From a virus, in IMG/VR virus record IMGVR_UViG_3300020420_000005, positions 1 through 35,957 of that record: 35,957 bases of DNA; one strand, given 5' to 3'. Under the pieces are notes generated by a model. That model did no database searches, was not told the DNA's origin, and was given only the letters and a program-made list of their open reading frames with translations. Shown one piece after another: positions 1 to 35,957 of the stretch. Position numbers and translations under genes: made by a program. The stretch's first letter is position 1. The number at the start of each line of letters is the position of its first letter.

Positions 1-77
1 CAGGTCCAGCAAAAGAAGTTCCTAAACAAAAAGCACGAACTTTTTTACAAGGTTTGACTTTTCAATCTGCTGATGAA
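1..77. repeat. Terminal direct repeat marking circular contig closure
   Basis: These bases are identical to the last 77 bases of the window (35881-35957). A gene that starts at 35832 continues in frame through the repeat into base 3 onward. This means the window is a circular molecule written with a 77-base overlap. A 77-base overlap is also a common assembler k-mer length, so the repeat is probably an assembly overlap and not a physical phage terminus. Confidence 0.9.
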
Positions 78-1973
78 GTAGAAGCATTTTTTAGAAATAT
101 GGTAAACGATAAAGGTTATGAAGAAACATTAAAAGAAATACAAACGTCTATCAAAGATTATCAAGCGGCATACCCAGGAGAAAGTTTAGCATATGAAGCT
201 GGCGGTGCATTAGCTCCTGTCGTAGCTGCCGTTGCTGCGTCACCATTTACAGGTGGTAGTTCAGGTGTTGCTGCTACTGCTGCTTCTAGGCCACTTATAA
301 GTGCAATAGCAAAAGGTTTAGGTTTTAAAAACCCAAGTTCGTTTTTACAAATGCTAGGCGTTGGTGCAGCGCAAGGCGGTGTTACAGGCTATATGGGTTC
401 TGAAGGTGACATGATTGATCGTGCTTCTGGTGGGGCTACAGGTACGGCTATAGGCGGTGCAACGGCTGGCGCAGTTGATGTGGCTGGCAGATTGTTAAAA
501 CCTTTGACGTTAGGTTTTTATGATTTTCTTAGAGTAAAGCTTGGCAACAATGTAGGCGGTCAAGTTGAAACGGTTATCCAACAAAACGCACGAGATGCAG
601 GGCTGACAGAAGATGAAGCCGTACAAATGGTTTTAGACGGTAAAATACTTGCGGATAATGTAACTATAAGAGAAATGGCTAAAGGTTACATGAGAAGCCC
701 ACAAGCAAATGCTGTATTTAAAACAGAGTTGCCAGCAAGAACAAAAACGGCTCAAAGCGCAGTTACAACTGAAGCGTCAGAAATATTAGGTGGCGGTGTT
801 AATCAAAACTTACTTAAAAAACAATTTGCAAAATTTGATGCAATGAAAGAAGAAATTTCTGGTTTGTATAGTAAGGGTTTTGCGCAAGGAGCTTTACCTG
901 ATCAGTTTAGAAATGAACTGAGATCAATTTTACAAAGATCAAAAAGAGCAACGCAAGGGTTTCAAGGATTTGATATTATTGCAGATGCTAGAGAAAAAGT
1001 TAAATTTTTTAGTGTAGATAAAGATGGCGTTGTTACAATAGACCGTATGCCAACAATAGAAGAAGCAGAATTATTAAGAAGAACTATTGCTGAAAGTGTG
1101 GATAATCTTGCAGAAAAAACAAACTTTCAAACAGCTAGTCAAGCTGTTGGAACAGTCGAAAAAGATTTAAGAGCCATAATAGATGGTGTGAGTGACGCAA
1201 CTAAAAATGCAAGAGCAAAATATAGTTCTATGATGGATCAAAATAGTGCATTTAAATTAGGCGAAAAAATTTGGAAAACAGGTAAGCTTGACGCTGATTT
1301 AATTGATATTGAAATGGATAGGCTAGAATTACTCAATAATCCAGAAGCTATAGCCGCATTTAAAATGGGTGTATTGCGTAAGTTACGTCCTCAGTTACAA
1401 GACAGCCCAACGTCATACATTAAAAGAATAACAGATGATGATAGGGCAGAAAACAAAGCATTGAGAAGAGTGTTTGGCGCAGATAAATTTGAAGAATTTT
1501 TGCAAACAGCAGATTTTGCAAAACTTGCACAAGAAACATCGAAAGAATTAACAGGTGGCTCAGACACAGCAGCTAAATTAGGAGCGTCACAGCAACAAGC
1601 TAACATTATTGGATTTGGTGATTTTAATTTGCAAGGTCTTTTTCAATTAGGAATGAAAATAATAAACAGAAATATGCCAGGTTTAACAGAGCCACAAAAA
1701 AGGCAAGTTGCTGAAATATTAACAAGCCAAGATCCAGCTTTTATAAGGTCCATATTAAATGATAGAAGTGGCGCAAGACGTTTCCAAAACTTCTTAGAAA
1801 AAACTGCAAGCACTATGAATTTAGGTGCAACTAGGGGCAGTGTTTACGGTTTAACAAGTAACCCATCATCAACTATGGAAAGTGCTTTTAATCCAGAAGC
1901 TAGAATGCAAAATATAGACGAGTTAAAATTTAGAGGCGGTCTGTTATCAGAAAACTTAGGATTTGTAAGGTAA
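1..1973 (+). CDS. Pre-portal internal virion (DNA-ejection-type) protein, 3' part
   Basis: The open frame enters from the left edge. On the circle it starts with the ATG at 35832, giving a protein of about 673 residues; the first in-frame start codon inside the window is at 54. Roughly 50 residues after that codon lies a long Ala/Gly-rich hydrophobic stretch with repeated G-x-A/G patterns, including GGATGTAIGGATAGAVDVAG, compatible with membrane insertion. The rest is a long charged helical region. The gene sits between a lytic transglycosylase gene and the portal gene, where short-tailed phages often keep internal or ejection proteins. That position plus the glycine-rich hydrophobic segment is the basis for the call; no catalytic motif is visible. 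A tape-measure-like or head-internal protein is an alternative. Confidence 0.6.
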   Translation, partial: GPAKEVPKQKARTFLQGLTFQSADEVEAFFRNMVNDKGYEETLKEIQTSIKDYQAAYPGESLAYEAGGALAPVVAAVAASPFTGGSSGVAATAASRPLISAIAKGLGFKNPSSFLQMLGVGAAQGGVTGYMGSEGDMIDRASGGATGTAIGGATAGAVDVAGRLLKPLTLGFYDFLRVKLGNNVGGQVETVIQQNARDAGLTEDEAVQMVLDGKILADNVTIREMAKGYMRSPQANAVFKTELPARTKTAQSAVTTEASEILGGGVNQNLLKKQFAKFDAMKEEISGLYSKGFAQGALPDQFRNELRSILQRSKRATQGFQGFDIIADAREKVKFFSVDKDGVVTIDRMPTIEEAELLRRTIAESVDNLAEKTNFQTASQAVGTVEKDLRAIIDGVSDATKNARAKYSSMMDQNSAFKLGEKIWKTGKLDADLIDIEMDRLELLNNPEAIAAFKMGVLRKLRPQLQDSPTSYIKRITDDDRAENKALRRVFGADKFEEFLQTADFAKLAQETSKELTGGSDTAAKLGASQQQANIIGFGDFNLQGLFQLGMKIINRNMPGLTEPQKRQVAEILTSQDPAFIRSILNDRSGARRFQNFLEKTASTMNLGATRGSVYGLTSNPSSTMESAFNPEARMQNIDELKFRGGLLSENLGFVR

Positions 1974-1983
1974 GGAAACTAAA

Positions 1984-4089
1984 ATGCGATTAGAACCATT
2001 AGATCAAACGCAAATAGAAAGTATAGTTTCCAAAGCAATACAGGACGCTGTAGATTTTATAGATGATGAAATAGAGCCACAAAGAATTAAGGCCCAACGC
2101 TACTACGATGCAAAGGTTGATATAGGCCATGAAGAAGGGCGCAGTAGTTGCGTATCAACTAAATGTCGTGAAGTTGTAAGGGGTTTAAAACCCTCTATTC
2201 AAAGAATTTTCTTGACAAGCGAAAAGCCAGTAGAATTTATGCCAAGAGGCCCAGAAGATGTGCAAGCCGCTGAACAAGCTACATCATTTATTTCTTATAA
2301 ATTTCAACAACTTAACGGATATCGTGTGTTAAATGACGTGTTCCAAGATGCAATGGTTAAGAAAACTGGCATAGCCTACGTTTATTATAATGAGGAGATG
2401 GAAACAGAGATACACACATACACTAATTTATCTGACGATGAATTTGCCGTTATTGTAGAAGATGACAATGTTGAAGTTATAGAGCATGAGATGCGGTCCA
2501 GTATGTCTGTAGACGAAGCTGGCGTAGAAATTGACACACCAGAGCATGACGTTAAAATTGCTAGATCAATACCTCATGGCGATATTTGTATTGAAAGTAT
2601 ACCCCCAGAAGATTTTTTTATAGATAGAAATGCTCGTAGTATAGAAAATTATTATATCTGTGGTCATAGCAGTGAAAAGCGTGTCGCTGATTTGTTAGCT
2701 CTTGGATACAGTCTAGACGATTTACAAGGTCTGGAAAATGACGATTATAGCTCTGTAGATGACGAAGTAGAGTTCGAGCGAAGAGGATACACAACAGACG
2801 AAAGTGATGATGAAAACATATCTGCTTCTTCTAAAAAAATAACAGTAACAACAGCATTTATGATGCTTGACGTAGAAGGTACAGGTCAACCCAAACTTTA
2901 TCAATTTTTATGCGCTGGTGGTTTATATAAACTTTTAGATTTTTTTGAGGCAGATTGCGCACCATATGCTATTTTTGAAGTAGATCCAGAAAGCCATGCG
3001 TTTTTTGGAACGTCATTAGTTGATTTAGTTTTGCATGATCAGGATGCAGCAACAGCTATGCTAAGAGGTGTTTTAGATAATGTGGCACTGACAAACAATC
3101 CAGGCTTGCAAGTGGTTGACGGACAGGCCGCAATAGATGATTTGCTCAACAATGAAATAGGACGCATCGTGCGAGTTAAATCGCCAAATGCTATTACAGA
3201 AATGGCAATTCCTTTTACAGCAGGGGCTACATTGCCAGCTTTACAATACTTTGATCAGTTGGTTGATAATAAAACTGGCGTGTCAAAAATGGCGCAAGGT
3301 CTTGATCCAGATGTACTAAGATCATCTACAGCAACAGCTATAGCGGCATCACAAGAAGGTCAAACAGGTCAAGCAGAAGTTATTGCTAGAAATTTTGCAG
3401 AAGGTGGCATGAAACAAATGTTTAAACTCATGCTAGACCTTATGATTAAAAATGTAGACGAAGAACAGATGATGCGTTTGAATGGTCAGTTTGTACCAAT
3501 AGATGTGCAAGCTTGGAACGCAGACATGGATTTAATTTGTAATGTTGGTATAGGTACAGGCAGAGAAAATGAACGTGCCGCTTCGTTACAACAAGCACTA
3601 AGTATACAACAGCAAATATACCAAGGTTATGGGCCTAACAATGGTTTGGTCACATTAACACAAATACGAAACACTTTAGCTGATTTGCTTGCTGTTGGTG
3701 GTATAAGAAACGCAGACCGTTATTTTATGCCTATGACTATGGAAGTAGAACAACAAATGATGGCGATGGCTCAACAACAACAAATGGCTATGGCGCAACA
3801 ACAGCAAGATCCTAACGCTGCATATTTACAAGCTGAAGCAATGAAAGCGCAAACAGGCGCACAAGTTTCTATGCAAAAAGCGGCAATGGATAATCAATAC
3901 AAAATGCACAAATTAGCTATGGACGATGATTTGGCTAGGGATAAAATGATCCAAGACTTAGCCGTTGCTGTAGCTGAACAATTAGGCAAGTATGGTACAG
4001 CCGTTGACGTAGAGGAAGTGAAACAAGAACAAGCGACGGTACGAGAGCATAATGCTCAAATGATGAATGGAATGAATAGTGGATATTGA
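1984..4089 (+). CDS. Portal protein (SU10/P22-like)
   Basis: This 701-residue protein forms the dodecameric ring through which DNA enters and leaves the head. The N-terminus (IESIVSKAIQDAVDFIDDEI, then RYYDAKVDIGHEEGRSSCVS) and the following VVRGLKPSIQRIF segment are typical of portals in SU10-like marine podoviruses. The central part holds the GTSLVDLVLHDQDAATAMLRG helix and a TGVSKMAQGLDPDVLRSSTA segment, which I read as the stem/tunnel region. The C-terminus is Gln/Met/Ala-rich and coiled, with QQQQMAMAQQQQ, as seen in barrel extensions. AAGGAAACTAAA precedes the ATG as ribosome-binding site. It lies directly upstream of scaffold and capsid genes, which supports the assignment. Confidence 0.88.
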   Translation: MRLEPLDQTQIESIVSKAIQDAVDFIDDEIEPQRIKAQRYYDAKVDIGHEEGRSSCVSTKCREVVRGLKPSIQRIFLTSEKPVEFMPRGPEDVQAAEQATSFISYKFQQLNGYRVLNDVFQDAMVKKTGIAYVYYNEEMETEIHTYTNLSDDEFAVIVEDDNVEVIEHEMRSSMSVDEAGVEIDTPEHDVKIARSIPHGDICIESIPPEDFFIDRNARSIENYYICGHSSEKRVADLLALGYSLDDLQGLENDDYSSVDDEVEFERRGYTTDESDDENISASSKKITVTTAFMMLDVEGTGQPKLYQFLCAGGLYKLLDFFEADCAPYAIFEVDPESHAFFGTSLVDLVLHDQDAATAMLRGVLDNVALTNNPGLQVVDGQAAIDDLLNNEIGRIVRVKSPNAITEMAIPFTAGATLPALQYFDQLVDNKTGVSKMAQGLDPDVLRSSTATAIAASQEGQTGQAEVIARNFAEGGMKQMFKLMLDLMIKNVDEEQMMRLNGQFVPIDVQAWNADMDLICNVGIGTGRENERAASLQQALSIQQQIYQGYGPNNGLVTLTQIRNTLADLLAVGGIRNADRYFMPMTMEVEQQMMAMAQQQQMAMAQQQQDPNAAYLQAEAMKAQTGAQVSMQKAAMDNQYKMHKLAMDDDLARDKMIQDLAVAVAEQLGKYGTAVDVEEVKQEQATVREHNAQMMNGMNSGY

Positions 4090-4321
4090 ACAGAAAGCAA
4101 AAAGATCACACGCATTGTTAAAAAATGAGTGGTTCATTGAAACTATACAGAATTTGCGAGAAGAACAAAAAACTATTTTCGCAAATAGTAGTGCCGAAGA
4201 GGTAGAAAAACGTGAGGATGCTCATGCTATCTTGAGGGCGTTAAATGCAATAGAAGTGTCATTAAGGGCTGATGTAGATAGCTTGACACTGTTAGAAAAG
4301 AAGGGAAAGCACCTTGGATAA
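4079..4321 (+). CDS. Small helical protein between portal and scaffold
   Basis: An 80-residue, charged, probably all-helical protein starting with GTG inside the last codons of the portal gene and overlapping the scaffold start by a few bases, so all three are probably translationally coupled. The sequence (MDIEQKAKRSHALLKNEWFI, later NLREEQKTIFANSSAEEVEK) suggests a short coiled coil. Proteins of this size are frequent between portal and scaffold in this phage type. I do not recognise a characterised function; a head-assembly accessory role is inferred only from position. Confidence 0.75.
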   Translation: MDIEQKAKRSHALLKNEWFIETIQNLREEQKTIFANSSAEEVEKREDAHAILRALNAIEVSLRADVDSLTLLEKKGKHLG

Positions 4322-5309
4322 CGAGACTAACCCAATCAACGGCAATGATCTAGGTTCGGTTGCTGAAAGTTTGATTATGGAAACACCTAAAAATTCTGAA
4401 CCTGAAGCAGAAGAAGTTGTAGAGGCAACTGAGGACACTCAGACCGAAGCAATAGAAGATGTTGAAGTAGTAGAGGATGTCGATGATGTATCGGACATTG
4501 ATGAAGAAATAACCGATATTGAGGATGTTGAGATTGAAGAAACTGAAGTTCAGCAAGAACAAGAGCTACACGATGTCAAAATAGACGGAGAAGAGCGAAA
4601 AGTTACCTTGGATGAACTCAAACAGGATTTTTCAGGGCAAAAGTATATCCAAAAGGGTATGGCTGAAAACGCTGCAACGAGAAAAGAACTTGAAGCAGAA
4701 AGTCAGAAACTTACCCAACAACGCCAAGTAGTTATGCAAATGGCGCAACAAATGCAAAGTGGCGGTATGCCACAAGTGCCTGAGTATCCGTCAGAGGAAC
4801 TGAGAACCAGTGACCCTCTTGGATTTTCTCATGCAGTTGAAGATTATCGTCGTGCAGTAGAAAAACAGCAAGAGTGGAAACAAAAAGTTCAGTACATTGC
4901 TGAACAGGAACAACTTGCAAACCAACAAGCAGAACAAAACTTTCTAAGTCAACAGGCTGCGAGAGTTGCTGAATGGTTGCCAGAGTTTAAAAACGATGAA
5001 AAACGCAAGTTGTTTGTAACTGATCTTAAAGACAAATCCTCAGAATTTTACGGATTGACAGAAGAACAATTTAGAACTGTTAAAACGTCTGAAGAGATTA
5101 TGATATTAAATGACGCTCTTAAATGGAAACAACTACAGAAAAACAAAGCTAATGCTACTAAAAAAGCAGAAGGTGCGAGAACAACTGTAGTTAAACCATC
5201 AGCTAGAAAAACTGCTGTCACTGGCAAAGCGACACGAGCAAAAACTGCAAAAGCAAACATGAACAAGACAGGAAGCATCGACAGTGTTGCTGACTTTCTC
5301 TTATCGTAA
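4314..5309 (+). CDS. Capsid scaffold protein
   Basis: A 331-residue protein with a TTG start preceded by an AAGGGAAAG ribosome-binding site; the start overlaps the end of the preceding gene. Residues 30-90 are extremely acidic (runs of E, D and V). They are followed by a KIDGEERKVTLDELKQDF segment and a long Gln/Glu-rich coiled coil (QKLTQQRQVVMQMAQQMQ). The C-terminal part is basic (TAVTGKATRAKTAKANM). Acidic N-terminus, coiled middle and basic C-terminus directly upstream of the major capsid gene is the usual scaffold arrangement; the basic tail would bind the inner capsid face. It probably leaves or is degraded on maturation. The assignment rests on composition and position. Confidence 0.8.
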   Translation: MDNETNPINGNDLGSVAESLIMETPKNSEPEAEEVVEATEDTQTEAIEDVEVVEDVDDVSDIDEEITDIEDVEIEETEVQQEQELHDVKIDGEERKVTLDELKQDFSGQKYIQKGMAENAATRKELEAESQKLTQQRQVVMQMAQQMQSGGMPQVPEYPSEELRTSDPLGFSHAVEDYRRAVEKQQEWKQKVQYIAEQEQLANQQAEQNFLSQQAARVAEWLPEFKNDEKRKLFVTDLKDKSSEFYGLTEEQFRTVKTSEEIMILNDALKWKQLQKNKANATKKAEGARTTVVKPSARKTAVTGKATRAKTAKANMNKTGSIDSVADFLLS

Positions 5310-5333
5310 ACTTTTGTCTAGGAGACTAAAACA

Positions 5334-6604
5334 ATGGCTGTAACAGCTAATACAAACGAGACTTACGATGTAAGCACAATTCGTGAGGATCTCAGTGAGG
5401 CAATGGCCTCTATAACCCCAACAGAGACAATTTTGATGTCCTCTATTGGAACACGCAATGTTGACAACACTTACTTTGAGTGGAGTGAAGTTGACCTAGC
5501 CGCAACTGGCGCAAACAGACAGATAGAGGGTGACGTTGGTTTATCTAACACAGCACCAACTAATGCTGTTCGTAAAGGTGGCTACACACAAATTTCAGCG
5601 AAAGTTGTAGAGGTTTCTTCTACTAACCAAGCTGTTAATGGTGTTGCAAATGCACAGACGGTAGCAAAACAGGTTGCATATAAGCTTTCCGAACTTAAGA
5701 GAGATATGGAAGCCATGTTGCTATCGAATGTAGCTGCCAATGCTGGTGCATCTGGTACTGCTAGAGCAACCGCTGGTTTGCCTGCTTATCTTACTTCTAA
5801 CGTATCTAGAGGTGGTTCAGGTGCTAACGGTACAACTTCTGGCTCTGGTGAAAGCGGTTTTGTCAATGCTGCGGCAACTGACGGTACACTTCGCCCTATA
5901 ACAGAAGCACTTTTGAAAACTGTTATTGCAAGTTGTTGGAATGCAGGGGCTACACCTAAAATTGTTATGTGTGGTTCAGCGCAAAAGCAAAAAATCTCTA
6001 CCTTCACTGGTAACGCGACACGTTACAAAGAGGCAGAAGATAGCAAACTGAACGCCGCCATAGACGTATACATTAACTAAGCGTCTTTAAATAACTAGTG
6101 TCTTTGTATAGGAATATATAAATGCAAGCTTTTGAATTCATGGGAAGCCCAGACATGGGTAATCATGAGCCAAGCCTGAGAAATCAGGAAGGTGCAACGA
6201 CTATCCCGAAAGGGAGTAGAGGCAAGCGTCTCGAAGCGGAAGCCACCCAGAACGGGTGAAGATATAGTCTCATCTGCGGCGTATGTAGAAAGATCAAGCC
6301 GTAGCAGCCGAAAGGCGAGTTAGAGAGTAGCGTATCTAACTGAAGGGCATGTAGTGACTTTGGTGAAGTTCAGATTGTGCCTAACCGTCATATGCGTGTT
6401 AGAACCGTATCAAGTGTAGATTATACACCTGATGTTCTTGTTCTTGATCCATCATATGCAGAGGTTGCTTACTTGCAAACAGCGAAGCAAGAACCATTAG
6501 CAAAAACTGGTCTGTCAGAGCGCAGATTAATTTCATGCGAGTATGGTTTACAGGTTACTTCGCAAAAAGCACATGGTATCGTGGCAGATATTAACGCATC
6601 ATAA
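5334..6604 (+). CDS. Major capsid protein, interrupted by a group I intron (exons 5334-6073 and 6352-6604)
   Basis: The unspliced frame stops at 6078-6080 after 248 codons, but homologous coding resumes after a group I intron. Joining 5334-6073 to 6352-6604 gives 330 residues and reads through the junction as DVYI-SDFGEVQIVPNRHMR. YISDFG-x-VxIVPNR is the motif expected in DUF5309/SU10-type HK97-fold capsid proteins, and neither exon alone holds it. Downstream parts (VLVLDPSYAEVAYLQTAKQ, LAKTGLSERRLISCEYGLQV) also fit this family. The ATG has a good AGGAGACTAAAACA leader. The gene follows the scaffold gene. Splicing is required for a full-length capsid subunit; without it a truncated protein would be made. 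Confidence 0.9.
6074..6351 (+). ncRNA. Group I self-splicing intron (td-like, subgroup IA2-like), no ORF
   Basis: The 278-base intron has the hallmark core. P1 pairs exon ACATTA with TAGTGT (6070-6075 with 6096-6101), placing the U-G pair at 6073. P3 is GCTTTTG with CGGAAGC (6128-6134 with 6237-6243). P4 is TTCATG with CATGAG, P5 GCCC with GGGT, P6a CCTGA-GAAA-TCAGG. P7 is GACTAT with ATAGTC inside GCAACGACTAT and AAGATATAGTC. P7.1 is CCC-GAAA-GGG, P7.2 GAGGC with GTCTC, and P8 ACCC with GGGT. P7.1/P7.2 and the wording of the core closely match the T4 td intron as I know it. The terminal guanosine is 6351, and P10 pairs ACTA (6094-6097) with exon TAGT (6352-6355). No homing endonuclease frame is present. 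Confidence 0.92.
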
Positions 6605-6611
6605 AATTAGG

Positions 6612-6629
6612 TGGGGCAGAAATGCCCCA
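6612..6629 (+). terminator. Hairpin after the capsid gene (attenuator or mRNA 3' end stabiliser)
   Basis: TGGGGCA-GAAA-TGCCCCA forms a perfect 7-bp stem with a GNRA-type tetraloop, 8 bases after the capsid stop codon. It is followed by TCCTTT, not a long T run, so it is probably a weak terminator or an RNA-stabilising structure that raises capsid mRNA above downstream genes. Confidence 0.55.
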
Positions 6630-6646
6630 TCCTTTAGGAGAGAGAT

Positions 6647-6904
6647 ATGAAAATAAAGATTACGTCAGACAGAAATCCTTGGGCAAACGGTAGCCCATGT
6701 GCTAAAGGTCAAGAGATAGAGTTAGATGATGAAACAGGAAAAGCTATGGTGGAAGCAGGCATGGCTTTAGAGATAGGTGCATCTAAACCTAAAAGAGCAA
6801 GAAACGCAAAAGGTCAACTACAGAAAGATGATCCTAGCACACCAGATGTTAATGAAGCATGGGAAGGTGGAAAAGCACCAAAAAAAAAGAAAGCTAAAAA
6901 ATGA
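6647..6904 (+). CDS. Small post-capsid protein with Lys-rich tail
   Basis: An 85-residue protein preceded by AGGAGAGAGAT. The N-terminal half (MKIKITSDRNPWANGSPCAK, then EIELDDETGKAMVEAGMALEI) looks like a short beta-rich fold that many phages encode directly after the capsid gene. The C-terminus is a flexible, very basic tail ending in KAPKKKKAKK. Its stop overlaps the next start (ATGA). A head-decoration or head-completion role is plausible from position only. Confidence 0.75.
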   Translation: MKIKITSDRNPWANGSPCAKGQEIELDDETGKAMVEAGMALEIGASKPKRARNAKGQLQKDDPSTPDVNEAWEGGKAPKKKKAKK

Positions 6905-7176
6905 GCGTACAAACAAAATATTTTGATGAGGACGGTAAAATTGTAATTAACCGTAGCCAAGAGGTTCAGCGCATTTTAGACTTTAACAAAGAGCGCAACA
7001 TAGATGGGCATAACCGCAAGTCAGATATGAGACTAGCAGGGTCTATTCCATTTGTCGTTATTGAAATGTGGATGAAAGAATGTGGCGCAAAAATAGGTAG
7101 CGAAGAGCTAAACGCTTACATCAAGAAAAAACTGATGTCAGGTGAGTTTAGTAAATTGGTTGCTAACGGTTATTAA
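6901..7176 (+). CDS. Conserved-type small protein downstream of capsid
   Basis: A 91-residue protein coupled to the previous gene by an ATGA overlap. The sequence contains a long central segment with DFNKERNIDGHNRKSDMRLA followed by IPFVVIEMWMKECGAKIG and a helical C-terminus. Proteins of this look occur after the capsid gene in many short-tailed marine phages, but I know no assigned function. It is soluble and mostly helical by eye. The next gene starts immediately after its stop. Confidence 0.75.
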   Translation: MSVQTKYFDEDGKIVINRSQEVQRILDFNKERNIDGHNRKSDMRLAGSIPFVVIEMWMKECGAKIGSEELNAYIKKKLMSGEFSKLVANGY

Positions 7177-7593
7177 ATGGATCTGCCCAAGGTAAATATT
7201 GCGGTTGCTGCTAGTGCGGTGGTAGCTATTGTATCTACTGTGGGTGGCGGTATCTGGTATGCTTCTTCTCAGGCATCAATTATTGAGGGGCTTACAGAGC
7301 AAGTCGAAACTCTAACTATTGAAAATAATGCTACTGATCGCACAAACCTTATTCGTGACGTAGAAGAAAACACAGAACGAATAGATGAAATTATAGATTA
7401 CATCATAGAAGTTGAAGAGGATGGTGGCGAAACTATTGACGAAATCTATGAAGAGTTTGAGGAAGTTTATGAAACGCAGGAAGGTTTTTTGCTTCAGTTT
7501 AATCAGATCGTTAAACTTCAAGCTAGAATAAAAACTCTAGAAAACACAATGGAATACCTAACAAGACGCCCTATGAACTCTGATGGAATGTAG
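7177..7593 (+). CDS. N-terminal membrane anchor plus coiled coil (lysis-module protein, spanin-like)
   Basis: A 138-residue protein. Residues 8-29 form one hydrophobic segment (VAASAVVAIVSTVGGGIWYA). It is followed by a very acidic coiled coil (residues 35-125) with heptad-like spacing. This topology, a single N-terminal anchor and a long periplasmic coiled coil, is that of inner-membrane spanins, and the gene begins a run of membrane proteins ending in holin and endolysin. I see no partner lipoprotein with a clear lipobox. A structural membrane protein is also possible. Confidence 0.65.
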   Translation: MDLPKVNIAVAASAVVAIVSTVGGGIWYASSQASIIEGLTEQVETLTIENNATDRTNLIRDVEENTERIDEIIDYIIEVEEDGGETIDEIYEEFEEVYETQEGFLLQFNQIVKLQARIKTLENTMEYLTRRPMNSDGM

Positions 7594-7595
7594 CT

Positions 7596-8051
7596 ATGGA
7601 CCCCATAACAATCCTTGCAGGCATAAAGACAGGGCTTGCCGCAGGCAAAACTGTGGCTGGTTTGTCAAAACAAATTGGGCAATTTTTTGACGCAACTGAC
7701 CAAGCAAAGAAAACTCTACAGAAAAAAGGTGTATCAAGCAAAAGTGCAAATGCTACAGCGCTGGATCGTTGGGCGAAAATTAGACAAGCAGCAGAAGCTG
7801 AAGAAGAGCTTAAAGAGTGGATTACACAGACCTACGGAAGATCAAAATACCTAGAACTGCTAAAAATTCGTAGGGAAGTGCTTGCAGAAAAAAGAGAAGC
7901 GGAAGCACAAGCCAGAAGAGATCAGATAGCAAATCAAGAGCTAATGGTTACAATCGTTGGTATAATTGTTTTGCTTATTATGACATTCATAGGATCGGTT
8001 TTTTATCTTCACTATATGGAATGGATTGACGTGAGGGATTATTTCAAATGA
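7596..8051 (+). CDS. Helical protein with C-terminal membrane segment
   Basis: A 151-residue protein. The N-terminal 100 residues are amphipathic and charged (AGIKTGLAAGKTVAGLSKQI, then long Lys/Glu-rich helices), followed by one strongly hydrophobic segment near residues 117-140 (MVTIVGIIVLLIMTFIGSVF) and a short cytoplasmic or periplasmic tail. It lies in the lysis cluster and its stop overlaps the next small start codon (ATGA). It may be a tail-anchored lysis accessory protein. I do not recognise a named family. Confidence 0.7.
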   Translation: MDPITILAGIKTGLAAGKTVAGLSKQIGQFFDATDQAKKTLQKKGVSSKSANATALDRWAKIRQAAEAEEELKEWITQTYGRSKYLELLKIRREVLAEKREAEAQARRDQIANQELMVTIVGIIVLLIMTFIGSVFYLHYMEWIDVRDYFK

Positions 8052-8221
8052 TTTATGTTTTAATTTTCATTCAATTTGTAAATACAGATAATTTACGTTT
8101 TTACCAAATAGCTACATTTCCAAGTATGGACGAATGCCTAGAAGAAAAAAAGAAAGCGAAAGTAATGAAAAACCACTCAAGCCAAGAGCTTTTGTGCTTG
8201 GAGATTATGACCCAGCAATAG
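8048..8221 (+). CDS. 57-residue small secreted or membrane protein with two cysteines
   Basis: The ATG overlaps the previous stop (ATGA) and opens a 57-codon frame. It has a hydrophobic N-terminus (MIYVLIFIQFVN), then YQIATFPSMDECLEEKKKAK and a second cysteine in ELLCLEIMTQQ. A hydrophobic start with two cysteines about 20 residues apart suggests an exported, disulfide-bonded micro-protein. It overlaps the next reading frame (8134-8343) for about 88 bases in a different frame. I do not recognise its function. Confidence 0.5.
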   Translation: MIYVLIFIQFVNTDNLRFYQIATFPSMDECLEEKKKAKVMKNHSSQELLCLEIMTQQ

Positions 8222-8343
8222 TTGAACATGGCAAAAAATGGGCTGCATATGATAAACGTGGACGATTGATTATTCTTGGCTATAATAGGCGTATAGTGGA
8301 GAATTACGCAAATGACAGAGTTCGACAAGCTAGATACCGATAA
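8134..8343 (+). CDS. Small basic protein of unknown function
   Basis: A 69-residue frame starting inside the preceding small gene and ending inside the next gene. The first 20 residues are Lys/Arg/Glu-rich (MPRRKKESESNEKPLKP); the remainder (FVLGDYDPAIVEHGKKWAAY, then GRLIILGYNRRIVENYAND) looks like a genuine small fold. It is the only plus-strand frame that spans 8222-8311. No strong ribosome-binding site is visible. I do not recognise a family. Confidence 0.5.
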   Translation: MPRRKKESESNEKPLKPRAFVLGDYDPAIVEHGKKWAAYDKRGRLIILGYNRRIVENYANDRVRQARYR

Positions 8344-8626
8344 AAACGGTTCATTATCTAAAGAAGAATTTGGCAAGCTGGAATATGAGAACAAAAAACT
8401 TGTCATGTATGACAATGATGCCAAGCGCAATTTAGAACGTAAATTAGTTACCATGATAGCGATTGGTTTAGTGCTGTATCCTTTCATAATTCTCTTGGCC
8501 TCTGTTTTAGGTTTTGACACAGCAGCATCTTTGATTACAGACATAGCTAGTGTTTATGTTGTCGCTGGGTCAGGAACCGTTGTAGGCTATATGGGTGTAA
8601 ACGCAATTAGGGAGAAAAACCAATGA
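8312..8626 (+). CDS. EF-hand membrane protein in lysis module
   Basis: A 104-residue protein. Residues 3-21 form a canonical EF-hand (FDKLDTDKNGSLSKEEF), with calcium-ligand positions D, D, N, S and the final E in the -Z position all present. Two hydrophobic segments follow, near residues 45-67 (KLVTMIAIGLVLYPFIILLA) and 74-96. GGAG lies 9 bases upstream of the ATG. It sits immediately before the holin gene and overlaps it by ATGA. A calcium-binding domain fused to two membrane helices suggests a holin-like or antiholin-like accessory factor. The EF-hand is seen directly; the lysis role is inferred from position. Confidence 0.75.
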   Translation: MTEFDKLDTDKNGSLSKEEFGKLEYENKKLVMYDNDAKRNLERKLVTMIAIGLVLYPFIILLASVLGFDTAASLITDIASVYVVAGSGTVVGYMGVNAIREKNQ

Positions 8627-9000
8627 TAGACAAGCTTATAGAGCCTGTAAGCGGCCTACTTGGGAAGGTGATACAGGACAAAGATCAAGCTGCTAAACTA
8701 GCCCATGAGGTGGCTACAATGGCAGATCGCCATTCTCAGGAGCTTGCATTAGCACAGCTAGAAATATTGAAAGCTGACGCGAAGGGCAACTGGTTCCAAT
8801 CGTCCTGGCGTCCACTTATCGGATGGCTGGGTGGAATAGGGTTAGGTGTAAATTACATTGTTAGCCCAATTTGCGCTGGCTTCGGTGTCATTATTCCGCA
8901 AGCTGATATGTCAGTTATGATGCCTCTTTTATTAGGAATGTTAGGCATGGCTGGCGCTAGATCATTCGACAAACTAAAAGGAACGGATAGTAAAAAATGA
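8623..9000 (+). CDS. Holin, three-transmembrane family
   Basis: A 125-residue protein matching the 3TM holin family (gene-transfer-agent and phage type). An N-terminal amphipathic region ends in the family signature WFQSSWRPLIGWLGGIGLGV. Hydrophobic segments cover roughly residues 63-85 and 90-114, ending in LLGMLGMAGARSFDKLKG. It would form inner-membrane lesions that let the amidase reach peptidoglycan. It is coupled to the EF-hand protein upstream and the endolysin downstream by ATGA overlaps. Confidence 0.85.
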   Translation: MIDKLIEPVSGLLGKVIQDKDQAAKLAHEVATMADRHSQELALAQLEILKADAKGNWFQSSWRPLIGWLGGIGLGVNYIVSPICAGFGVIIPQADMSVMMPLLLGMLGMAGARSFDKLKGTDSKK

Positions 9001-9425
9001 GAGATATAGACGAAATAATAATTCACGCTACGGCAACAAACCCTAGCTGGATGCAAAACAATTCTGTTGATGATGTCGTTACAGAAATACGCAGATGGCA
9101 CGTTGAAGAGCGCAAGTGGTCTGACATAGGCTACCATGCCGTTATACATAGAGATGGCGCAATAGGCTACGGACGCCCTGTAGAGCGCACAGGAGCGCAC
9201 GTAGGGGGCCGAAACAAGACCACCATAGGGGTAAGCCTGGTTGGTGGTAGAGGCGGCATTGCTGACGGAAAATTTGCTGACAACTTTACACCAGAACAGG
9301 AAGCGTCATTGCGCCAGCTAATAGAAGATTACAAAAAGAAGTTTCCAAGCATTACCAAAGTGTCTGGGCATAATGAATATGCTTCTAAAGCCTGCCCATG
9401 TTTTTCTGTAAAAGCTTGGCTTTAA
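8997..9425 (+). CDS. Endolysin, N-acetylmuramoyl-L-alanine amidase (T7-lysozyme-like)
   Basis: A 142-residue Amidase_2 enzyme that would cut the amide bond between muramic acid and the stem peptide. Zinc ligands fit the T7 lysozyme pattern: His10 (IIIHATATN), His125 (VSGHNEY) and Cys133 (KACPCF). The catalytic pair Tyr46 (DIGYHAVIHRDG) and Lys131 is also present, and the 125/131/133 spacing equals the 122/128/130 spacing of T7 lysozyme. There is no signal peptide, so release depends on the holin upstream. It is the last plus-strand gene before the convergent minus-strand block, with no gap at the 9425/9426 junction. Confidence 0.93.
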   Translation: MRDIDEIIIHATATNPSWMQNNSVDDVVTEIRRWHVEERKWSDIGYHAVIHRDGAIGYGRPVERTGAHVGGRNKTTIGVSLVGGRGGIADGKFADNFTPEQEASLRQLIEDYKKKFPSITKVSGHNEYASKACPCFSVKAWL

Positions 9426-9632
9426 TTACCAAGGTCTTAATTTAGGTTTAACTAATCGTGATGTGACCTCGCTAACATCACAATAACCTTCTTGAGCATT
9501 TATTTGATCATAGAGCGTATTATTATTCAGTAACACGCTCCAACAATCCTCTTCATTAGGAAACCAAATGCTGACATACATAGTATGCTCAAGCACCTGA
9601 TAGCCTAGCGTGAGAAGCGTCCAATAATCCAC
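9426..9632 (-). CDS. Small Trp-rich protein of unknown function
   Basis: A 68-residue protein with a GTG start at 9632 (GGATATAAC just upstream). The sequence MDYWTLLTLGYQVLEHTMYV and then SIWFPNEEDCWSVLL is rich in aromatic residues and has two cysteines. Its stop codon abuts the endolysin stop on the other strand. It is the last gene of the leftward transcript. I do not recognise a family. Confidence 0.6.
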   Translation of the reverse strand: MDYWTLLTLGYQVLEHTMYVSIWFPNEEDCWSVLLNNNTLYDQINAQEGYCDVSEVTSRLVKPKLRPW

Positions 9633-9633
9633 G

Positions 9634-10017
9634 TTATATCCCCACTATATCTTTATGACCGCACTTACCTTTTATTGGCTTTACCTCTTCTCTTGGCAAT
9701 TTGTAGCGGTAAATAGTGTCTCTGACCGTTCTAACAGTTAGATTTAAAGCATTAGCAATTTGCTTGGCGTTTAAATTATAGTGGATCAATATATTTATTG
9801 TTCGCACTCTTGGAGAAGCCTGTATGCTTGTTTGCCTACGATGTTTATTAGCTTCTTCTTTTGCTTTTTCTGTAAGATGATTTACCACCTTATTCATTTT
9901 TGTGTGGTGGTTTAGCTTATCGTGTGAAGCTGTAAAATCTTTCATCCTCTGACCGATTTCTGCTTCAGTAGGCATACGGCCTAATTCTTTAGCCAACACT
10001 AAACGTTGATCTATCAT
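9634..10017 (-). CDS. Helix-turn-helix DNA-binding protein
   Basis: A 127-residue basic protein. The C-terminal third contains a clear HTH (residues about 83-110, LNAKQIANALNLTVRTVRDT, then IYRYKLPREE) of the sigma-70 region 4 / helix-turn-helix type. The N-terminus is helical (LAKELGRMPTEAEIGQRMKD). It is coupled by ATGA to the upstream gene. It may regulate late or early transcription; its target is not visible. It is one of two HTH candidates for the shared operator, the other being the protein at 15795-16013. Confidence 0.75.
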   Translation of the reverse strand: MIDQRLVLAKELGRMPTEAEIGQRMKDFTASHDKLNHHTKMNKVVNHLTEKAKEEANKHRRQTSIQASPRVRTINILIHYNLNAKQIANALNLTVRTVRDTIYRYKLPREEVKPIKGKCGHKDIVGI

Positions 10018-10268
10018 ATGTTTACTCCTTCTTTCCTCTTTTTACTTGTGAACTTTGACAGTTCTTTTCTTGCTACCCAAAGATTTGTTACAACATTGGG
10101 ATGGGCGTCAAGTCGATAGAGTTCATCTGCCCATTTATCGACTTCACTTTTTAAAAATATATATTCTGCTTCCTCTGCTTTGTTTAATTTTTTCTTACTA
10201 AAAACTTCATTAATACAAGGTTTACGCATGGTGACGCAACCATAGCAGTCACACTCTACTTCTTCCAT
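10014..10268 (-). CDS. Small protein with N-terminal cysteine cluster
   Basis: An 84-residue protein. Residues 1-20 hold four cysteines (VECDCYGCVTMRKPCINEVF), which could bind zinc or an iron-sulfur cluster. The rest is helical and charged (KKLNKAEEAEYIFLKSEVDK). It overlaps its upstream neighbour by about 13 bases and its downstream neighbour by ATGA. No known family is recognised. Confidence 0.6.
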   Translation of the reverse strand: MEEVECDCYGCVTMRKPCINEVFSKKKLNKAEEAEYIFLKSEVDKWADELYRLDAHPNVVTNLWVARKELSKFTSKKRKEGVNI

Positions 10269-10441
10269 TCTTTATAACCTTTAGTCATAGCCGTAAGAGC
10301 GTTATTAATTACTCTGTTTTCTGTAGCAATTTGACTGTCTATGTACTCACCACCCATTATATCAAGGCAATGGCCTTCTAACGCTTCTGAAATCGTCATA
10401 TATTGATTTTCAGTCAGTTCGACTTTTATCTTTTTAGCCAT
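10256..10441 (-). CDS. Small early protein of unknown function
   Basis: A 61-residue protein starting MAKKIKVELTENQYMTISEA and continuing as a single alpha-helical domain with a Lys-rich C-terminus. It starts with a TAATG overlap with the upstream gene. The sequence resembles short ribbon-helix or helix-only regulators in general style only; I assign no function. Confidence 0.6.
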   Translation of the reverse strand: MAKKIKVELTENQYMTISEALEGHCLDIMGGEYIDSQIATENRVINNALTAMTKGYKEWKK

Positions 10442-10719
10442 TAGTAACTATCCTTTGACAAATCATACTCTGTATCATCAGTGTCGATAGTTGCAGAGCA
10501 AATAGCTTCGTTGATCTGGTCATCAAAATGTTTGAGAATATAAGCATCAACCCTTGGGTTTCTATCGCTTATTCTGCGCCAGCGTTTTGTCATAGGATTA
10601 GTGTAAAATAATGAAATTGATCTTACATCTTTATCTCTATCGACTTCTGCGTTGACTTCTATTTCGAAGTCACCAGCAAATCTTAGTTCAACATTTATGT
10701 CAGCTGATACGTTACTCAT
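10441..10719 (-). CDS. Small acidic beta-rich early protein
   Basis: About 92 residues from the ATG at 10719, chosen because it overlaps the upstream stop as ATGA; a start four codons earlier is possible. The N-terminal half alternates hydrophobic and charged residues (ADINVELRFAGDFEIEVNAE) like beta strands. The C-terminus is acidic (SATIDTDDTEYDLSKDSY). No family is recognised. Confidence 0.6.
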   Translation of the reverse strand: MSNVSADINVELRFAGDFEIEVNAEVDRDKDVRSISLFYTNPMTKRWRRISDRNPRVDAYILKHFDDQINEAICSATIDTDDTEYDLSKDSY

Positions 10720-10895
10720 GAGCTTAACCATTCATCATAAGTTTTTAATGGTGCGCCATTACGAGTAATATCACCACCTTTGCCATCATTTGCACAGGCA
10801 AGATAAATTTGATACTCAGCGTCATTAGACCCTCTATATCTGGTGCAAGTAACTTGTGGCTGCAATGTGCCATCTTTGTTTATTCCTGTTTGCAT
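10716..10895 (-). CDS. Small early protein of unknown function
   Basis: About 59 residues from the ATG at 10895, selected because GGTAAAAAGGA, the recurrent leader box of this phage, lies just upstream; a longer frame from 10922 would place the box inside the gene. The sequence contains QVTCTRYRGSNDAEYQIYLA and two cysteines. It is the first gene after promoter A and heads the operon 10895-9426. Function unknown. Confidence 0.6.
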   Translation of the reverse strand: MQTGINKDGTLQPQVTCTRYRGSNDAEYQIYLACANDGKGGDITRNGAPLKTYDEWLSS

Positions 10896-10924
10896 TTTGC
10901 TTTTCCTTTTTACCTTATACATTA

Positions 10925-10953
10925 TGTGTATCAGTTACGATACATAATGTCAA
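10925..10953 (-). promoter_or_regulatory. Promoter A with palindromic operator
   Basis: On the minus strand TTGACA (10948-10953) is separated by 17 bases from TACACA (10925-10930). A perfect palindrome TGTATC-N6-GATACA covers 10927-10944, within the spacer and the -10. It drives the leftward operon starting at 10895. Confidence 0.7.
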
Positions 10954-10959
10954 CACCCT

Positions 10960-11160
10960 TTAGGAATATTTATGAATATCTGCCTTTTTTAAATCTTCCA
11001 TTAACTCAGCATCCATCAACCCTATCAGTTCAGACAACTCAGATGTTAACGCTGGATTAAAACGTGTTTCGCCAGCTGCTTTATTAAGCTTAGAGATTTC
11101 TTGTCTAATCTCAGTTAATAAAATAAATTGCCATTCTAATTGCATTAAATCTTTTTCCAT
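10960..11160 (-). CDS. Small helical early protein
   Basis: A 66-residue, entirely helical, acidic protein (MEKDLMQLEWQFILLTEIRQ, then SELSELIGLMDAELMEDLKK). Its ATG overlaps the upstream stop as TAATG, so it is co-translated with the 11160-11405 gene. It ends just before promoter A. Function unknown. Confidence 0.6.
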   Translation of the reverse strand: MEKDLMQLEWQFILLTEIRQEISKLNKAAGETRFNPALTSELSELIGLMDAELMEDLKKADIHKYS

Positions 11161-11405
11161 TAAGCTAAAACCTTTCTAGCATAATCTGCCATTGCCTTGT
11201 GAACAGCCATACCAACTTTGTGTGTACGTCCGTATGTTTTGTCTGATCCGCAATGAATGACGTTCAGTGTCATAATGTTTCCACCTGTACCTTGGTGAAC
11301 CATGCCTCTGTATTCTTTGTTGTTATAAAGGCAGCGATAAAAAAAGTTGTTTGCTCCCCAACCGTCTTTACCTCTAAATTCAAATTTGGTTACTTCATTT
11401 AACAT
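11160..11405 (-). CDS. Small early protein of unknown function
   Basis: An 81-residue protein preceded by GGTAAAAAGGAAATTAAA. The sequence includes WGANNFFYRCLYNNKEYRGM and a Gly/His-containing middle (VHQGTGGNIMTLNVIHCGSD). It heads a two-gene leftward unit under promoter C. No family is recognised. Confidence 0.6.
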   Translation of the reverse strand: MLNEVTKFEFRGKDGWGANNFFYRCLYNNKEYRGMVHQGTGGNIMTLNVIHCGSDKTYGRTHKVGMAVHKAMADYARKVLA

Positions 11406-11433
11406 TTTAATTTCCTTTTTACCTTATACATTA

Positions 11434-11462
11434 TATGTAGCATAGGTGATACAGGATTGCAA
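11434..11462 (-). promoter_or_regulatory. Promoter C with operator-like spacer
   Basis: On the minus strand TTGCAA (11457-11462), 17 bases, then TACATA (11434-11439). The spacer holds TGTATC-N6-GCTACA (11436-11453), one mismatch from the palindrome of promoters A and B. It lies directly upstream of the gene at 11405. Confidence 0.65.
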
Positions 11463-11470
11463 GTGTTTTA

Positions 11471-12022
11471 TTAAATTATTTTCCATTTATTTATATAATT
11501 ATTTCTAACAACATCATCGTTGCAAAATTTCTCACGCAATCTGGTATAGATTTGTTTGAACCCATCACCATGAGGTTTTCTCATGTGAGGATATTTTTTC
11601 CTATCTAGCCTTCTCAGATTGTGTTGGACGTAATGTGCTAACTCATGGAGAACGCAAATTAAGTGACCATGATAAATGTCACCATTTTTAACAAACATAC
11701 CACCACATCTAGGGTCATCGCTATATGAACGATATTCGCTATAATAAACGTAACCATCTTTTTTATATTTATCTGTTTTGAATTTCTCAAAATGGTTTAA
11801 ATGTTCGCCAGCTTTTACATTTTTAATTTGCCAGCCATTAGTTTCTATTGTGATGGTGTTTGTGCCACCCCAACTACATCCTTTATTGGCCTGTTTAACT
11901 TTCAAAACTTTTAACGCTTTCTTTTTGCAATGAGCATTTAATTTAAAAGGCGTATCATCAAGAAAAACCAAAGCGTCTTTAACAATGTTAGCTATAAATA
12001 ATTTATACTGTTCTTTATTCAT
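11471..12022 (-). CDS. SprT-like zinc metalloprotease
   Basis: About 183 residues from the ATG at 12022, which is preceded by GGTAAAAAGGAAATAACG; a longer frame from 12070 would run through the promoter. The zincin motif HELAH gives His126, Glu127 and His130, and a third ligand is likely His151 in PHGDGFKQIY. HELAHxxQ followed by HGxxF is the SprT/zincin-like pattern. The N-terminal part is basic with a Cys/Trp-containing strand region (GCSWGGTNTITI). SprT-domain proteins cleave DNA-bound proteins (for example Spartan); this one may remove host proteins from DNA or act in takeover. The motif is seen; substrate is unknown. Confidence 0.8.
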   Translation of the reverse strand: MNKEQYKLFIANIVKDALVFLDDTPFKLNAHCKKKALKVLKVKQANKGCSWGGTNTITIETNGWQIKNVKAGEHLNHFEKFKTDKYKKDGYVYYSEYRSYSDDPRCGGMFVKNGDIYHGHLICVLHELAHYVQHNLRRLDRKKYPHMRKPHGDGFKQIYTRLREKFCNDDVVRNNYINKWKII

Positions 12023-12049
12023 CGTTATTTCCTTTTTACCTTTAACACT

Positions 12050-12078
12050 ACAGTAGCACAAGTGATACACATTGTCAA
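12050..12078 (-). promoter_or_regulatory. Promoter D with operator-like spacer
   Basis: On the minus strand TTGACA (12073-12078), 17 bases, then TACTGT (12050-12055). The spacer holds TGTATC-N6-GCTACT (12052-12069), two mismatches from the palindrome. It drives the SprT-like gene and is divergent from promoter B. Confidence 0.65.
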
Positions 12079-12111
12079 GTAGTTAATTTTAGGGGAGCAA
12101 AAAAAGGGGGG

Positions 12112-12140
12112 TTGACATCATGTATCTTATATGATACAAT
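12112..12140 (+). promoter_or_regulatory. Promoter B with palindromic operator
   Basis: TTGACA (12112-12117), 17 bases, TACAAT (12135-12140): near-consensus sigma-70. The perfect palindrome TGTATC-N6-GATACA (12121-12138) lies between the boxes. It drives the plus-strand island 12169-12914. Confidence 0.8.
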
Positions 12141-12168
12141 GTAATTATATTGGTAAAAAGGAGACAAT

Positions 12169-12426
12169 ATGGAAAAAGTAAAAAATATGGAAAATATGTG
12201 GAGATATAAACAAGGGTTTATCGAATATCATGGCAATGGTGAGTGGCTTGGATCTGATAGCGATGAAAAAGTTATTGTTAGAAAATCAAACATGACAGAA
12301 GTTAAATCTGCTTTAGATGTAATTTTTGACAAAGAGAAAAAAGTCAAAAAACCTAAAAAATCTTCCAAACCAAAAGAAGATCAAGTTACAACTTTAGCAA
12401 AAAGGTTAGACCTCTTTTTTCGGTAA
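12169..12426 (+). CDS. Small basic protein upstream of rusA
   Basis: An 85-residue protein with a good leader (GGTAAAAAGGAGACAAT before the ATG). The N-terminal half (MENMWRYKQGFIEYHGNGEW) is followed by a Lys/Pro-rich linker (KKVKKPKKSSKPKEDQ). The basic tail suggests nucleic-acid contact. It is transcribed against its flanking genes together with rusA. No family is recognised. Confidence 0.65.
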   Translation: MEKVKNMENMWRYKQGFIEYHGNGEWLGSDSDEKVIVRKSNMTEVKSALDVIFDKEKKVKKPKKSSKPKEDQVTTLAKRLDLFFR

Positions 12427-12452
12427 GAGATAATTGTAAATATTTAGAAAAC

Positions 12453-12490
12453 ACCTTATGCAGAATTATGAATACAGTTTTGCATAAGGT
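12453..12490 (+). promoter_or_regulatory. Hairpin enclosing the rusA start codon
   Basis: ACCTTATGCA (12453-12462) and TGCATAAGGT (12481-12490) form a perfect 10-bp stem with an 18-base loop. The loop contains the ATG at 12468, and no Shine-Dalgarno sequence is obvious. It may control RusA translation or stability. Confidence 0.6.
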
Positions 12491-12914
12491 TGAGATAGAA
12501 ATATCTGGACAACCAATAGGTAAGGGCAGGCCAAGATTTACCAAGACAGGTCACGCATATACCCCAACTAAAACAAGGGAATATGAAAAACGCTTGCAAG
12601 CTGCTGCCTGGGCTAAAATGCAAGAAATGAAGCTAAAACCTACAGGTAAATTTTGTCACTTAAAAGTTGTAGCGTTTATGGACATACCTAAATCATGGCC
12701 CAAGATCAAAAGGCTGGAAGCAGAATACGGAGCGATTAAACCTATTTGCAAACCTGATTTGGATAATATTGTTAAAATTGCCAAGGACGGTATAAGCGGT
12801 ATGGATGGTATAATCTTAGACGATAAACAAGTGACAAGCATCGAAGCTCAAAAAATTTATTGTCATCCTGACAAGGGGCCAGTGCTTTACTTAGCTGTTT
12901 CTTGGACAGAGTAA
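12468..12914 (+). CDS. rusA: RusA-family Holliday junction resolvase
   Basis: A 148-residue homodimeric structure-specific endonuclease that resolves four-way junctions formed during replication and recombination. The N-terminal signature QPIGKGRPRF and YTPTKTREYE are typical. The active-site set fits E. coli RusA in spacing: Asp97 and Asp99 (KPDLDN), Lys103, and Asp118 (ILDDKQV), equal to D70, D72, K76 and D91. The gene is on the plus strand inside a minus-strand recombination block and its 3' end overlaps the HNH gene by 28 bases tail to tail. The start codon lies in the loop of a 10-bp hairpin. Confidence 0.9.
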   Translation: MNTVLHKVEIEISGQPIGKGRPRFTKTGHAYTPTKTREYEKRLQAAAWAKMQEMKLKPTGKFCHLKVVAFMDIPKSWPKIKRLEAEYGAIKPICKPDLDNIVKIAKDGISGMDGIILDDKQVTSIEAQKIYCHPDKGPVLYLAVSWTE

Positions 12915-13216
12915 GACCAATCGGGTCCATAAGTCTCTTGCCACAACTTAGGTTCTTTGTGTATGGCAATCTTGGAGTTATCCCATAAACCTTGGTGGTG
13001 TCCTTCACAGAGGGGGATAGCTTCATCGTCTGGCCTTTTACGAGTGCTGTGCCTGTCATGTATTGGGTGATGGGCTGTTGTTGGTGATTGCTGCACCTCT
13101 TGAAATCGCTCACATACGCAACATTTCATTTGCCGTACATTTTTAAGAAACATAAGATTTTTTTTAGGTTTAGGTTTTTTTAATCCTAGCGGCGGTCTGT
13201 TAGTTAAATTACTCAT
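12887..13216 (-). CDS. HNH-type nuclease (Ref/DUF968-like)
   Basis: A 109-residue basic protein. A zinc-binding treble-clef HNH pattern is visible: Cys32/33-x-Cys35, then TTAHHPIHDRH (His49, His50), then LCEGHHQGLWD (Cys70, His73, His74). This resembles the phage P1 Ref / DUF968 group of small recombination nucleases. A long KPKPKKN stretch at the N-terminus may bind DNA. It is in the recombination operon, overlapping the upstream gene by 8 bases. Because an intron is present elsewhere, a homing role was considered, but the position argues for a recombination nuclease. Confidence 0.75.
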   Translation of the reverse strand: MSNLTNRPPLGLKKPKPKKNLMFLKNVRQMKCCVCERFQEVQQSPTTAHHPIHDRHSTRKRPDDEAIPLCEGHHQGLWDNSKIAIHKEPKLWQETYGPDWSYSVQETAK

Positions 13217-13682
13217 AATTATCCCAGGGCCAATGTTCGTTTAAAAATCTATTTAATTCAAGTTTGCAAGTTTTGCCGAAATTATTAATTTTTTTAGTAT
13301 TCATTTGACGCACTTTTTTTCTATGTTTTGGGTTGTTTAAATCCAATATTCTTTTTTCTTTTGGAGCAATTCTTTCGTGTATTTTTTTATCCCAACAATT
13401 ACTTTTAAGTAAATTACTATCAAATTCGTTAGCCAAACAATTAATAATTCTTGTTCTGTTTTTTAAATATAATAATTCGTCTACCCAATCAATCTCACCT
13501 CTTTGTTTTTCGTATTCTTCAACAGTAAACTCATTGCCATCTCTTGTTTCGATAATAATCTTTTTCTTAACTTGCATCTCTGGCTTTCTAGGAAATGGTC
13601 CTTCTGTTGGGCAGATAGATTTTAAAGCCAAACTTAACTTGACTGAAAATTCATCTTTTTCTATTTGTTCTTCTATATTCAT
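13209..13682 (-). CDS. Recombination-operon protein of unknown function
   Basis: A 157-residue, charged and Asn/Lys-rich protein starting MNIEEQIEKDEFSVKLSLAL with a basic C-terminal half (LDLNNPKHRKKVRQMNTKKI). It is coupled by ATGA to the PD-(D/E)XK-like gene upstream and overlaps the HNH gene downstream. I recognise no domain; DNA association is suggested only by operon and charge. Confidence 0.65.
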   Translation of the reverse strand: MNIEEQIEKDEFSVKLSLALKSICPTEGPFPRKPEMQVKKKIIIETRDGNEFTVEEYEKQRGEIDWVDELLYLKNRTRIINCLANEFDSNLLKSNCWDKKIHERIAPKEKRILDLNNPKHRKKVRQMNTKKINNFGKTCKLELNRFLNEHWPWDNYE

Positions 13683-14128
13683 ATTAAATCTCCCTTATGT
13701 ATTAATTTTACTTTTTCTTTCGGTAGGTGAGATACTATTTCTTGCCGCAAATCACCTCTTCTGTTATGTGATATTTCACTGATACGATAATCGGCTTCTA
13801 TGATAAAATCGTCAAAGTCAGCGTAGCCCACATAATCTTTCCACTGAACAACAAAGTAACATGGTAAATTCATTATGCCTTTTACAGCATGATAAGCTGT
13901 AAGTTTTTGTAACGGCATCATTATTGTTGGGTATTTAGAATATTCGTGACTGCGTTTTCGCATTTCTATCATAGCAACAGGGCGTTTATTTCTGTGCGCT
14001 ACATAATCGAAGTAACTAAACTTAGGCTCTGGCAGCATATCACACTTAAATTTTTTTGCCAAAAGCCCAGCTAGTTCTTCCTCATTTTTTTTGTCTTGTT
14101 GGTTTTCATACACTTTCGAGTACATCAT
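13679..14128 (-). CDS. PD-(D/E)XK-like nuclease
   Basis: A 149-residue protein with the arrangement of a small restriction-nuclease fold: an N-terminal helix (EEELAGLLAKKFKCDMLPEP), a strand with FSYFDYVAHRNKRPVAMIEM leading to E-M-R-K-R, then TIMMPLQKLTAYHAVK and a VVQWKDYVGYADFDDF strand. In related phage proteins the motif is D-x(n)-E-x-K with a following Lys-helix; here the E-x-K is E-x-R-K, so the assignment is tentative. The first ATG codons (14128/14125) overlap the DUF1367-like gene by about 20 bases. It could process DNA ends in recombination. Confidence 0.6.
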   Translation of the reverse strand: MMYSKVYENQQDKKNEEELAGLLAKKFKCDMLPEPKFSYFDYVAHRNKRPVAMIEMRKRSHEYSKYPTIMMPLQKLTAYHAVKGIMNLPCYFVVQWKDYVGYADFDDFIIEADYRISEISHNRRGDLRQEIVSHLPKEKVKLIHKGDLI

Positions 14129-14510
14129 AACCCACAGCCTCAGACAGTTTTTGCATAGACAATTCGAAATACTGATTAAATTCTTGCTGGCTCATATCGT
14201 CAAAAGATATGCTATCCATAATTCTCATATGTGCGCTGGCTAATGAATTCCAACGCATTTTAACATAACCACAAGCCCACTTCAGTTCGCTATGCAAATG
14301 TTTTTCACTAGGCCACCGTCCAGTAGCCTTGCAAGTATTCCTAAGAATAGACCAGTACATACTATGATGAGGGTTTGACCGTTTGCCTGTTGGTTGCAAG
14401 TTATAAGCTTGGCCCTGTTTGGCATCTTCTAGCTGCTCACCATCATATTGTGAGACAGGCAATAGTTGCCCATCTCTTATGTAAACTTGTATTTTAGAAT
14501 GGGATTTCAT
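14106..14510 (-). CDS. DUF1367-like recombination-associated protein
   Basis: About 134 residues from the ATG at 14510; a TTG start two codons earlier is possible. The core pattern (TGKRSNPHHSMYWSILRNTC, then ELKWACGYVKMRWNSLASAH, then MSQQEFNQYFELSMQKLSEA) is like the DUF1367 phage family, whose members lie near ssb and nuclease genes. NinB-type proteins have a similar layout and are an alternative. It overlaps the ssb 3' end. Function is probably recombination-related, but this is an inference from genomic context. Confidence 0.6.
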   Translation of the reverse strand: MKSHSKIQVYIRDGQLLPVSQYDGEQLEDAKQGQAYNLQPTGKRSNPHHSMYWSILRNTCKATGRWPSEKHLHSELKWACGYVKMRWNSLASAHMRIMDSISFDDMSQQEFNQYFELSMQKLSEAVGYDVLESV

Positions 14511-14880
14511 CGTCAAAATCCTGTGACGGTGTTTGATTAGACGTTTCTTCTGTTGTTTCTTCGTCTATTTTATCACCCTCTGCATACCGATTGTTTTCAG
14601 GTTTTTTACCTAACAGCTTTATTTCAGTTGCATTTATTTTTAGGTAAGTTTTTTCTTTATATTCATTCGTGCTAAACTCACCAGTAACAGCTACTTCTTT
14701 ACCTTTAACTAAACTGGGTTTTAAGTTTGCGTTCCAGTACATTATGTCGAAGTAGATTGCTTTTTCATTTTGTCCGTAACCGTCTTTAACCGCCACAGAA
14801 AAGGTTGCAAACTCCCCTTTCTTACCCTGACGAACTTCACAGTCTTTGGTAAGACGCCCGATAATTGTAATAACTTTCAT
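14494..14880 (-). CDS. ssb: Single-stranded DNA-binding protein
   Basis: A 128-residue OB-fold protein: MKVITIIGRLTKDCEVRQGK, then FATFSVAVKDGYGQNEKAIY and FDIMYWNANLKPSLVKGKEV follow the bacterial SSB pattern. The C-terminus is acidic and ends DFDDEIPF, the tip that recruits replication and repair proteins. It coats single-stranded DNA during phage replication. The start overlaps the stop of the annealing-protein candidate (ATGA), fitting an SSB/annealing pair. Confidence 0.92.
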   Translation of the reverse strand: MKVITIIGRLTKDCEVRQGKKGEFATFSVAVKDGYGQNEKAIYFDIMYWNANLKPSLVKGKEVAVTGEFSTNEYKEKTYLKINATEIKLLGKKPENNRYAEGDKIDEETTEETSNQTPSQDFDDEIPF

Positions 14881-15467
14881 AATTCTAACTCCACTTTTCT
14901 TTTATTATGTGCATCAACAACCGCTTTAAATTGCGGCTCACTTATGTCGGAATTATTTAATAAACCCTTGTAACGCTTTTCGAATTTTTTAAAATTTTCA
15001 GCGGAACAATCTTCATAAAACGTAAGGGCAGCATCTACCCTAGCGTTTGTGTCTAGGTCCATTAGTTTAGCTGGTGCAGGCTTACTTTCTTTAAATTCGT
15101 CAGCTTCTTCTTCACTGTATACGTCACCTGTCAAATCTAGTAATTTAAGAATTACCCTGTCCTTGGCACGTTTCTCTGCCATAGCAAATGGGTAATTGTT
15201 TTTATTATTATACGGTGCAACCTCACCAGTAGCCCATGCTGTTTTGTCACCCATATGACCAACAACACACATTGCTACTTCTTTAGCCTTTATGTCGTGA
15301 GCATACATAGTCGGTACATCAAAAACTATGTTATACAATGACGCCATTTTTTCACAGGCTTTATGCAAGAGAACAGGCGTTCCATGCACCTTCCATGTTG
15401 CCTCTTCTTCTGTCATGTTTATTTCTTTAAGATATTTTGACAGGTTTTTTGGTAACGATTTAGCCAT
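14877..15467 (-). CDS. Putative single-strand annealing recombinase (Rad52/Erf/Red-beta-like candidate)
   Basis: A 196-residue protein directly upstream of ssb in the same operon. The central region WATGEVAPYNNKNNYPFAMA followed by EKRAKDRVILKL resembles the short helical signature in phage annealing proteins (conserved hydrophilic strand followed by A-x-KRA-x-DR). The C-terminal 60 residues are helical and basic. There is no recognisable ATPase or nuclease motif, as expected for an ATP-independent annealer. I base the call on position beside ssb and RusA plus this pattern, so it is a candidate and not certain. Confidence 0.5.
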   Translation of the reverse strand: MAKSLPKNLSKYLKEINMTEEEATWKVHGTPVLLHKACEKMASLYNIVFDVPTMYAHDIKAKEVAMCVVGHMGDKTAWATGEVAPYNNKNNYPFAMAEKRAKDRVILKLLDLTGDVYSEEEADEFKESKPAPAKLMDLDTNARVDAALTFYEDCSAENFKKFEKRYKGLLNNSDISEPQFKAVVDAHNKRKVELEL

Positions 15468-15709
15468 TATTTATCTCCCTTTTTGACTATGCCAGCTTTA
15501 ACCAGTTCGTTACCAGTGTTGTTGACAATATCACTTAGGTCAGCAATTTGACCTATTTCTTTGTCATAAAAGTTGGCTTTTTCTATGCCTAGCTCAATAG
15601 CATCTAGAATAGCTTTAGAAGTGCTGGGCATGAGATTTTCTTCAATCGCTACTCTATAAACTTCAGTTGTTATAAATAGCTGAGAAACATAATTAATTCT
15701 TTTTTGCAT
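15467..15709 (-). CDS. First gene of the leftward early operon, unknown
   Basis: About 80 residues from the ATG at 15709, which is preceded by GAGGTAAAA; a longer frame from 15748 would overlap the promoter. The sequence MQKRINYVSQLFITTEVYRV then SKAILDAIELGIEKANFYDK is helical. Its stop overlaps the next start as TAATG. It is first under the leftward promoter, next to the regulator region. Function unknown. Confidence 0.65.
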   Translation of the reverse strand: MQKRINYVSQLFITTEVYRVAIEENLMPSTSKAILDAIELGIEKANFYDKEIGQIADLSDIVNNTGNELVKAGIVKKGDK

Positions 15710-15729
15710 TTTTACCTCTTGTTTTATTT

Positions 15730-15785
15730 TGTATCTTGCAATATACACATTAGTATCTTATATGCAACCTATAAATGTAAAAAAA
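15730..15785. promoter_or_regulatory. Divergent promoter/operator region E
   Basis: TGTATC-N6-TATACA (15730-15747) is one mismatch from the shared operator. Rightward boxes are TTGCAA (15736-15741), 17 bases, TATATG (15759-15764). Leftward boxes on the other strand are TTGCAT, 16 bases, TATATT, so both promoters overlap the operator. A second AGTATC half-site lies at 15752-15757. Confidence 0.65.
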
Positions 15786-15794
15786 GGAAAAAAA

Positions 15795-16013
15795 GTGAAC
15801 GTTGTGTCAAAAGAATATAATGAATGGCTACAGCCTGATTTATTATCGTTGGGCAAAATCCAGGATGGCCTGAAGAATAAAAGTCCAGCGGAAGTATGCA
15901 ATGCTACTGGTTTGTCTCGTCATACAGTATATCGTGTGCGAGATGGGGCAATAGACAATGTAAATTATGAAACAGTGAAAGTGTTATCTGACTATTTTCT
16001 ATCTAATAAATAA
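15795..16013 (+). CDS. Helix-turn-helix transcriptional regulator (repressor candidate)
   Basis: About 72 residues from the GTG at 15795, chosen because AAGGAAAAAAA lies in front of it; an ATG at 15762 falls within the -10 box of the rightward promoter. Residues 29-52 (SPAEVCNATGLSRHTVYRVR) form an XRE-style HTH, followed by a helical C-terminus. The gene faces away from the leftward operon and shares with it an operator-like site. That arrangement suggests a Cro/CI-like control protein for the early regulon. There is no integrase, so lysogeny control is not implied. Confidence 0.65.
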   Translation: MNVVSKEYNEWLQPDLLSLGKIQDGLKNKSPAEVCNATGLSRHTVYRVRDGAIDNVNYETVKVLSDYFLSNK

Positions 16014-16017
16014 AAAA

Positions 16018-16041
16018 TGACCCACAAATTAATGTGGGCCA
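16018..16041. terminator. Hairpin with T-rich tail on the minus strand
   Basis: CCCACA-AATTAA-TGTGGG (16021-16038) is a 6-bp stem. Read on the minus strand it is followed by a TCATTTTTTATT tail, so it looks like a terminator for leftward antisense transcription. On the plus strand no T run follows, so it would only be an mRNA structure after the regulator gene. Confidence 0.45.
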
Positions 16042-16135
16042 GTTTGAGGTAAAAAGGATAGTGCCACAGGCAAGCGACACTCTCACATAACGTCAAGATA
16101 GCAAATTGTTATTTGGACAGAAAGGTAAAAATTAA

Positions 16136-16822
16136 ATGTCACACTATATGACAGCACTGGCAATGAAACAGCAAGGAATAAGGCCAGCTACAAAAGTGGT
16201 TTTATATTGGATTGCGGATCACCATAATTCAGAAACAGGCGATTGCTTCCCCAGCATAAATAGATTGGCTATACTATGCGAGATGTCTAGGCGTTCAGTA
16301 GAGACACAAATAACCGCTTTAGAAGATTTAGGATTGCTAAAAAGAAAAGCTCAATACAGAGACACAGGCGGCAAGACAGCTAATAGTTACTTACTGGAAC
16401 TTACTGGAACTCTTGAGAACTCAGACGATACGCAAAATCTGCGCATGGGTAGCGTAAAATCTGCGCATGGGGATACGCAAAATCTGCGCATGAATAACCT
16501 TGTAAGAAGAAACCTTGGAAATAAAACCAATAATATAGATCAAAATGAAAAGAATTTTGATAAGTTTTGGACTACTTATCCTAGAAAAATAGGTAAGGCA
16601 GCAGCTAAACAATCTTTCTTTACAGCTTTACAAAAAACAAATGCTGATAAGATTATAAAAGGTGCAAGAGATTTTGGTAATTCTATGCAAAACCAAGAGA
16701 AACAATTTATACCTCATCCAAGAACATGGTTACGTCAAAAACGCTGGGAAGATAAAATAGAAATACCAGAAATGAATGGTATGAAAAAAGCCTTAGAAGA
16801 GTTAGGATTAAATTATGACTAA
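16136..16822 (+). CDS. Replication initiator (lambda O-like) with internal iterons
   Basis: A 228-residue protein. Residues 15-75 form a winged-helix HTH of the HTH_36 type (ATKVVLYWIADHHNSETGDC, then INRLAILCEMSRRSVETQIT), as in phage initiators. Residues 98-119 are encoded by three tandem iterons. The C-terminal part has FDKFWTTYPRKIGKAAAKQS and a helical tail, a pattern frequent in phage replication proteins. It would bind the iterons and load the host helicase. A GGTAAAAATTAA leader precedes the ATG. No polymerase is encoded, which fits reliance on the host replisome. It overlaps the next gene by 8 bases. Confidence 0.85.
   Translation: MSHYMTALAMKQQGIRPATKVVLYWIADHHNSETGDCFPSINRLAILCEMSRRSVETQITALEDLGLLKRKAQYRDTGGKTANSYLLELTGTLENSDDTQNLRMGSVKSAHGDTQNLRMNNLVRRNLGNKTNNIDQNEKNFDKFWTTYPRKIGKAAAKQSFFTALQKTNADKIIKGARDFGNSMQNQEKQFIPHPRTWLRQKRWEDKIEIPEMNGMKKALEELGLNYD
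16427..16492 (+). repeat. Three tandem iterons, probable origin of replication
   Basis: Three copies of about 21 bases starting at 16427, 16449 and 16472 (period 22-23). The copies are GATACGCAAAATCTGCGCAT with G, a variant with GTAGCGT, and a repeat of the first. The first and third copies have an inverted repeat CGCA-N5-TGCG, as in lambda O sites. An AT-rich stretch follows at about 16493-16570, a possible unwinding region. Confidence 0.8.
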
Positions 16823-17660
16823 TCCGTACATACTCCCAGAGGGCAACGTCAGAATTAACTTTAGCGGCGGTAGAACTTCAGGGTATATGCTCAATGCAAT
16901 ATTAGAAGCAAATGGATCATTACCAGATCGGTGCGAGGTAGTGTTTGCTAACACTGGCAGAGAAATGCCTGAAACATTAGACTTTGTTAATGAGTGCAGC
17001 GTTCATTGGAATGTGCCTATTACTTGGTTAGAATATGAAATAAGAGAAGGTAAACCAGCATTTAAAAAAGTAAGTCATAACAGCGCTTGTCGTGATGGAA
17101 AACCATTTGAAACTTTAATCCATCATAGAAGAAGGTTGCCAAGTCCGTATCAAAGATTTTGCACTAAAGAATTAAAAGTTGATACTATGAGAAGATATGC
17201 CAGAGAAAAGCAATGGTCTAAATGGACAACCGCTATTGGAATTAGGGCTGACGAAAGCCACAGGGCAATAGTAAAAGACGATAGTAAAGAAACGTGTTGG
17301 TATCCTCTTAATGATGCAAACGTATCAGAGAAAGATGTTTTAAGTTTTTGGGGAAAGCAAAAGTTTGATTTACGAGTGGTTAAAGGTTTTGGAAATTGTG
17401 ACGGATGTTTTTTAAAATCAGAGAGAAACTTAGCTACACTTTGGAAGTTATACCCAGAAAGAGCTAAGTGGTGGGCTAAACAAGAAAGCTTGGTTTTTAA
17501 AGGAAAAGAAGATAAAGCTGACTTTCAAAGATTTAAAGGTCAGGTGGATAGAACAGCAAGTTATGAAGAAATAGGTAATTTTGTAAACAGGCAAGGTGAT
17601 TGGATTTTTGATAATGAAGCAATTTTGTGTCAAGCTAATCATGGCGAATGTACTGGGTAA
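16815..17660 (+). CDS. PP-loop ATP pyrophosphatase (PAPS-reductase-like)
   Basis: A 281-residue protein of the phage PAPS-reductase-like / adenine-nucleotide alpha-hydrolase superfamily. The PP-loop is SGGRTSG (residues 17-23). FANTGRE follows, then SACRDGKPFETLI and RFCTKELKVD, WTTAIGIRADESHR, and a cysteine pair in FGNCDGCFLKS. A member of this family could adenylate or sulfurate nucleotides or proteins, or reduce sulfate donors; DndC-type DNA phosphorothioation is related in fold but no Dnd partners are present. It overlaps the initiator gene and precedes a likely replication accessory gene. The superfamily is clear; substrate is not. Confidence 0.85.
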   Translation: MTNPYILPEGNVRINFSGGRTSGYMLNAILEANGSLPDRCEVVFANTGREMPETLDFVNECSVHWNVPITWLEYEIREGKPAFKKVSHNSACRDGKPFETLIHHRRRLPSPYQRFCTKELKVDTMRRYAREKQWSKWTTAIGIRADESHRAIVKDDSKETCWYPLNDANVSEKDVLSFWGKQKFDLRVVKGFGNCDGCFLKSERNLATLWKLYPERAKWWAKQESLVFKGKEDKADFQRFKGQVDRTASYEEIGNFVNRQGDWIFDNEAILCQANHGECTG

Positions 17661-17674
17661 AAAGGAAAAAAAAA

Positions 17675-18148
17675 ATGAATAATCAAAGAAATGACGAACT
17701 AAGAAATAACACAATGAAGTTGTTAGCTAGGTTAAATGCTCCTAGAGCCGTTCAAGGCAATACCGATGCACTTAAAACAGAAGCACAGTTTCTAGTGGAT
17801 AAAGTTATTAAGTTGGCTCCTAACAGGCAATACACAGAATGGTTTAGTGATTTTGAGGAAGCTTTGTTAGGTAACTTAGAAACTAGAACATGGCCCACAG
17901 CTAAACAAATAAGTCAGGCAGCAAAAGAAATTGCTCCTAAACGTCCAGAGTTTAGAGATGATACGCAACAAAAAGGATATGAACCTGACGAGTTAAAAAT
18001 TAATGCCAAAAGAATAAATGAAGGACAGGATGTAGGAGAAAATTATATTTTTGGCACAATGGCAAATCAAATGGTAAGATTGGGTTTGGTTAAAGAAGAA
18101 CAGTTGCAACCGTACAAAGAATATCTTAACAATATGAAGAGAGGCTAA
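17675..18148 (+). CDS. Possible replication accessory protein
   Basis: About 157 residues from the ATG at 17675, preceded by GGTAAAAAGGAAAAAAAA; a longer frame from 17648 overlaps the PP-loop gene. The protein is helical with RQYTEWFSDFEEALLGNLET, then RTWPTAKQISQAAKEIAPKR. In lambda-like phages the gene after the initiator encodes a helicase loader; this one is separated by the PP-loop gene and lacks any AAA motif, so a loader role is speculative. It is the last gene before a strong hairpin. Confidence 0.6.
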   Translation: MNNQRNDELRNNTMKLLARLNAPRAVQGNTDALKTEAQFLVDKVIKLAPNRQYTEWFSDFEEALLGNLETRTWPTAKQISQAAKEIAPKRPEFRDDTQQKGYEPDELKINAKRINEGQDVGENYIFGTMANQMVRLGLVKEEQLQPYKEYLNNMKRG

Positions 18149-18203
18149 ATTGTGATACAGGTTAGGCAGGCTCTCTCGTGAACCCTCCCTACACAGGAGC
18201 CTC

Positions 18204-18250
18204 CCCCCACTAGTTTGTGTATGAGTAGATTGGTGGGGGTTCCCTTTTCT
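18204..18250 (+). terminator. Intrinsic terminator between early and late modules
   Basis: CCCCCAC (18204-18210) pairs with GTGGGGG (18233-18239) around a 22-base loop, followed by TTCCCTTTTCTT. It closes the replication operon before the terminase genes. Confidence 0.65.
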
Positions 18251-18253
18251 TAG

Positions 18254-18281
18254 CAAATCAGTTAATCTACACTATATATGG
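18254..18281 (+). promoter_or_regulatory. Possible late promoter upstream of terminase
   Basis: TTAGCA, 17 bases, TATATA at about 18252-18280 lies just after the terminator and before the small terminase ATG at 18305, whose leader is AGGACGG. The match to sigma-70 is moderate. No TGTATC-GATACA operator is present, so this promoter is probably not under the same control as the early set. Confidence 0.45.
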
Positions 18282-18304
18282 TAGTACCCTATTAGGACGG
18301 ACAT

Positions 18305-18640
18305 ATGAGTACAAAAGAAGAACAAAAATCTAAAATAGAAGGATCTGGTAGAAAAAAAGGAACAGGTAACAAAGTTCCAAGACTACTTAAAGACGCTATA
18401 TTAGAAGCAGCAGACAGGGCTGGGCAGAATATTGTTTTAGCAAGATATGATGACCCTAGCAAAGCTGATCCTAGATTTGTAGAAGATGCCAAGAAAGAGG
18501 GTATGGTTCATTACCTGGAACATCAGGCTATAGAAAATCCACAATCATTTATGTCACTAATGGGTAGAGTGCTTCCCATGCAGATAAGCGGTACAGGCGC
18601 ATCTGGTGAACACATGGTTAAGCTTACATGGAAGAAATAG
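18305..18640 (+). CDS. terS: Small terminase subunit
   Basis: A 111-residue protein. The N-terminus is basic (KIEGSGRKKGTGNKVPRLLK), followed by a helical region (DAILEAADRAGQNIVLARYD) and NPQSFMSLMGRVLPMQISGT, a pattern of marine phage small terminases. It would recognise the packaging site and stimulate the large subunit. It overlaps the large terminase gene by 13 bases, which supports the pair. Confidence 0.8.
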   Translation: MSTKEEQKSKIEGSGRKKGTGNKVPRLLKDAILEAADRAGQNIVLARYDDPSKADPRFVEDAKKEGMVHYLEHQAIENPQSFMSLMGRVLPMQISGTGASGEHMVKLTWKK

Positions 18641-19887
18641 AAATAAACTATAAGCCTCGAAAAGAAGTTGAGGCATATCATAATCGTAAAGAACGATTTG
18701 CAGTGTTAGTTGCTCACAGGCGTTTTGGTAAAACAGTAGCAGCTATAAACGATTTAATAAGAACGTGTTTTACAGTAGATAAAGATAATGTAAGGGTAGC
18801 ATATATTGCACCTTATCTTAGCCAAGCCAAAGCAGTAGCTTGGGATTATGCGTTAGAGTATACAAGAGATATTCCTGATATTAAAATTAATCACAGTGAA
18901 TTAAGGATAGATTTTAGCAATGGAAGCAGATTTCGCCTCTATGGTGCAGATAATTATAATGCTATGCGTGGCCTTTATTATGACGCAGTAGTCTGCGATG
19001 AACATAGTAACTTTCCATTGTCAGCTTGGACAACAGTAATAAGACCTTCGTTAGCTGACAGAAAAGGTAGTGCTACATTTATATCAACACCGAAAGGCCG
19101 TAATGAATTTTGGGAACTTTATGAATATGCCAAAAGTAATGACGATTGGTGGTCAGGTATGTTTAAAGCATCACAAACAAACATATTAGATCCCGAAGAA
19201 TTAAAAGAAGCTAAACGTACAATGGGTGAGGATAGATACGAACAAGAGTTCGAATGTTCGTTTGAAGCGGCTATCGTAGGTGCATATTACGCAACGGAAA
19301 TGAAAACAGCTTTAGAAGAGAACAGAATAACTACTGTTCCTTATGATCCTAGCGTTGGTGTTGTTACGGCTTGGGATTTAGGTATAGGTGACAGTACATC
19401 TATTTGGTTTGCGCAATATGTAGGTCAAGAGATCAGGGTGATAGATTATTATGAAAATTCTGGTGTGGGGCTAGATCATTATGCAAAAGAACTAAGTAGC
19501 AAAAATTATCACTACATGGATCATATCTTGCCCCACGATGTTCAAGTAAAAGAGCTTGGCACAGGAAAGTCAAGACTAGAAACATTACATAATTTAGGAA
19601 TACAGGATGTTACTATTGCGCCAAAATTAGGAATTGAGGATGGAATTCAAGCCGCACGTTCTATGCTTAACAGATGTTGGTTTGATGAAGAAAAGTGCAA
19701 TAGAGGTATAGAAGCACTTAGACAATATCGTAGAGAATTTGACGAAAAAAACAAAACCTGGCGTGGCAGACCGTTGCACGATTGGACATCTCATGGTGCA
19801 GATGCTTGGCGTTATTTGGCAGTTGGCAAACAAACAGAAACAAATTGGGGTGAACCCATAAGAAGGAATTTGCGTGGCATAGCATAA
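18628..19887 (+). CDS. terL: Large terminase subunit (packaging ATPase/nuclease)
   Basis: A 419-residue motor protein. The Walker A is AHRRFGKT (residues 29-36) and Walker B is VVCDEHS with Asp124 and Glu125. A coupling motif STPKGR follows. The RNase-H-like nuclease carries Asp250 (AWDLGIGDS) and a final Asp392 (SHGADAWRY). It drives DNA into the procapsid and cuts the concatemer. The third residue after DE is His where Tyr is common (DEYA), a small variation. It is shorter than many TerL proteins but all motor and nuclease motifs are present. Confidence 0.93.
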   Translation: MEEIEINYKPRKEVEAYHNRKERFAVLVAHRRFGKTVAAINDLIRTCFTVDKDNVRVAYIAPYLSQAKAVAWDYALEYTRDIPDIKINHSELRIDFSNGSRFRLYGADNYNAMRGLYYDAVVCDEHSNFPLSAWTTVIRPSLADRKGSATFISTPKGRNEFWELYEYAKSNDDWWSGMFKASQTNILDPEELKEAKRTMGEDRYEQEFECSFEAAIVGAYYATEMKTALEENRITTVPYDPSVGVVTAWDLGIGDSTSIWFAQYVGQEIRVIDYYENSGVGLDHYAKELSSKNYHYMDHILPHDVQVKELGTGKSRLETLHNLGIQDVTIAPKLGIEDGIQAARSMLNRCWFDEEKCNRGIEALRQYRREFDEKNKTWRGRPLHDWTSHGADAWRYLAVGKQTETNWGEPIRRNLRGIA

Positions 19888-19921
19888 TGTGTTAGGTTGC
19901 ATTTAAGTATTGGAGATGCGC

Positions 19922-20107
19922 ATGGCAAAACGTGGATTATATGCTAATATTCAAGCAAAACGTAAACGTATTAAAAAGCAAAAAGCTTCTGGTAAAAAAG
20001 TAGAAAAAATGAGAAAGCCAGGAACGAAAGGCGCTCCAACAGCTAAAGCATTTAAAGAAGCTGCTAAAACAGCTAAAAAACCTAAAAAGAAGAAAGGAAA
20101 AAAGTAA
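19922..20107 (+). CDS. Small, very basic protein after terL
   Basis: About 61 residues from the ATG at 19922 (leader TTGGAGATGCGC). The sequence MAKRGLYANIQAKRKRIKKQ followed by MRKPGTKGAPTAKAFKEAAK and a KKPKKKKGKK tail is a type I recognise from marine phages next to terminase genes. The high Lys/Arg content suggests DNA contact. Its stop overlaps the ATG of the next 15-residue peptide as TAATG. Confidence 0.75.
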   Translation: MAKRGLYANIQAKRKRIKKQKASGKKVEKMRKPGTKGAPTAKAFKEAAKTAKKPKKKKGKK

Positions 20108-20154
20108 TGCCAGGTTATCATAAAGGTAAGAAAAAAGGCGGCAAAAAAAAATAA
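20107..20154 (+). CDS. 15-residue basic micro-protein
   Basis: The ATG overlaps the previous stop (TAATG) and encodes MPGYHKGKKKGGKKK before TAA; the next gene ATG at 20155 follows immediately. The tight coupling on both sides and the Lys/Gly-only tail suggest a real translated peptide. I have seen similar short MPGYH-type peptides in marine phages, but assign no function. Confidence 0.6.
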   Translation: MPGYHKGKKKGGKKK

Positions 20155-20982
20155 ATGGTTGATGTTTCTTTGCGGCCTAAAAAAAGACCTGACGATTTAA
20201 AGCCAGGTAGGAATGTTTCGCCTATTATGGGTAGGGCTGATCCACAAGATCGTATAGGAACATCCGCACCTAAAGGTGGTGGTGAGGGTGCAACAGCACA
20301 AGTAAAACCAGGAAGTAAAGCTTTCAATCAATACAATAACGATAGTAGTTATGGGTACTACACTGAAGAAGGTTACTACGTTCCAGCCGATGTAGATATG
20401 CGAGATGGTGGTGGCATGAACTCCTCTGGCACATTCTATGAGGGTGGTGGTTTGTTGTCAGCTTTAGGTAATGTGTTTAAAGTTAGACCATATGGGCAAG
20501 AAAACACACCCAGAGAACAAATAGGTTACAGAGATTTTACAGACATGACAGATCGAGGTGGTCCACAAGCAAGCGGTGGACGATACCAAGGTGGTGGAAT
20601 GATTAGTGTGATGGGTAATCTTTTAGATGATTTGGGCGGTGTAGATCAAGGCACAAGAACGCCATATGTTTACGAAACACCTAACCAAATGCCCATGAAA
20701 ACTGTGGCAAGTAACTATGTAAACACAAACACGCAATCAGATTATCCAGATATGAGTATGCCTGCTAACCCAGCTTATATGCCTGTAAGTGGTTTAATAA
20801 ATACATTAAGCACACCAGAGGTTACAACAAGCGTTTTGCCAAATATACCAACAAGCGATAATATTTATACTAAAGATAGTATGAGTTTTTTAGAATTTAG
20901 ACGAGAGGCACTTAAAAGAAGGCCCAACTTAACAAACGATAAAATATTAGAAGCTTACGAAAATTATCTTCTTAGGCCGTAA
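20155..20982 (+). CDS. Unknown protein between terminase and polyvalent genes
   Basis: A 275-residue protein, low in cysteine and rich in Gly, Tyr, Asn and Pro (GYYTEEGYYVPADVDMRDGG). Two GG-rich segments with GGGLLSALGNVF and GGGMISVMGNLL look like internal repeats. The C-terminus is a short helical domain (FLEFRREALKRRPNLTNDKI). It starts directly after the 15-residue peptide. It may be a disordered virion protein; function is unknown. Confidence 0.7.
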   Translation: MVDVSLRPKKRPDDLKPGRNVSPIMGRADPQDRIGTSAPKGGGEGATAQVKPGSKAFNQYNNDSSYGYYTEEGYYVPADVDMRDGGGMNSSGTFYEGGGLLSALGNVFKVRPYGQENTPREQIGYRDFTDMTDRGGPQASGGRYQGGGMISVMGNLLDDLGGVDQGTRTPYVYETPNQMPMKTVASNYVNTNTQSDYPDMSMPANPAYMPVSGLINTLSTPEVTTSVLPNIPTSDNIYTKDSMSFLEFRREALKRRPNLTNDKILEAYENYLLRP

Positions 20983-21210
20983 ATGAGTAAGAAAATGGCT
21001 AAACGTAAAAAAGTGCCAGCAAGTAAAAAATATGCTGATGGTACTACTTACAAAGACAGTAAAGGCAAGACACATAGGCGTGTTTCATCTCCTGGCACAA
21101 AACGTGGTAACGCTTATTGCGCTAGAACAGTTAGTCAAAAACGTACACCTAAAGTAAAAGTACGGAGAAAAGCTTGGGGTTGTAGCGGTAAAAGATCGGT
21201 GAAAAGATAA
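20983..21210 (+). CDS. Second small, very basic protein
   Basis: A 75-residue protein in which about 40% of residues are Lys or Arg (MSKKMAKRKKVPASKKYADG, then SSPGTKRGNAYCARTVSQKR). It ends in KAWGCSGKRSVKR with two cysteines. The composition is nucleic-acid-binding in style. Its stop overlaps the next start. Like the gene at 19922, it sits in the terminase region and may bind genomic DNA. Confidence 0.7.
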   Translation: MSKKMAKRKKVPASKKYADGTTYKDSKGKTHRRVSSPGTKRGNAYCARTVSQKRTPKVKVRRKAWGCSGKRSVKR

Positions 21211-22232
21211 TGGGTAGACGTAGTGGCGCAACAACTGTTGGTGACTTTGCTGGTGATCTTCTTCAGTATTTAGCTGACTTTGATTTTATAAAAAAAATTC
21301 GTGTTCAAAACGAAGCTGAAGATATGGCGAGAAATATTCTTCTTAAAAGAGCAAAAGGTGACGCAGCACTAGTAGATGATTGGGATATGAAACAGGCTGA
21401 TGATCAGTTTATGTATGATTTTACGCCATTAGATATGTCAACAGAAGCAAGATTACAGAGGGCAGCTAGTGATAGATTTGAAGGGCCATATATTCATGGA
21501 ACAGATGAATATTTACAAACTATAACTGATGGTGGATTTTTTGGTTCTAAAAACCCTGCTGTTTCTGAAACATACCAGTATGGTATGGAAGGACAATTAG
21601 TTCCTTTTTTGGTTAGAATGCCAGATGACGTTGTAGATATAGACAATTATGGTAGGACTTTTAATCGCATAAATCCTTTTGCTTTAGACAAAACATCGGG
21701 AAAAACTTTAGATGAAGTTATGTCAAGAGATGGAAAAGGTGGGCTTTTGGACACAGTTGATCCATTTTCAGGGTATAGTGCAACACTGAATGTAGATCCA
21801 AGTGAAGTAGCACATATGAGTAAAAAGGCTCAAGATGACTTTGATTTTTTTGAAACAACTTTTGATTTGGGTTCCCCAACAGAAAGACAAATGATAAATG
21901 TAGGGTTTCCAACAACTACTGATGACATTCTAGATATGATGCCCTCTGCAAATAAAAGTGTTGTCAAAATAGATAACATTGTTGATATAGGCGGCAATCA
22001 ACCAAAAGATAAAGCTCGACAGATAGAACGAAGAAAACCGTCAGAAAATATTATTGTAAGAGGTGGTGCTAATGTAAGATCACCATTTGCCAGATTTGAT
22101 CCTGAATTTAGACATCTTAGAAACTTATCAGCATCAGTCGTTCCAGCTAGTGTAGGTATGGCCCAATTACTACAGAAGCCTGACGTAACAAAAGAAGAAA
22201 TAGAAGAATATTTATCAGGGGCTGGTTTATAA
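21210..22232 (+). CDS. Polyvalent-type protein with ADP-ribosyltransferase-like segment
   Basis: A 340-residue protein. Residues about 92-150 read YIHGTDEYLQTITDGGFFGS, then KNPAVSETYQYGMEGQLVPF. The HGT followed by a hydrophobic, F/G-S-x-N-P and A/S-x-x-Y spacing resembles ART-fold phage toxins, in which the H-x-T motif contacts NAD. The C-terminus has FARFDPEFRHLRNLSASVVP and GMAQLL, a tail often seen on such phage proteins. The NAD-binding role is inferred from a short motif. It is coupled to the next gene and is the first of three effector-like genes. Confidence 0.5.
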   Translation: MGRRSGATTVGDFAGDLLQYLADFDFIKKIRVQNEAEDMARNILLKRAKGDAALVDDWDMKQADDQFMYDFTPLDMSTEARLQRAASDRFEGPYIHGTDEYLQTITDGGFFGSKNPAVSETYQYGMEGQLVPFLVRMPDDVVDIDNYGRTFNRINPFALDKTSGKTLDEVMSRDGKGGLLDTVDPFSGYSATLNVDPSEVAHMSKKAQDDFDFFETTFDLGSPTERQMINVGFPTTTDDILDMMPSANKSVVKIDNIVDIGGNQPKDKARQIERRKPSENIIVRGGANVRSPFARFDPEFRHLRNLSASVVPASVGMAQLLQKPDVTKEEIEEYLSGAGL

Positions 22233-23533
22233 TGGCCTCCATTTGGGATTATATAACAAGAGATAGGAATACCAGAGGTTTCTCAGAAACTAAAGGTGGT
22301 CAAGTATTTAATGACGCAATGCAAGAGCTTGTGGATATTATGCAACCACCAGACGTTGACAGATCGACAGTTAATAAAAATGCTATAATGCAAGATTTGC
22401 TGTATCTTAATCCACTTGGTAAAGGTCTAAGGGCTTTGCAGGGATTAGCGCCAGGTTACGAAGCGACAGTGGGTGGGGCATCAGGTATTTTGTCTAATGA
22501 ATTAGAAAAGTTAGGCATGAAAGAAAGCTCTAGTGATAGGCTTAACAGAGACTTATTAGCATTGGGTTTAGAAGCTCCTGTAGATATGTTTGTTGCTCCT
22601 TATGCTGGCGCAATACAAAAGGCTAGTGAATATGCTAATCTTGTAGGAAAAAAAGCTAGGCCGTATCTTTTAGGAGAAACGTTAGAAACAAACCCAGATG
22701 CTAACATGGTAGGTAAAGCAGGAAAGCCATCGGCAGTTCGTATAGATGATGAAAGGTTTTCTTCTAGGGAAATAGCTGAAATAAAAAATGCTGAAGAAAA
22801 ATATTTAAAAGATCAGGGTATAGATGTTCCAGATTACTTTCGTTACCCAGATCAAGATAAAAAAAGAGCGCAACTTATAGCAGCTGCATATGAAAAAATG
22901 CAGAACAAACCCAATGATCCTGAAGTTAAAAAAGCTTACGAGGCGTTGATTGAAGAAACAATGGCACAATACAATGCTTTGAAAGATACAGGTATAAACT
23001 TTACGTTTCTAAAGCCAGGTATGGATGATCCTTATGCTGCTTCTCCAGCGTTAGGATACAAAGATATTGTAGAAAACAAAAACTTAACAGTGTTTCCTAC
23101 AGATTTTGGTTACGGTAGTAATCCTAACTTTGATGCTTCTGCAAACCCAATGCTTACAAAGGTTGGCACTATAGGTGATAAAGAAGATGCTGTAGCCAAC
23201 GACGCATTTAGAGTTGTTCACGATGTATTTGGGCATTTAGGGCCAGGTAACCCACAATTTAGAAGTGCAGGAGAAGAGAGAGCTTTTTTACAGCATAGTA
23301 GGATGTATACACCAGAAGCTAGAAGGGCAATGGCTTCAGAAACAAGAGGTCAGAACAGTTTAGTAAATTTTGGGCCGTTTGCAAATCAAAACAGGGCAGC
23401 TTCAGGTGCAGATACAATTTATGCAGATCAAAAAGTAGGCTTATTACCCGATTGGGCAGTAGATCCAGAAGGTATGCCAGATGGACTTGAGCTAAAAGAG
23501 CTTGAAGAAATCATTAAAACTTGGGGTGATTAA
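22232..23533 (+). CDS. Polyvalent-type protein with HDxxGH motif (putative metal-dependent domain)
   Basis: A 433-residue protein. The C-terminal half contains FRVVHDVFGHLGPGNPQFRS, then GEERAFLQHSRMYTPEARRA, then ETRGQNSLVNFGPFANQNRA and ADQKVGLLPDWAV. HDxxGH plus a downstream E and the ETRGQNS and ADQK blocks form a motif set known in large polyvalent phage proteins. I read it as a possible metal-binding hydrolase-like domain; the reaction is unknown. The N-terminal half is helical (ALQGLAPGYEATVGGASGIL). It is flanked by two ART-like genes. Confidence 0.6.
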   Translation: MASIWDYITRDRNTRGFSETKGGQVFNDAMQELVDIMQPPDVDRSTVNKNAIMQDLLYLNPLGKGLRALQGLAPGYEATVGGASGILSNELEKLGMKESSSDRLNRDLLALGLEAPVDMFVAPYAGAIQKASEYANLVGKKARPYLLGETLETNPDANMVGKAGKPSAVRIDDERFSSREIAEIKNAEEKYLKDQGIDVPDYFRYPDQDKKRAQLIAAAYEKMQNKPNDPEVKKAYEALIEETMAQYNALKDTGINFTFLKPGMDDPYAASPALGYKDIVENKNLTVFPTDFGYGSNPNFDASANPMLTKVGTIGDKEDAVANDAFRVVHDVFGHLGPGNPQFRSAGEERAFLQHSRMYTPEARRAMASETRGQNSLVNFGPFANQNRAASGADTIYADQKVGLLPDWAVDPEGMPDGLELKELEEIIKTWGD

Positions 23534-24114
23534 TGGCTAAAAGGGGTTTAGATACAATAGGGAAAATAGCTAGTGGATTGCTTGATTTGTTTCATTATTC
23601 TGACGAGCCATTAGAAGTTATAGACCCAAGTAAATACCTGACAAATCCAAACATCAGAGGTCAAGAGAGAGAATTAAGTTATCCATCTTTGCTTTCGCAA
23701 TATGGTGAAAAGCCAGAAGTTGTTATAAATGAATATCCACCTCAATCTTATTTTGGTGATGCAAATTATAATCCAGAAATGGGATTGGGTGAATTTATAC
23801 ACCATACTCAAGATCCAACAGAGGGTTTTTATGACATTAATGCAGACATTGATAGATTTTTCCCAATAGCTTTAGAAGAAGTAAAAGATTTAGCTGCAAA
23901 GTACAAAAAAGAACTAAATCCTGTAGAAATAAATAGATTAGCTACTAATAGAGCTATGAAATACGCAAAAGATTTTAAGTATTTAGGATTAAGTAATAGA
24001 ATATATCGTCCAAACGTGTATACTCGTTTTCAAAAAGTAATACCAATGGATGTGAGCAAGCGAGATGGATCAGTAGGAGATTTGCTCGAATATTTGAAAA
24101 AGGCAGGCGAATGA
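23533..24114 (+). CDS. ART-PolyVal-like ADP-ribosyltransferase candidate
   Basis: A 193-residue protein. The segment LLDLFHYSDEPLEVIDPSKY, then LTNPNIRGQERELSYPSLLS follows the H-Y/W-S-x(n)-DP-x-Y-G-T/N-x-G pattern of ADP-ribosyltransferases in phage polyvalent proteins. This lies in residues 18-50, and a C-terminal Tyr/Glu-rich helical part follows. A catalytic glutamate cannot be fixed by eye. It would modify host or packaged proteins if active. It ends with ATGA overlap into the next small gene. Confidence 0.55.
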   Translation: MAKRGLDTIGKIASGLLDLFHYSDEPLEVIDPSKYLTNPNIRGQERELSYPSLLSQYGEKPEVVINEYPPQSYFGDANYNPEMGLGEFIHHTQDPTEGFYDINADIDRFFPIALEEVKDLAAKYKKELNPVEINRLATNRAMKYAKDFKYLGLSNRIYRPNVYTRFQKVIPMDVSKRDGSVGDLLEYLKKAGE

Positions 24115-24266
24115 CAGAGTATGAAATGGATGTAGATGACATTGGTTTAGGTTTTATGTCTGGATACGAAAAATATGATGTAGAGGTTATTAAAGAATAT
24201 AAAACCGATACTATGCAAAAGTTTTATCGTGTAAAAGTAAAGGATTACACTGATGGCACTAAGTAA
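24111..24266 (+). CDS. 51-residue small protein before the adaptor gene
   Basis: The ATG overlaps the previous stop (ATGA) and the frame ends 14 bases into the adaptor gene. The protein (MTEYEMDVDDIGLGFMSGYE, then YDVEVIKEYKTDTMQKFYRV) is beta-strand-rich by eye and acidic at the start. It fills the otherwise uncovered 24115-24252 and is coupled on both sides. No function known. Confidence 0.6.
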   Translation: MTEYEMDVDDIGLGFMSGYEKYDVEVIKEYKTDTMQKFYRVKVKDYTDGTK

Positions 24267-24873
24267 TTATGCTGAGTTACAGGCTTCTATAGCTGATACA
24301 TTAAATCGTGATGATTTAACTAGCCAAATACCTGATTTTATAAAACTTGCAGAAGCACAACTAAGTAGAGATTTACGGCATTGGCGCATGGAAGATAGGG
24401 TAACTGCTACAGTCGATAGCCAATATACGGCATTGCCAACTAATTTTATAAGTCCTGTTAGAATTACAATTCCTGCAAGCCCAAGTTATACGCTAGAATT
24501 AGTAGGTCCGTTTGAAATATCTAAATTGCGTATGGAAAATCAGGACACGCTTGGCAGGCCACAGTTTTATGCGGTTGTTGACGGTGCATTTGAAGTTTAT
24601 CCATCGCCAGATGCAAACTACACAGTAGAGTTGGTGTATTATGAAGCAATACGTGATTTAGCAACAAATAATACAAATTGGTTATTAACGCATTATCCAG
24701 ATGCTTATTTGTATAGTTCGCTTAGTCATAGCTCACCATTTTTACAAGAGGATCAGAGAATAGCAGTTTGGAACACATTGTATTTGAACTCCGTTTCTGC
24801 TATTAATCTGGAAGGTGAACGTGCTAGATCGTCAGGTTCTGGTCGTAGAATTAAAATTAGGAGTTATGCATAA
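24253..24873 (+). CDS. Head-tail adaptor protein (SU10-like)
   Basis: A 206-residue protein of the phage adaptor/tail-tubular-A class. The N-terminus MALSNYAELQASIADTLNRD, then FIKLAEAQLSRDLRHWRMED and the internal RPQFYAVVDGAFEVYPSPDA follow the typical pattern, with HYPDAYLYSSLSHSSPFL near the end. It would bind the portal ring and connect to the nozzle. It is the first gene of the tail cluster. Confidence 0.82.
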   Translation: MALSNYAELQASIADTLNRDDLTSQIPDFIKLAEAQLSRDLRHWRMEDRVTATVDSQYTALPTNFISPVRITIPASPSYTLELVGPFEISKLRMENQDTLGRPQFYAVVDGAFEVYPSPDANYTVELVYYEAIRDLATNNTNWLLTHYPDAYLYSSLSHSSPFLQEDQRIAVWNTLYLNSVSAINLEGERARSSGSGRRIKIRSYA

Positions 24874-25304
24874 TGGCAAGTTTTACTAAAGTAAATGACT
24901 TTGTGGTCAACCTAGCTAACGCGATGGACATGAACGCTGACACGTTTAAAATTGCGCTCTGTGCAACTGATCCCACATCAGGAACAAACATTGTAACAGA
25001 CGGAAATGGTGTTTTAGCAAATGCAACAGAAATCAGTTATACAAACCTTTCTGATAGAACGTTGGCAAACATCACAAGCACTCAAACAGGTGGTGTTTAT
25101 AAACTATCTGCTGACGATAAAGTTCTATCAGCTTCTGGCGGTTCAGTGGCAGCTTTTAGATATGTAATTGTTTACAACGATACGCCAACATCCCCTGCTG
25201 ATCCGATTGTCGGCTATTACGATTATGGGTCATCATTAACACTGAGTGATGGTGATACGTTTACAATCGACATTGGCACAAACGGTATATTAACGCTTAC
25301 ATAA
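24873..25304 (+). CDS. Virion structural protein, beta-rich
   Basis: A 143-residue protein. FKIALCATDPTSGTNIVTDG, then AFRYVIVYNDTPTSPADPIV and GYYDYGSSLTLSDGDTFTID form a run of beta strands seen in structural proteins in this position of many phages. It starts at the last base of the adaptor stop codon. It is probably a tail or head surface protein. Confidence 0.7.
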   Translation: MASFTKVNDFVVNLANAMDMNADTFKIALCATDPTSGTNIVTDGNGVLANATEISYTNLSDRTLANITSTQTGGVYKLSADDKVLSASGGSVAAFRYVIVYNDTPTSPADPIVGYYDYGSSLTLSDGDTFTIDIGTNGILTLT

Positions 25305-25316
25305 CAGGAGCGCATC

Positions 25317-26312
25317 ATGGCAAAACTATTTAACAGAGCCAAGATGAATACTAGCACTTCGGGGAGTGGAACTTTAACTCTAACGACGGCTGACACTGGT
25401 TACCAAACCTTTGCAGCGGCTGGTGTCTCTGATGGAGATGTTGTTACATACGTTATTGAAGAAGGTACAAATTGGGAAATTGGTACTGGAACTTATAGCA
25501 GTAGTGGAACCTCTCTGACCAGAACGCCAAGCGAAAGCAGTGGTGGCGGTAGTGCTATAACATTAAGCGGTACTGCCAAAGTTTTTATCAGTTCAATAGC
25601 TGATGATTTTGGAAAATTACAATCGGGTGGTGCAACTAAAATTGTAGCAGCGGCTGGCGGTGTAGAAATTACTGGTAACATTGTTGTCTCTGGAAGTGTT
25701 GACGGTAGAAACGTAGCAACTGACGGTACAAAACTTGACGGTGTTTCAGCTAGTGCGGATGTAACTGCTACAGCAATAAATGCTTTAGCAACAGAAACAA
25801 GCATATCAGGCTCAGATGTTATTCCAGTTATAACAAGTGGCGGTCTAAAAAAGGCAACCATTACTAACGCTTCATTAGCTGGCCCAGCTGGCCCGACAGG
25901 ACCTACAGGGCCAACAGGGCCGCAAGGTAACTCAATTACGGGGCCAACAGGTCCGACAGGACCGACAGGGCCTACAGGTTCGGGATCGACGGGACCTACT
26001 GGACCGACGGGACCGACGGGACCGACGGGTCCGCAAGGTAACGCTGGAACGCCAAGCACAAGTTATGATACTACTGGGTCTTATGGTTTATTTTATTATT
26101 ATGGCGCATGGGCTTACGATGCAGGACACACAACAGGCTCTTGGAACTTATACCCAGCAAGCACTTTTAGTTGGACAAGTAATGCAGTTGGTTACTCAAA
26201 CTATAATAGACCAAGTGGAACTTGGCGTTTAATGGGTTCTGTTGGCTATTCTAATGCTTCTAGTGGTGGTTGGACTTACACACTGACATCCTTATTTTGC
26301 AGGATTTATTAA
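25317..26312 (+). CDS. Collagen-like tail fibre protein
   Basis: A 331-residue protein. The N-terminal half contains structural motifs ([20 protein letters not shown], then [18 protein letters not shown]) common to phage fibres. Residues about 190-245 are GPT/GPQ collagen-like triplets ([20 protein letters not shown]) that would form a triple helix. The C-terminus, rich in Tyr/Trp/Ser, is a possible receptor-binding tip. The GC-rich triplet tract (about 25870-26045) contrasts with the AT-rich genome. It would be a trimeric tail fibre. Confidence 0.75.
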
Positions 26313-26729
26313 ATGAGTATATCAATAACAGAATATCGTAACGCAAAAGTTATGAATGCAGATGGTTCTATTATAAACGTAGAAATTAATACTCCTAACG
26401 ATGGGTGGGTTCCGTATACTCTTAATACAGCCGACACTGACACGACTATAGACAATAGCGCTTTACTCACTCTTATTGGCGATGATAAAGAAGCCTTTAC
26501 TGCATTAACAGCAGAGCAAAATGAAGCTGAACTTGCTGAAGCTGCTAGAATGCATCGTAATTTTTTATTAGGAGAAATGGATAGTATTTTATCAAATCCT
26601 TTACGTTGGAATGCAATGTCAAGCGACAAACAAGCTGAGTGGACAACCTACCGACAGGCTTTGTTAGATGTTCCTGCACAATCAGGTTTTCCAGAAACAA
26701 TTAGTTGGCCTACGAAACCAGATGTATGA
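26313..26729 (+). CDS. Tail fibre assembly chaperone-like protein
   Basis: A 138-residue protein. The C-terminal region RNFLLGEMDSILSNPLRWNA, then MSSDKQAEWTTYRQALLDVP and SGFPETISWPTKP follows the phage tail assembly chaperone pattern (YRQALxDxP...GFPxxxxWP). Such proteins help trimerise fibres and are encoded beside them. Directly adjacent genes are the collagen-like fibre and a dioxygenase. Confidence 0.75.
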   Translation: MSISITEYRNAKVMNADGSIINVEINTPNDGWVPYTLNTADTDTTIDNSALLTLIGDDKEAFTALTAEQNEAELAEAARMHRNFLLGEMDSILSNPLRWNAMSSDKQAEWTTYRQALLDVPAQSGFPETISWPTKPDV

Positions 26730-27277
26730 TGGAGACACCTAGACAAAATTGGCAACTATTTAGTAAGGCAATGTCAGACGATTTAGTTGAAAATATAATT
26801 AAACTTGGTGGTAAAACACAAAAAGCGTCAACATTTAATGATGGCGATGATAGCGTTAGGTCAAGTCGTGTTAGTTGGCTTACTCATCATGAGTGGGTAA
26901 AAGATGTTTTATTTAATTTAGCTGACTGGGCAAATCAAAATGCTTTTCATGTAAATTTTTACAAAAAAGCTGACATACAATTTACTGAGTACCATGCGTC
27001 AGAGGGCGGTCACTATAATTGGCATCATGATGTTGATTGGAACAACACAGACGGTTTAGACAGAAAGTTATCTGTGACAGTTCAATTAAGTGATCCAAAC
27101 GAATATGAAGGTGGTGATTTTACATTTTCAGAAACCGAAAGCCCAAATACTGAAACATCAAAAACAAAAGGCACAGTGTTAGTTTTTCCTAGCTATCTGC
27201 AACACGCAGTGACGCCAGTAACGAAAGGTGTTAGAAAGTCTTTAGTAGCTTGGTTTGTTGGGCCAAAGTGGCAATAG
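26726..27277 (+). CDS. 2-oxoglutarate/Fe(II)-dependent dioxygenase (prolyl-hydroxylase-like)
   Basis: About 183 residues from the ATG at 26726, which overlaps the previous stop (ATGA). The iron site is visible: His100-x-Asp102 in WHHDVDW, distal His160 in YLQHAVTPV, and the 2-oxoglutarate-binding Arg170 in KGVRKSLVAW, ten residues later. EGGDFTFSE and VLVFPSYL are family strands. It would hydroxylate a protein or small molecule; its location next to a collagen-like fibre suggests prolyl or other side-chain hydroxylation of phage fibres. Confidence 0.85.
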   Translation: MMETPRQNWQLFSKAMSDDLVENIIKLGGKTQKASTFNDGDDSVRSSRVSWLTHHEWVKDVLFNLADWANQNAFHVNFYKKADIQFTEYHASEGGHYNWHHDVDWNNTDGLDRKLSVTVQLSDPNEYEGGDFTFSETESPNTETSKTKGTVLVFPSYLQHAVTPVTKGVRKSLVAWFVGPKWQ

Positions 27278-27290
27278 AAAGGTTTAAATT

Positions 27291-27941
27291 ATGACAGCTT
27301 TTGCACCGATAGCCGCAACAACATTAGGCCAATCAAGCTCTAGTGCTGGTTACCAAATGCAAGTTACAAGCGGCACTTTTACTTTGTCGATGCAAGGTGC
27401 AGCTTTACTTATTGGAGACATTTTTCCGCATGGTTTATTTACATACACTGGTCACGCTGTTGATTTAAATGTTCAAAGACTTTTTAGCGCAGACACTGGA
27501 GCCTTTGTCGTTACTGGTCAAAATGTTAATTTAGATCATGGTTTTGGACTTCCAGTTGATAGCGGAACGTTTACATACACAGGTCACAATGTTTCTTTTG
27601 ATCTTAGTCGTGGACTTGCAGCAAATAGCGGATCATTTGCTTTAACTGGTCAAAGTTTGGACCTTACAAAGCAAATGAATATTTCAGCGGAAACTGGCGT
27701 TTTTACTTATACTGGGCAAGATGCTTTTAAAGGTGTCGGCGAAGCCTTTGAAGTTGGAACCTTTACCTATACTGGTCATAACGTTGATCTCAATGCACAA
27801 AGAACTCTCAATGCAGAGACAGGAACATTTTCTTATAGCTTTCAAGATTTTAAAATTAAAGGTTGGTTTGCGCCCTCTATACCATCAACAACATGGACAG
27901 AAGTAACTATTCCAGTGGAAACATGGACGGATGCAGCATAA
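27291..27941 (+). CDS. Repetitive structural protein (GTF-T-G repeats)
   Basis: A 216-residue protein made of about six imperfect repeats of 27-30 residues. Each has the core SGTFTYTGHNVDL or variants (ADTGAFVVTGQNVNL, SGSFALTGQSLDL, ETGVFTYTGQ). The repeats predict a stacked beta structure, suiting a virion fibre or surface protein. A Trp-rich C-terminus (STTWTEVTIPVETWTDAA) follows. It lies among tail genes. Confidence 0.7.
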   Translation: MTAFAPIAATTLGQSSSSAGYQMQVTSGTFTLSMQGAALLIGDIFPHGLFTYTGHAVDLNVQRLFSADTGAFVVTGQNVNLDHGFGLPVDSGTFTYTGHNVSFDLSRGLAANSGSFALTGQSLDLTKQMNISAETGVFTYTGQDAFKGVGEAFEVGTFTYTGHNVDLNAQRTLNAETGTFSYSFQDFKIKGWFAPSIPSTTWTEVTIPVETWTDAA

Positions 27942-27971
27942 TATGATATGTGTTACAAATAGGAGATTAAT

Positions 27972-28448
27972 ATGCCATTAAATTTGACACTAGCAACAGT
28001 GGGCGGTAGTCAGGACACATGGGGTCAGACAACTAATACGGCACTAACGGCTGTACAAGATGCCATTAATGGAAGTTCTGGCACAGTCTCACCCGATTTA
28101 AGTGCGTTGAAAATAAACGGAACAACAGTCACTTCAACTGCGGCTGAATTAAGCAAATTAAGCGGATTTACAGGAACACAAGCAGATTTAAATTATGCAA
28201 AAGATTTAAGAGCTACTGGCGTCACTGATACAGAGTTTGATTTTCTTGATGGCGCTACGGCTGGAGCAGTCGTTAATAATAAAGCTGTTGTATACGATAG
28301 TTCTGGTGGTGTTGTTTTTGGTAATTGGAAAATAACAGAAAGTGGCGGCGTTTTATATTTTGCAACAGGTGGCGTAAATAAAATGAAACTAGATGCTAGT
28401 GGTAATTTAACGGTCACAGGAAACGTAACAGCTTACGGAAGTGTCTAA
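27972..28448 (+). CDS. Tail fibre-like protein
   Basis: A 158-residue protein with NLTLATVGGSQDTWGQTTNT at the N-terminus and AELSKLSGFTGTQADLNYAK in the middle, segments common in phage fibre modules. The C-terminus repeats beta-helix-like strands (MKLDASGNLTVTGNVTAYGS). GTTVTSTAAELSKL motifs are typical. It is coupled to the Gly-rich gene downstream. Likely fibre component. Confidence 0.72.
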   Translation: MPLNLTLATVGGSQDTWGQTTNTALTAVQDAINGSSGTVSPDLSALKINGTTVTSTAAELSKLSGFTGTQADLNYAKDLRATGVTDTEFDFLDGATAGAVVNNKAVVYDSSGGVVFGNWKITESGGVLYFATGGVNKMKLDASGNLTVTGNVTAYGSV

Positions 28449-29635
28449 TGGCTTTACCTAGCACTGGCCCTTTATCTCTAAATGAAATACACATAGAGGC
28501 TGGTGGCTCTAGTGGAACTCTTTGCGCTCTTAATGATGCAGATATTAGAGGTATAATAAATAAAAGTGCAGGAACAACTAATTCAATACTTGAATACAGA
28601 GGACAGAGCGCAGAGGAACTACTAACATCTGGTGGCACTATAAACGGTCAAGCTCAAAGGCAAGAAATTACAGCATCAAGCTATATTTCTTCGGGTGGCA
28701 CTCTTCGCATACCTTCAAATATGTGGGTTTGGTCAGATGATACCACAGTAGCGGCACTGACAATAGATATACCATGCACAATAATTAACGATGGTAAGAT
28801 TATAGGTAAAGGTGGTCAAGGTGGCTCTGGGCTAAGATGGGGTAATTATCCTCACCCAACTACTAGTGCGTATAACTCTGGTTATAATAATCCCACAGTA
28901 GGTAACGGTGGGGATGGTGGAAATGCTATTAAAATAAACTCAGGTGTAAGTGGTGTAACTATTACAAATAGTTCTGGTGCATATATTGCTGGTGGCGGCG
29001 GCGGTGGCGGTGCATCAAGCGTTGAACCAGCTAACTCATACTCTGGCGGCGGCGGTGGTGCTGGCGGTGGCGAAAGTGGTTATGCCAGTTTTACTGATGG
29101 TCAAGGTCAAGGGTGGCCTAATTACACTACTAACGGCCCTCAATATGCTGATTTTGGCATATATGGAACAGGTAATGGAAATGGTTCTTATGTTGGTTAT
29201 GGTGGTGAGCTTAATCAAAAAGGATGGAAGGTTTCCGTATCAAACTCTCCAAGTTACGGAACTTGGTCAAAAGTTTATTACGCTGAAGCTGGTGGGTCTG
29301 GTTTAATGTCTGCTGCTGAAGATAATAGATCACTGCCTGGTCATGGCGGCGGTAGAATATTGCCTGGTGTACGATACAACACCCCTAGTGGTGGTAGCAA
29401 TGTACATGGACCTTATGGTGGTGCTGGTGGTGAAGCTGGTGAGAACGGTGGGGCAGGAGGAAACACAGGAGAAAGTGGCGGTGGCGGCGGCTGGGGTGCA
29501 GCAGGAGGCAACGGCTACAGAGGTGCTTTTACAACTGCACAGTGTCAAGGTGGTGCTGCTGGAAAAGCTATAGAAGATAGCGCAAATTCATACACTCTAA
29601 ATAATAGCGGAACTATTTATGGAGCAACAACATAA
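28448..29635 (+). CDS. Glycine-rich tail adhesin
   Basis: A 395-residue protein. The N-terminus MALPSTGPLSLNEIHIEAGG resembles the anchor of tail fibre proteins. From about residue 115 it becomes extremely Gly-rich (GKGGQGGSGLRWG, then GGGGGGGASSVEPANSYSGG). Such segments form glycine-rich motifs seen in T-even-type gp38 adhesins, whose poly-Gly helices display variable loops for receptor binding. It would recognise the host surface. The stop overlaps the nozzle-gene ATG by one base. Confidence 0.75.
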   Translation: MALPSTGPLSLNEIHIEAGGSSGTLCALNDADIRGIINKSAGTTNSILEYRGQSAEELLTSGGTINGQAQRQEITASSYISSGGTLRIPSNMWVWSDDTTVAALTIDIPCTIINDGKIIGKGGQGGSGLRWGNYPHPTTSAYNSGYNNPTVGNGGDGGNAIKINSGVSGVTITNSSGAYIAGGGGGGGASSVEPANSYSGGGGGAGGGESGYASFTDGQGQGWPNYTTNGPQYADFGIYGTGNGNGSYVGYGGELNQKGWKVSVSNSPSYGTWSKVYYAEAGGSGLMSAAEDNRSLPGHGGGRILPGVRYNTPSGGSNVHGPYGGAGGEAGENGGAGGNTGESGGGGGWGAAGGNGYRGAFTTAQCQGGAAGKAIEDSANSYTLNNSGTIYGATT

Positions 29636-32600
29636 TGCCTTTAGTACCCTTAAAATTACCAGCAGGCTTTTACCGAAATGGAACTGAGTTCGAAGCGTCA
29701 AACCGTTGGCGTGATGGAAGTCTGGTTCGGTGGCTAGATGGAAGTTTAAAACCTATTGGCGGTTGGACAGAGCGAAAAGTGGCATTTTCAAACAATCCTG
29801 TTAGGGGTATGCACTCATGGCAGTCAAACGATGGAACTGCTTGGCTTGCTGGTGGATCACATGATCAATTAATAGCGATGACAGGCGCAGGAGTTTGCTA
29901 CGATTTGACACCAGATGATTTAGCGTCTGGACGTGAAGATGCCGCTGTAAATACTGGTTATGGTTTTGGATTTTATGGTACAGGTTATTATGGTCAGCCA
30001 AGGCCAGTAACTAGTGATAGTATTCCGCAAGAGGCCACCACTTGGCAGCTTGATAACTTTGGTCAAAATCTCATAGCATTTCACTTAGATGATGGGCGTA
30101 TTTTAGAATGGCCTTTGGTTGTAACTGTTGGTTCTGAGCTAGTGACTAATGGTGATTTTGCGGTAGACGCTAATTGGACAAAAGGTGTTAATTGGTCAAT
30201 ATCTGGTGGCGTATCAGTTTATGCTCAATACAAACCTGTTTTTGACGCAAACGATACAAATATAGTTAGTGCAACTAATAATACGATAACTATACCAAAT
30301 CATGATTTTATAGATGGTCAGGTGGTCACTTATGTAGTTCCAAGTGGTCAAACAGCTATAACAGGTTTAACTTCTGGTTCTAGTTATTTTATTATAGACG
30401 CAACCACAAATAACTTTAAATTAACAGCTACACTATCAGGAACGATAATAGGTTTATCTGATAATTATTCACTCACTGTTAATGCTGATAATGATACAAT
30501 TAAAAACACAACAACCAATAAAATTGTTGCATCAAATTCATTTTCAAATGGCGATGAGGTAAGTTATTCGAATGGTTCTGGAACAGATATTGGTGGACTA
30601 GTAAACAACCAAAGTTATTTTATTGTAAATGCTTCTGGCTCAGAGTTTCAACTAGCAGCTACTTCTGGCGGTAGTGCTATTGATTTAACCCCAGACTTAA
30701 ATGCGTCTTTTGACCCTGATCCAATTACAACAAGTGCAACCTCTATTACTGTCACTGTTGCTAATGTTGGTGGTGTAAATAAATATCATTTTGGCGGTGT
30801 TACTGCGCCAGCTATAACTTTAATTAGAGGCACAACTTATACTTTTGATATGAGTGATGCAACAAATGCTAACCACCCATTAATATTTCAAAATGGTGGC
30901 TCAAATTATACATTAGGAATTTCCACAACAGGGGTGGCAGGAAATGCAGGGGCTAGTGTTACTTTTGCAGTTCCAAATGATGCTCCAGCAACTGGTTTGA
31001 CATATCTGTGTCAAATTCATGGTGCGGCGATGGGAAATTCTATAACTACTGTAACTGCTTCAGAGGCCGCTGGGCCAATAGATTATTCAACTGAAACAAT
31101 AACTATTGCTAATCATGGGTTTTCAAATGGTAACGAAGTTACTTACAGCAATGGTGGTGGCACAAATATAGGTGGTCTAACAACAGGAACAAATTATTTT
31201 GTTATAGGGGCGACTACAAATACATTTCAGTTATCTGTTTTGTCTGGCGGCTCTGCAATTAACCTTACGGCTTCTGGTTCAACTTTGGGAACAGGTCATT
31301 CTTTTGATCTTGATATTGGTTCTGCCCATGTCTTTAGAAAGGACATTGGATCAACTCACCAATTAGAAAGAATTTCGTCTGGCAATTTAGATCAAACTGT
31401 TACTGGTTTAGTAACAACTCCTGATGCACAAGATAGCCATGATGTAACAGTAACATTAGTTGACCCAAATACAGACAGTGATGCAGCGACAGTACCAAAT
31501 GTTAAAATAAAAGTAACTGGCACAACAACCAATACTGTTTCTGTTGATGAAACTTTGGCAGTTGGTTCAAATATATTTAGATTTGGTGCAGATGATGCAA
31601 CTGTAAAAATAGAAATAATACCGCAAGCATACAACACACCCGATTTTCATATTGATAATATTTCTCTTAAGCAGAAAACCGTTGCTACACCATTAACAAA
31701 CGCACCAATAAACAACAAAGGTATAGTTGTTACTGAGGAGCGATTTATCTTTGCATTAGGTGCTGGCGGCAATAGTCGTAAAGTTCAGTGGTGTGATAAA
31801 GAGGCAAACAATACTTGGACCCCAGCGGCAACGAATGAAGCTGGTGACATAGAGTTAGCTACGGCTGGTCAAATTATGTGTGGTGTTAGGACAAGGGGTG
31901 CAACCTTGATTATAACTGATACTGATGCTCACATGGCTCAATACATTGGACCACCATATGTGTATTCATTTCAGCGTATAGGAACAAATTGTGGTGCTGT
32001 ATCTAGGTTAAGTGCAGTGGCAACTGATCAAGGGGCATTTTGGTTTGGCGCAGAGAGTTTTCATTACTTCGATGGTAACAGCGTACAAACTTTAAATTGT
32101 GACGTACACGATTATGTTTTTAACGATTTTAACTCATCACAGCAAAGTAAAGTGTGGGGAATGGTAAATGGCGCACATAGTGAAATTTGGTGGTTTTATT
32201 GTTCTGGTAATGCAACAGAAATTGATCGTTATGTCGCTTATGATTTTAAGGATAACCATTGGCTTATTGGTAATTTATCAAGAACGTCAGGTGTAAGTCG
32301 TGGTGTTTTTGCATATCCATTTATGGCTAAACATGGCACAAAAACAGATATTATGAACCACGAAATAGGTTTTAACTATGAAAATTCTTCTATTTTTTGC
32401 GAAACAGGGCCAGTTAGTATTGGTAACGGTGATCAAATAGCAAAGGTTACTGAGGTCATAACTGATGAAAAAACACAAGGTGATGTAGATTTAAAATTTA
32501 AAACTAAATTTAATCCTAACGATACTGAAAGAACTTTTGGACCATTTAATCCTAGCAACCCTACTTCTGTGCGGTTTACTGGGAGACAAGTTAAAATGCG

Positions 32601-32676
32601 TGTTGAGGGGGATCAAGCTACAGATTGGCGTGTTGGTGTAATGAGATTGGAAGTTAAAGCAGGGGGCAACCGCTAA
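29635..32676 (+). CDS. Nozzle/tail-tubular-B-like protein with nested insertions (repeats and cupredoxin-like domain)
   Basis: A 1013-residue protein. Residues 1-160 and about 680-1013 (for example GAFWFGAESFHYFDGNSVQT) match the phage nozzle/tail-tube class. Residues from 163 (ELVTNGDFAVDANWTKGVNW) and near 670 (FHIDNISLK) look like the ends of a carbohydrate-binding-type jelly roll. Inside it lie three similar domains (about 30261-30460, 30493-30690, 31084-31270) with F/G-x-VxYSNGxGT-IGGL-YF motifs. Between the second and third is a cupredoxin-like domain with His414, Cys459, His462 and Met466. The protein would form the tail nozzle, the insertions projecting outward for surface contact. 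Confidence 0.8.
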   Translation: MPLVPLKLPAGFYRNGTEFEASNRWRDGSLVRWLDGSLKPIGGWTERKVAFSNNPVRGMHSWQSNDGTAWLAGGSHDQLIAMTGAGVCYDLTPDDLASGREDAAVNTGYGFGFYGTGYYGQPRPVTSDSIPQEATTWQLDNFGQNLIAFHLDDGRILEWPLVVTVGSELVTNGDFAVDANWTKGVNWSISGGVSVYAQYKPVFDANDTNIVSATNNTITIPNHDFIDGQVVTYVVPSGQTAITGLTSGSSYFIIDATTNNFKLTATLSGTIIGLSDNYSLTVNADNDTIKNTTTNKIVASNSFSNGDEVSYSNGSGTDIGGLVNNQSYFIVNASGSEFQLAATSGGSAIDLTPDLNASFDPDPITTSATSITVTVANVGGVNKYHFGGVTAPAITLIRGTTYTFDMSDATNANHPLIFQNGGSNYTLGISTTGVAGNAGASVTFAVPNDAPATGLTYLCQIHGAAMGNSITTVTASEAAGPIDYSTETITIANHGFSNGNEVTYSNGGGTNIGGLTTGTNYFVIGATTNTFQLSVLSGGSAINLTASGSTLGTGHSFDLDIGSAHVFRKDIGSTHQLERISSGNLDQTVTGLVTTPDAQDSHDVTVTLVDPNTDSDAATVPNVKIKVTGTTTNTVSVDETLAVGSNIFRFGADDATVKIEIIPQAYNTPDFHIDNISLKQKTVATPLTNAPINNKGIVVTEERFIFALGAGGNSRKVQWCDKEANNTWTPAATNEAGDIELATAGQIMCGVRTRGATLIITDTDAHMAQYIGPPYVYSFQRIGTNCGAVSRLSAVATDQGAFWFGAESFHYFDGNSVQTLNCDVHDYVFNDFNSSQQSKVWGMVNGAHSEIWWFYCSGNATEIDRYVAYDFKDNHWLIGNLSRTSGVSRGVFAYPFMAKHGTKTDIMNHEIGFNYENSSIFCETGPVSIGNGDQIAKVTEVITDEKTQGDVDLKFKTKFNPNDTERTFGPFNPSNPTSVRFTGRQVKMRVEGDQATDWRVGVMRLEVKAGGNR

Positions 32677-33023
32677 TGCCAGTTACACCACCAATTCTAG
32701 GCGAAGATATTAGACAATGGGGTAGACAGCTTAATCTGTTTTTAAGCAGAAATTTAGGTAAGTTATATTTTAAAACCAGTGACGATAATCCTAGTGAAAA
32801 CGGTATTTTCTTATGGGATGACGATAAAAACTATCCTGTCGTGTCAGCGCAAAACGCTTTTAAGCAAGTTGCTATGAAGCAGACCACACCTAGTTCTAGT
32901 GTCGGTGCGTCAGGAGATGTTGCAGGAATGATAGCTTGGGATACTAGTTATATTTATATTTGTACGGCTGCACATGATGGTAGTACAGCAATTTGGAAGA
33001 GGGTAGCATTGTCTACATACTAG
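32676..33023 (+). CDS. Tail-associated structural protein
   Basis: A 115-residue protein starting MPVTPPILGEDIRQWGRQLN with a C-terminal beta strand region (MIAWDTSYIYICTAAHDGST, then IWKRVAL). The AWDTxYIYICTAAxxGxxxWKRV pattern occurs in fibre/tail proteins of many phages. It follows the nozzle gene with an overlapping start. It is likely to be a small tail or knob component. Confidence 0.72.
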   Translation: MPVTPPILGEDIRQWGRQLNLFLSRNLGKLYFKTSDDNPSENGIFLWDDDKNYPVVSAQNAFKQVAMKQTTPSSSVGASGDVAGMIAWDTSYIYICTAAHDGSTAIWKRVALSTY

Positions 33024-33398
33024 ATGGCTAAAGATATTGTTGTAAATGAAATAGAAAGATGTCGGCCTTGGATAGAAGCTGCATTAGAGTATTCAGGTGG
33101 TACACACAGTTTTGAAGATATAGCATTAGGTATAAAAGAAGCTCGTATGCAGTTATGGCCTAGTCCAAGGGGGTGCATTGTCACAGAAATTGTGGTATAC
33201 CCTCAAAAAAAGTATCTTAATGTGTTTTTAGCTGGTGGTGATTTAGATCAAATATTAGATATGGATAAAGATGTAAAAGCGTGGAGTATTGATCAAGGAT
33301 GCGATGCGGCAATGATGTCAGGCAGAATTGGCTGGAAAAAACCATTAAAAGCGTTAGGATGGAAAGTATTACAAACGCACTTTGTAAAGGAATTTTAA
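33024..33398 (+). CDS. GNAT-like internal virion protein (T7 gp13-like)
   Basis: A 124-residue protein. RGCIVTEIVVYPQKKYLNVF, then LAGGDLDQILDMDKDVKAWS and GRIGWKKPLKALGWKVLQTH follow the beta-alpha pattern of a small acetyltransferase-fold protein. T7 gp13 and related marine phage proteins at the same position have this fold. It would help head-tail assembly or act as a virion-internal factor; catalysis is not evident. It starts right after the previous stop. Confidence 0.65.
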   Translation: MAKDIVVNEIERCRPWIEAALEYSGGTHSFEDIALGIKEARMQLWPSPRGCIVTEIVVYPQKKYLNVFLAGGDLDQILDMDKDVKAWSIDQGCDAAMMSGRIGWKKPLKALGWKVLQTHFVKEF

Positions 33399-33399
33399 A

Positions 33400-33837
33400 A
33401 TGTCAGGTGGTACAAATCAACAAAAAGTAACCTTACCTAAATTTTTTGAAACAGCATTGCAACAACAAGTTGGTATGGCAGGGGATGCTTCGGAAGCTGG
33501 TTATGTTCCTTATTATGGGCCAGATGTAGCAGCATTCAGTCCAATGCAAGAAGCGTCATTTCAAAGCACAGATATGATGGCAAACGCTTTTGGTATGCCT
33601 ACAACGCAAGGGCAACAATATATGCCAGAAGCGCAAAATTTTGGTGGTGCAATGGGTTATTCATCAGCACCGATTTATGAAGGCTCAGTCAACGAATTGC
33701 AAACAAGAAGGCCAGGTCAGGCACAAAGAATAGAAGGATTTACTGTTGATCCTGTAAGTGGGCAACCAGGTCAATTTGCACCTTCAATGCAACCAGTAGC
33801 GTTAGAAATGACTGCTGCACAGAAAAGAGGAAAATAA
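33400..33837 (+). CDS. Virion-associated protein of unknown function
   Basis: A 145-residue, Gln/Ala/Pro/Met-rich, low-complexity protein (LPKFFETALQQQVGMAGDAS, then YVPYYGPDVAAFSPMQEASF). It lacks domains I recognise. The position before two ejection-type genes and its composition suggest an internal virion or ejection component. Confidence 0.7.
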   Translation: MSGGTNQQKVTLPKFFETALQQQVGMAGDASEAGYVPYYGPDVAAFSPMQEASFQSTDMMANAFGMPTTQGQQYMPEAQNFGGAMGYSSAPIYEGSVNELQTRRPGQAQRIEGFTVDPVSGQPGQFAPSMQPVALEMTAAQKRGK

Positions 33838-33838
33838 T

Positions 33839-34477
33839 ATGGCAGGCGGCGCAAATCCAATGATGGCTCAACCAGCCATGAACCCTTTTCAAAGGGCCAG
33901 CCAAGCAAACCAAATGGCGATGGGAACATATGCAAATCCAGCGGCAAGGGCGGCATCTATGATGAACCCTTACAATCAACAAGTTGTAGATACAACTTTA
34001 AGAGATGTAGGAAATGCGGCTCTGATGGGGCAAAATCAATTAGATGCTCAAGCGCAAGCGGCAGGAGCTTTTGGTGGGTCTAGGCATGGGATAGCGCAGG
34101 CAGAGGCACTTAAAGGTTATCAGCAACAAGCATTAGATAAAGTTGGGGCATTACGTCAACAAGGATATAACACTGCAATGAACAATGCTTTTACAAGCGC
34201 CTCTGGGCTTCAAAACGCAGGGCAACAAGCTTTCAATATGGGTCAGGCAGTACAACAGCAACAAGGGCGTCAGGGGGCGTTACAGCAGGCCGCAATGCAA
34301 TCATTGATAGATGCTGGGCGAAAACAGTTTGCTGGTTATGCAGGGCAACCAACGCAATCAATGAACGCTTTTGCACAAGGTCTAACAGGTGTGCAACGTG
34401 TGCCTATGGGCGGTGAGCAAAGTTATATGAACCCTGGTTTGCTAAATTATATGCAAGCTTTTGGTATGATGGGCTAA
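33839..34477 (+). CDS. Ejection-protein-like Gln/Ala-rich protein
   Basis: A 212-residue protein, Gln/Ala/Gly/Asn-rich and helical (NPYNQQVVDTTLRDVGNAAL, then QNQLDAQAQAAGAFGGSRHG, then AEALKGYQQQALDKVGALRQ). The GAFGGSRHG...EA motif is common in marine phage head-internal proteins. It sits directly before the lytic transglycosylase gene, with a one-base overlap. It is likely to be part of the DNA-ejection assembly. Confidence 0.75.
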   Translation: MAGGANPMMAQPAMNPFQRASQANQMAMGTYANPAARAASMMNPYNQQVVDTTLRDVGNAALMGQNQLDAQAQAAGAFGGSRHGIAQAEALKGYQQQALDKVGALRQQGYNTAMNNAFTSASGLQNAGQQAFNMGQAVQQQQGRQGALQQAAMQSLIDAGRKQFAGYAGQPTQSMNAFAQGLTGVQRVPMGGEQSYMNPGLLNYMQAFGMMG

Positions 34478-35835
34478 TGCAAAGAAATGAAATAGAAGAA
34501 TTAGCAAGTAGGGCGGCATCTCAATATGGGATACCGTTAAACACTTTTCTTCGTCTGATACAGCAAGAAAGTAATTTTAATCCTGATGCTGTTTCTCCAA
34601 AAGGTGCTATAGGATTAACTCAATTATTACCTTCTACGGCACAAGAGTTAGGTGTTAATCCTAGAGACATTAGAGAGAATATATTTGGTGGTGCGCAATA
34701 TTTACGGCAAATGATGGATAGATACCCAGGCAATATGCCTTTTGCTTTAGCGGCTTACAACGCTGGGATGGGTAACGTAGATAAATATAAAGGTATACCA
34801 CCATTTAAAGAAACGCAAAATTATGTTAAAAATATACTAGGAACGTATCAAGAGCCAAGGAATAAAAACATGAGCTTAAATCCACTTACTAATTTGCCTA
34901 TGATGCAAAGAATGAGACAACGAGATCCGATTACTGGATTGACAGGATTTGGCAATATTGCACAAGCTATAGATGCGTTACTGCCACAAGAACAGCGTAT
35001 GGGGCAAGCTATAAGAGACAAGGGCGCTAGAGAAGTGGCTTTGGGTAATAGAAATGCGACAGCAAATATGCTTGAAAAGTTACCTGGCGGTAAACCTTAC
35101 GCTGATATGATTAGACGAAACGCAGACCCAATGGAAACTTTTAAATTGTATCAAGAAGCGGCAAGAGAAGGTGGTTTAATGCCTGGCACTCTGAGCAAAA
35201 CGCAATACGATATGATCCAAAAAACAAACAAAGATTTAAACAGTCTCGATGCTATAAAAGCGTTAAATGAGGCAAGATCAGGTTATGAGACAATGCTTTA
35301 TGCCTTTGATAATCCTGGCGGTGTTAGTGACTATGCTTTGACTGTTGCCTTTGCAAAAATTCTTGATCCTGGTTCTGTCGTTAGAGACAGTGAGCAAGCC
35401 GCTATATCCAGCACAGGTGGAGTTGTTCCTGGTTTGATCGCACGATTTAGAAACGCCACAGGGGGTGGTCAATCATTGCCTCAAGATGTAAGAGAAGAAA
35501 TATTTGCAATAGCTAACAATGCTTATGGTAAAGCAAGAACGGAAGCTATGACTGCAAGAGAACAAGTTGTGAATTTAGCAAAAGCAGCAGGGATAGATGA
35601 GCAATATTTAACGTCAATAAATGCGCCAGAAGCTAGAGATGTAGAACAAATTTTTAATAGTCCTGATGTTTCAGTACAGGAAAATATACCAGAGAATTTA
35701 CCACCAGTTCCAGAAAACTTATTAACAAGAGCAGCAGATTATAGCGATGCTTTAAATATTTGGGCAGATTATTGGCCTACTCTTAATGCACAACAGCAGG
35801 CAGATTATGTCTTACGAGGGGTATTACCAGAATGA
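34477..35835 (+). CDS. Virion lytic transglycosylase / ejection protein
   Basis: A 452-residue protein. The N-terminal SLT domain (residues 5-125) has the catalytic Glu31 (IQQESNFNPDAVS), then KGAIGLTQLLPSTAQELG and PFALAAYNAGMGNVDKY. It would cleave peptidoglycan glycan strands to open a local path for DNA. The remainder is a long helical region typical of internal virion proteins (KTQYDMIQKTNKDLNSLDAI). It is coupled by ATGA to the next internal protein gene. Confidence 0.9.
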   Translation: MQRNEIEELASRAASQYGIPLNTFLRLIQQESNFNPDAVSPKGAIGLTQLLPSTAQELGVNPRDIRENIFGGAQYLRQMMDRYPGNMPFALAAYNAGMGNVDKYKGIPPFKETQNYVKNILGTYQEPRNKNMSLNPLTNLPMMQRMRQRDPITGLTGFGNIAQAIDALLPQEQRMGQAIRDKGAREVALGNRNATANMLEKLPGGKPYADMIRRNADPMETFKLYQEAAREGGLMPGTLSKTQYDMIQKTNKDLNSLDAIKALNEARSGYETMLYAFDNPGGVSDYALTVAFAKILDPGSVVRDSEQAAISSTGGVVPGLIARFRNATGGGQSLPQDVREEIFAIANNAYGKARTEAMTAREQVVNLAKAAGIDEQYLTSINAPEARDVEQIFNSPDVSVQENIPENLPPVPENLLTRAADYSDALNIWADYWPTLNAQQQADYVLRGVLPE

Positions 35836-35957
35836 GTGAAAAAACTTGGGATAATATGGTAAGTAATTACAGACAAAAAACAGGTCCAGCAAAAGAAGTT
35901 CCTAAACAAAAAGCACGAACTTTTTTACAAGGTTTGACTTTTCAATCTGCTGATGAA
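35832..35957 (+). CDS. Pre-portal internal virion protein, 5' part (continues at base 3)
   Basis: The ATG overlaps the transglycosylase stop (ATGA) and encodes MSEKTWDNMVSNYRQKTGPA and onward through the 77-base repeat. The frame matches the protein that occupies bases 1-1973 on the circle, so this is its true start. Confidence 0.85.
   Translation, partial: MSEKTWDNMVSNYRQKTGPAKEVPKQKARTFLQGLTFQSADE
35881..35957. repeat. Terminal direct repeat, right copy
   Basis: Identical to bases 1-77; see the left copy. It marks the closure of the circular contig. Confidence 0.9.

Follow-up and report, generated by a model that had tools for sequence, protein, structure and literature searches.

Repression of early promoters by a protein that also represses its own gene is a textbook mechanism of phage regulation. 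The immunity region of lambda is laid out around Cro and a divergent promoter pair, with an O-like replication arm on one side and a recombination arm on the other. Aca repressors are small helix-turn-helix (HTH) proteins that bind an inverted repeat in a strong core promoter, repress their own synthesis and control accessory early genes (PMC9410906). Cluster A mycobacteriophages such as L5 and Bxb1 use one repressor at many genomic sites, whose motifs diverge with the repressor (PMC6550527), and the virulent Caulobacter phage phiCbK encodes TgrL, a small XRE-type regulator that is expressed early and is mainly repressing (PMC10688885).

The window analyzed here is a 35,957-nt stretch of a marine virus of bacteria (IMG/VR record IMGVR_UViG_3300020420_000005). 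It encodes HTH1, a small HTH protein that sequence comparison marks as very probably a Cro/Aca-like autorepressor of early promoters used by host RNA polymerase. As with the Cro proteins of lambda, 434 and P22, the proposed autorepressor lies at a divergent promoter pair and palindromic operators overlap promoter boxes; as in lambda, one arm carries the repressor gene together with an O-like replication gene and the other carries recombination genes. Unlike those phages, the window also carries operators singly in scattered cargo promoters. As in Aca systems, inverted repeats cover the -35 and -10 of HTH1's own promoter; here their second half-sites are degenerate. Aca proteins, however, serve a single acr–aca operon, whereas HTH1 would serve at least five promoters. 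The gene after HTH1 is a replication gene, and no known anti-CRISPR was identified from PHROG and Pfam annotation. Site motifs diverge with the repressor here as they do for the L5/Bxb1 stoperators, but stoperators are mostly asymmetric 13-bp elements that lie outside promoters and stop elongation, in contrast to about six palindromes inside promoters here; the many extra-promoter sites in one orientation typical of L5-like phages are not seen here. TgrL acts chiefly on host genes, whereas the candidate HTH1 sites were found on the phage.

The initial annotation had described TGTATC-N6-GATACA dyads as perfect at A and B and nearly perfect at C, D and E, and all five are present exactly where it placed them (table). 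Its view that they are too regular for chance holds for the set: against 150 dinucleotide shuffles of the window, two exact dyads compare with 0.007 expected, four with at most one mismatch compare with 0.14 (shuffle maximum 1), and five with at most two mismatches compare with 1.56 (shuffle maximum 5). Because shuffles reach this last count, the palindrome of D is insufficient alone, and D is supported by its promoter register and matrix score. A matrix trained on relatives alone, with the window left out, returned B, C, D, A and E as exactly the top five sites of the 36-kb window and added a sixth site, E2, absent from the earlier list. All six lie in promoters and are confined to the early region; the next match is at background level, the top score outside the early region being 10.1. 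Taken singly, E and E2 fall within the range of shuffled top scores (mean 11.8, maximum 17.0); the five-site set exceeds the shuffles, whose fifth-best score averages 7.8 and peaks at 9.6. In a de novo dyad search of the window alone the motif was not ranked first, because AT-rich palindromes swamp the search. A near-match at 6576 was rejected as an operator; it lies in coding sequence and has no promoter boxes.

Table. Operators, promoters and genes of the early region, with the second HTH gene. Matrix scores are from the relatives-trained operator matrix, with ranks in the window.
Feature	Coordinates	Strand or direction	Details
Operator A	10927..10944		TGTATC-N6-GATACA, 0 mismatches; score 18.9, rank 4
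Operator B	12121..12138		0 mismatches; score 24.2, rank 1
Operator C	11436..11453		1 mismatch; score 20.3, rank 2
Operator D	12052..12069		2 mismatches; score 20.2, rank 3
Operator E1 (E)	15730..15747		1 mismatch; score 15.6, rank 5
Operator E2	15752..15769		AGTATCTTATATGCAACC; score 13.8, rank 6
Promoter A	-35 10953-10948; -10 10930-10925	leftward	TTGACA; 17-bp spacer; extended -10 TGA-TACACA
Promoter B	-35 12112-12117; -10 12135-12140	rightward	TTGACA; extended -10 TGA-TACAAT
Promoter C	-35 11462-11457; -10 11439-11434	leftward	TTGCAA; extended -10 TGC-TACATA
Promoter D	-35 12078-12073; -10 12055-12050	leftward	TTGACA; extended -10 TGC-TACTGT
Promoter E (HTH1)	-35 15736-15741; -10 15759-15764	rightward	TTGCAA under E1; TATATG under E2
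Promoter E, leftward	-35 15767-15762; -10 15745-15740	leftward	-35 under E2; -10 under E1
HTH2	9634..10017	-	second candidate of the initial annotation; judged not the operator-binding protein
A cargo gene	10716..10895	-	59 aa; start 31 nt after operator
C cargo gene	11160..11405	-	81 aa; 90% identical to gene behind matching promoter of relative L005
D cargo gene	11471..12022	-	183 aa; weakly SprT-like (Pfam, 19.6 bits, below cut-off)
B cargo gene	12169..12426	+	85 aa; 61% to L005 counterpart
RusA-like Holliday junction resolvase	12468..12914	+	behind promoter B; PF05866, E 5e-25
SSB-like gene	14494-14880		leftward E transcript; SSB-like by inspection only
Conserved gene	14877-15467		196 aa; after 80-aa gene in leftward E transcript
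First gene of leftward E transcript	15467..15709	-	80 aa
HTH1	15795..16013	+	72 aa; Cro/XRE-type; proposed autorepressor
O-like replication initiation gene	16136..16822	+	downstream of HTH1; phrog_270, E 4e-40

As read from the sequence, promoters A, C and D point leftward and B points rightward, and all four are built in one register: the -35 box, three nucleotides and then the operator, which covers the first four bases of the extended -10 at the end of a 17-bp spacer. The common position between the boxes proposed earlier therefore stands as a shared register, amended in that the -10 is overlapped too. E is a divergent promoter pair; its operator overlaps a -35 box, as had been noted, and additionally covers the -10 of a leftward promoter that had not been listed. 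Gene content and promoter type suggest that these promoters are early. Repression is favored over activation because the sites overlap the -10 or -35. Some phage regulators do both, but with sites between or on the promoter boxes, and with near-consensus -35 and extended -10 boxes in A–D that need no activator, it is very unlikely that HTH1 activates these promoters instead.

HTH1 has a recognition helix region of sequence SRHTVYRVRDG. It matches PHROG transcriptional regulators (E 2e-5 and 4e-5) and scores 21.0 bits against Pfam HTH_26, just under the cut-off of 22. Its AlphaFold2 model (pLDDT 82.5) predicts a compact, all-helical HTH domain of five helices, one N-terminal and the others at residues 19-27, 31-38, 42-50 and 58-70. 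Fold matches are weak; the best is Aca11 (9lx2, E 0.1), a further if faint likeness to Aca repressors. A sequence search against the PDB gave nothing useful, and HTH1 differs from lambda, 434 and P22 Cro in having no detectable sequence similarity to solved Cro proteins. INPHARED phages gave no match by DNA, nor with HTH1 or HTH2 as protein query.

The first distant HTH relatives (L048-L084) proved to be unrelated phages with no match to the other genes tested. Because operator absence in such phages is weak evidence, relatives were collected independently of HTH1, using RepO and the 196-aa neighbor as queries. In relatives the dyad again occupies promoter spacers, 24-47 nt upstream of a start codon, and half-site centers are 11 bp apart, as in the window. 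In L005 and the divergent L019, de novo searches returned the dyad as the best repeated palindrome without prior knowledge. The HTH promoter retains two GTATC-type half-sites in every relative with an SRHT helix for which the upstream region is available, which supports the autoregulation proposed in the initial annotation. The left half-site of E1 is GTATC in most relatives and GTCTC or GTGTC in others, and every SRHT relative for which the region is available keeps the GTATC/GTAGC half-site of E2; outside the closest relatives the distal half-sites show poor conservation, that of E1 being conserved in L005-L012 only.

These comparisons also bear on whether the palindrome is mere promoter architecture, in which the spacer and -10 are symmetric and no regulator is involved. 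GATACA does overlap the -10, and the TGN extended -10 of A–D takes its T from the 3' end of N6. The left half-site TGTATC is nevertheless conserved though it has no promoter role, relatives with an SRPV helix have promoters lacking the dyad, and the spacer-filling dyad of L019 is set in a different register, at 1 nt from the -35, so that the dyad is not imposed by promoter requirements. A purely architectural origin is thus hardly credible.

Within one phage lineage, the comparisons support the conclusion that operator type follows the HTH1 recognition helix. Exact dyads occur in 9 of 23 SRHT-helix lineages (15 sites) and in 1 of 52 with other helices (one site, outside promoters), giving a Fisher p of 5e-5 that overstates certainty, the sequences being related rather than independent. 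The 14 SRHT lineages without an exact dyad include short fragments and one-mismatch holders; in the long SRHT loci L327 and L047 no convincing dispersed operator was found. Relatives with an SRHTxYR helix carry GTATC-N6-GATAC in promoters, and SRPVLYQI-helix relatives with the same replication gene lack it. The colinear phages L030 (SRHT) and L195 (SRPVLYQI) share a 91% identical RepO but differ at two promoters, that of the HTH gene and the one next to rusA: the sites there are of GTATC type in L030 and of TTTACA type in L195. TTTACA-N15-TGTAAA is present in 22 of 31 SRP[VT]-helix loci against 0 of 72 SRHT loci, and TTTACA-N22-TTTACA is restricted to the SRPV class. Promoter spacers carry GTCTC-N6-GAGAC in L209 (SKHT) and GTAAG-N6-CTTAC in L205 (ARPT). 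On the RepO tree the SRHT label requires six changes, at least four of them on well-supported branches, and the operator is unchanged across HTH1 proteins of 48-99% identity that keep the SRHT helix. The GTAAA-type sites of L215, an SKPT relative, led us to drop a simple residue-to-base code (R/K to A/C).

When all viral contigs were scanned for the pattern, most hits were lone dyads, probably due to chance, but a few unrelated phages without HTH1 hold several, and in L174, L163 and L105 these are in promoter-like places; the motif alone therefore does not name its binder. A host transcription factor could bind the sites, the phage reading host state as with CtrA or LexA sites elsewhere. As a precedent, promoters in several lineages of phages contain sites for host CtrA (PMC9437464), and the identical dyad in unrelated phages fits such a reading. 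It is improbable, however, given an operator that changes with the phage's own HTH1 helix between L030 and L195 and stays constant wherever the SRHT helix is kept. The cyanobacterial NtcA site, GTA-N8-TAC, also differs in spacing from the GTA-N10-TAC found here. HTH2 is encoded beside the leftward genes and has weak sigma-region-4 and HTH_23 similarity. No homologue was found in G005-G009 (L014, L015, L017, L018, L019), contigs that are possibly incomplete, one of 37.8 kb and one of 33 kb, and that all carry exact operators; HTH2 is therefore not needed, and its being the operator-binding regulator is extremely unlikely. Covariation with the HTH1 helix and the missing HTH2 together support the initial proposal of HTH1 as the shared early repressor.

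In the mechanism we infer, all five promoters would fire soon after infection. An HTH1 dimer would bind the 16-bp dyad GTATC-N6-GATAC, its half-sites 11 bp, about one helical turn, apart, and between -35 and -10 would keep host sigma-70 RNA polymerase off the A, C, D and B cassettes. At E, two weaker sites would let HTH1 damp its own promoter, which also serves the O-like replication gene, as well as the leftward promoter of the recombination and SSB genes. As HTH1 builds up, it would occupy the strong A–D sites before the weak E sites, and the early wave would end.

The phage might instead be temperate or plasmid-like, with HTH1 binding these sites mainly as its lysogeny (immunity) repressor rather than as a Cro-type regulator of lytic growth, since swaps of HTH and operator between similar backbones resemble heteroimmunity (compare PMC6550527). 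This is unlikely: no tyrosine integrase was found in 18 records and no serine recombinase or S24-type repressor in 8 long records, all possibly incomplete, and a search of 84,980 GTDB genomes of bacteria and archaea returned no HTH1 relative. Unlike lambda, 434 and P22, there is also no CI partner found here. With HTH1 as an early autorepressor, a more tentative possibility is that swappable pairs of HTH1 and operator define "immunity groups" without lysogeny among marine podoviruses of a large, apparently non-integrating group, the proposed groups being SRHT with GTATC, SRP[VT] with TTTAC/GTAAR and SKHT with GTCTY. If so, co-infecting phages of the same group would shut down one another's early promoters, those of other groups would not, and the conserved promoter–operator cassettes would let accessory early genes pass between phages already wired to the switch.

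Natural covariation thus connects an uncharacterized family of small HTH proteins in marine phages with its sites on DNA, and the analysis yields testable helix-to-operator pairings besides the sixth site. The cargo ORFs of A, C and B gave no functional family in PHROG and Pfam searches, and the genes behind A and D were not found among the fetched relatives. A–D form four small promoter cassettes, and the genes of two are swapped between close relatives. The cassettes behind the operators are a place to seek early host-takeover or anti-defense genes.

HTH1, a 72-residue helix-turn-helix (HTH) protein, had been proposed in the initial annotation as the repressor that binds the early operators (dyad TGTATC-N6-GATACA, core GTATC-N6-GATAC). 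Sequence comparison supports this role, as operator type tracks the HTH1 recognition helix among relatives. These relatives were gathered through the O-like replication protein (RepO) and a conserved 196-residue neighbour, which avoids selection on HTH1; some combine a similar backbone with a syntenic HTH gene that encodes another recognition helix. The exact core occurs in 9 of 23 lineages with the SRHT helix, the class found in the window, versus one of 52 with other helices. TTTACA-N15-TGTAAA lies at the HTH promoter in 22 of 31 SRP[VT]-class loci versus none of 72 SRHT loci, and TTTACA-N22-TTTACA is restricted to the SRPV class; p-values for the helix–operator association are indicative only, the related rows being non-independent. 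Two further relatives, each a single case, carry GTCTC-N6-GAGAC (SKHT helix, L209) and GTAAG-N6-CTTAC (ARPT helix, L205) in a similar promoter position.

The cleanest case of apparent covariation is a pair of relatives, L030 and L195, with RepO proteins that are 91% identical and surrounding colinear DNA blocks of 68–88% identity. HTH1 is replaced between them (SRHTYYR to SRPVLYQ), and two promoters, that of the HTH gene and the one next to rusA, have TTTACA sites in L195 where L030 has GTATC sites. Mapped onto the RepO tree, the SRHT label must have changed six times, and well-supported branches demand no fewer than four of these changes, so the association is not a single event. In five SRPV-class relatives (L266, L276, L285, L197, and L214), the divergent promoter pair 5′ of the HTH gene is a near-perfect TTTACA-N15-TGTAAA palindrome, and the two promoters therefore mirror each other.

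Binding by a host factor fits poorly with these patterns, because operator type follows the helix of the phage's own HTH1. The second HTH protein, HTH2, is an unlikely binder, given its absence from five operator-carrying contigs. Other proteins can use the dyad elsewhere: unrelated phage contigs (L174, L163, and L105/L114/L133/L139/L176/L177) each contain between two and five copies of GTATC-N6-GATAC, some of them adjacent to TTGACA, and none encodes an HTH1 relative, so another regulator probably uses the same dyad there.

All five operator sites, A–E, were found where first placed. Their excess over shuffled sequence is strong for exact copies (2 versus 0.007 expected) and for copies with at most one mismatch (4 versus 0.14), but not for the two-mismatch class alone (5 versus 1.56). 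A matrix derived from relatives, without the window itself, places B, C, D, A, and E1 first to fifth among all sites of the window and adds E2, over the second junction of the E promoters; the seventh-ranked match is already at background. A one-mismatch dyad in a structural-region gene, also present in L017 (position 355), was rejected as an operator, its conservation within coding sequence being probably protein-driven.

Features of the window discussed in the text
Feature	Position	Strand
One-mismatch coding dyad	6576-6591	
HTH2 gene	9634-10017	-
Operator A	10927 (start)	
Operator C	11436 (start)	
Operator D	12052 (start)	
Operator B	12121 (start)	
196-aa protein gene	14877-15467	
Leftward gene beside E	15467-15709	
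Operator E1	15730-15747	
Operator E2	15752-15769	
HTH1 gene	15795-16013	+
Terminator-like hairpins (two)	16018-16081	-
RepO gene	16136-16822	
Phosphoadenosine phosphosulfate reductase-like gene	16815-17660	

The shared operator position proposed for A–D is borne out: in all four, TGTATC-N6-GATACA begins 3 nt after the −35 and the spacer is 17 bp, so bases one to four of the −10 come from the last half-site and the T before this half-site gives a TGN extension. Start codons follow 29–31 nt past the operator. Inspection of both strands shows A, C, and D driving leftward genes and B a rightward gene pair ending in RusA. The E promoters, between the HTH1 gene and a leftward gene, face and overlap each other: the rightward −35 (TTGCAA) lies on the leftward −10, a junction covered by E1 in agreement with the −35 overlap first described, and the rightward −10 (TATATG) lies on the leftward −35.

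Relatives fetched by HTH1 itself (L005–L012, 81–99% identity; L013–L019, about 62%; L020–L047, 48–61%) share the dyad within their promoter spacers, and its register varies, the −35 to GTATC distance being 4 nt in the window versus 1 nt in L019. Dyad conservation is therefore independent of promoter geometry. A search without prior input returned the dyad as the top repeated palindrome in L005 and L019. Every SRHT relative with an available upstream region has two GTATC-type half-sites (GTATC, GTAGC, GTCTC, or GTGTC) in its HTH promoter; distal half-sites are conserved only in the closest relatives.

Between window 10895-12170 and L005 1960-2760, cargo genes are swapped behind fixed, nearly identical promoter–operator cassettes. 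The A and D cassettes are near-identical in L005, yet unrelated genes lie behind them (59 versus 115 and 183 versus 66 residues, respectively); C and B precede homologous genes. Because near-identical promoters drive differing genes, and several cargo genes have no relative within the fetched set, the cassettes look like fixed, putatively repressor-controlled slots for variable early genes.

The natural reading is that the predicted repressor, at sites between −35 and −10, would act sterically, and that the weaker E sites would delay HTH1 autoregulation, a filling order and timing that we infer. Searches for a tyrosine integrase in 18 records, and for a serine recombinase or an S24 repressor in eight long ones, found none; although the records may be incomplete, these absences argue for HTH1 as a Cro-only, lytic-cycle regulator. 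HTH1 resembles Cro in position and putative autoregulation. Its system also resembles that of Aca proteins, with an inverted repeat within strong early promoters (PMC9410906), and that of Cluster A mycobacteriophages, where a single repressor serves several sites and specificity co-diverges (PMC6550527). The first match in a fold search was Aca11, a weak hit (E 0.1), so HTH1 is assigned as a small XRE-type HTH and no narrower family is claimed.

The window, an IMG/VR virus record of 35,957 bp, encodes an SU10-type portal and major capsid protein, and its terminase shares ~48% identity with the terminases of several Pelagibacter phages and of Rhodoferax phage P26218, marking it as a podovirus-like tailed phage. 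The 196-residue protein is kept in at least 34 fetched relatives and has no Pfam or PHROG assignment; its gene adjoins an SSB-like gene, which suggests a recombination role. Two terminator-like hairpins between HTH1 and the replication gene are positioned suitably for stopping leftward antisense transcription. An auxiliary metabolic gene, phosphoadenosine phosphosulfate reductase-like (phrog_424, E 5e-50), lies 3′ of the replication gene.
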